A stretch of DNA of 59,390 bases from Rhizobium sp. Q54 (GTDB taxonomy: Bacteria; Pseudomonadota; Alphaproteobacteria; Rhizobiales; Beijerinckiaceae). The position numbers were made by a program, and so were the translations under genes. Shown here piece by piece: positions 1-59,390 of this stretch. The stretch lies in NCBI GenBank assembly GCA_945878875.1, contig CAMCUC010000013.1:1-59390 (forward strand), written 5' to 3'. The notes beneath the pieces are model-generated. The model made no database searches. It was not told where the DNA came from and saw only the letters and a list, made by a program, of their open reading frames with translations. How positions within the stretch are numbered: the stretch's first letter is position 1; each line of letters begins with the position of its first letter.

Positions 1-1
1 G

Positions 2-2605
2 TTTGCCATCGGCATCGCGATTGGCTCGCTGCTGGCGGCTATCATCGCCCACGGGCGAATCTTCCTGCTGCCGACGCCGATGTCGGCCTTCCTTATGGCC
101 GTCTTCCTGATCGACCTTGGATTGGCGACCTGGTCCCTGCCGCAAGCCAGCGCCAGCATTGGCCTGTGGGACTTTTTCACACATAGCCTTGGCCTTCGCA
201 TCGCCTTTGACGTGATGGGACTTGCGGTCGCAGGCGGTCTGTTCGTGGTGCCGGTGTTCTCCGCCATTCAGGCGTGGGCTGGCGAGGACCGGCGCGCACG
301 CGTGATCGCCGCCGTCAACATCGTCACTGCGATTTTCATGGTCGGCGGATCGCTGGCGACCGCCTTGCTGCAAGTCATCGGCATGGGCGAGCCCTCGCTG
401 CTGGTGCTGCTGGGTGTCCTCAACGTCGTAGCGGGCGTACTGCTGTTCAAAACGCTGCCCGCAAATTTCGCGCGCGACTCTTTGCAAATGGCGTTTCGCA
501 TCCTGTTCAGGCTGGAGGTGAAGGGGCTTGAGCATCTGGAAGCTGCGGGCGACCGCTGCGTGATTGCGGTCAATCATTTCTCGTTCCTCGACGCCCCGGT
601 GATCCTGTCCATCGTTGATCGCAAGCCGATGTTCGCCATTGACTGGCAGATCGCCAAAGCGTGGTGGGTGCGCCCGTTTCTGGGCGTTGCGCGCTGCTAT
701 CCGATGGACCCCGGCAAGCCGATGTCCACGCGCGGGCTAATCCGGCAAGTGCGCGAGGGCCAGCGGCTGGTGATCTTCCCCGAAGGGCGCATCACAGTCA
801 CGGGCGCGCTGATGAAGGTCTATGACGGTGCCGCGATGATCGCCGACAAGTCGGGCGCGCAAATCGTGCCGGTGCGGCTTGAGGGGCTTCAGCGCACGCC
901 GTTCACGCGCATGCCAAAACATCTCGTTCGCCGCTCGCTGTTTCCCAAAGTCTGCGTCACCTTCCTGCCGCCGCGCAAGCTGTCGCTGCCGCCGGACCTC
1001 GTGGGCCGCAAGCGCCGCATCGCCGCCGGCGCCGCGCTCTATGACATTATGTCGGACGTGGCGTTCCGCACCACGAACATCGAGCGCACGCTGATTCAGG
1101 CGCTCGCAAAATCTGTCAAGAATTGGGGCGGAGCCCGCACGCTGGTGGAGGACCCGCTGACAGGCGCGCTGAGCGGCCGCAAGGTTCTCATCGGCGCCGC
1201 GTTGCTGGGCCGCAAGATCATGAAGTTCACGAAGAGCGGCGAATGCGTCGGTCTGATGCTGCCCAATGCCGCGGGCGCCGCCGTCGCGTTCTTCAGCGTG
1301 CAGGCCGCTGGTCGCGTCCCCGCGATGCTGAACTTCAGCGCTGGCCCTGCGAACGTCATCGCCGCCTGCAAAGCCGCGAACCTGCGCACGGTGCTGACCT
1401 CGCGCGCCTTCATCGAGAAGGCGAAGCTGTCGTCGCTGATCGCCGCGCTCGAAGGCCACGTCGCCATTGTCTATCTCGACGACATGCGCGCCTCGATCAC
1501 GATCGGCGAAAAGCTGCGCGCTGTGCTTGAGGCGGGCCGCATGCTGGAGCGCCGGACCCCGGACGATCCCGCCGTCGTGCTGTTCACGTCGGGCTCGGAG
1601 GGCGCGCCCAAAGGCGTCGTGTTGTCCCACCGTAATTTGCTCGCCAACGTGGCGCAGATCATGGCGCGCTTTGACGTGACGCCCGCCGACGTGGTGTTCA
1701 ACGTGCTGCCGGTGTTCCATTCGTTCGGGCTGACGGGCGGCATGTTGCTGCCGATGCTCACCGGCATGAAATGCTATCTCTACCCTTCCCCACTGCATTA
1801 CCAGCAGATCCCGGAACTCATCTACGCCACCAATTCCACCGTGATGTTTGGCACCGATACGTTTCTCAACGGCTATGCGCGCACCGCTAATTCCTACGAT
1901 TTCCGCTCCGTGCGCTATCTCGTCGCCGGCGCCGAACCTGTGAAAGAAGCAACACGCCGCACCTATATGGAAAAGTTCGGCGTGCGCATTCTCGAAGGCT
2001 ACGGCGTGACGGAGACCTCGCCGGTGCTGGCGGTCAATACCCCGATGTTCAATCGCAATGGCACCGTGGGGCGCTTTATGCCCGGTATTGAGGCGCGCCT
2101 TGATCCCGTTTCCGGCGTTGAGGATGGCGGTCGCCTGTTCGTGCGCGGTCCCAATGTGATGATCGGCTATTTCCGGGCCGACAATCCCGGCGTGCTCGAA
2201 GAGACGCCCGACGGCTGGCACGACACGGGCGACATCGTCGCCATTGATGCGCAGGGCTTTGTCACGATCAAGGGCCGCGTGAAACGCTTCGCCAAGATCG
2301 CTGGCGAGATGGTGTCACTGGCCGCCGTCGAGCAGATGTGCTCCGGGCTCTGGAACGACGAGCCAGTGGCCGTCGTGTCGGCGCCGGACGCACGCAAGGG
2401 CGAGCGCCTGGTGCTTGTGACGGCCAAAACAAACGCGCTGCGCAGCGAGGTTCAGGCACATCTAAAAGCCCGAGGCGCCAATGAGCTGATGATTCCCGCC
2501 GAAATCCTGATTGTTCCCGCTCTGCCGGTGCTGGCGACGGGCAAGACGGATTTTGTGGCGCTCAATGCGCTTGTGCGCGAGCGCGTGATCGACGGGGCTG
2601 TCTGA
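2..2605 (+). CDS. aas: Aas-type MFS / lysophospholipid acyltransferase / acyl-ACP ligase fusion (5' partial)
   Basis: The reading frame is open from base 2, so the N-terminus lies outside the window. The order seen is membrane helices of an MFS (LplT-like) transporter, a PlsC acyltransferase domain (NHFSFLDAP, the NHX4D motif, then FPEGR), and an AMP-forming ligase (P-loop-like FTSGSEGAPKGV, later GYGVTE and WHDTGD). In this family lysophospholipid is flipped inward and re-acylated with a fatty acid activated on acyl carrier protein, at the inner membrane. The stop is one base before the start of a TetR regulator, so the two are probably co-transcribed. Fusion of all three activities in one chain is known in proteobacteria. 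Acyl donor and lipid specificity are inferred from the family only. Confidence 0.88.
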   Translation, partial: FAIGIAIGSLLAAIIAHGRIFLLPTPMSAFLMAVFLIDLGLATWSLPQASASIGLWDFFTHSLGLRIAFDVMGLAVAGGLFVVPVFSAIQAWAGEDRRARVIAAVNIVTAIFMVGGSLATALLQVIGMGEPSLLVLLGVLNVVAGVLLFKTLPANFARDSLQMAFRILFRLEVKGLEHLEAAGDRCVIAVNHFSFLDAPVILSIVDRKPMFAIDWQIAKAWWVRPFLGVARCYPMDPGKPMSTRGLIRQVREGQRLVIFPEGRITVTGALMKVYDGAAMIADKSGAQIVPVRLEGLQRTPFTRMPKHLVRRSLFPKVCVTFLPPRKLSLPPDLVGRKRRIAAGAALYDIMSDVAFRTTNIERTLIQALAKSVKNWGGARTLVEDPLTGALSGRKVLIGAALLGRKIMKFTKSGECVGLMLPNAAGAAVAFFSVQAAGRVPAMLNFSAGPANVIAACKAANLRTVLTSRAFIEKAKLSSLIAALEGHVAIVYLDDMRASITIGEKLRAVLEAGRMLERRTPDDPAVVLFTSGSEGAPKGVVLSHRNLLANVAQIMARFDVTPADVVFNVLPVFHSFGLTGGMLLPMLTGMKCYLYPSPLHYQQIPELIYATNSTVMFGTDTFLNGYARTANSYDFRSVRYLVAGAEPVKEATRRTYMEKFGVRILEGYGVTETSPVLAVNTPMFNRNGTVGRFMPGIEARLDPVSGVEDGGRLFVRGPNVMIGYFRADNPGVLEETPDGWHDTGDIVAIDAQGFVTIKGRVKRFAKIAGEMVSLAAVEQMCSGLWNDEPVAVVSAPDARKGERLVLVTAKTNALRSEVQAHLKARGANELMIPAEILIVPALPVLATGKTDFVALNALVRERVIDGAV

Positions 2606-2606
2606 G

Positions 2607-3197
2607 ATGACGGCGGTCGTCAAGGAATTGCGGGTTCGGGACGGGGTTGCAACGCGCGCACGCATTGAAAGCGAGGCGCTTCGCCTGTTCGCGCAAAACG
2701 GCGTTGAGGGGACGACCATCCGCGACCTTGCGCTGGCGGTAGGCGTCGCGGATGCTGCGCTCTATCGCTATTTTGGATCGAAAGAAGCCATCGCCTCCGA
2801 ATTGTTCCAGCTTCATTACGGCGCGCTGGCCGCGCGCGTTTCCGAGATAGGCGCACGCGACCTCCCCTTCAAAAAGGCGGTGCACGCGCTGGCGCATCTC
2901 TTCTGCGGCCTGTTTGACGACGAACCCAATACGTTCGCCTTCATCCTGCTCAACCAGCAAGCGCATTTGCACTATGTGCGCGACGGGGCCAACGCTGTTG
3001 AGGAGGTGCGCAAGATCGTACGCAGAGCAAAGGCGCGGGGCGAAATCTCGGCGCCCGATCCTGAACTCGCCGCCGCCATGGCGCTGGGCGTCGTGTTGCA
3101 ACCGGCGATGTTCAAACTCTACGGCGCCCTGCCCGGCCCCCTGCGGGACAGGGCGGATGAATTGGCCAAAGCTGCGGCTTTAGCGGCGGGCGCCTGA
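2607..3197 (+). CDS. TetR/AcrR family transcriptional regulator
   Basis: A 196-residue protein with an N-terminal TetR helix-turn-helix at about residues 15-60 (ALRLFAQNGVEGTTIRDLA, then ALYRYFGSKEAI) and an all-helical ligand-binding C-terminal part. The ATG lies one base after the acyltransferase stop, so translation is probably coupled. Position suggests that it senses a fatty-acyl or lipid ligand and controls the upstream fusion gene, possibly itself; that is inference. No operator palindrome is visible because the operon promoter lies outside the window. Confidence 0.88.
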   Translation: MTAVVKELRVRDGVATRARIESEALRLFAQNGVEGTTIRDLALAVGVADAALYRYFGSKEAIASELFQLHYGALAARVSEIGARDLPFKKAVHALAHLFCGLFDDEPNTFAFILLNQQAHLHYVRDGANAVEEVRKIVRRAKARGEISAPDPELAAAMALGVVLQPAMFKLYGALPGPLRDRADELAKAAALAAGA

Positions 3198-3269
3198 CGC
3201 AAGTCTGCATCTGCGCCCTTGGCGAAGCGCCGCGCGGCTGCCATATGCCTCAGATCAAGGAGAGACCAC

Positions 3270-5936
3270 ATGCGCACAGACTCAGCCAAGGCTGTCCACC
3301 TGAAGGATTATCGCCCTGCCGATCATCTGATCGACGAGACCGTTCTGGACGTGTCGCTTAACTTAAGCGTAACAATTGTGCGAGCTACCCTTTCCATTCG
3401 CCCAAATCCTGCCGGGCGCCCCGGCGCTGCACTCGTGCTCAATGGCGACGGCCTCCAGCCGCTGCACGTGGAGCTGGACGGCGTGCTCCTGAACCTGACG
3501 CCAGAAAATCTGACGCCTGACCAGCTTGTGATCGAGGCGCCGCCGCAGAAGCCTTTCACGCTGGTTGTAGAGACGCAGATCGACCCCGCCGCCAACACCC
3601 AGCTCATGGGCCTGTATCGTTCCGGCTCGGCCTATTGCACCCAATGCGAGGCGGAGGGGTTTCGTCGCATCACCTATTTCCTGGATCGCCCGGACGTATT
3701 GTCCGTGTTCACCACGCGCATCGAGGCCAATCGCAGCGAGGCGCCGGTTCTGCTTGGCAACGGCAACCCGGTTGAAAGCGGCGAGCTGGACGGCGGTCGC
3801 CATTACGCGATCTGGCATGACCCCTTCCCCAAACCCGCCTATCTCTTCGCGCTTGTGGGCGGCGATCTCGCCTCAATCCACGATAGCTTCACCACTGCAT
3901 CGGGACGCGAGGTCTCGCTGGGCATCTATGTCGAGCACGGCAAGCAGGATCGCGCCGGCTACGCGATGGACGCCCTGAAGCGCTCGATGCGTTGGGACGA
4001 GGAAGCATTCGGCTGCGAATACGATCTCGACGTGTTCAGCATCGTCGCCGTGTCCGACTTCAACATGGGCGCGATGGAGAACAAGGGCCTCAACATCTTC
4101 AACGATAAATACGTGCTCGCTCTGCCACAAACCGCGACCGACGCAGATTTCTCCAACATCGAAGCCATCATCGCGCATGAGTATTTCCACAACTGGACCG
4201 GCAATCGCATCACTTGCCGCGACTGGTTCCAGCTCTGCCTGAAAGAAGGGCTCACGGTTTTCCGCGATCAGGAGTTCTCAGCCGACCAGCGCTCGCGCCC
4301 CGTCAAGCGCATCTCCGACGTGCGGGCGCTGCGAGCGGCGCAATTCAGCGAAGACGCCGGCCCGCTGGCACATAACGTGCGGCCTGAAACTTATCATGAG
4401 ATCAATAATTTCTACACGCCGACGGTCTACGAGAAAGGCGCGGAGGTCATCCGCGCGCTGAAAAGCCTGACTGGCGATGAGGCTTTTCGCAAGGGAATGG
4501 ACCTCTACTTTACGCGCTGCGACGGCACGGCTGCGACGGTCGAGGATTTCATCGCCTGCTTTGCGGAAACGTCTGGCCGCGACCTCTCGCAATTCATGCG
4601 CTGGTACGATCAGGCGGGAACGCCAATCGTCACCGCGCGCTGGACCCATGATCCCGCCGCCCGCACTTTCACGCTCGATCTTGAACAGACCTGTCCGGCC
4701 ACGCCCGGCCAGCCGACAAAACGCCCGCAGATGATCCCGGTGGCGCTGGGTCTCGTCAACGAGGCGCAAGGCGACTTGCCGCTTCGCACGCCCCCCGTCG
4801 GCGAGCCCGGCGGCGCCAGCGTGCAGGAATGCGAGCGCAGATTGTTTGAGTTGAACGAGGAAAGCCGCCGCATTGTTTTCCTTGACGTAGCGCAATACCC
4901 CGCTCCATCCCTGCTGCGCGGCTTCTCTGCGCCGGTCCGGCTGGAGGCGCCCACGAGCGAGGCGCAATTACTGACGCTACTGGCCCACGACGTAGACCCC
5001 TTTAATCGTTGGCAGGCTGCGCAGACCTACGCCACCCGCCTTATGCTGCGTTCCGTGACCGCCCTGCGCGCTGGCGGCGAAGCCGCGGATTCCAGCGGCT
5101 ATTGCGACGCAGCGCGTTTGCTTGTCCAGAATTGGCGCGCCGATCCGGCCTTCACCGCGCAGGCGCTGTCTCTGCCCAGCGAGGCTGATCTGGCCCGGGA
5201 GATCGGGACAGATGTCGATCCGGACGCGATCCATTTCGCCCGCGATGCGCTGCGCAAAGCGCTCGGCGCTGCGCTGGGGCCAGCCCTCGCCGAAATGCAC
5301 GATGAATTGTCGCAGCCCGCACCCTATGCCCCTGACGCAGCCAGCGGCGGCAAGCGCGCCTTGAAGCAGGTAGCTCTCGACCTGCTCGTGGCCGCCGACA
5401 GGGACGACGGCGGCGAGCGTGCGATGCGCCAATATCAGGGCGCAGACAATATGACCGACCTCTTCGGCGCCCTCGTCGCCATGGCCATGAACAGCGCCAG
5501 CCAACGCGAACAGGCGCTGGATTCCTTCTTCCGCTCACACGCCGCCGATCCGCTCGTGCTGGACAAATGGTTCGCGCTGCAAGCCATGATCCCCGAGGCG
5601 GCGACCATGAGGCGCGTGAAGGAACTCATGCACCACCACGCATTCTCTATGAGTAACCCCAACCGGCTGCGTTCGCTGATCGGCACGCTGGCGAACGCCA
5701 ACCCGACCCAGTTCAACGCGCCCGATGGACAGGGCTATGCGCTTTTGGCCGACGTGGTCCTGGAAATGGATGGGCGCAACGCGCAAATCGCAGCGCGACT
5801 ACTCGTCGCATTCAAGGCGTGGAGGAGCCTCGAGCCCGGTCGCAAAGCGCTTGCGGAGGCGCAATTGCAACGCATCGCCGCACACGAGCAGCTTTCGCCA
5901 GACGTGCGAGACATTGTCACACGTTCGCTCAAATAG
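3270..5936 (+). CDS. pepN: Aminopeptidase N (M1 zinc metallopeptidase)
   Basis: About 888 residues, full length for bacterial PepN. It shows the substrate-binding GAMEN motif (NMGAMENKGLN), the zinc motif HEYFHNW (HEXXH) and the third zinc ligand Glu further on in LKEGLTVFRDQEF. The ERAP-like N-terminal beta domain comes first and the DUF3458 and ARM-type C-terminal domains follow. It removes N-terminal residues from peptides in the cytoplasm. The start is the ATG at 3270, preceded by an AAGGAGAG ribosome binding site; an upstream in-frame ATG at 3219 has no such site. It follows the TetR gene by 72 bases and appears to be its own unit. Confidence 0.95.
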   Translation: MRTDSAKAVHLKDYRPADHLIDETVLDVSLNLSVTIVRATLSIRPNPAGRPGAALVLNGDGLQPLHVELDGVLLNLTPENLTPDQLVIEAPPQKPFTLVVETQIDPAANTQLMGLYRSGSAYCTQCEAEGFRRITYFLDRPDVLSVFTTRIEANRSEAPVLLGNGNPVESGELDGGRHYAIWHDPFPKPAYLFALVGGDLASIHDSFTTASGREVSLGIYVEHGKQDRAGYAMDALKRSMRWDEEAFGCEYDLDVFSIVAVSDFNMGAMENKGLNIFNDKYVLALPQTATDADFSNIEAIIAHEYFHNWTGNRITCRDWFQLCLKEGLTVFRDQEFSADQRSRPVKRISDVRALRAAQFSEDAGPLAHNVRPETYHEINNFYTPTVYEKGAEVIRALKSLTGDEAFRKGMDLYFTRCDGTAATVEDFIACFAETSGRDLSQFMRWYDQAGTPIVTARWTHDPAARTFTLDLEQTCPATPGQPTKRPQMIPVALGLVNEAQGDLPLRTPPVGEPGGASVQECERRLFELNEESRRIVFLDVAQYPAPSLLRGFSAPVRLEAPTSEAQLLTLLAHDVDPFNRWQAAQTYATRLMLRSVTALRAGGEAADSSGYCDAARLLVQNWRADPAFTAQALSLPSEADLAREIGTDVDPDAIHFARDALRKALGAALGPALAEMHDELSQPAPYAPDAASGGKRALKQVALDLLVAADRDDGGERAMRQYQGADNMTDLFGALVAMAMNSASQREQALDSFFRSHAADPLVLDKWFALQAMIPEAATMRRVKELMHHHAFSMSNPNRLRSLIGTLANANPTQFNAPDGQGYALLADVVLEMDGRNAQIAARLLVAFKAWRSLEPGRKALAEAQLQRIAAHEQLSPDVRDIVTRSLK

Positions 5937-6148
5937 GTCCGCTCCGACGTCAAGATTCTCAATTGAAAGGGTCTTTTGCCGTGAGGCCTTATCGCGACCA
6001 TACAACCGCGAACTGCGCAGAAAAAAAGTCTGCATTCATTAACTATTAAGTTCTGGACAAAGCCCCCGTCCGGGATTCAACTGGCACTGATTCGCGGCGA
6101 TGCGGCACATGGCTGCGGATCGGTTTGACAATCTGAGGGGGCCAACCC

Positions 6149-8473
<2,325 letters not shown>

Positions 8474-11407
8474 TCAGCGCGCGAGCATCGCCTCGAAGAT
8501 GCCCCGCACATCAATACGGCGCTCGACAAGCTCGCGCTCCACACGCGGAAAGTCCGGCGAATGGGCCGCAGCCGCAATGCGCCGCAAAACGCCGGATCCA
8601 GCCTGCTTTGGATCAAACGGGCCGTCGATAGCCAGCCGGATCATCTGCGTCACCGCACCATAAAGCGTGTGCGCGGTGGTGAGTTGCTCCACGGCCGCAG
8701 GCGTCAGAAACCCCAGCCTCCCGGCATGTGCAAAGACGCCTGGCATGGAGACGTCCAGAATGTCGGGGGCCTCATGCGCGTAGCGCAGCGACAGATATTG
8801 CGCGATGAATTCCAGATCGATGAGACCGCCCGAGGCGAGCTTCAAATCCCAGGAATCGCCCTCGCCTTTTTCCTGCGCGATAAGAGTACGCATATCGCGC
8901 ACGTCTTTACGCAAAGCCTTGTCGTCACGGCTGCGATGCAGCACGCTTGACGTTACGGCAGCTATGTCGGCGCCAAGCGAGAGATCGCCAGCGATCTGGC
9001 GGGCACGCGTCAGCGCCATATGCTCCCACGTCTCGGCCTCGGTCAGCTGGTAATCGCGGAAGCTTCCAAGCTTGGTGGCGACCGGTCCCTGACGCCCGGA
9101 CGGACGCAAGCGCATATCGACTTCATAAAGCGGCCCGCGCCGCGTAGCCACGGTGAGCGCAGAGATCAACCGCTGCGTCAGGCGGGTATAATATTGCGTC
9201 GCATGCAAGGGACGCGCGCCGTAGGACTCTGCGCGCTCAGGATCAAAATCATAGAGCAGGATCACGTCGAGATCGGAGGCCGCCGTCATCTCGCGCGAAC
9301 CAAGTTTGCCCATGCCAAGAACGGCGCAACGCCCGCCGGGCACGATCCCGTGTTCGCGACAGAACACGCCCTCAACATGCAAGAGGCACGCGCGCACCAT
9401 GGCGCCTGCAAGCGCCGAATAGGCCGGCCCGGCAGCGATCGCGTCAATGGCGCCGGAGAGAACGCGCACGCCGATGAGGAACATCTCCTCCTTGGCGATG
9501 TCGCGTATGTCGTCCAGAAACGCTTCCGTGCTCGGCGCCTGCTCCTGCACGCGGGCAAGGCGCGTATCGTAGGAAGCCTCGTTGGGCTGGGCGCTCAACA
9601 AGGTTGGGTCAATGGCGGCGTCCAGCACATGCGGACGCTGCGTCACGACATGGGCCAGACGCGGCGCCCCGCCCAGAATGTCGCCGAACAATTCGCGCAC
9701 GCGATCATTCGATTTCAGGATCGAGAACAATTCAACAGCCGCAGGCATTTTCGCCAACGCCATGTCAAAAGCCGCCAGCGCAGCGTCCGGGTCGCCGCTG
9801 CCGGAGAATGACTTCAGCAAGCCCGGCACTAGCTCCGTCAACACCTCGCGCGCACGAGCGCTTTGCACGGCGGCGCGACGACCAAAATGCCAGCCGCGCA
9901 CCGTCTCGGTGGCGCGCGCAGGATCGACAAAGCCCATGGCGCGCAGGGTCTCAAGCGTTTCTGGATCATCGGAGACGCCGGTGAAAACAAGACTGCCTGC
10001 GCCGCTGTCGAGCCCCGGCGCGTGTTCGAACAAGCGCGCATAATGGTGCTCGACGCGCTGCATTTGCGCGGTAAGCGCTGTGGCGAAAGCGGCTTCGTTC
10101 TCATAGCCGCAGAAGCGGGCGAAGCGCTCCAGCTCCTCTGGCTCGCTTGGAAGGCGCTGCGTCTGTTCGTCGGCGACCATTTGCAGGCGATGCTCGATGG
10201 TGCGCAGATAACAATAGGCGGCCGTCAGATCGTCAACCGCGTCCTGCGTCACCCATCCGTCTTTCTGAAGCTCCACCAGCATGTCGAGCGTGCGCGATCC
10301 GCGCAATTGCTGGCGTCGTCCGCCAAAGATCAATTGCTGCGTCTGCACGAAAAATTCGATCTCGCGAATGCCGCCGCGCCCCAGTTTCACGTCATGCCCG
10401 GCCACTGCGATGTCGGCAAACCCGCGCACCGCATGGATTTGCCGCTTCATCGCGTGAATGTCGGCGATGGCTGCGTAATCAAAATATTTGCGCCAGATAA
10501 AAGGCGCCAGATCGGCGAGAAAACGCTCGCCCACAGCGATATCACCCGCCACAGGCCGGGCCTTGATGAAGGCGGCGCGCTCCCAGTTCTGGCCGAGCGT
10601 CTCGTAATAATCAAACGCGGCGGGCAGCGAAATCGCGACGCTGGTCGAGCCTGGATCAGGTCGCAGACGCAAATCCACGCGCAGCGCGTAGCCGTCTCCT
10701 GTTCGCTCCTGAAGCAGCCTCGCCAGCGCCTGCGTCAGCCGCACGAAGATGGGGCCGGGCGCAGCGTCCGGCGGCAAGGTCGCGGCCTCAGGATCAAAGA
10801 AGGCGACAAGATCAACGTCGCTCGAATAGTTCAATTCACGCGAGCCGTGCTTGCCCAGCGCGAGAATGACAAGTCCGCAGCCCGTCTCGGGATCATCGAG
10901 ATTGGCGATGCTCAAACGTCCGGTCGCGGATGCGCGGCGCAGCAAATATCGCAGCGCGCCCGAAACCGAAGCGTCGGCCAGATCCGACAACGCCCGCGTG
11001 ACGGCCACCACGTCCCAGATTCCGCCAATGTCGGCCAGAGCGATCAGCAGATGAGCGCGCTGCTTTGCGGCGCGCAATGCAATCATCATCGCTTCATCAT
11101 CGACCGCGTGATCACAGGCGGCGCGAAGCTCGGTCAGGCATAGCGCCAGCCCGTCTGCAGGGGTGGACCCCAACAGCTCCAGAAGTCGATTGGGTTGCGC
11201 CTCGGCAAGTCGCCAGAGGTAGGGCGAATGACCAGCCAGCCCCAGCAGCAGGCTGGCGATTGGCTTGCGTTTCAGCATAGCGGTCATTTCGCGCCCGCCC
11301 GATTTAGCGAGGTCTTTCAGACGGGTGCGCGCGAAGTCCAGATCGACCGGCTGCGAGGCGGATTTAATCAGGTCGGCGAGGAGCCCGGATTCAACAGGAA
11401 TGGTCAT
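8474..11407 (-). CDS. glnE: Glutamine synthetase adenylyltransferase / deadenylase
   Basis: 977 residues from the ATG at 11407, normal for GlnE. Two nucleotidyltransferase domains are visible, each with the GS...DxD signature: GSRELNYSSDVDLVAFFD in the N-terminal deadenylylase half and GSREMTAASDLDVILLYDF in the C-terminal adenylylase half. It adds AMP to, or removes it from, glutamine synthetase according to nitrogen status signalled by PII. The longer open frame upstream to 11725 is antisense-frame sequence within the kinase gene and is rejected as the start. The gene overlaps the 3' end of the upstream kinase by 17 bases, so it may be read through from the two-component operon. Confidence 0.95.
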   Translation of the reverse strand: MTIPVESGLLADLIKSASQPVDLDFARTRLKDLAKSGGREMTAMLKRKPIASLLLGLAGHSPYLWRLAEAQPNRLLELLGSTPADGLALCLTELRAACDHAVDDEAMMIALRAAKQRAHLLIALADIGGIWDVVAVTRALSDLADASVSGALRYLLRRASATGRLSIANLDDPETGCGLVILALGKHGSRELNYSSDVDLVAFFDPEAATLPPDAAPGPIFVRLTQALARLLQERTGDGYALRVDLRLRPDPGSTSVAISLPAAFDYYETLGQNWERAAFIKARPVAGDIAVGERFLADLAPFIWRKYFDYAAIADIHAMKRQIHAVRGFADIAVAGHDVKLGRGGIREIEFFVQTQQLIFGGRRQQLRGSRTLDMLVELQKDGWVTQDAVDDLTAAYCYLRTIEHRLQMVADEQTQRLPSEPEELERFARFCGYENEAAFATALTAQMQRVEHHYARLFEHAPGLDSGAGSLVFTGVSDDPETLETLRAMGFVDPARATETVRGWHFGRRAAVQSARAREVLTELVPGLLKSFSGSGDPDAALAAFDMALAKMPAAVELFSILKSNDRVRELFGDILGGAPRLAHVVTQRPHVLDAAIDPTLLSAQPNEASYDTRLARVQEQAPSTEAFLDDIRDIAKEEMFLIGVRVLSGAIDAIAAGPAYSALAGAMVRACLLHVEGVFCREHGIVPGGRCAVLGMGKLGSREMTAASDLDVILLYDFDPERAESYGARPLHATQYYTRLTQRLISALTVATRRGPLYEVDMRLRPSGRQGPVATKLGSFRDYQLTEAETWEHMALTRARQIAGDLSLGADIAAVTSSVLHRSRDDKALRKDVRDMRTLIAQEKGEGDSWDLKLASGGLIDLEFIAQYLSLRYAHEAPDILDVSMPGVFAHAGRLGFLTPAAVEQLTTAHTLYGAVTQMIRLAIDGPFDPKQAGSGVLRRIAAAAHSPDFPRVERELVERRIDVRGIFEAMLAR

Positions 11408-12821
11408 GTTTGGCGTCGCCGCTCCGGCTTTTTGCATCGCCCGCAGCCGCCGGAAAAACCAGAACGACGCACAGGCCAGGCTCGTTGTCTTCGATTCTGA
11501 CGACGCCATTGTGGAGGCTGGCGACCGCCGCCACAAGGGACAGGCCGAGACCAGAGCCGGGACGCGAGCGCGAACCCTCCAGCCGCACGAAGCGCCCCAG
11601 GACGCGCTCGCGATCAGCGGCAGGGATGCCCGGGCCATTATCAGCCACGCTCGCCTCGACCTTGTCGCCGACGCGCTGCACGTGAACATAGATCGCGCCG
11701 CGCCGCCCCGAAGCTGGCGCAGCATATTTCAGAGCGTTGTCGATAAGGTTGGCCAAAGCCTGCCCCACCAGCTCGCGGCTGCCGCGAACTATGCTCTCGC
11801 CGCTCGTCTCCACGACAAGATCAATTCCGGCCTCGTCGGCGACGGGCTCATAAAGTTCGGCCACGTCGCGAACGCAGGTCGCCAGGTCGAACGCAACATG
11901 CTCGCCGCGCTCGCCCCCCGCCTCCAGCCGCGCGATGGTCAAAAGCGCATTGAAGATGAGGATGAGTTGCTCGGATTCCTCCAGCATCTTTTCCAGCGCT
12001 ATGCGGTAGTCCTTTGGATCGCTGGCGCTGCGCAGCGCCTCCTCGGCGCGGTTGCGCAGGCGCGTCAGAGGCGTCTTCAAATCGTGCGCGATGTTGTCGG
12101 AGACTTCGCGCACGCCCGCCATCAGCTCCTGAATGCGCTCCAGCATTTCGTTGAGGTTGCCGGCCAGACGATCCAGCTCATCGTTGGCGCCCGCCAGCGG
12201 CAATCGTTGCGCAAGGTCGCCCTGCATGATCGTGCGCGCACTGTCGCTGATCGCCTCCACCCGTCGCAAAACGCGCCGCGCCACAAACAGGCCGCCAAGC
12301 GCGCCAATCACCACCAGCCAGAACAGCGACGTCAACAACGCGCCGCCCATTACATTGCGCAAACTTTCGCGATCTTCCAGATCGCGGCCAACCAACAGGC
12401 GAAAGCCGCCGGGCAAGAGAAAAATACGCGCCAGCGCCCGGCGATCAATCTCCGCCTCGCCGACGCGCTCATACGTCGTTTCACGCATGCCGGGCAGAAG
12501 CAGCACCTCGGGCGGCAGGCCTTTGATGTTGCCGGTGATCGCCTGGCCCTGAAAATTCATGACCAGATAAAGCGAGGCGCCGGGCTGGCACACGCGCCGC
12601 TCCACGACATCGACGAGGCGACGGATGCCGCCTTGCGCATATTGTTCGGACAGGCCGTTGATCTCGGCCTCGATGGTTGCGCCAATTTGTTCGTCAATCA
12701 GGCGCCCGACATTCCACGAGACCCATGTCATGACAACGCTGGCGCCAATCGCAAACGCGACCAGATAGCCCAGAGAAAGCTTGAAAGCCGTGGTGCGAAA
12801 GAGCTTACCGAGCACTGTCAC
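11391..12821 (-). CDS. EnvZ/PhoQ-type sensor histidine kinase
   Basis: 476 residues. A first membrane helix at about residues 13-35, a periplasmic sensor of about 130 residues and a second helix near 160-182 lead to HAMP, HisKA (H-box NIAHDLKTPLTRLRNRAEE), N-box NLIDNALKYA, DNGPGIP and SGLGLSLVAAV. It would autophosphorylate on the H-box His and pass phosphate to the response regulator just upstream, which it overlaps by 17 bases. The signal is not known. Position between glnE and degP is typical of rhizobia. The protease neighbour makes envelope stress a reasonable but unproven input. Confidence 0.9.
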   Translation of the reverse strand: MTVLGKLFRTTAFKLSLGYLVAFAIGASVVMTWVSWNVGRLIDEQIGATIEAEINGLSEQYAQGGIRRLVDVVERRVCQPGASLYLVMNFQGQAITGNIKGLPPEVLLLPGMRETTYERVGEAEIDRRALARIFLLPGGFRLLVGRDLEDRESLRNVMGGALLTSLFWLVVIGALGGLFVARRVLRRVEAISDSARTIMQGDLAQRLPLAGANDELDRLAGNLNEMLERIQELMAGVREVSDNIAHDLKTPLTRLRNRAEEALRSASDPKDYRIALEKMLEESEQLILIFNALLTIARLEAGGERGEHVAFDLATCVRDVAELYEPVADEAGIDLVVETSGESIVRGSRELVGQALANLIDNALKYAAPASGRRGAIYVHVQRVGDKVEASVADNGPGIPAADRERVLGRFVRLEGSRSRPGSGLGLSLVAAVASLHNGVVRIEDNEPGLCVVLVFPAAAGDAKSRSGDAKHDHSC

Positions 12822-13497
12822 GGATCATATATCCAGTGCCGCGCACGGTATGCAGAACAGGCGCGTCAAAGCCCTTGTCGATCTTGGAGCGCAGGCGCGA
12901 TACGTGAACGTCGATCACGTTGGTCTGCGGGTCGAAATGATAATCCCACACGTTCTCCAGCAGCATCGTGCGCGTGACGACCTTGCCCGCGTTCTGCATC
13001 AGATATTCGAGCAGCCGATATTCGCGCGGCTGAAGCGTGATCTCCTTGCCGTTGCGGGTCAGTTTGTGGCTCAGGCGATCCAGCTCCAGATCGCCGACAC
13101 GCAAGGTTGTTGGCGGAGCGGTGCCGCCGCCTTTGCGTCGCGCAAGCACCTCCACGCGGGCGAGCAATTCAGAAAAGGCGTATGGCTTGGCAAGGTAATC
13201 GTCGCCCCCTGCCCGCAGTCCTTTTACCCGATCATCCACCTGTCCCAGTGCAGACACGATCAACGCGGGCGTCTCGATATTTTGCTGGCGCAAGCCGCCG
13301 ATCAGCGACAGGCCATCCATTTTGGGCAACATGCGGTCAACGACGAGCACGTCGTAGCCGCCATCGCTCGCGCCCGCATAGCCTTCAAGCCCGTCGCTGA
13401 CCCATTCTGCAAGATGGCCAGCCTCGCGAAAGGCCTTGGTGAGGTAATTGGCAGCTTCCTGATCGTCTTCGATAATGAGAATGCGCATCCCCGACAT
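12805..13497 (-). CDS. OmpR/PhoB family response regulator
   Basis: 230 residues: receiver domain (MRILIIEDD, phosphoacceptor Asp in DVLVVDRMLPKMDG, Lys in DDYLAKP) and a winged-helix output domain (LEYLMQNAGKVVTRTMLLE). The start is taken at the ATG at 13497 (MSGMRIL), which has an AAGGA site seven bases upstream. A possible ATG at 13512 has no ribosome site and overlaps the degP terminator tail. It is translationally linked to the kinase gene by a 17-base overlap. The regulon is unknown. Confidence 0.92.
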   Translation of the reverse strand: MSGMRILIIEDDQEAANYLTKAFREAGHLAEWVSDGLEGYAGASDGGYDVLVVDRMLPKMDGLSLIGGLRQQNIETPALIVSALGQVDDRVKGLRAGGDDYLAKPYAFSELLARVEVLARRKGGGTAPPTTLRVGDLELDRLSHKLTRNGKEITLQPREYRLLEYLMQNAGKVVTRTMLLENVWDYHFDPQTNVIDVHVSRLRSKIDKGFDAPVLHTVRGTGYMIRDSAR

Positions 13498-13514
13498 ATA
13501 GTAATCCTTCATGG

Positions 13515-13547
13515 AAAACGCAGACCGGTTTGGGGAAACCGGCCTGC
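13515..13547 (-). terminator. Intrinsic terminator after degP
   Basis: Inverted repeat 13520-13531 / 13536-13547 with one mismatch in 12 pairs and a four-base loop. On the minus strand it is followed directly by a run of four T. It lies 18 bases after the degP stop and 18 bases before the response regulator start, so it should separate degP transcription from the regulator-kinase pair. Confidence 0.75.
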
Positions 13548-13564
13548 GGGGCCTCACGCTCCAT

Positions 13565-15109
13565 TCAGCCGGGGTTGGCCGGTAGCGCCACAAAGCGCGT
13601 GGAATCGCCAGTGCGCACGCGCATGAGCACCGTCTTGCGGTCGTTGCGACGCGCCTCGCGAACGGCGTCCGCCACGTCGGCGGGGCGCAAGACGGGCTTG
13701 CCCGCAACTTCCACGATCACGTCGCCCTCGCGCAGGCCCTGCCGGGCGGCGGGACTGGCTGGCTCAACTTCAGCGACCACCACGCCGACACGCCCGGGCG
13801 CGAGCCGCAGACCAAGACGCTGGCCGTCCTGGCGGTCGAGGTCTTCCCCTTGACGCCCCGGCGACAGACGGGAGGGCGCGGCCTCTTCAGGCAAAACGCC
13901 CAATGTGATGCTCGCCTTCGCTTCCCGCCCGCCGCGCAGATAAGTGATCTCCACTTTCTTCTCCGGGCCAAGGGCCGCGATCTTGCGCGATAATTCGCGC
14001 GCCGCATCAATTGGCTCGCCGTTCACCGCAATGATGACGTCGCCAGAACGAAGGCCAGCTTTGGCGGCTGGCGTATTGGGCTGTGCGTCGGCGACAAGCG
14101 CGCCCTTGTTGGTTTTCAACTGCATTGAATCGGCAAGCTCGGGCGTGATCGCCTGAATTTGCACGCCGATGAATCCGCGATCAACCCGGCCATGCTCGCG
14201 CAATGCGTCGATCACGCTGCGGGCGACGGTCGCTGGAATCGCGAAGCCGATGCCAATGCTGCCGCCTGAAGGCGAATAGATTGCCGTATTCACGCCGACC
14301 ACGCGGCCATAAACGTCGAAGGTTGGCCCGCCCGAATTGCCGCGATTCACCGGCGCGTCGATCTGCAAGAAATCATCGTAAGGACCAGCGCCGATGTCGC
14401 GGCCGCGCGCTGAAACGATGCCCGCAGTCACCGTGCCGCCAAGCCCGAACGGATTGCCCACCGCCAAAGCCCAATCGCCAACGCGCGGCGCGCTTTCCGC
14501 CCATTGTGTAAACGGGAACGGCCCCGCCTCGGCGATCTTCAGTAAAGCAAGGTCAGTTTTCTCGTCAGTTCCCACCACTTTTGCATGAAGGCTGCGACCA
14601 TCGTCGAGACCCAGAATCACTTCCTGTGCGTTCTTCACGACGTGGTTGTTGGTGACTACGAAGCCATCGCTCGAAATGATAAAGCCTGATCCCTGCGCCG
14701 TGGCCTGACGGCGGGGGCCGCCGCGCCGCGTTCCGGGCGCGCCGTCGTCGCCAAAGCGACGGAAAAAGCGCTGCAGTGGATCACCGGGCTGAAGGCCTGG
14801 CAGGCCAGTGCTTTCACTGTCTCCGGTCGCATCCCCGACGCGCACGCGAACGGACACCACCGCTCCTTTTACGCGATCAATCACGTCAGCAAACGACGGG
14901 ATAGAGCCGGGAACAGTGACGGGCACCGCCTCCTGGGTCGGCGATTGCGACACGCTCTGGGCGTAGGCCGGGGACAGAACGGCGGTTGCGCCGAGCGATC
15001 CGCTCAGCGTCAACGCTGCCGCCGCGCCAAGCAAGAGCTGCCGCAATGGACGGGAAGCAGCAGGACGTGAAGGACTGGAGAAAAGTCGGAACGAATTCGT
15101 CATGGTCAT
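13565..15109 (-). CDS. degP: Periplasmic Do-like serine protease DegP/MucD
   Basis: 514 residues with a signal peptide (LLLGAAAALTLSGSLGATA... ending AYAQ), a trypsin-fold protease with triad His in TNNHVV, Asp in KTDLALL and Ser in GNSGGP, and two PDZ domains. HtrA/Do enzymes degrade and refold misfolded envelope proteins in the periplasm. A GGAGATG ribosome site precedes the ATG at 15109. It sits between the ccm operon and a two-component pair, all on the minus strand, and ends at a clear terminator, so it is probably a single-gene unit or the tail of the ccm operon. Confidence 0.95.
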   Translation of the reverse strand: MTMTNSFRLFSSPSRPAASRPLRQLLLGAAAALTLSGSLGATAVLSPAYAQSVSQSPTQEAVPVTVPGSIPSFADVIDRVKGAVVSVRVRVGDATGDSESTGLPGLQPGDPLQRFFRRFGDDGAPGTRRGGPRRQATAQGSGFIISSDGFVVTNNHVVKNAQEVILGLDDGRSLHAKVVGTDEKTDLALLKIAEAGPFPFTQWAESAPRVGDWALAVGNPFGLGGTVTAGIVSARGRDIGAGPYDDFLQIDAPVNRGNSGGPTFDVYGRVVGVNTAIYSPSGGSIGIGFAIPATVARSVIDALREHGRVDRGFIGVQIQAITPELADSMQLKTNKGALVADAQPNTPAAKAGLRSGDVIIAVNGEPIDAARELSRKIAALGPEKKVEITYLRGGREAKASITLGVLPEEAAPSRLSPGRQGEDLDRQDGQRLGLRLAPGRVGVVVAEVEPASPAARQGLREGDVIVEVAGKPVLRPADVADAVREARRNDRKTVLMRVRTGDSTRFVALPANPG

Positions 15110-15216
15110 CTCCTGAACTATGTAGCCAGCAAACCGGCGTTGTTCAGAAGATGGAGCGTTCGAGCTTAAACGCCCGTGGCCGCTGGATGAATTTTTGGTA
15201 AGGGGATCTTACAGCC

Positions 15217-15681
15217 TTACTTCCCCTCAGCCAGTGCCTTTTCCAGCGCACGCCTTTCCGCCTCGCTCAGCGGAGGCGTATGCGCCAGCGTCCGGCGACG
15301 GCGCGCGCTCATTACGAGCCAGCCGAGGCCCAGCGCGAGCAGCACGCCGGGCGAGGCCCAAAGCAGCAGCGTTCGGGAATTGACCGGGGGGCTGAGCAGA
15401 ACGAAATCGCCATAGCGGGCGACAACGTAGCGGATGATCTCTTTGTCGTTGTCGCCAGCCTGAAGACGCTCGCGCACCACGAGACGCAAATCACGCGCAA
15501 GCGGGGCGTTGGAATCGTCGATGGACTGGTTCTGGCACACCAGACACCGCAGCCCTGCAGACAAGGCGCGGGCGCGGGTCTCCAGCGCCGGATCTTTCAG
15601 AATCTCATCCGGCTGCAAAGCGGCAGAAGTGGCGGGAAACGCCAGCGCAAGCAGCAAGAAAAGGGAGCGCAGCATTCGCAT
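15217..15681 (-). CDS. ccmH: Cytochrome c maturation protein CcmH (CycL)
   Basis: 154 residues: cleavable signal peptide, redox pair in LRCLVCQNQSI (CXXC) and one C-terminal membrane anchor (about residues 106-125). CcmH reduces apocytochrome c thiols and works with CcmF in heme ligation on the periplasmic side. It is the last gene of ccmI-E-F-H and starts three bases after ccmF stops. Confidence 0.95.
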   Translation of the reverse strand: MRMLRSLFLLLALAFPATSAALQPDEILKDPALETRARALSAGLRCLVCQNQSIDDSNAPLARDLRLVVRERLQAGDNDKEIIRYVVARYGDFVLLSPPVNSRTLLLWASPGVLLALGLGWLVMSARRRRTLAHTPPLSEAERRALEKALAEGK

Positions 15682-15684
15682 AGT

Positions 15685-17670
15685 CTATTCCGCGGGCTGG
15701 GGCGAAGCGCCCGTGGCTTTGGGTTGGGCGCGACGCGCCACGCCAATGCGCAACCGCCGGTCAGTCAGCGATATTCCGCCGCCAATGAACATCACCAGCG
15801 CGCCGAGCCAGATCAAGGCCACATACGGCTTCCAGTACATGCGGACGTCGATTGAGCCGTCCGGGCTTTGCTCCGGCACGACGATATGAACCTGGCCCAG
15901 ATTGATCGTCATCAGCCCGGCGTCCGTCGTCGTCATCGTGCGGGCGCTATAAAACTTGCGCGAGGGGTTCATGGTTCCAAGCACCACGCCGCCCGAGCTC
16001 ACGGTCATCATGGCCACCGTCTCGGAATAGTTTGGTCCGGGACGCTGATGAACGCCCTGCAATTGCACCGTGAACGGCCCCAGTTCGGAGACGTCGCCAG
16101 CGCGCATCGCCATGACGCGTTCAACGCCCCAGCCGGTGGCCGCAATGCCGAGCAATGAAACGCCCAGACCAGCGTGCGCCAGCGTCGTACCCCAAGCCGA
16201 AAGCGGGAGGCCGATCGTGCGGCGCCACAGAACAGACGGCGACAACCCGGCGCTGGTAATGCGGCCAAACACGTCAACGAATGCGCCGACGATGGCGAAT
16301 ATCGCCAGTCCAGCGCAGGCGACAGCCAGCGCCGGCTCGCCGTGAATGACGGCGAACAGAACGCCAGCGACAAGCGCTATGCCGAAAGCGAACGTCAGTC
16401 GCTGCGCTGCACCCAGAAGATCGCCGCGTTTCCACGCCAGCATCTGGCCAAACGGCATGATGACGAACAGGGGCAGAAATACCAGACCCGTCGTCAGATT
16501 GAAGAAGGGCGGGCCGACGGAGATTTTTTCCTCCGTCAGCGCTTCAAGCGCAAGCGGGTAAAGCGTGCCGACAAGCACGGTCGCGCAGCTTATGGTCAAC
16601 AGCAAATTGTTGAGCACCAGCGCACCTTCCCGCGAGACAGGGGCAAACAATCCACCGGGCTTGAGTGCTTGCGCACGCAACGCAAACAGCGCCAGCGAAC
16701 CGCCGATGAAAAACACGAGGATCATGAGGATGAACACGCCGCGCTGCGGATCGCTGGCGAACGAATGCACCGAGGTCAAAACGCCTGAGCGAACAAGGAA
16801 GGCTCCGAGCAGCGACAGCGAGAACGCAAGGATCGCAAGAAAGATCGTCCACACCTTCAGGGCGTCGCGCTTTTCCATCACCAGCGCAGAATGCAGCAGG
16901 GCGGTCGCGGCAAGCCATGGCATCAGCGAGGCGTTTTCCACCGGATCCCAGAACCAGAACCCGCCCCAGCCCAGCGTGTAATACGCCCAATAGGAGCCCA
17001 TCGCGATGCCCACCGTCAGGAACATCCACGCGATGAGAGTCCACGGACGCACCCAGCGCGCCCATTGCGCGTCAATGCGGCCATTAATGAGTGCTGCCGC
17101 TGCGAAAGAGAACGTAATCGAGAGGCCGACATAGCCCAGGTAAAGCAGCGGCGGATGGATTGCGAGGCCTGGATCCTGAAGGATCGGGTTGAGATCACGC
17201 CCCTCCATCGGCGCCATCACGGCACGCGCAAACGGGTTCGACGTCAGCAGAATGAACAGCAGGAAAGCAGCGGACACCCACGCCTGTACGGCCAGCACGG
17301 TGGCAGCGAGGTCGTCCGGCATATGCCGTGCGCGCAAAGCAACCAAAGCTCCAAACAACGCAAGGGTCAAAACCCACAGCAGCATCGAGCCTTCATGATT
17401 TCCCCAGACGCCCGAGATTTTGTAGATCAGCGGCTTCAGCGAATGGGAATTTTCGATCACGTTGATGAGCGAGAAGTCCGAAACGACATAGGCGTAAGTT
17501 AGCGCGGCGTAGGATAGGCCAACGAAAGCAAATTGCGCCAAGGCCGCCGGTGCCCCAACAGCCATCAATGAGCGGTCGTTGGAGAGCGCACCCCATAGCG
17601 GCACGATCCCCTGCACCAGCGAAAGAGCGAAGGCCAGAACCAGCGCGTAATGTCCCGTTTCAACAATCAT
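15685..17670 (-). CDS. ccmF: Heme lyase subunit CcmF (CycK)
   Basis: About 661 residues from the ATG at 17670 (MIVETGHYALVL). Many membrane helices are present, with the tryptophan-rich heme-handling WWD signature WGGFWFWDPVENASLMPWL and conserved His residues around the flanking helices. CcmF is the integral membrane heme lyase that attaches heme b delivered by CcmE to c-type apocytochromes. An extra 21 codons upstream overlap ccmE and are not needed. It is five bases from ccmE. Confidence 0.96.
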   Translation of the reverse strand: MIVETGHYALVLAFALSLVQGIVPLWGALSNDRSLMAVGAPAALAQFAFVGLSYAALTYAYVVSDFSLINVIENSHSLKPLIYKISGVWGNHEGSMLLWVLTLALFGALVALRARHMPDDLAATVLAVQAWVSAAFLLFILLTSNPFARAVMAPMEGRDLNPILQDPGLAIHPPLLYLGYVGLSITFSFAAAALINGRIDAQWARWVRPWTLIAWMFLTVGIAMGSYWAYYTLGWGGFWFWDPVENASLMPWLAATALLHSALVMEKRDALKVWTIFLAILAFSLSLLGAFLVRSGVLTSVHSFASDPQRGVFILMILVFFIGGSLALFALRAQALKPGGLFAPVSREGALVLNNLLLTISCATVLVGTLYPLALEALTEEKISVGPPFFNLTTGLVFLPLFVIMPFGQMLAWKRGDLLGAAQRLTFAFGIALVAGVLFAVIHGEPALAVACAGLAIFAIVGAFVDVFGRITSAGLSPSVLWRRTIGLPLSAWGTTLAHAGLGVSLLGIAATGWGVERVMAMRAGDVSELGPFTVQLQGVHQRPGPNYSETVAMMTVSSGGVVLGTMNPSRKFYSARTMTTTDAGLMTINLGQVHIVVPEQSPDGSIDVRMYWKPYVALIWLGALVMFIGGGISLTDRRLRIGVARRAQPKATGASPQPAE

Positions 17671-17675
17671 GCCGT

Positions 17676-18158
17676 TCACTCGACTTTTGCGGGGACGGAA
17701 GCGGGCTTGGCGCCGGGCGCCCCGTCCTGCCAATGTCCCTGCTTCTTGAGGGAATCCGCGACTTCACGCGGCATGTAAGTTTCGTCGTGTTTGGCGAGCA
17801 CTGTGTCGGCGCGGAAGTTTAGCCCCTCTTCAAGCACGCCTTCGGCCACCACGCCCTGCCCCTCGCGGAACAGGTCCGGCAATATGCCATTGTAGCGCAC
17901 GCGGATTTCACTTTGGGCATCCACCACCGTGAACGCGACAAAGCGGGCATCGCCCTTTTCGATCGATCCGTCCTTGACCAATCCGCCGAGACGCAAACGC
18001 ACGCCCGGCTTTACGTCCTTGGCCACGATTTCGCCCGGCGTATAGAAGAACACGATGTTGTCGCGCAGCGCGAACAAGCCCACACCAATCGCCACGCCAA
18101 GCACGGACAGCGCAACGGCGATCAGGACAAGGCGGCGGCTCTTGCGGGTCATCCTCAT
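17676..18158 (-). CDS. ccmE: Heme chaperone CcmE (CycJ)
   Basis: 160 residues: N-terminal membrane anchor ([20 protein letters not shown]) and an OB-fold periplasmic domain with the covalent heme-binding His in [10 protein letters not shown]. It carries heme from CcmABCD to CcmF/H. Its start overlaps the ccmI stop in an ATGA junction. The CcmABCDG genes are not in this window. Confidence 0.96.
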
Positions 18159-19291
18159 CCTTCCAGTCCCAGTTGCTTTGCGAGCGCGGCCAGGCGCTCA
18201 ATGGCAGACACATCGCCAGCCAAAGCCCGGCGCGCATCGGCCAGAGCGCCCTTAGCTTTCCCGCCCTCGTTCAACACTACATAAGCGCGAACGAGGCGGA
18301 GCCAACCCTCGGCATCGCGGCCATCGCTCGCCAGACGCGCAGCAAGACCATCGACCATGCCACGGATGGCTGCGGAGCGGTCAGCCTCCGGCATGCTGGA
18401 GATAGCAGCAGCCGCATCGCCCGAAGGCGGGCCGGTCAGGGCGCCCGCCGTTGAGGGGCCCGGCGGTGCAGCGCCAAGCCGCGAGAGGCGTCCCCGCACA
18501 ACATCGGCCCAGGGCGCTCCCGGCTGCGCATCAGCCAGCAGCTTCGTCCAGACCTCACGGGCCTGCGCAAGATTGCCATCCTCTTCAGCAGCGAGGCCTA
18601 CGTAGAAACGAGCCTGCGCAAAATCGGGCTGAAGCGCCAACGCACGGGCAATCGCTTGCCGCGCCTCGGGAATCATCTTGCCCTGCCCGGCCATCATGTG
18701 CGCTTCAGCCTGCGCGGCTTCGCGTTCAGGCGTCGCCCCCAGAAGCTTGTTCGCCTGCGCCAGCGCACGGGCTGCATCTGCATAACGCCCGACCTGCATG
18801 TAAACCGGGGCGACGACATCGTACCCGCGCCCGTCGTTGGGGTTTGCAGCCAGGTGCGCCTCGATCTTGGCGACGGCGGCCATAACATCCATCTGCTCAG
18901 GCGGCGCCTGACGCCGCGCGGTCAGCGGTTGGTCGCGAAGAGCGGGGGAGCCTATATAAAGGTAAAGCCCAAGCCCGGTGGCGAAAATCAAAGCGAGGGA
19001 GACAAGCGCGGCCAGTGTGCGGTTGCGCCGCGACGCTCCAGCCTCCACCGGGTCGACCGCCGCTCCAATCAACCGACGCGCCGCCTCTGCTTTGGCGGCT
19101 TCGGCGTCCGCTGGCGACATCAGGCCGCGCTCGACGTCGCGCGCAATGGCGGCGACTTCGCCCTCATAGAATGCGACGTCCGTTGCCCGCTGCGAAACGG
19201 CAAGAGGGCCCGCCTTGCGCGAGCGAGCCAAGGGGGCCAGCACGCTCATGGCGGCTGCAAAGGTGAGGAGCGCGAAAACAAGCCAGATCAT
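18155..19291 (-). CDS. ccmI: Cytochrome c biogenesis protein CcmI (CycH)
   Basis: 378 residues: two membrane helices (about residues 1-20 and 92-112) with a cytoplasmic loop that holds a leucine-zipper-like segment, then a periplasmic TPR region. CcmI is the apocytochrome c chaperone that hands substrate to CcmF/H. It is the first gene of a tight four-gene operon (ATGA overlap, then gaps of 17 and 3 bases or less). Confidence 0.94.
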
Positions 19292-19361
19292 GAAACGCTT
19301 GTCTCACGTCCGGAGGAGAATTTGAAGCGGACTTGGCGTCGCGGCCCCCGCAAATGCGCCT

Positions 19362-20765
19362 TCACGCCATCGGCAGGCGCAGCGATGCCTTCAAGCCGCC
19401 CATATCGCTTTCCTCCAGCGTGAGCGCCCCTCCGTAGATCTTCGCAAGATCAGCCACGATGGACAGACCAAGCCCGGATCCGGGCTTGGTCTCGTCGAGT
19501 CTTTGACCGCGCGCGAGCGCCTCGTTGCGCTTTTCTGTTGGCAGCCCGGGGCCGTCATCCTCAACCGTCACGCACAAAAAGCCCGCAGCAGTCGGGCAGG
19601 CAGCCTCGCCGTCCAGCGGCGCCGCCGACACCGCTACGCGGCCAGCGGCCCATTTACCGGAATTGTCGATAAGATTGCCTACCATTTCTTCAAAGTCCTG
19701 CCGCTCGCCGCGAAAACGCAAGCCATCGGCAATTTGCAGGTCAAACAGAACGTGGCGATCTTGATAAATCTTCTCGAACGTCCGCACCAAACCTGCCAAC
19801 GGGGGCCCAACGTCGGCGGCGGCGCCGATCATGGTGGATCGGGCGGCGGCCCGAGCGCGATCAAGATAATATGTCACCTGATCGCCCATCAGCGCCGTCT
19901 GCTCGCGCACTTTGTCGGCCAACGGCGAAGCGTGCGAATTGGCCTCGTTGGCGATAACGCTCAATGGGGTTTTCAACGCATGTGCGAGATTGCCGACGTG
20001 CGTGCGGGCGCGCTCCACTACTTCGCGATTGGCGGCAATGAGCAAGTTCAATTCGCCCGCCAGCGGCGCCAGATCCTCAGGGAATGCGCCGTCAATCTTT
20101 TCGCTGTCGCCGCGCCGGATTGCGACAACTTCGTCTTGCAGACGCCGTAAGGGCCGAAGGCCATAGCGCACCTGAAGCGCAGTCGCCCCAACCAGCGCAA
20201 AGGCCAGCGTCACAAACGCGCCCCCGAGCGCAAACGTGAACCAACGCGACTGCTGATCCATCTCCTCCGTGGAGGCTGCGACCTGCACCAGCCATTGGCC
20301 GTCCGCCTCAATTTCGATGATGCGCTCAATGAGACGCAGCCGACGCTCGTCAGGGCCAATGATATAAGCCTTGCGCAACCCCGCCTCGTTTGAGCGCACG
20401 CCCATTTCAGCCAACGGCGGCAGGCGCGCGGCGAACAGGGAACGCGACACGCGAACCAGCGGGTTGGGCGCATCAACGCGCGAAATCTGCCAATACCAGC
20501 CAGAACGCGTCAGCTCGAATTGCGGCTCGCCGAGCTGGCTGGCGATCTCCTCGTCCATCGCGACGTCGGCGACCAGAGCGCGCAGATACACGTTCAAACG
20601 CTCGTCAAAAGCGCGTTCAGCCGTCGCACGATAGACGGCGGACAGCGCCACGCCCGCAATCAGCAGAACAAGAACGCTCCAGAACGCCGCCAATAAAAAC
20701 AACCGCTGGGCGATGGAGCGCCCGCCTGGAAACTGGCCCGAGAAAATGCGGCCCGAAAACGCCAT
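19362..20765 (-). CDS. PhoQ-like sensor histidine kinase
   Basis: About 467 residues from the ATG at 20765. Membrane helices near residues 23-45 and 170-190 flank a periplasmic sensor. The cytoplasmic part has HAMP, an H-box with the PhoQ-type form GNLAHALKTPLSVIANEA, N-box NLIDNSGKWA, EDDGPGLP and GSGLGLSIVADLAKIYGG. It follows its response regulator with one base between stop and start. A PepSY-like exported protein heads the operon and could modulate the sensor domain; that is inference. Confidence 0.9.
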   Translation of the reverse strand: MAFSGRIFSGQFPGGRSIAQRLFLLAAFWSVLVLLIAGVALSAVYRATAERAFDERLNVYLRALVADVAMDEEIASQLGEPQFELTRSGWYWQISRVDAPNPLVRVSRSLFAARLPPLAEMGVRSNEAGLRKAYIIGPDERRLRLIERIIEIEADGQWLVQVAASTEEMDQQSRWFTFALGGAFVTLAFALVGATALQVRYGLRPLRRLQDEVVAIRRGDSEKIDGAFPEDLAPLAGELNLLIAANREVVERARTHVGNLAHALKTPLSVIANEANSHASPLADKVREQTALMGDQVTYYLDRARAAARSTMIGAAADVGPPLAGLVRTFEKIYQDRHVLFDLQIADGLRFRGERQDFEEMVGNLIDNSGKWAAGRVAVSAAPLDGEAACPTAAGFLCVTVEDDGPGLPTEKRNEALARGQRLDETKPGSGLGLSIVADLAKIYGGALTLEESDMGGLKASLRLPMA

Positions 20766-20766
20766 C

Positions 20767-21477
20767 TCAATTCCTGGGAGCAAGCGCGGGGGGGACAGGC
20801 GAGCCAGGAATGGCGACGAGATAGCCCAGCCCCCGGATGGTTTGGATAACATCGACGCCCAGCTTCTTGCGCAGGCGACCAACGAACACTTCAACCGTAT
20901 TTGAATCGCGGTCAAAATCCTGGTCGTAAAGATGTTCGACCAGTTCAGCACGCGATACGATACGCCCGGAATGATGCATCATGTAGGATAGCAACCGATA
21001 TTCATGGGACGTAAGCCGAATCGGATTGCCATCGACCGTAACGCGGCCAGAGCGCGTATCGAGGCTCACGGAACCGCAGGCAAGCTGGCTCGATGCATGT
21101 CCCGCCGCGCGGCGCACCAACGCGCGCAAACGCGCCAGCACCTCCTCCATGTGAAAGGGCTTGGCGACATAATCGTCGGCGCCGGCATCAAAGCCTTGCA
21201 CCTTGTCGCTCCAGCGGTCGCGAGCGGTCAGCAAAAGCACGGGCGCCTTGCGCCCCGCACGGCGCCATTCCTCCAGAACGGACAGCCCGTCTTTCTTCGG
21301 CAATCCAATGTCGAGCACGATGGCGTCATAAGGTTCGGTATCGCCGAGAAACCAGCCTTCCTCGCCGTCAAACGCGTGATCCACGGCGTAGCCCGCCTGC
21401 TCCAACGCATTCACAAGCTGGCGATTCAGATCTTTGTCGTCTTCCACAACCAGCAAGCGCAAATCTGTCGCCTCCAC
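20767..21477 (-). CDS. PhoP-like OmpR family response regulator
   Basis: 236 residues: receiver (LRLLVVEDDKDLNRQLV, phosphoacceptor in DAIVLDIGLPKKDG, KPF) and winged-helix DNA-binding domain ending in TVEVFVGRLRKKLG and TIRGLGYLV. The listed start is GTG at 21477. A TTG at 21462 has GGAGG eight bases upstream and would give the usual family N-terminus MRLLVVEDD, so it is a real alternative. It is the partner of the PhoQ-like kinase one base downstream. Confidence 0.9.
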   Translation of the reverse strand: MEATDLRLLVVEDDKDLNRQLVNALEQAGYAVDHAFDGEEGWFLGDTEPYDAIVLDIGLPKKDGLSVLEEWRRAGRKAPVLLLTARDRWSDKVQGFDAGADDYVAKPFHMEEVLARLRALVRRAAGHASSQLACGSVSLDTRSGRVTVDGNPIRLTSHEYRLLSYMMHHSGRIVSRAELVEHLYDQDFDRDSNTVEVFVGRLRKKLGVDVIQTIRGLGYLVAIPGSPVPPALAPRN

Positions 21478-21495
21478 ATGGACGGTAGCGCCGCA

Positions 21496-21807
21496 TCAGG
21501 GCGCGGAAACCGCCTGAACACCATTAGCCGCGTCGATGAAAACGCGAATGACTTTACCGTCCCGTCGCAACAAAGCCATTTCATACACGAATTTTTCGTC
21601 CCAACGACAGAGGCGTGAGCGTAGAGGATCGGCCTGCCCTTTGCGGGCGACCGCGCGCAGCGTCGCAAGGGGGTCAGCGAGGCTATTGGCGGCAATCGCC
21701 GAGCGCGTGTCCGCCGCATTCAGGCAAATGCGCGTGCGCTCCTCAACCGCGATTGCGACAGAAGCATTAAGAGCAAAAACGAGAGATAAAGCCAGAAATC
21801 GATACAT
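21496..21807 (-). CDS. Exported PepSY-like protein heading a two-component operon
   Basis: 103 residues with a signal peptide (LALSLVFALNASVAIA) and a C-terminal stretch LRRDGKVIRVFIDAANG that matches the usual end of PepSY repeats. It ends 18 bases before the PhoP-like regulator. PepSY proteins near PhoP/PhoQ-type systems are often periplasmic modulators of the sensor. The family assignment rests on the C-terminal motif only. Confidence 0.7.
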   Translation of the reverse strand: MYRFLALSLVFALNASVAIAVEERTRICLNAADTRSAIAANSLADPLATLRAVARKGQADPLRSRLCRWDEKFVYEMALLRRDGKVIRVFIDAANGVQAVSAP

Positions 21808-22050
21808 TGCGTCTCTTTAGCGGCGCGGGCCTGAACCGCAGGTGAATGAAGCAATTGCCGGGGAAAGACGCCCTATCGCGCTTCGCTCAAACGTCGGATA
21901 TGTGAAGCCAGAGCCCTGTGACGACCAGCGCATCGAGCAAGAGCGACACGACCCCGACCCCAAAACCGCACCGCATCGTGTCCGGAAAGACCGAGAACGA
22001 GCCCAGCCTGTGGGAGGGGGCGAGGCCCCTCGCAGGGCCGCAGCAGCGCT

Positions 22051-22422
22051 TCAGGGGCGCTCTGACCGGGCGTCAGAACTATCAATGGGGCCGCCGAGCG
22101 AGCGCACGAGCCCCGGCCCGACGCACACAGGACCGTCGCCAGCATCGCTAATCTCACGTTCCAGCCCATAAAGCCCCGCCTCCAACCGATCCCGCTCATC
22201 CTCCAGCGCAGCCAAGTCCGCGTTGGTTATCTCCAGCAAGGCGTCATCGGCCTGCCTGCGCGCAAAGGCTTGCGCAGCCGCTTCGGCCGCATGGGCGGCG
22301 CGACCGAACACTTCGCCACGCGCAATTTCGGCTGTCATGGCATTGCGAAACCATGACGCCAAAGCAAACATCATCGCGCAAAACGCGAGCCCCGATCCCA
22401 CGGCAACCACAAAACTTTGCAC
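22051..22422 (-). CDS. Spanin-like (Rz-like) small membrane coiled-coil protein
   Basis: 123 residues, GTG start at 22422. One N-terminal membrane helix (VVAVGSGLAFCAMMFALASW) is followed by a long alanine/charge-rich helical segment (about residues 28-95), the topology of an inner-membrane i-spanin, and a short tail with CVGPGLVRSL. It is separated by four bases from the holin-like gene. Lysis function is inferred from topology and position at the end of the phage-like cluster. No endolysin is seen next to it. A general coiled-coil membrane protein is the alternative. Confidence 0.6.
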   Translation of the reverse strand: MQSFVVAVGSGLAFCAMMFALASWFRNAMTAEIARGEVFGRAAHAAEAAAQAFARRQADDALLEITNADLAALEDERDRLEAGLYGLEREISDAGDGPVCVGPGLVRSLGGPIDSSDARSERP

Positions 22423-22426
22423 AGCA

Positions 22427-22651
22427 TCACCTGACGAAGGATGTTGCCCGAAAGCGGCCCACGATAGCGTTCACGCCGCCCAGAAGAGCGGTCAGCGCCG
22501 CGCCGAAGGCTGCCATGTCGCCACTCAGCCACGCCAACCACGCGCCAGCGGCAGAGGATCCAACCACGGCGACAGCAGACCAGATCGTCTGCGAAGCCCA
22601 AAACGGCTTGGCTCCTTCAAGCTCGTTCACGTTCAAAAAATCAACGCTCAT
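22427..22651 (-). CDS. Holin-like small membrane protein
   Basis: 74 residues from the ATG at 22651, which has a strong AAGGAG site. Two hydrophobic segments (TIWSAVAVVGSSAAGAWLAW and FGAALTALLGGVNAIVG) separated by a short polar turn fit small phage holins that make inner-membrane lesions. It lies between the fibre-like gene and the spanin-like gene. The longer open frame upstream is rejected because it overlaps the fibre gene and lacks a ribosome site. Confidence 0.65.
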   Translation of the reverse strand: MSVDFLNVNELEGAKPFWASQTIWSAVAVVGSSAAGAWLAWLSGDMAAFGAALTALLGGVNAIVGRFRATSFVR

Positions 22652-22676
22652 AACCAATCTCCTTTGTGATGAAAAA

Positions 22677-24284
22677 TTAGGCTGACAGACGCTGCAACAA
22701 TGCGTCGGAAAGCCGCCGTCCGTAATGACGAATGCGGCGTACATGCCCGTTCAGAAACGACCGATTGGACCCGGCATTGGAGCCGATCGTCATCGCGTCA
22801 ATTTGCGAAAGCTCCAGAACGCCCGAACTTGAAACCGACGAAGATCCATTGATAGAAACAGAACCCAAATCGGCGCCGTATGCCAACGCAACGCGCGCAG
22901 ACGAGGAAGATGAAAAAGCGCCCTGCAAACTCGTAGTAAAAGCACCTGCCGTCTTCCGCATAGAAATATCGAAAGTTCCGCCAGCGCCCCCGAATGCGTT
23001 GACTTCCCCCAATGCTGAATTGGTGGAATTGCGAAGATGCAAAAGATCTCCTCGAGAACTGGTGGTAAAACGACTGCCATCAAGCAGAAAAGTGCCTGCC
23101 GAACGGCTCAACCAGCCAGCCATGTTCGCCGCATCAACGCGAACATCGTCTGCACCGCGAAAGCTGGCGGTATCCCACGTCGGTATCCAGGACGTCGCGA
23201 ACGAGCCTCGCTCGCATTGCGCAAACTTAACATCCCCGGAGACGCCAAGCGATAAAGCTCCGGATGAAGGCACGAAGCTAAACGAACGACGTGAAGGATA
23301 CGCCCCAACACCAGACACGATCGCCGAAGCGACACCCGATAACGCAATCGACCCCAAGCCGTAAAACGAAATCGTGTAAGGCTCAGCCACAACGGAAACA
23401 ATTTGCGACGAGGGGGCCTCGCTGCGCACGATCAAATTCGTCCGGGACTCCTCAACCAAAAGCCCCAACGGCACCGCGCTAGCGGGATCGTGATCAAGAC
23501 GCGGCGCATGAAACGGAACCGCCTGGGATCGGACATACGACCGAACGCTGGACCCCTGACTGATGTATTCAAGCTGGGCCCCCCACAATGCAAGCTTCTT
23601 TCCCGTCCCTGCATACGTGGGACTTGCGTGCAACATCGTCCCGCGCGCATCATTTGGACGATCCGATGCAGCTACTATAAAATAAACAAATGAAGCACCC
23701 GGCAAAACCTTGAAACATATCGAAATTCGAAACCACCCATCACCCGCAGGCTCAATCGAACTCGACACAACCGGCGCATTGATCGTAAAAGTCCTGGTCT
23801 GCGTCAACACGCCGTTCACGAGGTCGGCGATCACAAAACCGCCTGCTACATAACCTGGCGCGATAACAAGCAATTGCACAAACCGTCGGCCTGAATCCTT
23901 GACGAAAACCGAGCCTGCATAACAACCATCACCCGGAATAGGGCGCACCTGATAAACAATATGCCGTCCGCCACTGTCGCCCTCGTCGATAACATCAGCC
24001 GAGACAGCGCCATCAGGACCAGTTTCTGAACCAGCGACCGATCCTGCTCCGAAAGCTGAAATACCTTCGCGCAACCACCCCACGGTGAACTGTTCGGAGT
24101 AAAGGCACAAATTATGAGGCGAGACAGCAAGGCGCCCCGCGCCGTCTATTCGCGACGCCAGACTGCCCCTAGTATACATCAACCGTGAATCGATCCGACC
24201 CGATAAAAAGTCAAAATCAAGAACAGCTGCAGGCGCAAAAGAGCCTCCGGAGCCTAGTCCCCGCAAATGGCCAAGCCCGATCAT
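22677..24284 (-). CDS. Phage tail fibre / head-spike-like protein
   Basis: 535 residues. The middle part has the LLVEESRTNLIV ... WIPT motif common in phage fibre and head-spike proteins, with duplicated carbohydrate-binding-like beta domains before it. The C-terminus is a concanavalin-like region rich in Ser and Gly. It is likely the distal receptor-binding part of the particle. The start overlaps the DUF2793 stop in an ATGA junction. Base composition is visibly more AT-rich than the chromosomal flanks, as is usual for fibre genes acquired by exchange. Confidence 0.7.
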   Translation of the reverse strand: MIGLGHLRGLGSGGSFAPAAVLDFDFLSGRIDSRLMYTRGSLASRIDGAGRLAVSPHNLCLYSEQFTVGWLREGISAFGAGSVAGSETGPDGAVSADVIDEGDSGGRHIVYQVRPIPGDGCYAGSVFVKDSGRRFVQLLVIAPGYVAGGFVIADLVNGVLTQTRTFTINAPVVSSSIEPAGDGWFRISICFKVLPGASFVYFIVAASDRPNDARGTMLHASPTYAGTGKKLALWGAQLEYISQGSSVRSYVRSQAVPFHAPRLDHDPASAVPLGLLVEESRTNLIVRSEAPSSQIVSVVAEPYTISFYGLGSIALSGVASAIVSGVGAYPSRRSFSFVPSSGALSLGVSGDVKFAQCERGSFATSWIPTWDTASFRGADDVRVDAANMAGWLSRSAGTFLLDGSRFTTSSRGDLLHLRNSTNSALGEVNAFGGAGGTFDISMRKTAGAFTTSLQGAFSSSSSARVALAYGADLGSVSINGSSSVSSSGVLELSQIDAMTIGSNAGSNRSFLNGHVRRIRHYGRRLSDALLQRLSA

Positions 24285-25411
24285 GATACGAGCGCGCCGG
24301 CAAGAACGAACGAGTTTGAAGCGGTTGCCAGCAGCGAAACGCTCGCGTGGCGCCCTCCGCTCCTGAATGCATTTTCAACATGGCCAATTGAAACGTCGAT
24401 GCCACCGGAAAAACTAAGAACCCCGGCACCGCATTGAATGCAAGCGCAGGAAAACCCAACACGGAGCCCAGCAGGCGCGACAACGCTGACTGGCAAACTT
24501 GAAGTAAAGCAAATGATCCGCCCATCGTCGGAAGCGCTCAGAACGCGCGTTTGCGATGCATCGGACACAAGTGCGCCAATGCCTAGCCGATAGCGGTTTC
24601 CTGCAAAATCATCAGAGAAAAACCCATCACCGTCCGCCCGCGCCCGCTCGACCCCACCGGCGACAAAAGACAACGCGTCAGCGGCAACATTGGCTAACCC
24701 CGTATCCTGGTCTCCAAGAAACCGAAGCCCGGGAACGCCCGCAGCCCCACCGCTAAAACCAACCGCGCCGGAAGCCGGATCAATCTCGAGGCCCACGCGC
24801 CAGTTCGCACCATCATCGGAAACTTTAATACGAAACTTGTCATCGCCCATGAGCCCGGTCTCGGCGCGCGCCGACCATGCTGTTTGATAGATTTGAGATA
24901 CGCTTGAACCAGGATATTGCTTGTTCAAAGTGAGACGCAAATCCCCATTACCACCTTCGCTCTGCGTACGCGCGGCAAACAGAATCGCGTTCAGTTTCGC
25001 AGCAAACGGGTTGCCGGCATCCGCCGTCATCCCGATCCCCAGCCGCTGCAAATTCTGTAGTTGCGACAGCTTGGTTTCAAACGCAGACCAGCCGCTTTCA
25101 TCAAACACAAAAAGCGCACTCTCGTTGGCTACCCACGCAAGCCAGCCAACATGCGGAGCAAGAAACCGCCATCCAGCTTTATCCCAATAGGCAATCTGGT
25201 TGACGCGACCGGCAAAAATCCCAGTAGCCGCCGCATCGATAATGAACCGCTCGCCTTGCCGCGGATCGGCAGTTGGCGAAATTACATTACGGGCCGATAC
25301 AGACAATTGAACGCAAGCGTCAAGCAGCGTCAAAGCCTCATTATGAGTCACATGCTTTTGCGCTTGCGCAGCTTCTAAATATGGCAAAGCAAGATTCGCG
25401 GAATCAGCCAT
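24281..25411 (-). CDS. DUF2793 tail-associated protein
   Basis: 376 residues beginning NLALPYLEAAQAQKHVTHNE, the hallmark of DUF2793, followed by ALTLLDACVQLSV and repeated aromatic segments (YWDKAGWRFL). DUF2793 proteins are found at the distal end of GTA and prophage tail modules in alphaproteobacteria and are thought to belong to the tail tip or fibre. It follows the gp15 remnant by 36 bases and overlaps the fibre gene by four. Confidence 0.85.
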   Translation of the reverse strand: MADSANLALPYLEAAQAQKHVTHNEALTLLDACVQLSVSARNVISPTADPRQGERFIIDAAATGIFAGRVNQIAYWDKAGWRFLAPHVGWLAWVANESALFVFDESGWSAFETKLSQLQNLQRLGIGMTADAGNPFAAKLNAILFAARTQSEGGNGDLRLTLNKQYPGSSVSQIYQTAWSARAETGLMGDDKFRIKVSDDGANWRVGLEIDPASGAVGFSGGAAGVPGLRFLGDQDTGLANVAADALSFVAGGVERARADGDGFFSDDFAGNRYRLGIGALVSDASQTRVLSASDDGRIICFTSSLPVSVVAPAGLRVGFSCACIQCGAGVLSFSGGIDVSIGHVENAFRSGGRHASVSLLATASNSFVLAGALVS

Positions 25412-25447
25412 TTTTTATCCTTTTATCTTGGAGCCCGGACGATTGCA

Positions 25448-26149
25448 TTACATAATTTGGAGCAATTCTTCATAAGCCAACCCGCGCCCGACGATTGAGC
25501 TCATTTGAAAAATACGTACCCTAATATGCGACTGGTGCGAGCTGAAATCCTCCAACTCCTCTGCGCTGCTATAAAACGCAAATTGAGCGTTTGAACGAAG
25601 CACACGAAGCGCGACGCCGTCCCTCAAAATCTCGATTTCGTAGGACTCGCTTTCCTCGCCCAGCGGCGCTTCAAGCGACGTCCAGCCATCTGCCTCAATA
25701 CGGCCACGACGAATGAAAGACACCTGAACGCCATCAATCCCGCGACGAGCCGATTCACGCACCGGTGCATACGGCAAAAGCGCCAGTTTTCTGGCCTGCG
25801 TCGTAACCTCAATGGCCGAGGGATCGCCATGACCTGCGGAAGCAGCTGCAATGCGATAGGTCTGCGGCGCATCAATCAAATTAATGTCCGTGACCAGAGG
25901 GACAACGCCGCTGTCCAGAAACACAACCTCTGCGCCAGCAGGGATGACCTCATCGCCCAAGCGATCCTGCCCACCAAGCCCACGTAAAAGTTTTGATAAA
26001 CGCCACGTACGGGGCGCAACCAAATCAGCGAACACGAATGAGAGGACCTCCCAACCATTGTCGCGACGAAGCGCAAACGCCGTACGACCGGCAAGAGCTT
26101 GCGAGGGATCAACAGACGCCAGAGAGCGGTCAAGCGCCAGCACGAGCAA
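25448..26149 (-). pseudogene. C-terminal remnant of GTA gp15 (tail tip/host-interaction protein)
   Basis: 233 codons that look like only the end of gp15. Segments such as LAGRTAFALRRDNGWEVLSF and LVAPRTWRLSKLLRGLGGQD match the conserved C-terminal part of the large (over 1,000-residue) gp15, while the phage-tail and TIM-barrel-like domains are absent. The frame opens only with a TTG and has no ribosome site of its own. Immediately upstream, in a different frame, lies the start of gp13. The simplest reading is a deletion from early gp13 to late gp15. The fragment itself is free of stops, so expression of a truncated product cannot be excluded. Confidence 0.8.
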
Positions 26150-26205
26150 AAAGTTGTCGCGCCGCTTGCTATAGAGGCAAGCAATTGCGGAGAAATGTCG
26201 CGCAT
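26131..26205 (-). pseudogene. N-terminal remnant of GTA gp13 (DUF2163)
   Basis: The ATG at 26205, ten bases after the gp12 stop, begins MRDISPQLLASIASGATTFC followed by SCWRLT, the typical N-terminus of gp13/DUF2163 tail proteins. After about 25 codons the resemblance ends, and the sequence in another frame becomes the gp15 C-terminus. Read on in frame, it makes an unrelated 109-residue product stopping at 25876. gp13 would be about 290 residues when whole. Confidence 0.78.
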
Positions 26206-26215
26206 GTCGCCCCGC

Positions 26216-26851
26216 TTACGGAATGATTTCAATCAATGGAATCTTTGGGATGTCGCCAGCTTCAAAAGCCGCAAGATCAATCTCGAGATAATCGGTGTCA
26301 AAGCGCGCAGGCGTATCGAATGTAAAGCCCGCTGAGACAAGCACCTCTTGCGGCGGCGTATGATCTGCGTGAAACCGCAACGTCCCTTTTACCGGATCGA
26401 TCTCGTAGCGGGAACTGGCTGCTTCCACACCACCGACTGCAACACGCAACGAGCCCGCAACGGGCTTTATGATATCGCGAAAATAGGGAGCAAAGCTTGC
26501 GCCATAGCGCTTAACCAATTGGAAATCGCGCCGGAGCCCGTCGCCCTTCCCAAGCGCCTGATCCAGTGGACCAGGAGCAGCGTTCGGTGCGCAGGATTTG
26601 CAATCGCTACGATCACGCCAGCGAAACCCGTACAATCTCCCCCGGCGCTCTTCAAAAAAATTGATAACCTCCGCAATCGCCGCAAGCGATTTAATCCCGG
26701 AGCCGGCGTCCCATCGCCTCCGGGAGTGAGCCCAACGCTGGTTGCGCTCCTCGCGTCCAGAACCCATCACCACGATATCGGTACGACGCTCTGGCCCGCC
26801 GCGCGCGCCAAGGGCCACGTCGAGCGGAAAAAGGATTTCATGGAAGCTCAT
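26216..26851 (-). CDS. GTA gp12-like tail protein (DUF2460)
   Basis: About 211 residues from the ATG at 26851 (MSFHEILFPLDVALGARGG). DUF2460 features are visible: PERRTDIVVMGSGREERN, WAHSRRRWDAG, a FEERRGRLYGFRWRD segment and the C-terminal FDTDYLEIDLAAFEAG. In GTAs gp12 is the distal tail protein at the tail tip. The gene is full length and stops just before the gp13 remnant, so the deletion boundary lies after it. Confidence 0.9.
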   Translation of the reverse strand: MSFHEILFPLDVALGARGGPERRTDIVVMGSGREERNQRWAHSRRRWDAGSGIKSLAAIAEVINFFEERRGRLYGFRWRDRSDCKSCAPNAAPGPLDQALGKGDGLRRDFQLVKRYGASFAPYFRDIIKPVAGSLRVAVGGVEAASSRYEIDPVKGTLRFHADHTPPQEVLVSAGFTFDTPARFDTDYLEIDLAAFEAGDIPKIPLIEIIP

Positions 26852-26931
26852 ATGATTGATCCAGGACAAGGAAGAGCAGTGGGAGCAATGCTAAATTCAA
26901 ACATCTGATCAACAAAAGCATGAGGACGAAG

Positions 26932-27168
26932 ATGAGCCATGTTCCACATGGACTACACGACGAATTCCCGAACGACCACGCGCGCATACATAAGCTTAAA
27001 ACAAGCGATAAACATTTCGTGGGCCTTGCTGATCGCTATCACGAGCTCAATCGTGCTATCCACCGCGTTGAAGCTGAAGTTGAGCCCACAAGCGATGATG
27101 TCCTTAAAGACATGAAGAAGCAACGCCTCGCACTCAGAGACGAAATCGCTGCGATAATTGCGACCTAG
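26932..27168 (+). CDS. YdcH/DUF465 small protein, opposite strand inside GTA cluster
   Basis: About 78 residues from the ATG at 26932, preceded by GAGGA. It has the DUF465 signature: FPNDHARIHKLKTSDKHF, then YHELNRAIHRVE and a basic helical tail (LKDMKKQRLALRDEIAAII). These are short helical-hairpin proteins of unknown function found in most alphaproteobacteria. It lies between gp11 and gp12, facing the structural genes, so it is probably a later insertion or an independent unit with its own promoter. Confidence 0.85.
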   Translation: MSHVPHGLHDEFPNDHARIHKLKTSDKHFVGLADRYHELNRAIHRVEAEVEPTSDDVLKDMKKQRLALRDEIAAIIAT

Positions 27169-27184
27169 TAGACCAATGCGACGG

Positions 27185-27754
27185 TCACGACCCACGTCGC
27201 CCACGAGCAACTGCTCGCGCGAGTGCGCTTGCAATCTGCACTTGAGAACGCTGAAAACCTGAAACATCGGGCGTTGAGATAGTAACATTTACATGCGTTG
27301 CGGTACTCTGTCCGCCTGATGCCGCAACGCCAAGACGCCCATCAGGCCCGCGCGCCAATGGCATTATCGCCTCGGCACCTCGCTCGCCCATAAGGCCCAA
27401 TCCGCCGCCCGAACCAAAGAACGTGGGGCGAGCCACAACACCGCCATCAGCAAATGGCGTCACAGGAACTGATCCCATGTTACCGCCGCCGATCGAAGAG
27501 CCCAAAGACGAAAGGACAGAGGAAAGCCCCTGTTGCAATGGTTTCAAGCCTGCGTTGAGCGCGATGTCGGACATCGACAGAGCAACATTGCGCAACGTAT
27601 CGTCAAGAGACTTCCCGCCCGCTATCGCTCCGGCAAACGCTCGCGTCAAGGAACGGGACAAGCGCTCGGCGGATACATCGACGCCATCCAGACCGCGCCT
27701 GATTGCATCGATGTCTTGCGTTGCAAAAACGGTATTAAAGTCATCGCTAGCCAT
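27185..27754 (-). CDS. GTA gp11-like tail tape measure protein
   Basis: 189 residues. The middle holds Gly/Ala-rich helical repeats (SLTRAFAGAIAGGKSLDDTL) and the family end motif FADGGVVARPTFFGSGGG followed by GLMGERGAEAIMPLARG. GTA tape measure proteins are short compared with phage ones, matching the short GTA tail. The start overlaps the tail chaperone gene by eight bases. Length and motifs look intact. Confidence 0.88.
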   Translation of the reverse strand: MASDDFNTVFATQDIDAIRRGLDGVDVSAERLSRSLTRAFAGAIAGGKSLDDTLRNVALSMSDIALNAGLKPLQQGLSSVLSSLGSSIGGGNMGSVPVTPFADGGVVARPTFFGSGGGLGLMGERGAEAIMPLARGPDGRLGVAASGGQSTATHVNVTISTPDVSGFQRSQVQIASALARAVARGRRGS

Positions 27755-27932
27755 TGCTCACTCCTTGATTGCCGTGATCGGGAAAAGCGCGCATGAGACC
27801 ATGCAGATCTGGCGCCCCGCCGCTCTCAAGAGGCGCGCCATAGACGCCCTCCCATGCAGCCGCTAACTCACATGGAGATATCGACCAAAAGTCGTTGGGG
27901 GCCAGCCGCAGAACGCCAAGGCCGAACGCCAT
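27747..27932 (-). CDS. GTA tail assembly chaperone (gp10.1/rcc01693-like), start unclear
   Basis: From the internal ATG at 27932 it reads MAFGLGVLRLAPNDFWSISP ... ELAAAWEGVYG ... LMRAFPD, the conserved small tail assembly chaperone. The frame stays open upstream as ...RASAPFPWRAAM, which matches the usual N-terminus (FPW..AM.FG), but contains no ATG, GTG or TTG before an in-frame stop. The true start is therefore lost, non-canonical (an ATC near 28013 exists), or the internal ATG is used. It sits between gp10 and gp11 as in other GTAs. Confidence 0.75.
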   Translation of the reverse strand: MAFGLGVLRLAPNDFWSISPCELAAAWEGVYGAPLESGGAPDLHGLMRAFPDHGNQGVSNG

Positions 27933-27997
27933 TGCAGCGCGCCATGGAAATGGCGCTGATGCACGGTCAGCCTTTTGAGCGCAGCGTTCTGCGGCCT

Positions 27998-28330
27998 CTA
28001 GGGGTGCGATACGCTTTCAGCTGATGCGCCAAAAGCAGCAACCAGTAAATCCGAAGCCAGCTTCACGTAAGCAGGGATGCCACCCTCCACCGACATCCGC
28101 GCAATTTCATCATCGCCCAGATCACTTCCACCCCCACGCACGCCTGCTGCAATCACACGAAGGAGATCTCGTGACGAAAGACGTCCGCCCTCAAAACGGC
28201 CTGCCAGACCGACAAGATCGTCAGCGCCAAAGGCTGTTTCCAGTTCCGCGAGCGCTCCAAGCGTTAACCGGAGCGTATAATTTTTTCCGTCAAAAACTGC
28301 GTCAACGTCGCCGCGTCTTGCATTGCCCAT
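27998..28330 (-). CDS. GTA gp10-like protein (gene transfer agent family, DUF3356)
   Basis: About 110 residues from the ATG at 28330, which has GAGG seven bases upstream; a GTG at 28342 is also possible. Features include DAVFDGKNYTLRLTLGALAE, LETAFGADDL and LLRVIAAGVRGGG. The family acts in tail assembly next to the major tail protein. It follows gp9 with an 8-base gap and precedes the tail chaperone. Confidence 0.88.
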   Translation of the reverse strand: MGNARRGDVDAVFDGKNYTLRLTLGALAELETAFGADDLVGLAGRFEGGRLSSRDLLRVIAAGVRGGGSDLGDDEIARMSVEGGIPAYVKLASDLLVAAFGASAESVSHP

Positions 28331-28338
28331 GGCGCGCC

Positions 28339-28749
28339 TCACAATGCGGTGAATGTCAAAAGACCAGCTGATTCCAGCGACAGCTCGAACGTAACTTCTC
28401 CGGCATGCTCACCGCGATAATCGAGACTGGATATCTGGAACGCGCCCTGAATGATCCCGAAGGAGGGAGCAACAATCTGCCAATTGCGTATCAAACCGTC
28501 GAAGAACGTTTGCCTGATCAGCATATCCGAAGCGCCATCCTTGAAGACGCCGGAGCCTGCAACGCTGGCGCGACGTACGCCAGCGCCGCCAAGCAGCTCG
28601 CGCCAGCGTCCCGCTGATTCCTGATTCGTAATATCAACTGGATCAGCATTCAACGCGAACCGCTGCGTACGAAGGCCAGCAACTGTTATAAATTCGCCTG
28701 TGCCATCGTCGATTTTTAACAATAGGTCTTTGCCTTTTTGCGCAGCCAT
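28339..28749 (-). CDS. GTA gp9-like major tail protein (TP901-1 type)
   Basis: 136 residues with the TP901-1 major tail features: KGKDLLLKIDDGTGEF, LRTQRFALNADPVDITNQES and ELLGGAGVRRASVAGSGVF. It polymerises into the tail tube. A strong AGGAGG site precedes the ATG at 28749. Intact length for the family. Confidence 0.93.
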   Translation of the reverse strand: MAAQKGKDLLLKIDDGTGEFITVAGLRTQRFALNADPVDITNQESAGRWRELLGGAGVRRASVAGSGVFKDGASDMLIRQTFFDGLIRNWQIVAPSFGIIQGAFQISSLDYRGEHAGEVTFELSLESAGLLTFTAL

Positions 28750-28761
28750 AAAGCCTCCTGA

Positions 28762-29172
28762 TTATTTTGGTTCAGTGATTGCGCGCAGACGAAGCCTTGC
28801 GCGAACAAAACGATTCGAATTCTCACGGGCCGCCTCAACCTCACGCACCTGCAAATTTACCAGCGTATGCCCCTCAAGAACCAAAGCTTGATCGTCAAGC
28901 GCCGCGCTTGCGAGCACTGCAATCTCCAGAGCCTCCCGGGCCCCTGTGCGCTCACTCCAGACGTCGAGCGTTAACGCATGCTCCTGGCCGCGCTCCGTCA
29001 TCGTTGACCAATCGCGACTGCGGCTTTGCGCAAAAGCGATATAGGGCTGAGGCGCGCCGCGTGGCGCCTCATCATGCACGCGCGCGCCGCCAAGCCTTGC
29101 AACAAGCGCAGGCGTAGCAAGAAGTCTTGCACGGACCGCTCTACGCAGGGAGATATCGGCAGAAGCAATCAC
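28762..29172 (-). CDS. GTA gp8-like protein (DUF3168)
   Basis: 136 residues, GTG start at 29172 with an AAGGAGG site. DUF3168 motifs: LRRAVRARLLATPALVARLG, then HDEAPRGAPQPYIAFAQSRS and LTLDVWSERTGAREALEI. It is thought to be a tail terminator or head-tail joining component. Ten bases separate it from gp7 upstream and 12 from gp9 downstream. Confidence 0.92.
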   Translation of the reverse strand: MIASADISLRRAVRARLLATPALVARLGGARVHDEAPRGAPQPYIAFAQSRSRDWSTMTERGQEHALTLDVWSERTGAREALEIAVLASAALDDQALVLEGHTLVNLQVREVEAARENSNRFVRARLRLRAITEPK

Positions 29173-29182
29173 GACAGCCTCC

Positions 29183-29509
29183 TTATGCTATTTCGCTGCA
29201 GCGACAATTAAGCGTGCGTCGTCGTCCGTCGCCATCGACGGCTGCGTGAATCAAAAAAATGCGGCTATTAAGCCGAAGGCGCATCGCACCCGTTACGTCT
29301 GGTCGCCAGCGAATGGTTATCGAATGAGTAATTACGCTTTCTTCACGCTCGCCCTCAAAACGCTCAATTCCGACAAGGGCTGTGACACGCGCCCAAATTA
29401 CGTCGATAAAAACCCAAGAGCGTTCAATTCCGCCTGTATCGTCTTGCGTGTTAACAGGCGCTTCGAGAACCAGCCTGCGATCAAAATCGCTGATACGTAT
29501 TCGCTTCAT
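29183..29509 (-). CDS. GTA gp7-like head closure/adaptor protein
   Basis: 108 residues, with ISDFDRRLVLEAPVNTQDDT followed by GGIERSWVFIDVIWARV and ITHSITIRWRPDV, the phage SPP1 gp16-like head closure pattern. It overlaps gp6 by four bases. It joins the connector ring to the tail. Confidence 0.9.
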   Translation of the reverse strand: MKRIRISDFDRRLVLEAPVNTQDDTGGIERSWVFIDVIWARVTALVGIERFEGEREESVITHSITIRWRPDVTGAMRLRLNSRIFLIHAAVDGDGRRRTLNCRCSEIA

Positions 29510-30078
29510 GCGATCCTCATGCGCCGGTAGGGAGCAATCAGCGCAGCGACCGCAGGCGGCATGCGCTCAAAAGCGCCATCGCTTTCAACGTCACCTCGTT
29601 GCTCATACCAGCGGGCAATCAACAAGCGCATTGCAGTTTTCAGAGTTTCAGGCACGCCCTGAGAATTGGATGAAAATCCGAGTTCAACATCAATTTCTAT
29701 CCCGCTGATTGTTCTTTCGGGTTCTGGTGGTTTGGTCAGGAATCGTACTCGTCCAAGCCCGCCAGCAACGCTTGCAACATAGGAAGATGGCGCAATCACA
29801 ACGCTGACGCCTGCTGCCGTTAGAGTGCGCAGCGCAACCACCTGCCGAACTGGCGCAAGCGGTATAACGATGTCGCCTTCAGGCCACACGTCCATCACGA
29901 TCCGCCAGGTCTGCGAGATCAGCATCCGCCCCGATGCGCTTTCAACAACAAGGCGGGCGGAAGCAATAAGGGCAGCGACAAGTTCGTCTTCGTCTGCGTG
30001 GTCGATGCGGAGCCAATTTTTTGCTTGAACGAGCAAAATGGGCTCGACGGCAGGCGGTATGAGAAGTATGGGAATCAT
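29506..30078 (-). CDS. GTA gp6-like head-tail connector protein
   Basis: 190 residues. N-terminus LVQAKNWLRIDHADEDELVA and AALIASARLVVESASGRMLI is the phage connector (phiE125 gp8-like) signature, followed by a beta-rich half with GIEIDVELGF and LKTAMRLLIARWYEQRGD. It forms the connector ring below the portal. The ATG is 34 bases from the divergent trypsin-like gene. Confidence 0.92.
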   Translation of the reverse strand: MIPILLIPPAVEPILLVQAKNWLRIDHADEDELVAALIASARLVVESASGRMLISQTWRIVMDVWPEGDIVIPLAPVRQVVALRTLTAAGVSVVIAPSSYVASVAGGLGRVRFLTKPPEPERTISGIEIDVELGFSSNSQGVPETLKTAMRLLIARWYEQRGDVESDGAFERMPPAVAALIAPYRRMRIA

Positions 30079-30112
30079 CTGCGCTCCGCGCGTTGAAGAG
30101 ATTGGAGATCAC

Positions 30113-30868
30113 ATGCGTCTGCTTTTGCGCCTCGTCGCTTTCGCGCCTGCGACATTGATGTTGGCTTTTTTGCAAAGCGACGCTGCGAGCGCACTCGTCG
30201 GGGCATCGGTCGAGGCGGGGCCGCTTGAGAGTTCTCAAGTTGTTCTGGTCACAACGATCAAGAGGCGCAGCAGTGGCTTTTGCACGGGCGTCGTTATTTC
30301 TCCCACAATTATTTTGACGGCAGGCCATTGCGTACATCGTGCAAACGCCATCGCCGTTAACGCCGCTGCCGTTGGTACGACGCCGCAATTGATAGAAGCT
30401 TCGGCCCATGTGCTTCATCCAGAATTTCGCGACAATGCTGCAGCTCGGCGCGAGCGCTCAATTGATCTTGCTTTATTGCGATTGAACGAGGCGCTGCCAG
30501 CCCATTTTGCACAGGCTCGGCTCAGCTCACGCGCTGTAACGCAAGCTGGAGAATTGTTTCAGATCCTCGGCTTTGGATTGACGCAGGAAGGCGTCGAGCG
30601 ATCGGCCGGACGCTTGCGCGCAGGAGCATTGCAGGCGCGCGAGCCGCTTTCGCGCATCCTCTTGTGGGCGAGAGACCCACAAGAGAAGGGCTTTGGCGCA
30701 TGTACGGGGGATTCTGGCGGGCCTATCTTTGACGCAGACGGACAAGTGTTTGCTATCACTTCGTGGTCCACTGGCGCTGGAAACAAGAGCTGCGGCGCCT
30801 TAACGCAAGCAGCTCTCATTGCACCCCAGCGCGCATGGATCACGAAGACGATTGCAAGCTGGCGTTGA
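30113..30868 (+). CDS. Secreted trypsin-like (S1) serine protease inside GTA cluster
   Basis: About 251 residues from the ATG at 30113, preceded by GGAG. Signal peptide-like N-terminus (MRLLLRLVAFAPATLMLAFL). Complete catalytic triad: His in LTAGHCVHRA, Asp in RSIDLALLRL, Ser in ACTGDSGGPIF. Cysteines at CTGVV/GHC and ACTG/SCG could form disulfides. It would act in the periplasm or outside. It lies on the opposite strand exactly between gp6 and the capsid gene, with 34 and 3 bases of spacing, so both neighbours are undamaged. Its link to the particles is unknown; cargo or independent insertion are both possible. Confidence 0.88.
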   Translation: MRLLLRLVAFAPATLMLAFLQSDAASALVGASVEAGPLESSQVVLVTTIKRRSSGFCTGVVISPTIILTAGHCVHRANAIAVNAAAVGTTPQLIEASAHVLHPEFRDNAAARRERSIDLALLRLNEALPAHFAQARLSSRAVTQAGELFQILGFGLTQEGVERSAGRLRAGALQAREPLSRILLWARDPQEKGFGACTGDSGGPIFDADGQVFAITSWSTGAGNKSCGALTQAALIAPQRAWITKTIASWR

Positions 30869-30871
30869 AAA

Positions 30872-32119
30872 TCAGGTGGTTCCGAACTTCAGAAGTTTGA
30901 TGGCGTCAAAATCCTGAACGCCGCCGCCTACGCGCTTGGTGGTGTAGAACAGCACATAGGGCTTGGCGGAATAAGGGTCGCGAAGCATGCGCACGCCGCG
31001 CCGATCGACAACCAGATAACCGCGCTGGAAATCGCCGAACGCAATCGCGAAGCTGTCGGCTGCAATGTCCGGCATGTCTTCGGACTCAACCAGTGGGAAA
31101 TTCATCAGGTTCGCAGCCTGGCCTGGCCCAGTCGGCGGTTGCCACAAATATTCGCCGGTACTGGTCTTGAGCTTTCGAATGCTTGATTGCGTTTTGCGGT
31201 TCATAACAAAGCGTGCGTTCTGACGATAACCCGACCGCACCGAATAGATGAGGTCTACGAGCACGTCTGAGGGGTTCGCCGCAGGCAAGGCGCCCGCTGC
31301 GCCTGTTGGGACGTAAGCTGTTCTGCCCCAGCTCCAGGCTGCAATTGTCGTCTTGGGATAGCTCAAGAAGCCTGTCGGGCGGTTGACGCCGTTTCCATTC
31401 ACGAACGCTGCGCTCTCCTGTTCGGCAAAGGCGGCGTCAACCTCTTCTGCAATCCATTGTTCGATGTCCACGGCTGCATCATCAAGCAGCGATTGCGTTG
31501 CGGCAGGCATGGCGTAAAGCTCCATCGCAGCAAAGCTCATGTCAGCGAGTTTCTGATTATTCGTTTCCGGACGCGGATCGGCCTCGGCAACCCAGCCGGA
31601 TGCCGGACCATTGGTGGAGAAAGCCTTGCGATAGGTTGCTGTTGAGATTTCACGCACCGATGCAATTGCACGAATGGGAGACGCCGCCGTCATGCGACGG
31701 AGAATTTCACGCTCTGCTGGAACGGGAACGAGAAACCCACCGTCCGGGCCTGAGCCAGATGAAAGAGCCTTTTCTTCGAGGGCTTTCAAGCCAACGCTGT
31801 CGCCGCTGCGGATGTAATCGCGGAACGCACCCTTGTGTTCCCGTAGCAACGGATCATTGTCGCGCGCCTCGCCCGCAAGCCGCGGGCGGCTTTTCTCCAT
31901 GATCGAATTGTCGAGACGACGCTTGGTTTCATCCAGCGCGCGATCAATGCGCGCAAGCTTTTCTTCGGTCACCACGTCGCCAGCCATGCGACGCTCAATC
32001 TGCGCCATACGCTCATCGTTGGTTTCGCGAAAGGCAGCGAACGCTTGATTAATGTCGCTGATGTGGTCGCCGCCAGTGGTCTTGACTTCAATCGTGGGAG
32101 AAATTGAATTCGGATGCAT
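30872..32119 (-). CDS. GTA gp5-like HK97-fold major capsid protein
   Basis: About 415 residues from the ATG at 32119, which has GAGGA upstream; ten extra codons to 32149 are not needed. The N-terminal third is a scaffold-like coiled coil (ERMAQIERRMAGDVVTEEKL), then FRDYIRSGD, ALSSGSGPDGGFLVPVPAE and the HK97 shell domain with TQSLLDDAAVDIEQWIAEEV and VMNRKTQSSIRKLK. It forms the head shell after cleavage by the prohead protease. Convergent with the trypsin-like gene. Confidence 0.95.
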   Translation of the reverse strand: MHPNSISPTIEVKTTGGDHISDINQAFAAFRETNDERMAQIERRMAGDVVTEEKLARIDRALDETKRRLDNSIMEKSRPRLAGEARDNDPLLREHKGAFRDYIRSGDSVGLKALEEKALSSGSGPDGGFLVPVPAEREILRRMTAASPIRAIASVREISTATYRKAFSTNGPASGWVAEADPRPETNNQKLADMSFAAMELYAMPAATQSLLDDAAVDIEQWIAEEVDAAFAEQESAAFVNGNGVNRPTGFLSYPKTTIAAWSWGRTAYVPTGAAGALPAANPSDVLVDLIYSVRSGYRQNARFVMNRKTQSSIRKLKTSTGEYLWQPPTGPGQAANLMNFPLVESEDMPDIAADSFAIAFGDFQRGYLVVDRRGVRMLRDPYSAKPYVLFYTTKRVGGGVQDFDAIKLLKFGTT

Positions 32120-32208
32120 GAAAATCCTCGTGACAAAATGCCGTCGCACAAACGCCTCCGGACGCGACGGCGGCGCGCGGAGCAGCTGAAAGAAAAGACG
32201 ATTAAACT

Positions 32209-32763
32209 TCAGCCGCGCGCGAGTTGCACCTGCAGCGCAGTAGCTGCTTTACGCCAGCGCGTGGGCGCGTCCTGCTTCACGCTTTCCACGCGCGCTTGCA
32301 GCAACATAGGAAAGGTGACGATGGATATCTCAATCAGGTCGAGCGCATAGAGACGGCGCACGCCAGATTTCGCGTCTTTGACGGCGCGGCGCGTGCGATA
32401 GCCAATCGACAAGCCGTCGATGGCGCCATCGCGCATCAGCGCAAGGGTTTCGCGAGCACGGGCAACATTAAGGTTCAATTTTCCGCGCACTTTGAGGCCG
32501 CGTGAATCCTCGATAAGGCTCGTCCATATACCGAGCGGATGTCCGGGCTCATGTTGCCAAAGCATCTTGACGCTACTGGCGCCAAGCTTTCGCAGGCCAT
32601 CAGCAAAGGCGCCGGGCATTACAATATCGCCGCCCAGATCAAGCGCGCCGAACAGGCTGGCGTAGCCTTCAAAGACGCCTTCTGCATCGACATTGTTGAT
32701 GTCGAGCGGTGCGCGCTTGGTCTCGATGGACAGGCTTTTGATATAGGCTTTCTTCTCGTTCAT
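32209..32763 (-). CDS. GTA gp4-like HK97 prohead protease
   Basis: 184 residues. Motifs of the U35/HK97 prohead protease: EGYASLFGALDLGGDIVMPG, MLWQHEPGHPLGIW with the catalytic His, and GAIDGLSIGYRTRRA with the catalytic Ser. It removes the scaffold part of the capsid protein. Its ATG overlaps the stop of a small upstream gene (ATGA). Confidence 0.93.
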   Translation of the reverse strand: MNEKKAYIKSLSIETKRAPLDINNVDAEGVFEGYASLFGALDLGGDIVMPGAFADGLRKLGASSVKMLWQHEPGHPLGIWTSLIEDSRGLKVRGKLNLNVARARETLALMRDGAIDGLSIGYRTRRAVKDAKSGVRRLYALDLIEISIVTFPMLLQARVESVKQDAPTRWRKAATALQVQLARG

Positions 32764-32921
32764 GGCTTCTCCCTTGCAGCTTGCGTTTGCGGCAGGGCGC
32801 CATGAAATTTCGGCGAACGACGCAGGCGCTCCAGCGTTTTCACGAAGCGCTTGAACACGTCCTGCGGATCGGCTGCACGCCGCGCTCGTGTTTTGGACCT
32901 AAGCGGGAAAAGATTTTTCAT
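32760..32921 (-). CDS. Small basic protein (53 aa) between GTA gp3.5-like gene and prohead protease
   Basis: 53 codons from the ATG at 32921 to a TGA at 32760. The product is very basic (MKNLFPLRSKTRARRAADP, later VKTLERLRRSPKFHG). It overlaps the 62-residue gene upstream and the protease gene downstream by ATGA junctions on both sides, which strongly supports real, coupled translation. No family recognised. Confidence 0.65.
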   Translation of the reverse strand: MKNLFPLRSKTRARRAADPQDVFKRFVKTLERLRRSPKFHGALPQTQAAREKP

Positions 32922-33106
32922 CTATCGCCTCCATGTTTGCGATTGAAGCGGGTTAGCTCGCGCACGAAGGCGTCGAAGCGGCGGTTTGCGCAGGCCAGTT
33001 CTTTCAGCGACCAGCCAAGCAGGCCGGACGCTCCACTGGCCCACATCAGCAAAGCCAGATGCGCGAGATCGCCGCGCTCCATGAATGATTGCGCGACTTC
33101 GGGCAT
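32918..33106 (-). CDS. GTA-associated small membrane protein (62 aa)
   Basis: 62 residues: MPEVAQSFMERGDLAHLALL, then a hydrophobic segment (MWASGASGLLGWSL) and a basic helix ending ANRRFDAFVRELTRFNRKHG. Similar short proteins lie between portal and protease in other rhizobial GTAs (a gp3.5-like position); this is from memory. It ends with an ATGA overlap with the 53-residue gene. Function unknown. Confidence 0.7.
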   Translation of the reverse strand: MPEVAQSFMERGDLAHLALLMWASGASGLLGWSLKELACANRRFDAFVRELTRFNRKHGGDR

Positions 33107-33145
33107 TGTGATCCAGGGGTGTTTATGTGAATCGCGTGCGCGAAT

Positions 33146-33388
33146 TCAGACGTGCGCCTTAATGAGCGCTTCAAGTTCTGAAAAATCTGTATCCATGCTC
33201 TCGTCGCCAGTGAAACAACACCAGTCGACCTCGTTTTCCTCAAAACGAACTTCAACGCGCTTGCCCACAAGGGTGAAGTAAACAGTTATGTCACTCGGGC
33301 TTGTGTGCATCAGATCATACATGATGTTTCTGTCATCAAGAAAAGAAAGAAAGGCAAGCAGACCAGTGAGTCCGGGACGTACGTTCAT
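33146..33388 (-). CDS. Unrecognised acidic 80-aa protein inserted between portal and protease genes
   Basis: 80 residues from the ATG at 33388 (MNVRPGLTGLLAFLSFLDDR). The product is acidic, with a beta-like middle (ITVYFTLVGKRVEVRFEENE) and an acidic helical end (DTDFSELEALIKAH). The pattern of a short beta hairpin followed by an acidic helix recalls a widespread family of small proteins of unknown role, but this is weak. No clear ribosome site. AT-rich compared with the flanking GTA genes, and a REP-like repeat lies just upstream, so it is probably a later insertion. Confidence 0.5.
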   Translation of the reverse strand: MNVRPGLTGLLAFLSFLDDRNIMYDLMHTSPSDITVYFTLVGKRVEVRFEENEVDWCCFTGDESMDTDFSELEALIKAHV

Positions 33389-33457
33389 GAGGAAAAACCT
33401 TGTTGTGCAATAAATTATTTTATAGGCGTCTGCGGAAAGCGGACCCTTGGTCCGCAT

Positions 33458-33480
33458 GCGGGCTAGAAGCCCGCGGTCCA
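33458..33480 (+). repeat. REP-like repeat copy inside the GTA cluster
   Basis: A 23-base element that differs at one base from the copy at 42462-42484 and is palindromic within itself (CGGGC...GCCCG). An additional palindrome around GGACCCTTGGTCC lies just before it (33441-33453). It lies between the portal gene and the 80-residue gene. Confidence 0.7.
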
Positions 33481-33523
33481 TAAACGTTCACAACCTGTAT
33501 TTTTGCCGTCATTTTTACGTGCG

Positions 33524-34711
33524 TCAAGCACCAGCGTTTTCGCTGCTATTAACAGGTGCATACCCCAACGCCGCGCGCTTCTCGTCATCGCTCAAAAAAT
33601 CCGCAGCGCCAACGCGGCGCCATTCAGATTCGCGCTCAGCGGCAAGCGCTTCAAGTCCGTCGAGATTGGCCGCAAAACTTACGCCGGGATAGGAGAGGGC
33701 GAGCCAGGCCTCGAAACTTTTTTGCGTGCGCTTCACGAGCGGGATAATCGTTTGCCGCCAAAAGGCGCGGTTGGCCTCCTGATAATTTGAATGCGTATTA
33801 TCGCCGGGCAATCCCAACAATAATGGCGGGACGCCGAAAGCCAGCGCAATTTCGCGGGCTGCGTCGCTTTTGGCCGCTGCAAAATCCATGTCTTTAGGAC
33901 TGAGCGAGAGAGCTTTCCAATCAAGCCCGCCTTCCAGCAGCAGGGGGCGCCCTGCATTGCGGGCGCCGGAGAAGTTTTCATCCAGCTCCGTCTTCAAGCG
34001 CTCGAATTGTTCGTCCGACAGCGCGCCACCGGCGCCTGCATAAACCAGCGCGCCGGAGGGACGGGCTGAGTTATCCAGCAGCGCCTTGCTCCAGCTCGCG
34101 GCGGCATTATGCACGTCGAGAGGCGTTTGCGCTGCGTGAAGCGGCGCAAACCCATAATGATCGTCTAGCGGATGAAACAGGTGCAAGTGCAATATCGGCG
34201 AACTCCCGTCGGGTTCAACTTGATAGCGCACCACATCGGCGCCGATACGGTATTCATAAGCGGACGGCCAGCCGTTGGCGCCAGCGACGACGCCCATGCG
34301 ATCAGGCTGCAGGCAATAAAGCTCGCGCGGGGCGCTATCGAGAGAAACCGCTTCGATATAGGCGTTTCCAAACAAAGTCAGATTGCTGAATACGGCCTCC
34401 AGAAAAGCCGGGCCTGCCTCGCGCATGTTTGGGCGCGCCAGCAATTGCGCCAGAGGGTGAGCCGAGTCATCGTCGCCGTTTTCATACACAAGCCAGGGAA
34501 TCGAGGCCGCGTTTTCTGCGATCAATCGCACGCAGCGATAGACGATTGCGTTGCGCTCGTAGCCTTGGCGCGTCAATTCAGTGCTGGTGCGCTGCGTCCA
34601 GCGTGGCTGCCCAAGCGAGTGCATAGCCAGCAAAGCGCCTGCGCGAGAGGCTTTTCTTTCGGCCACGGGTTGGCGGCCCGCGCCCATCAGGCGAGAGAAG
34701 ATTGAGGGCAT
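33524..34711 (-). CDS. GTA gp3-like HK97-type portal protein
   Basis: 395 residues. Portal features: ERNAIVYRCVRLIAENAASI, then PLAQLLARPN, LFGNAYIEAV, and the late LAFGVPPLLLGLPGDNTHSN followed by YQEANRAFWRQTIIPL. It forms the dodecameric portal ring through which DNA is packaged. Full length and undamaged. It follows the terminase by 42 bases. Confidence 0.95.
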   Translation of the reverse strand: MPSIFSRLMGAGRQPVAERKASRAGALLAMHSLGQPRWTQRTSTELTRQGYERNAIVYRCVRLIAENAASIPWLVYENGDDDSAHPLAQLLARPNMREAGPAFLEAVFSNLTLFGNAYIEAVSLDSAPRELYCLQPDRMGVVAGANGWPSAYEYRIGADVVRYQVEPDGSSPILHLHLFHPLDDHYGFAPLHAAQTPLDVHNAAASWSKALLDNSARPSGALVYAGAGGALSDEQFERLKTELDENFSGARNAGRPLLLEGGLDWKALSLSPKDMDFAAAKSDAAREIALAFGVPPLLLGLPGDNTHSNYQEANRAFWRQTIIPLVKRTQKSFEAWLALSYPGVSFAANLDGLEALAAERESEWRRVGAADFLSDDEKRAALGYAPVNSSENAGA

Positions 34712-34753
34712 GGGGATTCCTGAATTATATTATGAAAGGTAGGAGTATAGAAA

Positions 34754-36064
34754 CTACACGCGCCGCACTTTTGGCTCTGGCGCGCGCTTGGTGAGCGCCA
34801 GCGAGGTAATCGCCCACACCAAAGCGTCCAGCCTGTCGGGACTGCGCCGACCGGGCAGGCCATCGGGGCCAAAGGCGCACATCTCATCTTCAAGCGCGGG
34901 GAAGGCGCCGACGTGGCGCACCCTGCCCTGCTCGTAGAGTTGGGCGGCGGGGGCAGCGCGCAAGTACTTTCCGCGCGTAGCGCGTACTTGCTTCACCATG
35001 ACGTTTGGATCAGCTTCCGCAATCACAGCGGCGACCATTTCCCCGCCCTGATTGACCTCTGCAACCAGGCCATCCGCTTCGTGGCGCCGTGCGCAGGCAA
35101 TTGCCGCGCGCGCCCATTTTGCTGGTCTTGCAGCGCCAAGCGAACAATCTTCCAGCACATAAAGAAATCCGTCTTCGCAGCGCCCCACTGCGATAATTCC
35201 GCAACTATCGGCGCGGCCTGAAGACGAGACCGGCGGGTCGATGGCGACTACAATGTGTCTGAGCGGCGGGGCTTTCTCGACACGGAATTGCTCCAGCATA
35301 TCGCGCGTCCACAAAGCATCAGGTGCGTCGTCAACAATCTCGCCCTCCAGCTCCTGACGGCCAAGGCGGGTGCCTGCATAGCGCCCGACAATGGATTCAA
35401 TAAACGCTGGCGCAAGGTGTTCCGCGTTTGCATAAGTTGAAGCGCGCGTGAGCGCAGTGCGCGTATCAGCCATCAGCCGCGCCAGTAATTTGGAAGGGCG
35501 CGGCGTCGTTGTTATAAGCTGGCGCGGATGCTCGCCAAGTCGAAGGCCAAATTGCAGCATGTCAAACACCTCTTGAGCATGGCGCCATTTGGCAAATTCA
35601 TCGAGCCAGGCGCATTCAAATTGCGGCCCGCGAAGGCTCTCGGGATCTTCGGCGGAAAACACCTGCGCTATCGCGCCATTCTTCCATTCAAGCCGTCGGC
35701 GAGAAGGCTCCCAGACGGGGCGCTCATGTCGGGAATGAGTAGAGAGGATGCCTGATACGCCCTCTATCATCACGTCGCGAACGTCCGCCGCCGTCTCGCC
35801 AACAAGCGCGATGCGCCCTACGGGCTTGCGCGCAAATCCGGGCTCGCCAAGCGCAAGGCCGCGCACCCATTGTGCTCCGGTTCGCGTTTTTCCGGCGCCG
35901 CGTCCGCCCAGCACCAGCCAGATCAGCCATGGCTCGCAATTGGCGCCAAGCTCGGGGGGCATTTGATCGGCGCGGCCCTGCATCGACCATTCAGCGAGGA
36001 TGCGTTCAATCTCCCGTGCGCCAAGCGTTTTGATATAGTCAGAATGCTTATTGCTCGCGTGCAA
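34754..36064 (-). CDS. GTA gp2-like large terminase (TerL)
   Basis: About 436 residues. ATPase Walker A LGGRGAGKTRTGAQWV and Walker B CAWLDEFAKW are followed by the coupling motif TTTPRPSKLL and nuclease acidic residues (VVAIDPPVSS, late SPDRLDALVWA). It cuts and pumps DNA into the head. ATG codons at 36145 and 36181 would overlap gp1 by about 100 bases or more, so the TTG at 36064, overlapping gp1 by 17, is preferred. That start is not certain. Confidence 0.93.
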   Translation of the reverse strand: MHASNKHSDYIKTLGAREIERILAEWSMQGRADQMPPELGANCEPWLIWLVLGGRGAGKTRTGAQWVRGLALGEPGFARKPVGRIALVGETAADVRDVMIEGVSGILSTHSRHERPVWEPSRRRLEWKNGAIAQVFSAEDPESLRGPQFECAWLDEFAKWRHAQEVFDMLQFGLRLGEHPRQLITTTPRPSKLLARLMADTRTALTRASTYANAEHLAPAFIESIVGRYAGTRLGRQELEGEIVDDAPDALWTRDMLEQFRVEKAPPLRHIVVAIDPPVSSSGRADSCGIIAVGRCEDGFLYVLEDCSLGAARPAKWARAAIACARRHEADGLVAEVNQGGEMVAAVIAEADPNVMVKQVRATRGKYLRAAPAAQLYEQGRVRHVGAFPALEDEMCAFGPDGLPGRRSPDRLDALVWAITSLALTKRAPEPKVRRV

Positions 36065-36593
36065 TGCGCTCCACGAGGCGCGCAAGCTCGTCGCGCAAGA
36101 CGGCGATGTCGCGCGGCGCTGGTTCGTCGTGTTCGACGTTGTCATCGCCGGCTCCGGGTTTTGGCCGCGAGGCGGCCCCAAAACGCCGCAATTCGGCGAA
36201 GGTTTTTACAAGGCTCGCCAGCAAACGCGCATTGCGTTCACCCATGGCGACTGATTCGCCCGAAAGCCGCGCCTCAACGGAGGCGAGTTCCGCCTCGACC
36301 GCGCGCTCAAGGCGCCGTCGCAAGGCTTCAACGTCCACCGGGCCAGGGGGCAGCGGCGTTTGAATGACTGCAAGTTCAGACTCTGGTGCAAGAATATCTG
36401 ACTTGGGCGCTTCATCTGACTTGCGGCGAATGGGCGATGACCGCAGCGGCCAATTTTCGCGGCGTCGGAACCGCAAAAACGCGTCGCCCCCCATGTTGAG
36501 AGAGGCGGCGATGGTCGCCAGCGGCTCGCCGTCATCATAACGACGACGCGCGTCGATCAGCGCTGCCGCGCTTTTTTTAGTCGCTTTTTTCAT
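36048..36593 (-). CDS. GTA gp1-like small terminase / DNA-packaging protein
   Basis: 181 residues from the ATG at 36593. N-terminal helix-turn-helix-like part (LIDARRRYDDGEPLATIAAS) and a long helical C-terminal half (LRRRLERAVEAELASVEARL, LARLVERIARE). Position directly before TerL and the DNA-binding-like N-terminus make it the small terminase equivalent. In GTAs this subunit has lost sequence-specific packaging. It is the first gene of the structural cluster. Confidence 0.75.
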   Translation of the reverse strand: MKKATKKSAAALIDARRRYDDGEPLATIAASLNMGGDAFLRFRRRENWPLRSSPIRRKSDEAPKSDILAPESELAVIQTPLPPGPVDVEALRRRLERAVEAELASVEARLSGESVAMGERNARLLASLVKTFAELRRFGAASRPKPGAGDDNVEHDEPAPRDIAVLRDELARLVERIAREQ

Positions 36594-36889
36594 GGGGGCT
36601 TCTGGTTTCGACGTTGCTGGGCAAACGACGCAGACAAATGCAGAAGTGTGGAGGTTAATAGCCTGCCGTGGGTCCCGGCAATCCCGGGATGACGCGTAAA
36701 CAGCCCAATCCCCGCGCCCACCTCTCGAACATGGACTTAACTTAACGAAGCAGCGCGCCTGTGTCAAGGAATAAAATCAGATGACAAGATTTTTATCCGC
36801 GCACTCCTGTCCATTGGCAGAAATTTCCCATAGCGCCGTTTTGCTGTAACGTCAGTAAATCATATCTTTATGCAAGGAAGACAGCCGCC
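36594..36889 (-). promoter_or_regulatory. Divergent intergenic region upstream of the GTA cluster
   Basis: Non-coding stretch between gp1 (minus) and the isomerase-like gene (plus). It holds a GTA-proximal pair of TTAA half-sites one base apart (36737-36745) and an AT-rich segment at 36768-36800. It must contain the GTA promoter unless transcription starts inside gp1. The TTAA pair does not have the spacing of a CtrA site, so its meaning is open. Confidence 0.4.
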
Positions 36890-37699
36890 ATGGGGGTCGT
36901 ATCGCTCGCCGCCTTGACCATTCTGGACGCTGGTCCGCTTGGTCAGATCGAAGCTGCGCACGCCGGCGGATTCAAGAACGTCGGCCTTCGGTTGCAGCCT
37001 TTGCTGCCCACGGATCAGGCTGTGGTCGGAGATTTCGTCGCAGAGGAAGCGATCAAGCAAGCGCTTGCGCGCACCGGGCTGGGCGTTCTGGAAATCGGCG
37101 TGTTTCCGCTACGTCCCGATACGCTGGTCGAGGCGTTTGGGCCAACGCTCGCCTTCAGCCATCGCATTGGGGCGCGCTATGTTGTGTGCCCGATCGAAGA
37201 TCCTGATCGCAACCGGCGGCTGGAAACCTTCCGGGCTCTTTGCGTTCTTGCCGAAACGTGCGCCCTTGTTGCGCTGGTCGAGTTCAATCCCTATAGCGCC
37301 TGCCACTCGCTTGAGGAGGCAGCCGATCTGGTGCGCGCCGCCCGCAAGCCGAATGCCGGGGTTCTGGTTGATGCGCTGCACCTTTCGCGATCGGGCGGGC
37401 ATCCGCGTGACATCGCAAAATATGCGGCGGGCATGGTTCCGCTGGTGCATTTGTGCGATGCGTCGCCTGCCCCCTCGCAAGACTTGAGCGAGGATGAATT
37501 ACGCCGGGAATCTCGCACCGCCCGCCTGCTGCCGGGCGAGGGTTCGCTCTGGCTCGACGAATTGCTGGATGCTTTGGGATCGGACGCCCACATCAGCGTT
37601 GAGGCGCCCTCCGCCAGATATGCACATCTGCCAGCGGCGGAGCGGGCAAGGCTGGCTAGCCATGCAACGCAAGCAGTGCTGGCCCGGCGCAATCAATAG
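36890..37699 (+). CDS. Sugar phosphate isomerase/epimerase family TIM-barrel protein
   Basis: 269 residues, ATG at 36890 after an AAGGAAG site. AP-endonuclease-2 / xylose isomerase-like TIM barrel: GRPG-type start VGLRLQPLL, metal-ligand-like positions in LVALVEFNPYSACHSLEEA, GVLVDALHLSRSGGHP (Asp-x-x-His), VHLCDASP and ISVEAPSARY. Enzymes of this fold isomerise or epimerise sugars and related compounds. The substrate cannot be told, and no transport or catabolic gene is adjacent. Confidence 0.8.
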   Translation: MGVVSLAALTILDAGPLGQIEAAHAGGFKNVGLRLQPLLPTDQAVVGDFVAEEAIKQALARTGLGVLEIGVFPLRPDTLVEAFGPTLAFSHRIGARYVVCPIEDPDRNRRLETFRALCVLAETCALVALVEFNPYSACHSLEEAADLVRAARKPNAGVLVDALHLSRSGGHPRDIAKYAAGMVPLVHLCDASPAPSQDLSEDELRRESRTARLLPGEGSLWLDELLDALGSDAHISVEAPSARYAHLPAAERARLASHATQAVLARRNQ

Positions 37700-37770
37700 G
37701 GGCGCGGGCTGAGATAATATGTAAAAGTCAGCCGTACCGTCCAAAGGTACAGGCTGGGGTTTCATCTGAC

Positions 37771-38484
37771 GTGACAGCAATTCCAAAAGAGACCGCCCAG
37801 TCGAAGGACATGGAAGTCCTGCGCTCGATGCCGCTGTTTTCCTCGCTCTCGCAGGAAACTTTCGACAAGCTGGCCGATTCCGTGCGCTTTGATCGTTATG
37901 TGAAAGGCGACACCATCGTGCGCCAGGGCGAGAAGGCGCAATGGGTCATCGTCGTGCTGGAGGGCTACATCAAGCTCACCCGCACCGCCGCCAATGGCGA
38001 AGAGACGCTGATCCATATCTTCGGGCGGGGCGAAACCATTGCCGAATCTGTGGCGGTGCTGGGCGACAATCACACCACCACGGCGGAAGCCACCGGCCCG
38101 ACGCGCATTGTGCGGATGCCAGCCCATGTCGTAGCGCAAGCAGCGCGCGATGCGCCGGAGCTGGCGCTTGCGATTCTCTCGGAATCGTCGGCCAAAATCT
38201 GGGCGTTGATGGACGAAATCGAAGCCTTGAAGGCCCAGACCGCCGATCAGCGGGTGCTGCGTTTTTTGCTATCGCTATGCCCGCCCAATGCAACGAACGT
38301 CGAGGCCCGCCTTCCCTATACAAAGGGCGTGATCGCAGCCTCACTTGGGCTAAAACAAGAAACGCTTTCACGCTCTTTCGCACGACTCAAAATCGTCGGT
38401 GTCGAAATCGACGGACGCAAGGTCCTGGTTCAGGATGCGCGCGTACTGGAGCAGGAAATAGAGCGGCTGAACCGGTTTGTTTAG
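37771..38484 (+). CDS. Crp/Fnr family transcriptional regulator
   Basis: 237 residues from a GTG at 37771. Cyclic nucleotide-binding-like beta roll (MPLFSSLSQETFDKLADSV, GDTIVRQGEKAQWVIVVLEG), dimer helix, and a C-terminal winged helix with the recognition region GVIAASLGLKQETLSRSFARL. The N-terminal cysteine cluster of oxygen-sensing Fnr is absent, so it is closer to the Dnr/cysteine-free branch. Its target genes are unknown. The 3' end runs into a large palindromic repeat. Confidence 0.9.
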   Translation: MTAIPKETAQSKDMEVLRSMPLFSSLSQETFDKLADSVRFDRYVKGDTIVRQGEKAQWVIVVLEGYIKLTRTAANGEETLIHIFGRGETIAESVAVLGDNHTTTAEATGPTRIVRMPAHVVAQAARDAPELALAILSESSAKIWALMDEIEALKAQTADQRVLRFLLSLCPPNATNVEARLPYTKGVIAASLGLKQETLSRSFARLKIVGVEIDGRKVLVQDARVLEQEIERLNRFV

Positions 38485-38513
38485 GCGCTGGGGAATGAGG
38501 ATTGGAAGATCCG

Positions 38514-38593
38514 CCTCATCCGTCGCGCTTTGCGCGCCACATTCTCCCCTAGCGGGAGAAGGTGGCGTTTGCGTCAGCAAACGACGGATGAGG
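38514..38593. repeat. 80-base palindromic (cruciform) intergenic repeat
   Basis: Perfect 12-base arms at 38514-38525 and 38582-38593, with a second nested palindrome inside (arms containing TCTCCC and GGGAGA flanked by CGCCAC and GTGGCG). It lies between two convergent genes and resembles dispersed intergenic palindromes of rhizobial genomes. It could also act as a bidirectional terminator. Confidence 0.7.
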
Positions 38594-38596
38594 GGT

Positions 38597-38624
38597 TTTT
38601 CCCTTTTCCCTTTTCCCTTTTCCC
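38597..38624. repeat. Heptamer tandem repeat (TTTTCCC)x4
   Basis: Four perfect head-to-tail copies of a seven-base unit, directly after the cruciform and seven bases before the end of the ycgN-like gene. Slippage-prone. Confidence 0.9.
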
Positions 38625-38630
38625 TACTCG

Positions 38631-39218
38631 CTAAATCCGCCCCGGCCATTTGACAATCCGGTCCAGCAATTCGGAATCCGAGACCTCGTCTTCGTCCGGG
38701 CCGTTGCGGCCGCGCACGGAAACGCCGGCTTCATGCACGGTTTCGCGCGAGCCCGAGACAAGATGGTGCCAGCCGAAGAGATCCTTGCCTTCCGCGACAA
38801 GGCGATAGGCGCAGGTGGGCGGCAGCCATGAAATCTCGCGCACTCGTTTGGGCGTCAACTTTACGCAATCGGGCACCTTGGCCTTGCGCCCGGGGTAATC
38901 GCCGCACCGGCATGAATGCGCCTCAAACAGGCGACAGGTCACGTCGGTGAAATGAATTTCACTGGTGTCCTCGTCCTCAAGCTTGACAAGGCAGCAGCGC
39001 CCGCAGCCATCGCATAAAGATTCCCATTCGCCCTTGGTCATCGCCTCCAGCGGCTTCTTCCAAAACTTTCCGGCCTGGTTCGGGTCAGGCGATGCGCCTT
39101 GAGCTAGGGAACTTCCGCCCGTCAACCGCGTTGCCTCGGTTCCCGCTTGCTTGGTCGCAATCGTCATCGCTGAAGGCGGACGCTTTTGGGAGGATGAATT
39201 TCCGGGCAAGTCAGGCAT
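38631..39218 (-). CDS. YcgN/UPF0260 cysteine cluster protein
   Basis: 195 residues; the conserved core begins at [20 protein letters not shown] and carries the cysteine pattern [26 protein letters not shown] and PDCVKL, then [17 protein letters not shown] and [16 protein letters not shown]. These cysteines probably bind a metal or iron-sulfur cluster; the biochemical role of the family is not known. The first ~45 residues are not conserved-looking, and an internal ATG 17 codons in may be the real start. Confidence 0.9.
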
Positions 39219-39309
39219 TTATAAACCACTGTCTCAATTCAGGACGCTTTTGTTGGGCATGACTGTTGCTCCAGCGATCGTCAAGCCTGTTATGGCGTCG
39301 TCAAGCGTG

Positions 39310-39324
39310 TTAAAAATGTGTTAA
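39310..39324 (+). promoter_or_regulatory. Candidate CtrA-binding site upstream of pbp1A
   Basis: Exact TTAA-N7-TTAA arrangement, the known CtrA recognition pattern in alphaproteobacteria, 36 bases before the PBP1A start codon. The wider region (39219-39360) is the divergent promoter of ycgN and the PBP gene. Binding is inferred from the pattern only. Confidence 0.5.
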
Positions 39325-39360
39325 ATTGGTTTACCTTCTAGTCGCCAAGAGAGAGATAAA

Positions 39361-41628
39361 GTGTTCAACGGCTTTCAAAACTCCAGCTGGGGCAAACGCT
39401 TGAAGCGATTGCTGCTGGATTTTGACGCCGCCGTCGACAGTGCGATGTATCAAAGCGGGGAAAGGGCTGGAGCGCGCTGGTCTGCATTTTCAGCGTTCAT
39501 GCACCGCATCAACGTTACAGGCGGGCGCAAACTTGCTGTCGAGCTCGCCTGCGAAGGCCTTACCATGGCCGCGTTAGGCTCCGTCCTGATGTTGTCGCTG
39601 GCGACGCTGGCGTTCCGCGAGACATCCGAGGATTGGCTGAAGAAACAAAATCTGGCCGTCACATTTCTGGATCGCTACGGCCAGATTGCGGGCCATCGCG
39701 GCATCAAGCATGACGATTCGATTCCGCTGGAGCAATTGCCTGATTACGTCGTGCAGGCCGTCTTGGCGACGGAAGATCGCCGCTTCTACGAGCATTGGGG
39801 CATCGACCCCATCGGCACGGCCCGCGCGCTCAACGTCAATGCGCGCGCCTCCGGCGTCGTCCAGGGCGGCTCCACCATCACGCAGCAATTGGCCAAGAAT
39901 CTGTTTCTCAACAATGAACGCACCTTTGATCGCAAGGTGCGCGAGGCGTTTCTCGCCGTGTGGCTGGAGTTCCGCCTGTCCAAGAGCGAGATTTTGAAGC
40001 TCTATCTGGATCGCGCCTATATGGGCGGCGGCACGTTCGGCATTCAGGCGGCGGCTGAATTTTATTTCGGCAAGTCGGTTCGCGACGTCACGATGGCGGA
40101 AGCTGCGATGCTGGCGGGGCTGTTCAAGGCGCCGTCCAAATTCGCGCCGCATATCAATTTGCCCGCAGCCCGCGCCCGCGCCAACGACGTGTTGCAAAAC
40201 ATGGTTGAGGCTGGCTTCCTCAGCGAGGGGCAAATCTTCGTCGCGCGCAAGAATCCCGCTGCGGCGCTGGACAATACGCGTGATTCCGCGCCCGACTGGT
40301 ATCTCGACTGGGCATTCGAGGAAGTAAAGAAGCTGGCGGACAGCGGCAAGCTCGGCTCTGATCGCGTTCTTACCGTGCGCACCCCGCTCGATCCTGGCGT
40401 TCAGCGGCGCGCCGATCTTGCGATTGAAGATGCGCTGCGCCAGTTTGGGCGCCAGTTCAACGCCGATCAGGGCGCAGCCGTCATCATGGAGCCCAATGGC
40501 GCCGTGCGCGCTCTGGTGGGCGGTCGCGATTATGGGCAAAGCCAGTTCAACAGGGCAACGGACGCAGCGCGCCAGCCCGGCTCGTCGTTCAAGCCCTTCG
40601 TCTATCTGGCTGCTCTGATGACGGAGCGCTTCAATCGCGATTCCAGCATTGACGCCGGCGGCATTTGCATCGGCAATTGGTGTCCGGGCAATTACGGCGG
40701 CGCATCAGCCGGGCGCGTGTCGATGGTGAATGCGCTGCAACGCTCGCTCAACACGGCGGCGGTCTGGATCACGCTGAAAACCGGCGAGGCTTATTGGCCT
40801 GCGGGCGTTGGCTATCATCAGGCTCGCATTCATGCGCTGGGCCGCGCCAAGATCATCGAATTGTCGCGCAGTATGGGCATTGTGAATACGCCGCTCGTTG
40901 ACACAGTGTCCCTGCCGCTGGGCGCAGCGGAAGTGAAGATGATCGACATCGCGGCCGGCTACGCCGTGTTCGCCAACGGGGGCAAAAGCGCAAAACCCTT
41001 CGCTGCGGTGGAAGTGCGCAACTCGTTTGGCGAAGTGATCTATCGTCATGATCGCGACGGACCTTTGCAAAAGCAGATCGTGCCTGCCGACAAGATCGCG
41101 ATTCTCAACAATATGATGAAAGAGGTTGTCAACGCTGGAACTGCGCGCGCCGCGCAATTGCCGGGCGTTCAGGTGGCCGGAAAAACCGGCACCACCAATG
41201 CCTATAAAGACGCATGGTTCAACGGCTATACCGGCAATTACGTTGGCGCTATATGGTTTGGAAACGACGCTTCAACCTCCATGCGCAACATGACCGGCGG
41301 CTCGCTGCCAGCGCGCACCTGGCGTGAAATCATGGAATACGCCCACCAGGGCATTGAATTGAAGAACCCATTTGGCGTGTTCGAAGCCCCGCGCGAGGCG
41401 CCGCGCGTTGCGTCCAATCCTGCGCCTGGAACACTTGTTTTGGGCCGCCCGCAAAGGCCTGTCACCCTGTCGCGCCGCTCCGCCGAAACGCTGGCGGACA
41501 TTGACAGCATGATGCGCAGCAGCGCCGTCCAGATGAAGAGCGTCGATTATAACTCGACCAGTTCGATTGGAGCCCCATCGTCTATCGTCTCGCGCGTTCG
41601 CCTCGGCCCGCCCGGCGGCGCCCAATGA
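39361..41628 (+). CDS. Penicillin-binding protein 1A, bifunctional peptidoglycan synthase
   Basis: 755 residues, GTG start at 39361 after GAGAGA. One membrane helix (about residues 66-86), GT51 glycosyltransferase domain (ATEDRRFYEHWGIDPIG, GGSTITQQLAKNLFL, AEAAMLAGLFKAPS), and a transpeptidase with SSFK (nucleophile Ser), SLN and KTGTT. It polymerises and crosslinks peptidoglycan outside the inner membrane. It overlaps the otsB start by four bases. The upstream CtrA-like site suggests cell-cycle control. Confidence 0.95.
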   Translation: MFNGFQNSSWGKRLKRLLLDFDAAVDSAMYQSGERAGARWSAFSAFMHRINVTGGRKLAVELACEGLTMAALGSVLMLSLATLAFRETSEDWLKKQNLAVTFLDRYGQIAGHRGIKHDDSIPLEQLPDYVVQAVLATEDRRFYEHWGIDPIGTARALNVNARASGVVQGGSTITQQLAKNLFLNNERTFDRKVREAFLAVWLEFRLSKSEILKLYLDRAYMGGGTFGIQAAAEFYFGKSVRDVTMAEAAMLAGLFKAPSKFAPHINLPAARARANDVLQNMVEAGFLSEGQIFVARKNPAAALDNTRDSAPDWYLDWAFEEVKKLADSGKLGSDRVLTVRTPLDPGVQRRADLAIEDALRQFGRQFNADQGAAVIMEPNGAVRALVGGRDYGQSQFNRATDAARQPGSSFKPFVYLAALMTERFNRDSSIDAGGICIGNWCPGNYGGASAGRVSMVNALQRSLNTAAVWITLKTGEAYWPAGVGYHQARIHALGRAKIIELSRSMGIVNTPLVDTVSLPLGAAEVKMIDIAAGYAVFANGGKSAKPFAAVEVRNSFGEVIYRHDRDGPLQKQIVPADKIAILNNMMKEVVNAGTARAAQLPGVQVAGKTGTTNAYKDAWFNGYTGNYVGAIWFGNDASTSMRNMTGGSLPARTWREIMEYAHQGIELKNPFGVFEAPREAPRVASNPAPGTLVLGRPQRPVTLSRRSAETLADIDSMMRSSAVQMKSVDYNSTSSIGAPSSIVSRVRLGPPGGAQ

Positions 41629-42380
41629 GCATGCAGCGTTACGCGCTATTTCTCGATTTTGACGGCACGCTGGTCGATATTGTGCCAACGCCTGACGCTG
41701 TGGTTGTCAGCGACGAATTGCGTGAAACCCTGTGCGCCTTGCGCGAGCGCTTTGACGGTGCGCTGGCGCTGGTGAGCGGTCGTCGCATCGACAATATCGA
41801 CGCCTTTATGGCCCCGCATCAATTCGACGTCGGAGGCTTGCATGGTCTTGAAATTCGCATCGCCGGTAAATTTCTGGAGCGCCCTGTGAGCGACCGCGCG
41901 GGCTTGAACGCCATAGCCGGGCACCTGAGCAAGCGCCTCATCGAATGGCCCGGCGCGATGCTGGAGGACAAGGAGCATTCGCTGGCCGTACACTGGCGCA
42001 TGGCGCCGGAAGCTGGCCCCACGCTTGCCGACCTTATGGAAGAAGCGACGGCGAGTCTGGGGCATGACTACAGACTCCAGCGCGGCAAATCGGTCGCCGA
42101 AATCCTGCCAGCCCACGCCGACAAGGGCCGCGCGATTGAAGCGATCCTGAATGAGGCGCCCTATAAGGACCGCACGCCAATCTTCTTTGGCGACGACGCG
42201 ACGGATGAGGACGGCATCCGAATCGTCAATTCGCGCGGCGGATTAAGCGTCAACGTCGGCGCACGATCGTCAGCTGCGATGTTCCGCGAGCCCGACCCCC
42301 ATTACGTGCGCGCCCGCCTGCGCGGCTGGGCGCAAGTATTACCAGAGGATTTCACGGCGGATCTGCGGGGGGCGGATTAG
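41625..42380 (+). CDS. otsB: Trehalose-6-phosphate phosphatase
   Basis: 251 residues, HAD fold: motif I FLDFDGTLVDI, then VSGRRIDNIDAFM, GLHGLEIR and motif IV FFGDDATDEDGIR. It removes phosphate from trehalose 6-phosphate in the cytoplasm to give trehalose. The start overlaps the PBP1A stop (ATGA), so the two are co-transcribed. No otsA is in the window. Confidence 0.92.
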   Translation: MSMQRYALFLDFDGTLVDIVPTPDAVVVSDELRETLCALRERFDGALALVSGRRIDNIDAFMAPHQFDVGGLHGLEIRIAGKFLERPVSDRAGLNAIAGHLSKRLIEWPGAMLEDKEHSLAVHWRMAPEAGPTLADLMEEATASLGHDYRLQRGKSVAEILPAHADKGRAIEAILNEAPYKDRTPIFFGDDATDEDGIRIVNSRGGLSVNVGARSSAAMFREPDPHYVRARLRGWAQVLPEDFTADLRGAD

Positions 42381-42388
42381 CCCCCCTT

Positions 42389-42484
42389 TGGACCGCGGGC
42401 TTCCAGCCCCCTTCTTCCCTGACAAACATGGCCCGTGCGATTTTCCGGAAACGCAAAAGGTGCGGGCTGGAAGCCCGCGGTCCA
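42389..42484. repeat. Inverted pair of REP-like elements (REPIN-like)
   Basis: Arms 42389-42409 and 42464-42484 are perfect inverted copies of a 21-base element, separated by about 54 bases, and a near-identical single copy lies at 33458-33480. The pair fills the space between the convergent otsB and Bug-receptor genes, where its large hairpin could end transcription from both sides. Confidence 0.8.
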
Positions 42485-42488
42485 CAGA

Positions 42489-43526
42489 CTATTGCTTGGG
42501 CAACACCACTTTGCGAACGCGCTCGCGGATTTCTGACGTCACGCCGCCGAGAGCCTTAATGGCCAGAGCGCGGGCGACTTCCGGTTCCTGAAAATCAACG
42601 AACCGCTGCGTCTTTTCTCCCTCTGCGATCAAAGCGGGATCGGTGAGAGCTGTTTTGACGGCGGCGCGCAGGAATGCGAGGCGATCGGCTGGCGTCTCGG
42701 GCGTGGTCACAAGAATGCGACCGAGATCGTTGATGCTCATGCGGAACTCAAGCCACCAGCGCTGGTCGGCGTCGAGTTTGGCCTGTTCGAAAACGGTGGG
42801 AACGTCAGGCAGCAATTTCGAGCGCTTGTCGCCCATCGCTGCAATCGCGCGGGCGCCGCCGCTCTTGACGTATTGCGCCGCCGAACTGTCGGAGACGTAG
42901 AGCGCATCCATTTCGCCGCGCTCCATCGCGAGCGCAATATCAGCGCTGCCCTTGTAGCCGAGCACGATCTGGCAATTCATTTTCAGCGCATGGCAGGTGA
43001 TGGCGGCGCCGTCGGCGGGACCATCGGTGGGGCCAACGCCGCCAAAGCGCAATGTTACACCGGGCTTTTGCGCATCGGCCACGTTCATCACCGGAGTGTG
43101 CTTGCCAACCACCCAGACCCAGGGATAAGCGGCAATGACGCCAAGATGCTCCAGCTTGGTGAGATCGTAGCGCACGTTTTGCTGTTCGAGCAATTGCCCC
43201 AAAGCCGCTGGCGTGCCGTTGACGATCATCAGGCTCAAGCCGTCTGGCTGCGCGGTTGAGACGCGGTTGAGAGCGACAAGGCCACCGGCGCCAAGCTGAT
43301 TTTCCACCACCACAGTCGCGTCAAGCGCCTTGCCGAGATAGGGCGCGATCATACGCGCATAGGCGTCGAACCCGCCGCCGACGCCAACGCCCACAACAAA
43401 GCGAACGGTCTTGCCCTTGTAGAAACTGGCCGCATCCTGCGCCCCTGCCGACTGGGCGCCCAAAGCCAATGTGGCCGCGGCCGCCATGGCGCCCACGAAC
43501 AGACGGGTTTTGCGTGAAAAGTTCAT
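42489..43526 (-). CDS. Tripartite tricarboxylate (TTT) Bug-type substrate-binding protein
   Basis: 345 residues: signal peptide (RLFVGAMAAAATLALGAQSA, cut near GAQDA), Bug family features YKGKTVRFVVGVGVGGGFDA, VVENQLGAGGLVALN and a late SSAAQYVKSGG. Bug receptors catch carboxylates in the periplasm for TctA/TctB permeases. No permease genes are next to it, so it is an orphan receptor. The ligand cannot be told. Confidence 0.88.
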   Translation of the reverse strand: MNFSRKTRLFVGAMAAAATLALGAQSAGAQDAASFYKGKTVRFVVGVGVGGGFDAYARMIAPYLGKALDATVVVENQLGAGGLVALNRVSTAQPDGLSLMIVNGTPAALGQLLEQQNVRYDLTKLEHLGVIAAYPWVWVVGKHTPVMNVADAQKPGVTLRFGGVGPTDGPADGAAITCHALKMNCQIVLGYKGSADIALAMERGEMDALYVSDSSAAQYVKSGGARAIAAMGDKRSKLLPDVPTVFEQAKLDADQRWWLEFRMSINDLGRILVTTPETPADRLAFLRAAVKTALTDPALIAEGEKTQRFVDFQEPEVARALAIKALGGVTSEIRERVRKVVLPKQ

Positions 43527-43678
43527 GTCTCTCTCCCTCGTTTATTTCGTTTGTTTTAGTGGGTGTTTAGCAATAGTCCAAGCGGCGACTTGCACAAACG
43601 GGGGTCATTACGCTTGCGCAAGGACGCACGGAATGCGATTCCTGACTATGTGTTTTCACCGGTCGAACGGGCTCACGT

Positions 43679-44257
43679 TTGCTGAACATTTTGAAATCCA
43701 CCACTGCCGCGCTACTAGGCGCGGGCCTTGGCCTTTATGCCACCTGGAGCGCTCTCGAGCGGGACGCAGGCTTTGAAATGGTGCAGATCGGCCCATGGCG
43801 CTCGACTCCAAAAGCAGCTTTTGCGGCGGCTGATCCCTATACGCGCGCAGCTTTAGCCCGTAATGCGCAAGTCCCCTTAAGTCCAGGCGAGGGCCTGATG
43901 TTTACGGCAGACATCGACGAGACAGGCGCTCCGCTTCTCACCCGTTGCGATTACATCCTCACAAGCCCGATTCCGGCGGCTCGCTTTTGGACTTTAACCC
44001 CTATGACGAGCAAAGGCGCGCTCGCGCCTACGGGCAATGACAGGACCGGCCTGACCTCGGCGGAGATTGTGCGGGATTCTATGGGGCGGTTCGAAATCAT
44101 GGCCTCCGCCCAACTTCGCCCCGGGAATTGGCTGGCGTTGCCGACGGAGCCCGGCTTCATGCTCGCTCTGCGGCTTTATGATACGCCCGCAAGCTCGCTG
44201 GCTTCGTCGATGAGCGTCGGCCAATTGCCGCGATTGCGCAGGGGGCGTTGCATATGA
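43679..44257 (+). CDS. DUF1214 exported protein
   Basis: 192 residues from a TTG start at 43679. N-terminal anchor or signal (LLGAGLGLYATWSAL), then GPWRSTPKAAFAAADPYTRA and late LRPGNWLALPTEPGFMLALR, LYDTP: the DUF1214 beta domain. In larger proteins DUF1254 and DUF1214 occur fused; here they are adjacent single-domain genes. Function unknown, likely periplasmic. Overlaps the next gene by four bases. Confidence 0.82.
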   Translation: MLNILKSTTAALLGAGLGLYATWSALERDAGFEMVQIGPWRSTPKAAFAAADPYTRAALARNAQVPLSPGEGLMFTADIDETGAPLLTRCDYILTSPIPAARFWTLTPMTSKGALAPTGNDRTGLTSAEIVRDSMGRFEIMASAQLRPGNWLALPTEPGFMLALRLYDTPASSLASSMSVGQLPRLRRGRCI

Positions 44258-44832
44258 GCGACCGCACGCTGGGCTGGTTCATCTATCTGCTGGCCGTGCT
44301 TGTCGTCGCTGGCCTTGTGCATATTGTCACGATTCTCGCCTTGCCTCATGTAGCCACGCGCGATTCCTATGCCCGGCTTGCAACCATCGCGCAGACGAAC
44401 CGCTTTACGCCCCTGCCCTCGCCAGTCCCCGGCGCAGAGCTGTTGCCGATGCAAGATCCCGCTGTGGTGCGCGGGGTTTGCCGCTATGACGTGAATAATG
44501 GTCCTGTGCGCGTGCGCGCAGAGATCGCAGGGGTTGATGGATTGTTGACGCTGTCCTTCCATGACCGGCGCGGTGCGAGCTTTTACGCCACCACAGATCG
44601 AGGGGGGGTGCGCGGACGAATAGACGTCGTGCTGTTGACGCAAAATCAATTGGAAGCTTTGGAGGCGCTCGACTCTGAAGATGAGCCGCCGCAGGAATTG
44701 CGACTGCTGGCGCCGACGCGGGAAGGCTTCGTACTTATAGGGAGTCTGGCGCTCGATCCGGGAGATTTTGACGCGGCGCGCGGGCGCCTCTCGTCAATAT
44801 CCTGCGCGCAGGAAAACCTGCGGCGCCAATAA
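44254..44832 (+). CDS. DUF1254 membrane-anchored protein
   Basis: About 192 residues from the ATG at 44254 (ATGA overlap with the DUF1214 gene). One N-terminal membrane helix (WFIYLLAVLVVAGLVHIVTI), then AYDRYA-like ATRDSYARLATIAQTNRFTP and LPMQDPAVVRGVCRYDVNNG of the DUF1254 domain. The pair probably forms a complex at the periplasmic face; role unknown. Confidence 0.82.
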   Translation: MSDRTLGWFIYLLAVLVVAGLVHIVTILALPHVATRDSYARLATIAQTNRFTPLPSPVPGAELLPMQDPAVVRGVCRYDVNNGPVRVRAEIAGVDGLLTLSFHDRRGASFYATTDRGGVRGRIDVVLLTQNQLEALEALDSEDEPPQELRLLAPTREGFVLIGSLALDPGDFDAARGRLSSISCAQENLRRQ

Positions 44833-44836
44833 AATA

Positions 44837-45046
44837 TCAAGCGCTCTTTTTGCGACCCGTCCGGCTGCGGCGCGCGCCCGGCGCTCCCTTGGCCTGCGAC
44901 ACGTCAACTTCGGCCGCAGCTTGGGCGCTGACGTGCCGCTCATAACGAACGCCGGTGAAGAACAGAATCTGTGCAGGGGGGCCGCGTCGAACTTCTGTGC
45001 GCCGCAAAAGGCGGCCGCGTTTTGGAAATTGAACTATTCGATTCAT
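44837..45046 (-). CDS. Small basic conserved-type protein
   Basis: 69 residues from the ATG at 45046, with GGGAG upstream. Very basic: MNRIVQFPKRGRLLRRTEVR, then PAQILFFTGVRYERHVS and a Lys/Arg-rich tail (ARRSRTGRKKSA). The ILFFTGVRYER segment looks like a conserved short motif of alphaproteobacterial proteins with no known role. Possibly nucleic-acid binding because of its charge; that is a guess. Confidence 0.6.
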   Translation of the reverse strand: MNRIVQFPKRGRLLRRTEVRRGPPAQILFFTGVRYERHVSAQAAAEVDVSQAKGAPGARRSRTGRKKSA

Positions 45047-45168
45047 GCGCCGTCTCCCGTTTGTCTCCCGCATCACCTGAGCTGCATTACTGGACAACAT
45101 GGTTAAGAGAGCGTCAACAAAGTTGGGTTAGCCTCGTTTTATCCACTTAACGCGGGCGCTTTTCAGCC

Positions 45169-46425
45169 ATGACACATTCAACGTCGCAAATTGCCGATAC
45201 GATAACCGCCGCATCGGGCGCTGCAAGCGAAGGCTTGACGGGCAAGACCACTGTTTTAAGGGCGCTTACCGATCTCTTCTGTCTTCGACCCGAGCCGAGC
45301 GACGAGGAAGTCGTGCGCTACAGCGAGCTGGCGTTGCGCATTCTACCGCAGGCTGATTCTTCGACGAAAATCTATGTCGCCTCCAAGCTCGCGCGCCATG
45401 GCCACGCGCCGCCAGCAATTTTATCGACTCTGGCGCGGGCGGATCGCGTCTGCGCGCTTTTGATTTACGAACATGCGCTGAACCTGTCCGCAGCAGACCA
45501 GATCGGCGGCGCACGAAGCCGCGATCTCCAATGCGCGCTGGCAATGGCCAGACGCAAAGGCGTCTCGGGCGACATCACCGAAGCGCTCATTATGCGGCGC
45601 GAGCCTGACATCATCGCAGCGCTGGCGGCCAATGAGAGCGCGACCTTCTCTCGCTCCGGCGTTGAGCGGATCGCCTTGTTTGCCCGACATGACGAGGAAC
45701 TTGTCGCCAAATTCTCCGCCCGCGCCGAAGAGCCGCTGGTCTCAGCCAAGCAATTCCTGCGTTGTTCGACACTGGAGCGCGCACGCCTGCTCGCAGCCGC
45801 CCGCCGCGAACGATTGGGGAGCCCAAGCGAAAAAATTCGCGCCGGTTCTGAAATGAGTTTGGCCCTGCGCGAGAGCGCTCAAACGCGTGATTGGGAGGCG
45901 TTTGCAAAAATTCTCGCAGATCAAGTGGGCCTTGATACGCACAATGTGATGCAATTTCTGGCCGACGATGGCGGCGAGCCGCTGGCGCTGATGTTGTGCA
46001 TGCTGGGCGTGAGCATAGAGGATGCCGTGCGCATCTTCTTGTGCTGCAACGTCCCCATCGCCCATTCCTATGCACGGGTGCGCGCCTTGTCTGATATCGT
46101 GCGCGATACGCCAGCCATTATCGCCGTGGAAATAATGGAGGCCGCCACCGGCCGGGCGATTACAGCCCCAGTCCTGCGCGTTGCTGGTGATCTACAAGCG
46201 CGCGGCTCGCGAGAAGATATGCTGCAGGATATGCAGCACGTCAGCCAAACAACGACGCAAGCCTCAAAATGTAATCATGCAGCGGAGCCTGCGACCTGCG
46301 AACCTGTCCGGTCCGAGAGTTATGAACGCGCCCGCCCCGGCGACGGCGTTCGTCCGCCGCGCGTGAAGACGAAAAGCCCGGCTGCGGTCAAATCAACCGC
46401 CGTGCTGCTGCGACGCGGCGCGTAG
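45169..46425 (+). CDS. DUF2336 helical-repeat protein
   Basis: 418 residues, alpha-helical repeat protein: LTDLFCLRPEPSDEEVVRYS, LARHGHAPPAILSTLARADR, VCALLIYEHA, LIMRREPDIIAALAANESAT. The C-terminal ~70 residues are low complexity and basic. DUF2336 proteins are common in alphaproteobacteria and their biochemical role is not settled. It is convergent with DUF1491 with three bases between the stops. Confidence 0.82.
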   Translation: MTHSTSQIADTITAASGAASEGLTGKTTVLRALTDLFCLRPEPSDEEVVRYSELALRILPQADSSTKIYVASKLARHGHAPPAILSTLARADRVCALLIYEHALNLSAADQIGGARSRDLQCALAMARRKGVSGDITEALIMRREPDIIAALAANESATFSRSGVERIALFARHDEELVAKFSARAEEPLVSAKQFLRCSTLERARLLAAARRERLGSPSEKIRAGSEMSLALRESAQTRDWEAFAKILADQVGLDTHNVMQFLADDGGEPLALMLCMLGVSIEDAVRIFLCCNVPIAHSYARVRALSDIVRDTPAIIAVEIMEAATGRAITAPVLRVAGDLQARGSREDMLQDMQHVSQTTTQASKCNHAAEPATCEPVRSESYERARPGDGVRPPRVKTKSPAAVKSTAVLLRRGA

Positions 46426-46428
46426 ACG

Positions 46429-46767
46429 TCAGGCGGCGAGGTCGAGAAAGTTTCGACCTTGCCGGTCATCCACGTCGATGATCCATAAATCTGAATCGAA
46501 CTTGATCTCGCGATGAAGCCGGTCGCTGGCCGCCAGCGGCTCAATCCATTCAGCCGCATGCAGCCGCACCCAGCGCCGCTCGCCCGAATCGTCCGCCAGG
46601 CTCTGGGGCGCAGGCCCGTAAGCGGCGACATTCCCGTCAAGCCGGTCAATCACGACAAAGATCGCGCCCGCTTCAGCTGCGCCGCGACGGCGCAATGTCG
46701 CAAAGGCGCCCTCAACCTCGCAGCGCCGGAGATAGGCGGACACCCAGATGTCGGAACGCAATCTCAC
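46429..46767 (-). CDS. DUF1491 protein
   Basis: 112 residues, GTG start at 46767. Family features RLRSDIWVSAYLRRCEVEG, RRRGAAEAGAIFVVIDRL and FDSDLWIIDVDDRQGRNFL. Small cytoplasmic protein of unknown role. The start overlaps the upstream peptidoglycan-binding gene (GTGA), making a three-gene operon with the DivJ-like kinase. Confidence 0.88.
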   Translation of the reverse strand: MRLRSDIWVSAYLRRCEVEGAFATLRRRGAAEAGAIFVVIDRLDGNVAAYGPAPQSLADDSGERRWVRLHAAEWIEPLAASDRLHREIKFDSDLWIIDVDDRQGRNFLDLAA

Positions 46768-47522
46768 GGAATGGAAACGCCGGAACGGGCCGCAAGGACG
46801 CGCAGCGTGCGGGGATTCAATTCGCCTGTCACCGGCAAGTCACGTTCGCGCTCGAAGTTTTGTATCGCAGCGCGCGTGCCTGGCCCGTTCAATCCGTCCA
46901 CGCTGACCTGAAAGCCGAGCTTTTCAAGCGCACGCTGGGCGGCAACGATGCGCTTTGCCTGAACGGGATCGTTGATTGCAGCGCTCTGCGCTGTCGCGAC
47001 TGGCGCGCCGCCACGCAGCAAGGCGCCAATGGAATCAAAGTTGTCGCTTCGCGCAGGCGCAGCTTTTGGCAAAGGAGCATGAGCTGGCTGGGCTTGAATG
47101 TGCTGCGCAGCGTTGCGCGGCGCGGGCTCGGGCGCAGGCGCCGCGGCTACAAAAAATGGCTCGGACGCAGGTGTTTTCGTAGCGCCGCGCATTTGTGTGG
47201 ACGGCGGCGGAAACGAAACAGGCGCGGCCGGCGTAGACGATGAAGACGCTCCAAACAAAGGTGCCGGATGGCTCCCCTTCTGCAAGAAAAGGGCATTGAT
47301 CATGATGCTGGACACGAGCGCGGAGCCCGCAAGAAACAGCAACGATCTACCGGGGCGGCGCACGACAGCCAGAAAAACCCTGAGCGCCAGCGGCTTCCTC
47401 TTCGTGCGGACGGCAGGCGGCGCATTCGGCTTGCGCGCGCGAACAGGACTCTGCGCCCGTTGCGGCTCAAATGCATGCATATCGTCCATGTCAGGGTCGA
47501 ACCGGGCGGCGTTGCTACGCAA
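46764..47522 (-). CDS. Membrane-anchored peptidoglycan-binding domain protein
   Basis: 252 residues. One membrane helix (about residues 60-78, LLFLAGSALVSSIMINALF), a Pro/Ala-rich linker and a C-terminal peptidoglycan-binding domain 1 (AQRALEKLGFQVSVDGLNGP, GTRAAIQNFERERDLPVTG). It would span the inner membrane and touch the wall. The listed start is a TTG overlapping the kinase gene by eight bases; an ATG at 47489 is an alternative. Coupling with a DivJ-like kinase suggests a link between wall and cell cycle. Confidence 0.85.
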   Translation of the reverse strand: MRSNAARFDPDMDDMHAFEPQRAQSPVRARKPNAPPAVRTKRKPLALRVFLAVVRRPGRSLLFLAGSALVSSIMINALFLQKGSHPAPLFGASSSSTPAAPVSFPPPSTQMRGATKTPASEPFFVAAAPAPEPAPRNAAQHIQAQPAHAPLPKAAPARSDNFDSIGALLRGGAPVATAQSAAINDPVQAKRIVAAQRALEKLGFQVSVDGLNGPGTRAAIQNFERERDLPVTGELNPRTLRVLAARSGVSIP

Positions 47523-49326
47523 TTTTAATCACCTTCTCGTCACGCATCACATGATCGGCCCTGAAAGGATCGAACGCATAAGAACCTGGCCTAGAAGGCC
47601 CACGCGCACAGGTCTCTATGCGGGCCTGCGCATGACGCGAGGCCTCCGGCAGACTCCGGCAATCGAGCGGCAGCTTCACGATCACGCGCGTTCCCTCGCC
47701 CGGCGCGCTCTCAAAGCTGATCGCGCCGCCATGCAATCCCACCAGACCGCGCACCACTGAAAGGCCAAGTCCGGTACCCTCATATCGACGATCATAATTA
47801 TCCTGCGCCTGAAAGAACGGATCTCCAAGACGTCCAAGATCGCGCGCACAAACGCCGACGCCTGTATCAGCCACCGAGATCGCGAGCGAGGCGCCTTCCG
47901 GACGGATGCGCACGAGAACGCGGCCATTGGCGGGCGTAAACTTCACCGCGTTCGATATGAGGTTGATGAGGATCTGCTTTAGTGCGCGACTATCGGCCAC
48001 GATCTCCGGTAGATCGGCCGGAACGTCGCGGGTGATTAGTACGCCCGTTTCATCAGCCTTCAGCCGCATGATATCGCACGAATGATCGACCAGCGGCGAC
48101 AGCGCAAGAACATCCGGGCTCAGCGTGAAACTGCCAGCCTCAATCTTTGAGACATCCAGAATTGAATTGACGACCGAAAGCAAATGATGACCGGATTCAT
48201 TGATGATCCCGGCATATTCGCGCGAACGCGCAGGATCGGCGGGGGCCAGCTTTTCGCTCGCCAGCATTTCGGAAAAGCCGATGATCGCGTTGAGCGGCGT
48301 ACGCAATTCATGGCTCATATTGGCCAGAAAACGATCCTTCCAGACGTTCGTGCCTTCAGCGCGGCGATTGGCTTCCGCCAGAACCGCCTCATGCTCAAAG
48401 CGCGCGGTGACGTCGCGGATGACAGCAATCACTTCGCATCCCGTGCGCTCAATGCGACGCACGCGAATTTCTGCCTGACCAAAGACAGGCGCGCGATCGC
48501 GCTGCGCGCCAATGCGCAAACGCACAAGCGCGCAAGCGCTCGCCTCGCTTGAGGCGGCGTCCGAGACCGCCTTCAGGAAAGCTGGACGGTCGGCGACATG
48601 AATGGCCTCGAACAAGCCGCGCCCCATCAACTCGCGGGCTGATAATTCGAGGCGCTCGGAACGACCGGCGCCAGCGCGCAAAACGGCGCCGCTGCGATCC
48701 ATCTGCACCACGCAATCGTCAAGCGCGCTCTCAAGCGAGCCGTAGCGAGCGGCGCGGCCTTCGCTGATATCGCGCAAAAGCCGTTGCAGGCCAATCGCAC
48801 CAAGGCTTGCTGCGCTGGCAAACACAAGACCAAAGGCCAAAAGCGCAAGCCATTCAAATCCAGACGCCAGCCCGAGGCTCGCCTGCCAGCCTGCCAATAA
48901 AGCACCGAGCGATGCGATAGCCGCGCCCAGCGTCAGGCGCGAAGAGCCCGAGATCGCCGCCTCGATGGGGGCCAGAACAAGCAGCGTCAAAGCGAACGGC
49001 GCATAAGCGGGCGCAGCGACGGCAAGCGACAAAGACAGGCCGACAAGACCCGCAAGCCCGATGGCCGACGCAGCGACAAGATCGCCCGTGCGCGAGACGA
49101 TGAAGATGGAGAGGAGCGGCGCAAATGCAAAAGCCATCGCCAAAGCTTCCACCGGCGCCGGCGCGCCTTTGCTGGCAAGCCAGACCATGGCAGCGGTGAG
49201 CGCGCTCACGCACAACGCGAGGCGGGCGCCAATGAAGATGCGATGGCGCAAGACCTCAACGGGATCGCAGACGCTGCGATGCGTCAACGCGGAGGCAAGG
49301 GCGTTCAATTTCAGCAAAACGGTCAC
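47515..49326 (-). CDS. divJ: DivJ-like multi-membrane-span PAS histidine kinase
   Basis: 603 residues. About six N-terminal membrane helices (residues 30-185), a PAS region, HisKA with H-box SHELRTPLNAIIGFSE, N-box NLISNAVKFT, DTGVGV and GTGLGLSVVRGLVGLHGG. Size and topology match DivJ, the polar DivK kinase. Assignment is by architecture and operon neighbours (peptidoglycan-binding protein and DUF1491); another PdhS-family kinase is the alternative. It starts a three-gene operon. Confidence 0.65.
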   Translation of the reverse strand: MTVLLKLNALASALTHRSVCDPVEVLRHRIFIGARLALCVSALTAAMVWLASKGAPAPVEALAMAFAFAPLLSIFIVSRTGDLVAASAIGLAGLVGLSLSLAVAAPAYAPFALTLLVLAPIEAAISGSSRLTLGAAIASLGALLAGWQASLGLASGFEWLALLAFGLVFASAASLGAIGLQRLLRDISEGRAARYGSLESALDDCVVQMDRSGAVLRAGAGRSERLELSARELMGRGLFEAIHVADRPAFLKAVSDAASSEASACALVRLRIGAQRDRAPVFGQAEIRVRRIERTGCEVIAVIRDVTARFEHEAVLAEANRRAEGTNVWKDRFLANMSHELRTPLNAIIGFSEMLASEKLAPADPARSREYAGIINESGHHLLSVVNSILDVSKIEAGSFTLSPDVLALSPLVDHSCDIMRLKADETGVLITRDVPADLPEIVADSRALKQILINLISNAVKFTPANGRVLVRIRPEGASLAISVADTGVGVCARDLGRLGDPFFQAQDNYDRRYEGTGLGLSVVRGLVGLHGGAISFESAPGEGTRVIVKLPLDCRSLPEASRHAQARIETCARGPSRPGSYAFDPFRADHVMRDEKVIKIA

Positions 49327-49613
49327 GCTACGCTACCCAGCAGGAGCCAACAGAAGCTCCCATGGCCCCAAACTGGCGCATGGCTGTTAAGTGAACCCTA
49401 CCAAGGGGCGCCGAAGCTTGGGATTTTCCGCGCCACAACGTCAAAACAACGCGGCTTTTTAAGGGAATGGTTTAGGAGTTGTTTCAAAAACCGGGCATTC
49501 GTGGTGAACAAAGCGTTTCAACGCAGCGCCAAATGCAAGGGATTAGTTTCAATCAAGTTTTTTGCTTTTGCGCCATTGTGTGATTCGAGGGCTGACAAGC
49601 TCGGGAGTTCGCC
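49327..49613. promoter_or_regulatory. Divergent intergenic region between DivJ-like and DUF5330 genes
   Basis: Non-coding, 287 bases, must hold promoters in both directions. A GGGAG ribosome site precedes the DUF5330 start. No convincing operator or RNA gene was seen in it. Confidence 0.4.
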
Positions 49614-49976
49614 ATGATGTTTGTGTTGCGCAGCGTATTCTGGCTCGGATTGGTCTTCGGCATGGCGCCCGGCGACGAGGCCGACCCGCGCAAGGAAGCG
49701 GGCGCCCGCGCCGCCAACGCCGCATTTCAGGGCGCCGCCGCTCTGGCGGCACGCTTGCCTGAAGAGGCCGAAAAGCTCTGCCGCAAAGCGCCCGCCGATT
49801 GTCTGGCGGTCGCCACGACAGCCGTTGCAGCCAAGTCCGCGGCAAATCGAAATGCGGCTAACCTAAACCCGTCAACTCCCCACGCGACTGGTCAAAGAAA
49901 GGCCAACGTTGCGCAAACAAGGCCACAACAGACACAAGCCAAACCGGCGCAGCGGCCATCCGCCGCGCGGGGATAG
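49614..49976 (+). CDS. DUF5330-like small exported or membrane protein
   Basis: 120 residues, ATG at 49614 with GGGAG upstream. Starts with a hydrophobic stretch (FVLRSVFWLGLVFGMAPG), then Ala-rich helix and AEKLCRKAPADCLAVATTAV with two cysteines. The C-terminal third is low complexity. It lies just before sufE as in several rhizobia (recalled context). Role unknown. Confidence 0.7.
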   Translation: MMFVLRSVFWLGLVFGMAPGDEADPRKEAGARAANAAFQGAAALAARLPEEAEKLCRKAPADCLAVATTAVAAKSAANRNAANLNPSTPHATGQRKANVAQTRPQQTQAKPAQRPSAARG

Positions 49977-50033
49977 TCATTCAAACGCGAATTTCTCTGG
50001 CGCGAGGAGTACACGCGCCCATATATGCAAGCC

Positions 50034-50483
50034 ATGAGCAATACATCGACCAGCATTGACGACATTGTAGAAGACTTCGCCCTGATCGACGATTGGGAGG
50101 AGCGCTATCGCTACGTAATTGAGCTTGGACGCGCTTTGTCCGGCCTGCCCGAGTGCGCCAAAATAGAAGACAATCGTGTGCGCGGTTGCGCCAGCCAGGT
50201 CTGGCTGGAGACGATTCCCGGACGAAACACTGCAGGCGAGCCAGCGCTGACTTTCAACGCCGACAGCGACGCCCACATCGTGCGCGGGCTGATCGCGATT
50301 CTCCTCACTCTCTATACTGGCCGCACCGCCCGCGAGATCCTGGAGGTGGACGCCATAGCCGCCTTCGGACGGCTGGGCCTCAACGAGCACCTAACCCCGC
50401 AACGCTCCAACGGCGTGCGCTCCATGGTGGAGCGCATCCGCCGGGATGCAAGGGCGGCGCTTGAGGGCGCGAGTTCAGGGTGA
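50034..50483 (+). CDS. sufE: SufE sulfur acceptor protein
   Basis: About 149 residues. SufE family: IDDIVEDFALIDDWEERYRY, LPECAKIEDNRVRGCASQVW with the sulfur-accepting Cys in RGCASQ, and LLTLYTGRTAREIL. It takes sulfur from SufS for iron-sulfur cluster assembly in the cytoplasm. An in-frame ATG three codons upstream (50025) is equally possible. It overlaps the convergent DUF6456 gene by nine bases. Confidence 0.93.
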   Translation: MSNTSTSIDDIVEDFALIDDWEERYRYVIELGRALSGLPECAKIEDNRVRGCASQVWLETIPGRNTAGEPALTFNADSDAHIVRGLIAILLTLYTGRTAREILEVDAIAAFGRLGLNEHLTPQRSNGVRSMVERIRRDARAALEGASSG

Positions 50484-51320
50484 GTCCACCTCAATTCGCG
50501 GCCGATAATCCTCAGAGCCCCAGTGTCGCAAGCCTGCGCTACGGGCCGGTCCCCGGGCTCTGACGCTCAAACCGTAATGTCGCGCAATTGCCGCCAGCGC
50601 TATGTTGAGTGCGACCTTGGCGGAGCGTCGCGGCCAACCGCGCTCCTGTTCGATCAGCTCCAGCCCTTTCAAAAAGCCGCACACATCCACCAGAATGCCA
50701 GCAAGGTCGGGACCGGCTGCATTCAGCGCCCGGTCCACTCTCTGGCGGGCGGCCACGAGATTTTCCGCCATGTGTAGACGCCCCGCTCCGGGCGTCGTGG
50801 CGGAGACGCTCGACCAGTTGGCGGTGACGCTGGGCAGCATCTGCCCCATGTCCATATCCCGCCGCAACCGCTCGCCAGCTTCAAATTCAGCAGACCCCAC
50901 GAGCTTGCGGCGCGCCAGCCAGGCCAGCGGGCTTTCCTCGGCGTCCATCAAAACCTTGCCGCCATCCTGCCCCTTGCGGACCTCCAGAGCGCGATGTTGG
51001 GCCAGAAATGCGAGATCAGGATCTGCTTTTGATCGGGCGAGCGCTGATCGGCCTGCATCCGTGACCATCAGGCGTTTGGAGCGCGAGCGTTCCCCAATCT
51101 CGAAACAGGCGAGATCACGGGCGACAAGCTCCTTGACGACAGCCGCGCAGGCGCTGGCGATACGCACCGAGACGCCCTTTCGGGACGCGGCGATGGCGAT
51201 CCCACCGGTCTCGCAATCCTGCACGCCGTAAGCGCCTTCGCCGCAAAGATCTTCGAGCGCGCGCTGAAGCGGGCGTGAAAGACTGGGGTCATTCTGTGGA
51301 GCTTTGACAGCCTTCGTCAT
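50475..51320 (-). CDS. DUF6456 helix-turn-helix-like protein
   Basis: About 281 residues from the ATG at 51320 (ATGA overlap with the DnaA-like gene). The C-terminal domain (GAGRLHMAENLVAARQRVDR, GILVDVCGFLKGLELIEQER, ALNIALAAIARHYGLS) matches DUF6456, and the N-terminal half has a winged-helix look (VKELVARDLACFEIGERSRS). Probably a DNA-binding regulator; its targets are unknown. Confidence 0.75.
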   Translation of the reverse strand: MTKAVKAPQNDPSLSRPLQRALEDLCGEGAYGVQDCETGGIAIAASRKGVSVRIASACAAVVKELVARDLACFEIGERSRSKRLMVTDAGRSALARSKADPDLAFLAQHRALEVRKGQDGGKVLMDAEESPLAWLARRKLVGSAEFEAGERLRRDMDMGQMLPSVTANWSSVSATTPGAGRLHMAENLVAARQRVDRALNAAGPDLAGILVDVCGFLKGLELIEQERGWPRRSAKVALNIALAAIARHYGLSVRARGPARSAGLRHWGSEDYRPRIEVDSP

Positions 51321-51676
51321 GACCGGGCCTCCACGTTTGGCAAGGCGGCGCAAAACAGAACAAGAGCGGATTCCAGCCCCGATAGCGCCCGATCATAAGC
51401 CGGAGCCTCCCGCAGCTCCTCCAGCTTCGCACACGCCCGCCGGGCGCTGGCCCGGTCCCGTCCAAGCGCACGGGCGGCCTCCGTCAGCGGAACGGCCAGC
51501 GCAACATGGCCAAGATAAAGGGCGGCGGCGCGAGCGTATAGGAATTTCCTCCCTCTATTGGCGCCCCGCATATGGGCCGAACTCACGCCCGTAAAGCTGG
51601 CGGCAAGACCGCAAGCAATCGACATCCGCGCAAAATGAACGTTTTTATTGGGCTTATCGGCAATGAATGAACGCAT
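51317..51676 (-). CDS. DnaA domain IV-like helix-turn-helix protein
   Basis: About 119 residues from the ATG at 51676; an ATG at 51625 is also possible and ribosome sites are weak. The core ARAAALYLGHVALAVPLTEA followed by ARALGRDRASARRACAKLEE has the spacing of the DnaA C-terminal DNA-binding domain (AR..A.YL, then GRDR.S). No ATPase domain is present. It forms an operon with the DUF6456 gene. Likely a DNA-binding protein; possible competition at DnaA-like boxes is speculation. Confidence 0.72.
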   Translation of the reverse strand: MRSFIADKPNKNVHFARMSIACGLAASFTGVSSAHMRGANRGRKFLYARAAALYLGHVALAVPLTEAARALGRDRASARRACAKLEELREAPAYDRALSGLESALVLFCAALPNVEARS

Positions 51677-51854
51677 GGGACAAAACCGTAACTTGAACCG
51701 GACCATTCCGGAGCCATAAGCTAGGTCGGCTTGCGGTCCCAATGCAAGAAAAAAATCCTGTTCTTCGCGCCTCCTTGATTCGTCAGCTTTATTCCCGACA
51801 GCGCCCGCTCCCCCCGCCGAAGCGATAATCGCGGGACTGAAAAGGGAATGGCGA

Positions 51855-52100
51855 ATGAGAAAATTATCACAGGTTCAGCGGGAGCGAGTTTCGTATCAGC
51901 GGGCGCATTTGCCCCGCCTGCTCCCCATCGGCCTCAATGAAATCACGGGACCCGAGCCAGAGACAACGCAGGCGCTGCTCCGCAAACTGGCGCGAGCGCT
52001 TCGAACCCAGCGCCGCCTCGCCCGCGCAGGCCACTGGACCTACGACCTCAACCGCCACATGGGCCTGGCCGAGGCTTGGCGGAGGGAGAGCGGCGCCTGA
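51855..52100 (+). CDS. Small basic protein, family not recognised
   Basis: 81 residues, ATG at 51855 after AGGGAA. Basic and helical: RKLSQVQRERVSYQRAHLPR, LLPIGLNEI and ALLRKLARALRTQRRLARAG ending HWTYDLNRHMGLAEAWRR. It looks like a genuine conserved-type small protein by codon use and ribosome site, but no function can be given. It is the last intact gene before the decayed nasA region. Confidence 0.65.
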   Translation: MRKLSQVQRERVSYQRAHLPRLLPIGLNEITGPEPETTQALLRKLARALRTQRRLARAGHWTYDLNRHMGLAEAWRRESGA

Positions 52101-52109
52101 GCCGTGCGC

Positions 52110-52339
52110 CTATCCCCGCATAATGGCTTTGGTCCAGCGAGATGATTGGTAACAGATCGGACCGGGATGATGGGTGACACGTACAAGGTGTCATCCAGCA
52201 TAGTCTCAGGCGGGGTCGTTTGGGGCTTATCGGGTTTCTTGCGGGTGAGGCGGTTGGCGTTCCGGTCGATAACGCCAAGCGGCATGGCGTAATAGCGCAC
52301 CTGCCATTGGCCGTCGGCGGTTTCCTCGACGCAGACTGG
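52110..52339 (-). mobile_element. Possible remnant of an insertion-sequence transposase C-terminus
   Basis: Minus-strand frame beginning just after a stop at 52340-52342 reads VCVEETADGQWQVRYYAMPL then GVIDRNANRLTRKKPDKPQ, which resembles the C-terminal beta part of transposase/integrase proteins, and then loses similarity. No intact start, no full transposase and no flanking direct repeat were seen. The rest of the 404-base gap (52101-52505) holds a GC-rich inverted repeat near 52415-52457 and no gene. Confidence 0.35.
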
Positions 52340-52505
52340 CTAGCGCATCGTGCGCGCAACCGGCGCTGACATTGCTTTGTTCAAGTCAACAGATGGCGCT
52401 ATTTTCGCGCTGCGCGATGCCCGCCCCACAAAGGCGGGCCGCTGAGTCAGGGCATCGTGCTTGGGCGCTCTGTCACCTCCCCTCTGCACAACTGGATCAT
52501 TGATC

Positions 52506-53504
52506 CTGAAAGCGGTCGATCTGTTTAACGCAATCGGCGATAGACGGATCAAAGCGGTGTGGATCATCGGCGCCAATCCGGTCGACAGCATTCCCGATGC
52601 AACCACGGCTCGTGCTGCGCTTCAGGCGTGCCCGTTCGTCGTCGTTTCGAACGTGATCGCAGATACCGATACGAACGCACACGAGCCTGTGGCCCATGCG
52701 CGTGAGACGTTTTGTGAAATCCATCTCGATGACGCCGCCCCGCTTGGCATAGCGCATAGCAACCTCGTCAAGATTGCCAGCGGCGCGGCAGCGTGTTTGC
52801 ACCGATGCACTGGACGGACCGCTTCGCCGCGTGCACCCGCGTCAACGCCATGTCCGATCCTGCTTACGATCTTCTCTCCGGTCAGCCCGGCTTGAAGAAT
52901 ACGGCTGTGCCGCTGCGTCTTTTTGCAGTTGCATGGAGTGGCTTTGCCGTGAGCGTGGCGCGCCCTGCGCCGCGCGCGCTATTGGGCGCTGACGCCAGTG
53001 GCTGGCGGCTACCGCATCGAGCTGGCGTGGGATCAGGTGCCCGATGATTGGCAGACCTATGCGTCAGCGCTTTTTGGACTCGCCAACGCCAATTCTCGCG
53101 ATTGGGTCGGCTATCATGATCGCACCAGAGGCGGGCGCCGACTGGCTGCGTTTGACGGAGAGCGATTAACTGGCGTGCTGTTTGTGGGCGCAGGCGCGTT
53201 GACGAAAGCCTTTGTCGAGAGCGCGCTTGGGGCGGCCCATTCGCCGGAAGCGCGCTATCGCCTGCTCGCAGGCAGAGCTTCGGGCGTGCAGGAAGGCCCG
53301 GGCCCTCTCGTATGTTCATGCTTCTGCGTGGGCGCCAACACAATTGCCAAAGCGATCGCCTCCGGCTGCGCCAGCGTTGAATTCGTCGGCGAGACATTGA
53401 AGGCGGGCACGAATTGTGGTTCGTGTCGCAGTGAAATACGGATGATGCTCGAGGAGCAAATTCATGAGCAATCCAGCCAGCAACGAGCCCCGCAAACCGT
53501 CTGA
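52506..53504 (+). pseudogene. nasA: nasA assimilatory nitrate reductase remnant
   Basis: Only the last third of a NasA-type molybdoenzyme remains, spread over three frame segments. Segment 1 (52506-52790): AVDLFNAIGDRRIKAVWIIG, FVVVSNVIADTDTNAHE joined to FCEIHLDDAAPLGIAH. Segment 2 (52793-52970), shifted frame: FAPMHWTDRFAACTRVNAMS and VAWSGFAVSV. Segment 3 (52975-53504), shifted again: YWALTPVAGGYRIELAWDQV and the BFD-like [2Fe-2S] end CSCFCVGANTIAKAIASGCA ... GTNCGSCRSEIRMML. The cysteines of the last domain are kept. The catalytic N-terminal two-thirds is absent. cysG follows with the usual overlap. Confidence 0.85.
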
Positions 53505-54984
53505 ATCTGGCCCGCAAAGATTGGCTGCGCTTGCCCGGCTGCCGGTATTTCTCGATCTCAACGGCAAACCCGTCGTGCTGGCGGGCGGCGCGCCGGGCGC
53601 TGCGTGGAAGGCCGAACTTCTGGCAGCCGCCGGCGCCCATGTGCAGATTTACGCGGAAGAAATTTGCGACGAGCTGCGCGCGCTGATCGCGCAAGGGGCG
53701 GCTGGCGGCTCGATCACCCATCATGAACGGTGCTGGAGCGCGGGCGATTTCATCGGTGCCGCGATTGCGGTTGGAGATTGCGAGGACGAGGCGGAGGCGC
53801 GCGCATTTCGCGATGCGGCGCATGCGGCGGGGATCGCCTGCAACACTGTCGACAAGCGCGAGACATGCGATTTCGAGTTCGGCGGCATCGTCAACCGCTC
53901 GCCCGTCGTCATCGGCATTTCCACCAATGGCGCGGCGCCGATTTTGGGCCAGAACATTCGTCGCCGCATCGAGACTTTGCTGCCGCCCTCGCTTGCCGAT
54001 TGGGCAGGCTGGGCGCAGGCCATTCGCCGCAGCGTGATGGATAAACTGTCCGCTGGCGCGCAGCGTCGCGCGTTCTGGGAACGCTTTTCCGACCACGCGC
54101 TCGGCGGCAAGAAAGCGCCCGGCGATATGCATCAACTTGCATGCCTTATCGAGGAAGCGCGCAGCGAGACGCCAAAAGGCGGGCGCGTGACGCTTGTCGG
54201 CGCAGGCCCCGGCGATCCGGAGCTTTTAACGCTGAAGGCCGTGCGCGCGATGCAGGGCGCAGACGTTATTCTCTACGACGATCTCGTATCGGAAGACGTG
54301 CTGGAACTGGCGCGCCGCGAGGCCATGCGCATGATGGTTGGCAAACGCGCGCGTGGCCCTTCCTGCTCGCAAAAAGACATCAACGAATTAATGTTGAAGC
54401 TGGCGCTGCAAGGCAAGAATGTCGTGCGCCTGAAGTCCGGCGACCCGATGGTGTTTGGCCGCGCGGGCGAAGAGATTGAAACTCTGCGCGCCGGCGGCGT
54501 GCCAGTGGACGTGGTCCCCGGCGTGTCCGCCGCCAATGCGCTCGCCGCATCGCTTGGCGTATCGCTCACCCATCGCGATCATGCGCAATCGGTGCGCTTC
54601 GTCACCGGCCATGCGCGCACGGGGGAATTGCCCGCCGATCTTGACTGGCGCGGTTTGGCCGATGGCGTCACCAGCCTCGTGTTCTACATGGGCGGGCGCA
54701 CCGGACCGCGCATAGCGCGCAAGCTGATCGAGGCTGGCCTTGCGCCGGGCACGCCAGTTATCGTGGCGTGGGCGATCTCGCGGCCAGAGCAAGGCCATCG
54801 CGCAGCGAGCCTCGCTGAAATCGCAGCCGCCGAAAGCGTAGACGCTGGCGGCTCGCCGGTGCTGCTGTGCATTGGAAAAGCGTTCGCTTTGTTGCCCGAG
54901 AGCGACCTTAGGGGCGAAGCCGCAAACAACGCTGCTGCAAGCCGAAATCTCAATAACCAGGCACCCGTCTCCATGCCGTCATAG
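53464..54984 (+). CDS. cysG: Siroheme synthase CysG
   Basis: 506 residues. N-terminal precorrin-2 dehydrogenase/ferrochelatase domain (FLDLNGKPVVLAGGAPGAAW, ISTNGAAPILGQNIRRRIET) and C-terminal uroporphyrinogen-III methyltransferase (VTLVGAGPGDPELLTLKAVR, ILYDDLVS, RLKSGDPMVFGRAGEEIETL, VVPGVSAANALAASLG). It makes siroheme from uroporphyrinogen III for sulfite and nitrite reductases. It overlaps the nasA remnant by 41 bases, the ancestral operon layout, and remains intact, probably because sulfite reduction still needs siroheme. Confidence 0.95.
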   Translation: MSNPASNEPRKPSESGPQRLAALARLPVFLDLNGKPVVLAGGAPGAAWKAELLAAAGAHVQIYAEEICDELRALIAQGAAGGSITHHERCWSAGDFIGAAIAVGDCEDEAEARAFRDAAHAAGIACNTVDKRETCDFEFGGIVNRSPVVIGISTNGAAPILGQNIRRRIETLLPPSLADWAGWAQAIRRSVMDKLSAGAQRRAFWERFSDHALGGKKAPGDMHQLACLIEEARSETPKGGRVTLVGAGPGDPELLTLKAVRAMQGADVILYDDLVSEDVLELARREAMRMMVGKRARGPSCSQKDINELMLKLALQGKNVVRLKSGDPMVFGRAGEEIETLRAGGVPVDVVPGVSAANALAASLGVSLTHRDHAQSVRFVTGHARTGELPADLDWRGLADGVTSLVFYMGGRTGPRIARKLIEAGLAPGTPVIVAWAISRPEQGHRAASLAEIAAAESVDAGGSPVLLCIGKAFALLPESDLRGEAANNAAASRNLNNQAPVSMPS

Positions 54985-55062
54985 GCGGGCTTGACACATT
55001 TGGGATCATCGCGTGAAGCCTCCGCAGGTTGACCAGCGGTCGCGACTTGTTGCAACTAGCGC

Positions 55063-55452
55063 ATGTTTGCAATTGCAGCCAGAGGCATCCGCCTCGTCTG
55101 GCTACCGCTCATCATCTGCGCGCTAAACGGCGCCCCGGCTTCCAGTCCTGCGCTGGCGCAGTCCGTCGGCGTAGAGCAACCGCGCTCCATAGCGCCGCTC
55201 CCGCCGCGCCGGCCTGCCGAGCTTGGAGGAGCGCAAACGCCAGCGCCCGTCCCGCAAGCGCCGCCCGTTGAGCAGGCGGAACCAGAGTTGTCCACCGGCC
55301 TCACGCGGCGCCCTGAGCATCCGCCCTATGAGCGGCGGTCACTGCGAATCTGCGGTGAGGAATGGCAGGCGATGAAACGCGCCGGGCGTACGAGCGGCAA
55401 GGTATGGCGCGACTTCGCCGCCGAATGTCTGAACCGCAACCCGGTTAAATAA
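55063..55452 (+). CDS. Exported proline-rich protein, function unknown
   Basis: 129 residues: signal peptide (LVWLPLIICALNGAPASSPA, cut near ALAQ), a Pro/Ala-rich linker and a short C-terminal module RICGEEWQAMKRAGRTSGKV followed by WRDFAAECL, with two cysteines that may pair. Similar Cys-W...W-F...C modules occur at the end of small rhizobial exported proteins and resemble PsiF repeats loosely. It is followed by a clear terminator. Confidence 0.7.
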   Translation: MFAIAARGIRLVWLPLIICALNGAPASSPALAQSVGVEQPRSIAPLPPRRPAELGGAQTPAPVPQAPPVEQAEPELSTGLTRRPEHPPYERRSLRICGEEWQAMKRAGRTSGKVWRDFAAECLNRNPVK

Positions 55453-55478
55453 AACTCGCTTCACGTGCACTGTATGCA

Positions 55479-55512
55479 AAACGCCCCCGCGTCAGGCGAC
55501 CCGGGGGCGTTT
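55479..55512 (+). terminator. Hairpin terminator after the exported protein gene
   Basis: Perfect 11-base inverted arms (55479-55489 and 55502-55512, AAACGCCCCCG / CGGGGGCGTTT) with a 12-base loop, 27 bases after the stop codon. The right arm ends in T, giving a short U-tract. Confidence 0.75.
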
Positions 55513-55611
55513 ATGTCTCATAACTTTTGCGACCGTGTGATCCGATAGGTCCGCCCTAAACTCGTCTCAGGCTTCGATGTCGGACCTTGCAGAGACGGTT
55601 CGCAAACAGCA

Positions 55612-56007
55612 TCAGCCTTCAGCCGGCGCCGGAGCTGCCGTCTTGACCTTGCGTACGGTCTTCTTGGCGGCCTTCTTGGCAACCGTCTTGGAAGCCTTCT
55701 TGGCCACCTTGGCGGGGGCTGCCTTGGAGGCCTTCTTGGCTACCTTCTTGGAGGCCTTCTTGGCTACCTTCTTGGCGGTCTTTTTGACGACCGACTTGGA
55801 AGCCTTCTTGGCTACCTTTTTGGAAGCCTTCTTGGCGCCCTTCTTGGCTACCGACTTCGAAGCCTTCTTGGCTACTTTCTTGGCTGCCTTTTTGGAAGCC
55901 TTCTTCGCGCCCTTCTTGGCGACCTTCTTGGCCACCTTCTTTACGCTCTTCTTTGCACTCTTCTTTGCGGCCTTCTTGGCCGGCTTACGCGTAGCTGCCT
56001 TCGCCAT
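55612..56007 (-). CDS. Histone H1-like Lys/Ala repeat protein
   Basis: 131 residues, almost entirely Lys and Ala with Val/Ser, in repeats of KKxAKKx type (AKKAAKKSAKKSVKKVAKKV and similar), with a short Pro-containing C-terminal end (KTAAPAPAEG). Such proteins resemble eukaryotic histone H1 tails and bacterial Hc1/AlgP-like proteins, bind DNA and may compact the nucleoid or regulate. The repeated codons make a strongly periodic nine-base DNA pattern, prone to length change. Single-gene unit with a palindrome in its upstream region. Confidence 0.9.
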   Translation of the reverse strand: MAKAATRKPAKKAAKKSAKKSVKKVAKKVAKKGAKKASKKAAKKVAKKASKSVAKKGAKKASKKVAKKASKSVVKKTAKKVAKKASKKVAKKASKAAPAKVAKKASKTVAKKAAKKTVRKVKTAAPAPAEG

Positions 56008-56036
56008 CAGAGGTTCCCTCTAAGTTAAAGTTGAAA

Positions 56037-56050
56037 TCGACATATGTCGA
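56037..56050. promoter_or_regulatory. 14-base perfect palindrome upstream of the histone-like gene
   Basis: TCGACATATGTCGA, 30 bases upstream of the histone H1-like start codon. Size and symmetry fit an operator for a dimeric regulator, though which one is unknown. Confidence 0.45.
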
Positions 56051-56607
56051 CACACAGGCAGCGTTAAACTAACCCGGTTAACTAGACGTGCAAGCGGTCT
56101 TCATCGCCGACAGCTTTCCGACAAGCCTCAAAGCTGCCTTGCTGGCCAATGCAACAGGCGTTCGCGGCGCAACAAAGATGCCGCATAGCGCCCCTCGATA
56201 CGGACGCAGCGCACGCGCAATTGAGGCCAATTTGGTGCACGCAACGCTTGGCGACGGAGCGATAGTCAACCGTCAAAAGCCTGCGCACAACGACGCTCAG
56301 CACACCGGAAAGCTGTGCGGAAAAAGTCATAAAAGTTTCAAATGTCATTGATTTTACGACATCTGTAGAAAATACGCATCTATAAAAAAACAGCGCTGAC
56401 GCCTGAACGCATCACACGAAGTCAGCACTCTTGCGCCACGCCGCGCAACGACAATCAAGCCTGCGCACAGTTCCGCTGCATGGAATAGTACGGGGCTAAA
56501 TGGCGACTAGCTATGATCGACAAGCGAACCGCCAGAGCGATTTTATCCGGCGCTAAAGACCTGAAAAAAAAATTTGAAAAATGAAGTTTTTTTCCGCACC
56601 AGCCACG
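56051..56607. other. Long gene-poor interval between the histone-like gene and gatB
   Basis: Open frames at 56082-56348 (minus) and 56088-56351 (plus) have no ribosome site and no recognisable family, so no gene is called. The stretch is more AT-rich than its surroundings, with A-runs at 56383-56389 and 56563-56571. A promoter for the histone-like gene and possibly a small RNA could lie here; neither is shown by the sequence. Confidence 0.4.
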
Positions 56608-56651
56608 CAGCGCCGCCGATTTTGCTCACTCACGCGAAATCGGCGGCGCTG
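56608..56651 (-). terminator. Strong hairpin downstream of gatB
   Basis: Perfect 15-base inverted arms (56608-56622 and 56637-56651, CAGCGCCGCCGATTT and its complement) with a 14-base loop, starting 11 bases after the gatB stop. There is no T-run on the minus strand, so it may work with Rho or protect the mRNA end. Confidence 0.65.
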
Positions 56652-56662
56652 ATTCGGAATAA

Positions 56663-58138
56663 TCAGATGCCCAGTTTGCTCTTCAAAAGATCGTTCACCG
56701 ATTGCGGATTGGCCTTGCCGCCGGTCTCTTTCATCACTTGACCCACGAACCAGCCGAGCATTGTCGGCTTTGCCTGCGCCTGCGCGACCTTGTCGGGATT
56801 GGCCGCGATGATAGCATCCACCGCAGCTTCAATTGCGCCTGTGTCCGTGACCTGTTTCATGCCGCGCGCCTCAACGATGGCGCGCGGATCGGCGGTGCGC
56901 CCTTCCTCCCAAACGATCTCGATCAGATCCTTGGCGATCTTGCCGGAGATCATGTTGTTCGAGATCATCTGAACGATGGCGCTGTTGGCGGCAGCCGTGA
57001 TCGGACCGTCGACGACGCTCTGTCCCGCTTTGTTAAGGCGACCGAAATATTCGTTGATAAGCCAGTTGGCGGAGGCCTTGGGATCGGCGCCGGCGCGCAC
57101 CATGTCCTCGAAATAATCCGCCGTCTCACGCTCCATCACGAGCACGCCCGCGTCATAGGAGGCGAGGCCATAATCGCCCATAAAACGGGCCTTTTTGGCG
57201 TCCGGCAACTCAGGCAGTCCGCGCGCCAGATCGTCCACGAAAGCCTGGTCGAATTCGAGCGGCAACAAATCGGGATCGGGGAAATAGCGGTAGTCGTGCG
57301 CTTCTTCCTTGGAGCGCATGGACCGCGTTTCGCCCTTGCCGGGGTCAAACAGCCGCGTCTCCTGATCGATCTTGCCGCCATCTTCGATGATGGCAATCTG
57401 CCGACGCGCCTCAACGTCAACGGCCTGACCGATGAAGCGGATCGAGTTGACGTTCTTGATTTCGCAACGAGTGCCCAGTGGCGCGCCTGGGCGTCGCACG
57501 GAAACGTTCACGTCAGCGCGCAAACTGCCCTTCTCCATGTCGCCGTCGCACGTGCCCAGATAGCGCAGGATCGTGCGCAGCTTGGTTACATAAGCGCGCG
57601 CCTCTTCGGCTGAACGCAGGTCCGGCTTCGAAACAATCTCCATCAACGCAACGCCAGAGCGATTGAGATCGACGAAGCTCGACGTCGGCGATTGATCGTG
57701 GATCGACTTGCCTGCGTCCTGCTCCAGATGCAGGCGCTCAACGCCGACGCGGATTTGTTCGGTCGCTGACACGTCGACGATGACCTCGCCCTCGCCAACA
57801 ATGGGGCTCTTGAACTGGCTGATCTGATATCCCTGCGGCAGGTCGGGATAAAAGTAATTCTTGCGGTCAAACGTGGAGCGCAAATTGATCTGCGCTTCGA
57901 GGCCAAGGCCCGTGCGAACGGCCTGCCTCACGCATTCCTCGTTGATGACCGGCAGCATGCCCGGCATCGCCGCGTCCACCAGCGAGACATGGCTGTTTTC
58001 CTCGCCGCCGAATTCTGTCGAGGCGCCGGAGAACAGTTTGGATTTCGACGTGACCTGCGCATGGATCTCCATGCCGATGACGACTTCCCAATCGCCGGTG
58101 GCGCCTTTGATGAGTTTGGAATTGATCGGAGCGTTCAT
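56663..58138 (-). CDS. gatB: Aspartyl/glutamyl-tRNA amidotransferase subunit B
   Basis: 491 residues from the ATG at 58138. GatB features: [56 protein letters not shown]-type motif ([20 protein letters not shown]), [10 protein letters not shown] and the YqeY-like tail domain ([20 protein letters not shown]). With GatCA it converts Glu-tRNA(Gln), and Asp-tRNA(Asn) where needed, to the amide form. gatC and gatA are not in the window. The frame extension to 58189 is rejected because it lacks family similarity. Confidence 0.96.
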
Positions 58139-58257
58139 CTCAGCCTCGCATGTGGGGACGCTCAGCTCATGCCGCCGGCGCCCGTGCAAGGCTTAGGTAC
58201 CCTCTCCCGGCGCGCCCTTCAAGAAGAAGCGCACGCACCAACAAAAATGAACGCCGA

Positions 58258-59211
58258 TCAGACAGCGCAATGCAGCTCGTGAACGCTGAAAAGGCGCGCG
58301 CTGTCGCACCACACCGAGCCCGAAAGCCAGCCCGAGCGCTGCGCCAGAGCGCCGAAACGATCGACCTTCCACTTATGCGAATTCTCGGTGTGGATGGTCT
58401 CGCCGCGCGCAAAATGCACCACGTCCCCCTGCACCCGCACGCTCTGGTCGCGCAGGCTCTCCAGATGCATCTCCACCCGGCCAGCGTTTGCGTTCCAGCG
58501 GGCAAGATGGCGAAAGGCGGTCAGATCAAAATCGGCGCCCAGCTCGCGATTGATGCGCGCCAGCAGGTTCAAGTTGAACGCCGCCGTCACGCCGCGCGCG
58601 TCGTCATAGGCAGGCAGCAGGATCGCGGGATCTTTCTCAAGATCGACGCCGATGATGAGCCGCGAGCATGGGCCAAGCGTTTGCGCGAAATGGCCCAGCA
58701 GCTTTTGCGCCTGCACAGGCTCGAAATTGCCAATGGTGGAGCCGGGAAAAAAGCCAAGGCGCGGCGAGCCCAAAAGATCGCGCGGCATGGTGAAGTCCGC
58801 GCCAAAATCGGCGACCACGCATTCAACGCGCAGCAGCGGATAAAGCTGCGCCAGCCGCGCGCGCGCCTCCACCAGCGCGCTCTCGCTCACGTCGATGGCG
58901 ACATAGGCGGCAAGCTGCGGCAAAGCGTCGAGGACGATCTGCGTCTTGGCGCTGGAGCCCGATCCAAATTCAACAAGACATGAGCCCGGCTGTGTGCGCG
59001 CAGCTATATCAGCTGCACAATCGCGCAAGATCGAAGCTTCCGTCCGGGTTGGGTAATATTCGTCGAGCGCGGTGATCTCTTCAAACAATTGACTGCCACG
59101 CGCATCGTAGAAATAGCGGCAGGGCAAGCTCTTTTGCGGCTTTGAAAGACCTTCCGCCACGTCGCGCGCAAACGCTTCCAGATCGGAATCCATTTCAAGA
59201 TAATCACTCAT
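58258..59211 (-). CDS. egtD: L-histidine N(alpha)-methyltransferase EgtD
   Basis: About 317 residues from the ATG at 59211. SAM-binding fold: SLPCRYFYDARGSQLFEEIT, LDEYYPTRTEASIL, LVEFGSGSSAKTQIVLDAL and FFPGSTIGNFEP. It trimethylates histidine to hercynine, the first step of ergothioneine synthesis. The start codon overlaps the egtB stop by one base (TGATG), so the two are translationally coupled. Confidence 0.93.
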   Translation of the reverse strand: MSDYLEMDSDLEAFARDVAEGLSKPQKSLPCRYFYDARGSQLFEEITALDEYYPTRTEASILRDCAADIAARTQPGSCLVEFGSGSSAKTQIVLDALPQLAAYVAIDVSESALVEARARLAQLYPLLRVECVVADFGADFTMPRDLLGSPRLGFFPGSTIGNFEPVQAQKLLGHFAQTLGPCSRLIIGVDLEKDPAILLPAYDDARGVTAAFNLNLLARINRELGADFDLTAFRHLARWNANAGRVEMHLESLRDQSVRVQGDVVHFARGETIHTENSHKWKVDRFGALAQRSGWLSGSVWCDSARLFSVHELHCAV

Positions 59212-59390
59212 CAAACATCGTCCGCCAACCGCAGGCCGCTAAATTGCCAGCGCTGCCACGGATAAAAGAAATTGCGATAGCTCGCGCGCGAATGATCGTT
59301 CGCCGTGACGCAGGAGGCGCCGCGCAGCACCATCTGGTTGACCATGAACTTGCCATTGTATTCGCCAATCGCCCCGGCGGGCGCGCGGTA
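59211..59390 (-). CDS. egtB: Ergothioneine sulfoxide synthase EgtB (C-terminal part only)
   Basis: The last 59 codons and stop are in the window. The sequence [20 protein letters not shown] ... [19 protein letters not shown] is the conserved end of EgtB (formylglycine-generating-enzyme-like domain). EgtB joins gamma-Glu-Cys or Cys to hercynine with oxygen. The gene runs off the window edge. Confidence 0.9.

What the first reader, a model, noticed from the sequence alone, without database searches (positions are those of the whole stretch)
25448..26215. Deletion scar joins the start of GTA gp13 to the end of gp15
After an intact gp12, the ATG at 26205 starts a typical gp13 (DUF2163) N-terminus, but within about 25 codons the sequence becomes, in a different frame, the conserved C-terminal end of gp15. 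Everything between (rest of gp13, the NlpC/P60 peptidase gp14 and most of gp15) is missing. At the join the DNA can be read as CWRLT of gp13 in one frame and LVLALD of gp15 in another, so a short shared sequence around 26130-26150 may have guided the recombination. Loss of the tail-tip peptidase and host-contact protein should make the particles non-infectious, although head genes remain open.
Basis: partly seen in the sequence, partly recalled or inferred. Interest (0 to 1): 0.75.

Follow-up and report, generated by a model that had tools for sequence, protein, structure and literature searches.

The report
Gene transfer agent missing its tail tip
In this bacterium the genes for a virus-like DNA-transfer particle have lost, in one probably recent deletion, the part that builds the tail tip, so the particle can probably no longer deliver DNA, while the nearest relative found still has the complete set.

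Summary
The deletion is real as sequence. A collinear sister MAG (G022, gp12 94% identical) carries complete gp13 (295 aa), gp14 (146 aa) and gp15 (1285 aa). The window lacks 4448 bp of this: it keeps gp13 codons 1-26 (26205-26128) and, out of frame, the last 225 residues of gp15 (26125-25448). The join at 26128/26127 is blunt. No second gp13, gp14 or gp15 was found in the 92.8%-complete genome. The other GTA genes examined are open, with no clear relaxation of selection since the split (p = 0.12), so the deletion is probably recent. Loss of gp14 alone in R. capsulatus gives empty heads without tails (PMC7296036), so delivery should be abolished. This fits the published idea that pseudogenised GTAs are recent 'cheaters' (PMC10883770): a new, well-resolved member of a known kind. 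Outside the window is something more surprising: a seven-genome clade of the same genus whose GTA clusters lack tail tube, terminator and tape-measure genes, yet keep head and baseplate genes under purifying selection.

The parts
26127..26128 (.). Deletion join: gp13 codon 26 side (26128) abuts gp15 side (26127); 4448 bp absent relative to sister locus L031 (9891-14338)
26128..26205 (-). gp13 (baseplate hub) N-terminal remnant, 26 codons; the frame continues as unrelated sequence to a stop at 25876
25448..26125 (-). gp15 (megatron) C-terminal remnant, counterpart of sister residues 1061-1285; by RcGTA numbering this falls in the fibre-binding domain (985-1304)
   Evidence: domain limits from PMC7296036 passages
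26216..26869 (-). gp12 (distal tail protein, DUF2460), intact
27185..27754 (-). gp11 (tape measure; role recalled), open
27747..27932 (-). tail assembly chaperone (Phage_TAC_6)
27998..28342 (-). gp10, open
28339..28749 (-). gp9 tail tube protein (Phage_tail_2), open
28762..29172 (-). gp8 (Tail_completion_gp17; terminator role recalled), open
29183..29509 (-). gp7 (stopper role recalled), open
29506..30078 (-). gp6 head-tail connector (Phage_connect_1), open
30872..32149 (-). gp5 major capsid, open
32209..32763 (-). gp4 prohead protease, open
33524..34711 (-). gp3 portal, open
34754..36181 (-). gp2 large terminase, open
24281..25411 (-). DUF2793 protein downstream of gp15, open (fibre part, inferred)
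22677..24284 (-). 535-aa fibre-like protein (function inferred from position), open
   Evidence: no Pfam match at E<=0.1

Best explanation
The locus is a GTA head-tail cluster of the R. capsulatus type that suffered one blunt-ended 4448-bp deletion. The deletion removed residues 27-295 of the hub gp13, all of the peptidase gp14 and the first 1060 residues of the megatron gp15 (shown by comparison with the sister). There is no microhomology at the join, so it probably arose by end joining or a replication error rather than by recombination between repeats (inferred). The baseplate can then not be built (inferred). By analogy with the gp14 knockout of RcGTA, cells that switch the cluster on would make heads without working tails and could not deliver DNA (inferred). 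The other GTA genes examined are still open and show no clear rise in amino-acid change, so the loss is probably recent compared with the split from the sister (partly shown). The lineage is thus a candidate GTA non-producer ('cheater') caught early in decay (inferred).
For: Sister L031 is collinear on both sides (94.5% identity over 9.9 kb upstream, 92.0% over 5.1 kb downstream) with all three genes complete. The own genome holds no PF09931 match, one gp13 match covering residues 1-27, one gp15 match, the remnant, covering residues 1049-1284, and no gp14 match at E<=1. Of 23 genus regions in hand with gp12 and at least 6.5 kb beyond it, 22 show gp13, gp14 and all three thirds of gp15 and only the window does not. 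gp3-gp12, DUF2793 and the fibre-like gene have no internal stops. Changes on the window branch (gp4-gp12, gp15 remnant, DUF2793, fibre-like gene) are 77 nonsynonymous to 116 synonymous, against 48 to 104 on the sister branch, Fisher p 0.12. The remnant's dN/dS against the sister is 0.051/0.219, about 0.23. The deleted genes match the RcGTA hub and megatron chains in the PDB. Removal of g14 in RcGTA gave empty heads without tails.
Against: The genome is a 91-contig, 92.8%-complete draft, so a second set in the missing part cannot be excluded. The empty gp14 answer has no positive control in that call. No reads were available to confirm the join. The N:S ratio is higher on the window branch, which could mean an older loss, but the test is weak. 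The polarised counts rest on distant outgroups (L092, L093) and on codons with a single difference; gp3 could not be polarised. No expression or particle data exist.
Confidence: 0.85

Rival explanations
1. The join is an assembly or strain-mixture artefact and the dominant strain has an intact cluster.
For: The genome is a draft in 91 contigs and reads are not available.
Against: In the sister the flanks share no exact word longer than 6 nt within 25 nt of the breakpoints; within 100 nt the only shared word of 8 or more is one 8-mer, away from the join. So collapse of a repeat would not make this join (inference). The rest of the compared contig is collinear with the sister.
Confidence: 0.08
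2. The shortened cluster is still a working reduced particle, for example heads or tails without the standard baseplate, kept by selection.
For: The other genes examined are open with low dN/dS against the sister. Reduced clusters lacking other tail genes are kept by purifying selection in the same genus.
Against: The deletion cuts inside two genes and shifts the frame, unlike the gene-boundary losses of the tube-less clade. Loss of gp14 alone prevented native RcGTA particles.
Confidence: 0.05
3. gp13-gp15 have moved or been replaced elsewhere in the genome, in the unassembled 7% or by unrelated tail-tip genes.
For: Completeness is 92.8%.
Against: In 51 genomes of the genus none showed two copies of the same part of gp15 or gp13; double matches were different pieces of one gene. 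Where the contig is long enough the set lies next to gp12. No second match was found in the own genome.
Confidence: 0.03

Closest known systems
RcGTA head-tail cluster (Rhodobacter capsulatus)
   Same: Homologous structural genes in the GTA order; gp12 and the sister's gp13 and gp15 match the distal tail protein, hub and megatron chains of RcGTA
   Different: Here the hub, peptidase and most of the megatron are deleted
Pseudogenised GTA clusters of alphaproteobacteria ('cheater' lineages, PMC10883770 discussion, passages read)
   Same: Broken GTA genes in a lineage whose relatives keep them
   Different: Here the lesion is one large blunt deletion of the tail-tip module, probably recent, with an intact sister for comparison
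R. capsulatus g14 knockout (PMC7296036 section 21)
   Same: Peptidase lost; particles were empty heads without tails
   Different: A natural loss that also takes hub and megatron

Membership tests
RcGTA-type gene transfer agent cluster | Collinear terminase, portal, protease, capsid, connector, tail tube and distal tail genes | tested here: met
RcGTA-type gene transfer agent cluster | Complete baseplate: hub, peptidase, megatron | tested here: not met
   only remnants of gp13 and gp15 are left
RcGTA-type gene transfer agent cluster | Particles that package and deliver host DNA | not testable with these tools
   needs culture and microscopy
Pseudogenised GTA cluster | Lesion in genes that are intact at the same place in close relatives | tested here: met
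Pseudogenised GTA cluster | Relaxed selection on the remaining genes | tested here: inconclusive
   N:S 77:116 versus 48:104, p 0.12
Pseudogenised GTA cluster | No functional copy elsewhere in the genome | tested here: met
   with the limit that the genome is 92.8% complete and one search had no positive control

The most novel reading that the evidence does not exclude
GTA clusters of this genus shrink by whole modules and can stay useful. The window's tip-less cluster would then be a particle (or a lysis and DNA-packaging programme) still kept by selection without the standard baseplate, as the tube-less clade is kept without tube, terminator and tape measure.
Probability: 0.06. Interest if true: 0.8.

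Novelty: new member of a known kind. Interest (0 to 1): 0.4.

Why it matters
GTA production lyses the producer, so theory expects non-producing cheaters. A species pair with an intact cluster on one side and a probably fresh, single-lesion loss of the delivery module on the other makes that idea testable in natural populations. In the same genus the survey shows further separate module losses and one long-lived tube-less form, so the genus is a good place to ask which GTA parts selection really needs.

Tried and rejected
Short shared sequence guiding the deletion: rejected. The join is blunt against L031, and the best common word within 25 nt of the breakpoints is 6 nt; random pairs of places in L031 reach 6 or more in 915 of 1938 draws.

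gp15 reading at the join (LVLALD): rejected, it is gp13 DNA.

Same-species contigs in IMG/VR that might show the intact form: none among the 38 loci returned; the best gp12 identity was 64%, and the tool warns that records very near the window may be left out.

Reading the retained gp15 C-terminus as a selected stand-alone fibre-binding protein: considered because G004 also keeps only gp15 residues 942-1283. G013 and G012 looked similar but their matches begin at the contig edge, so they are no evidence. Only 14 polarised changes fell in the remnant on the window branch (8 synonymous, 6 nonsynonymous), too few to decide.

A first dN/dS value for the gp15 remnant was in the wrong frame and was discarded; one search replaces it.

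G017 lacks gp9 but its gp12 contig begins too near gp12, so I did not count it in the tube-less clade. The tree left out G020 and G006, which filled under 20% of the columns (37 of 39 rows used).

Literature: seven searches. Passages were read of PMC7296036 (and section 21), PMC10883770 and PMC9632790. All other papers were seen as listings only. The roles of gp7, gp8 and gp11 are recalled.

Full report
What is there. The window is one whole contig (C13, 59,390 bp) of a 2.84-Mb, 91-contig draft genome, 92.8% complete (contig length). On the minus strand it holds a gene transfer agent (GTA) head-tail cluster from the terminase (36181) to the fibre-like gene (22677). gp12 (26216-26869) is intact. 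The ATG at 26205 begins gp13; after 26 codons the sequence becomes, in another frame, the counterpart of the last 225 residues of gp15.

Comparison with an intact sister. It has gp13 of 295 aa, gp14 of 146 aa and gp15 of 1285 aa. BLASTN gives two blocks, 94.5% over 9.9 kb and 92.0% over 5.1 kb, which abut in the window at 26128/26127 and are separated by 4448 bp in L031. Lost are gp13 residues 27-295, the whole of gp14 and gp15 residues 1-1060. The sister's gp13 and gp15 match the RcGTA hub (E 4e-70) and megatron (E 1e-275) chains in solved structures; its gp14 found no PDB match at E<=0.001 but carries NlpC/P60, just above the curated cut-off.

The join. The last base matching the gp13 side is directly followed by the first base matching the gp15 side; two of the first six bases after the join differ from L031. 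The longest exact word shared within 25 nt of the two breakpoints is 6 nt, which random pairs of places reach in 915 of 1938 draws; within 100 nt one 8-mer is shared, away from the join. There is therefore no sign of recombination between repeats, and an assembler would have no long overlap from which to make this join falsely (inference).

No other copy found. The own genome has no PF09931 match (the same search rang in one of 14 control genomes), one gp13 match of 27 residues, one gp15 match, the remnant, and no gp14 match at E<=1 (which has no positive control). Of 23 genus regions in hand that hold gp12 and at least 6.5 kb beyond it, 22 show matches to gp13, gp14 and all three thirds of gp15; the window alone does not. 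The same holds for 29 of 31 loci from genome contigs (exceptions L065 and L072; several of these loci are the same genomes as the genus regions) and 18 of 18 from IMG/VR. That count asks for matches only, not for open frames, and leaves out clusters without gp12 or with too short a contig, such as G004 and G020.

Age and selection. gp3 to gp12, DUF2793, the fibre-like gene and two small downstream genes are free of internal stops against L031, and gp2 is open. gp1, gp3.5 and GTA genes outside the cluster were not examined. Pairwise dN/dS for gp3 to gp12 is 0.09 to 0.31, and for the gp15 remnant about 0.23. Changes polarised with the more distant L092 and L093 (gp4 to gp12, remnant, DUF2793, fibre-like gene; gp3 could not be polarised) give, on the window branch, 77 nonsynonymous and 116 synonymous, against 48 and 104 on the sister branch, p 0.12. 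The direction is that of relaxation but the test does not reach significance. I read this as a recent deletion; continued use cannot be told apart from it.

Consequence. In RcGTA the hub and megatron form the baseplate core, the megatron's first helices close the channel, and deletion of the peptidase gene alone prevented native particles and left empty heads without tails (PMC7296036, passages, section 21). The window's strain lacks all three, so DNA delivery should be lost (inference). A discussion passage of PMC10883770 says that pseudogenised GTA clusters may be recently emerged cheater lineages, and also names other possible reasons for loss. This locus fits that description and adds an intact sister for comparison.

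Genus survey. In 51 genomes of the genus, matches at E<=0.001 were found for gp15 in 38, gp13 in 35, the capsid in 35, gp9 in 28 and gp12 in 33. Other broken clusters exist. G004 joins gp10 (residue 57) to gp15 (about residue 942), with a stop inside the capsid gene. G020 ends gp13 at residue 204 and has no gp15. G005 joins the terminase to gp6 (residue 65), has no capsid match, and also lacks parts of gp10 and gp11. gp15 is split in G007, G025 and G018 and holds a stop in G035 and G072; the capsid gene is split or holds stops in G006, G029 and G066. Many of these are fragmented drafts, so single frameshifts may be assembly errors.

A tube-less clade. In G031, G071, G019 and G066 the gp6 match ends 16 to 28 nt before the gp12 match begins, so gp7 to gp11 are absent. 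In G024 and G014 a gp7-like gene (G024: Phage_HCP, E 5e-7; weak similarity to gp7) lies between gp6 and gp12, and gp8 to gp11 are absent; G002 shows the same gp7-like end before gp12 at its contig edge. Searches with gp9, PF06199, a gp11 alignment and a gp8 alignment find nothing convincing anywhere in these seven genomes (one match of E 0.07 for gp11 in G066), while intact controls ring; completeness of the seven runs from 58% to 100%. The seven form one clade in a FastTree of concatenated proteins with support 1.0, and so do the two sub-types. Their gp5 and gp12 to gp15 show dN/dS of 0.02 to 0.25, like the one intact pair tested, G008-G025 (0.10 to 0.22), with many dS values above 1 and so near saturation. 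Against this, the G066 capsid gene is split. My reading is a GTA whose head joins the baseplate directly or through a very short neck (inference). Caulobacter GTA particles were reported with no visible tail although tail genes are present (PMC9632790, passage). Searches (listings only) showed no report of a GTA cluster without tube genes.

Verdict. It is a clear, probably recent loss of the GTA tail-tip module, a new member of a known kind. The tube-less relatives deserve their own study.

Noticed in passing
L041 6809-8014, L143 6039-7244, L042 12024-13229, L103 6037-7245, L144 374-1850, L049 9-1113, L048 1-725 (G031, G071, G019, G066, G024, G014, G002): A monophyletic group of seven genomes of the same genus whose GTA clusters lack gp8-gp11 (tail terminator, tube, tape measure) and in four also gp7, with clean gene boundaries, while capsid, distal tail protein, hub, peptidase and megatron stay under purifying selection: a possible short-tailed GTA.
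   Followed up: partly
L089 12389-13546 (G004): A second, independent deletion in the genus joins gp10 to the end of gp15 (from about residue 942) and so also leaves mainly the fibre-binding end.
   Followed up: partly
L045 2271-3505 (G020); L040 11165-13616 (G005): Further internal deletions: gp13 cut with gp14-gp15 gone; terminase joined to gp6 so that portal and capsid are gone while tail genes are kept.
   Followed up: no
L065 (Rhodopseudomonas sp. BR0M22): Another cluster in which gp12 is present but gp13, gp14 and gp15 give no match in the 20.6 kb held, and portal and capsid give none either.
   Followed up: no
window 30038-30868 (+): A trypsin-like serine protease gene lies antisense between gp5 and gp6; a relative is found in 31 of 50 genus regions searched, including tube-less ones.
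   Followed up: partly
window 26920-27168 (+): A DUF465 gene lies antisense between gp11 and gp12; found in 11 of 50 genus regions.
   Followed up: partly
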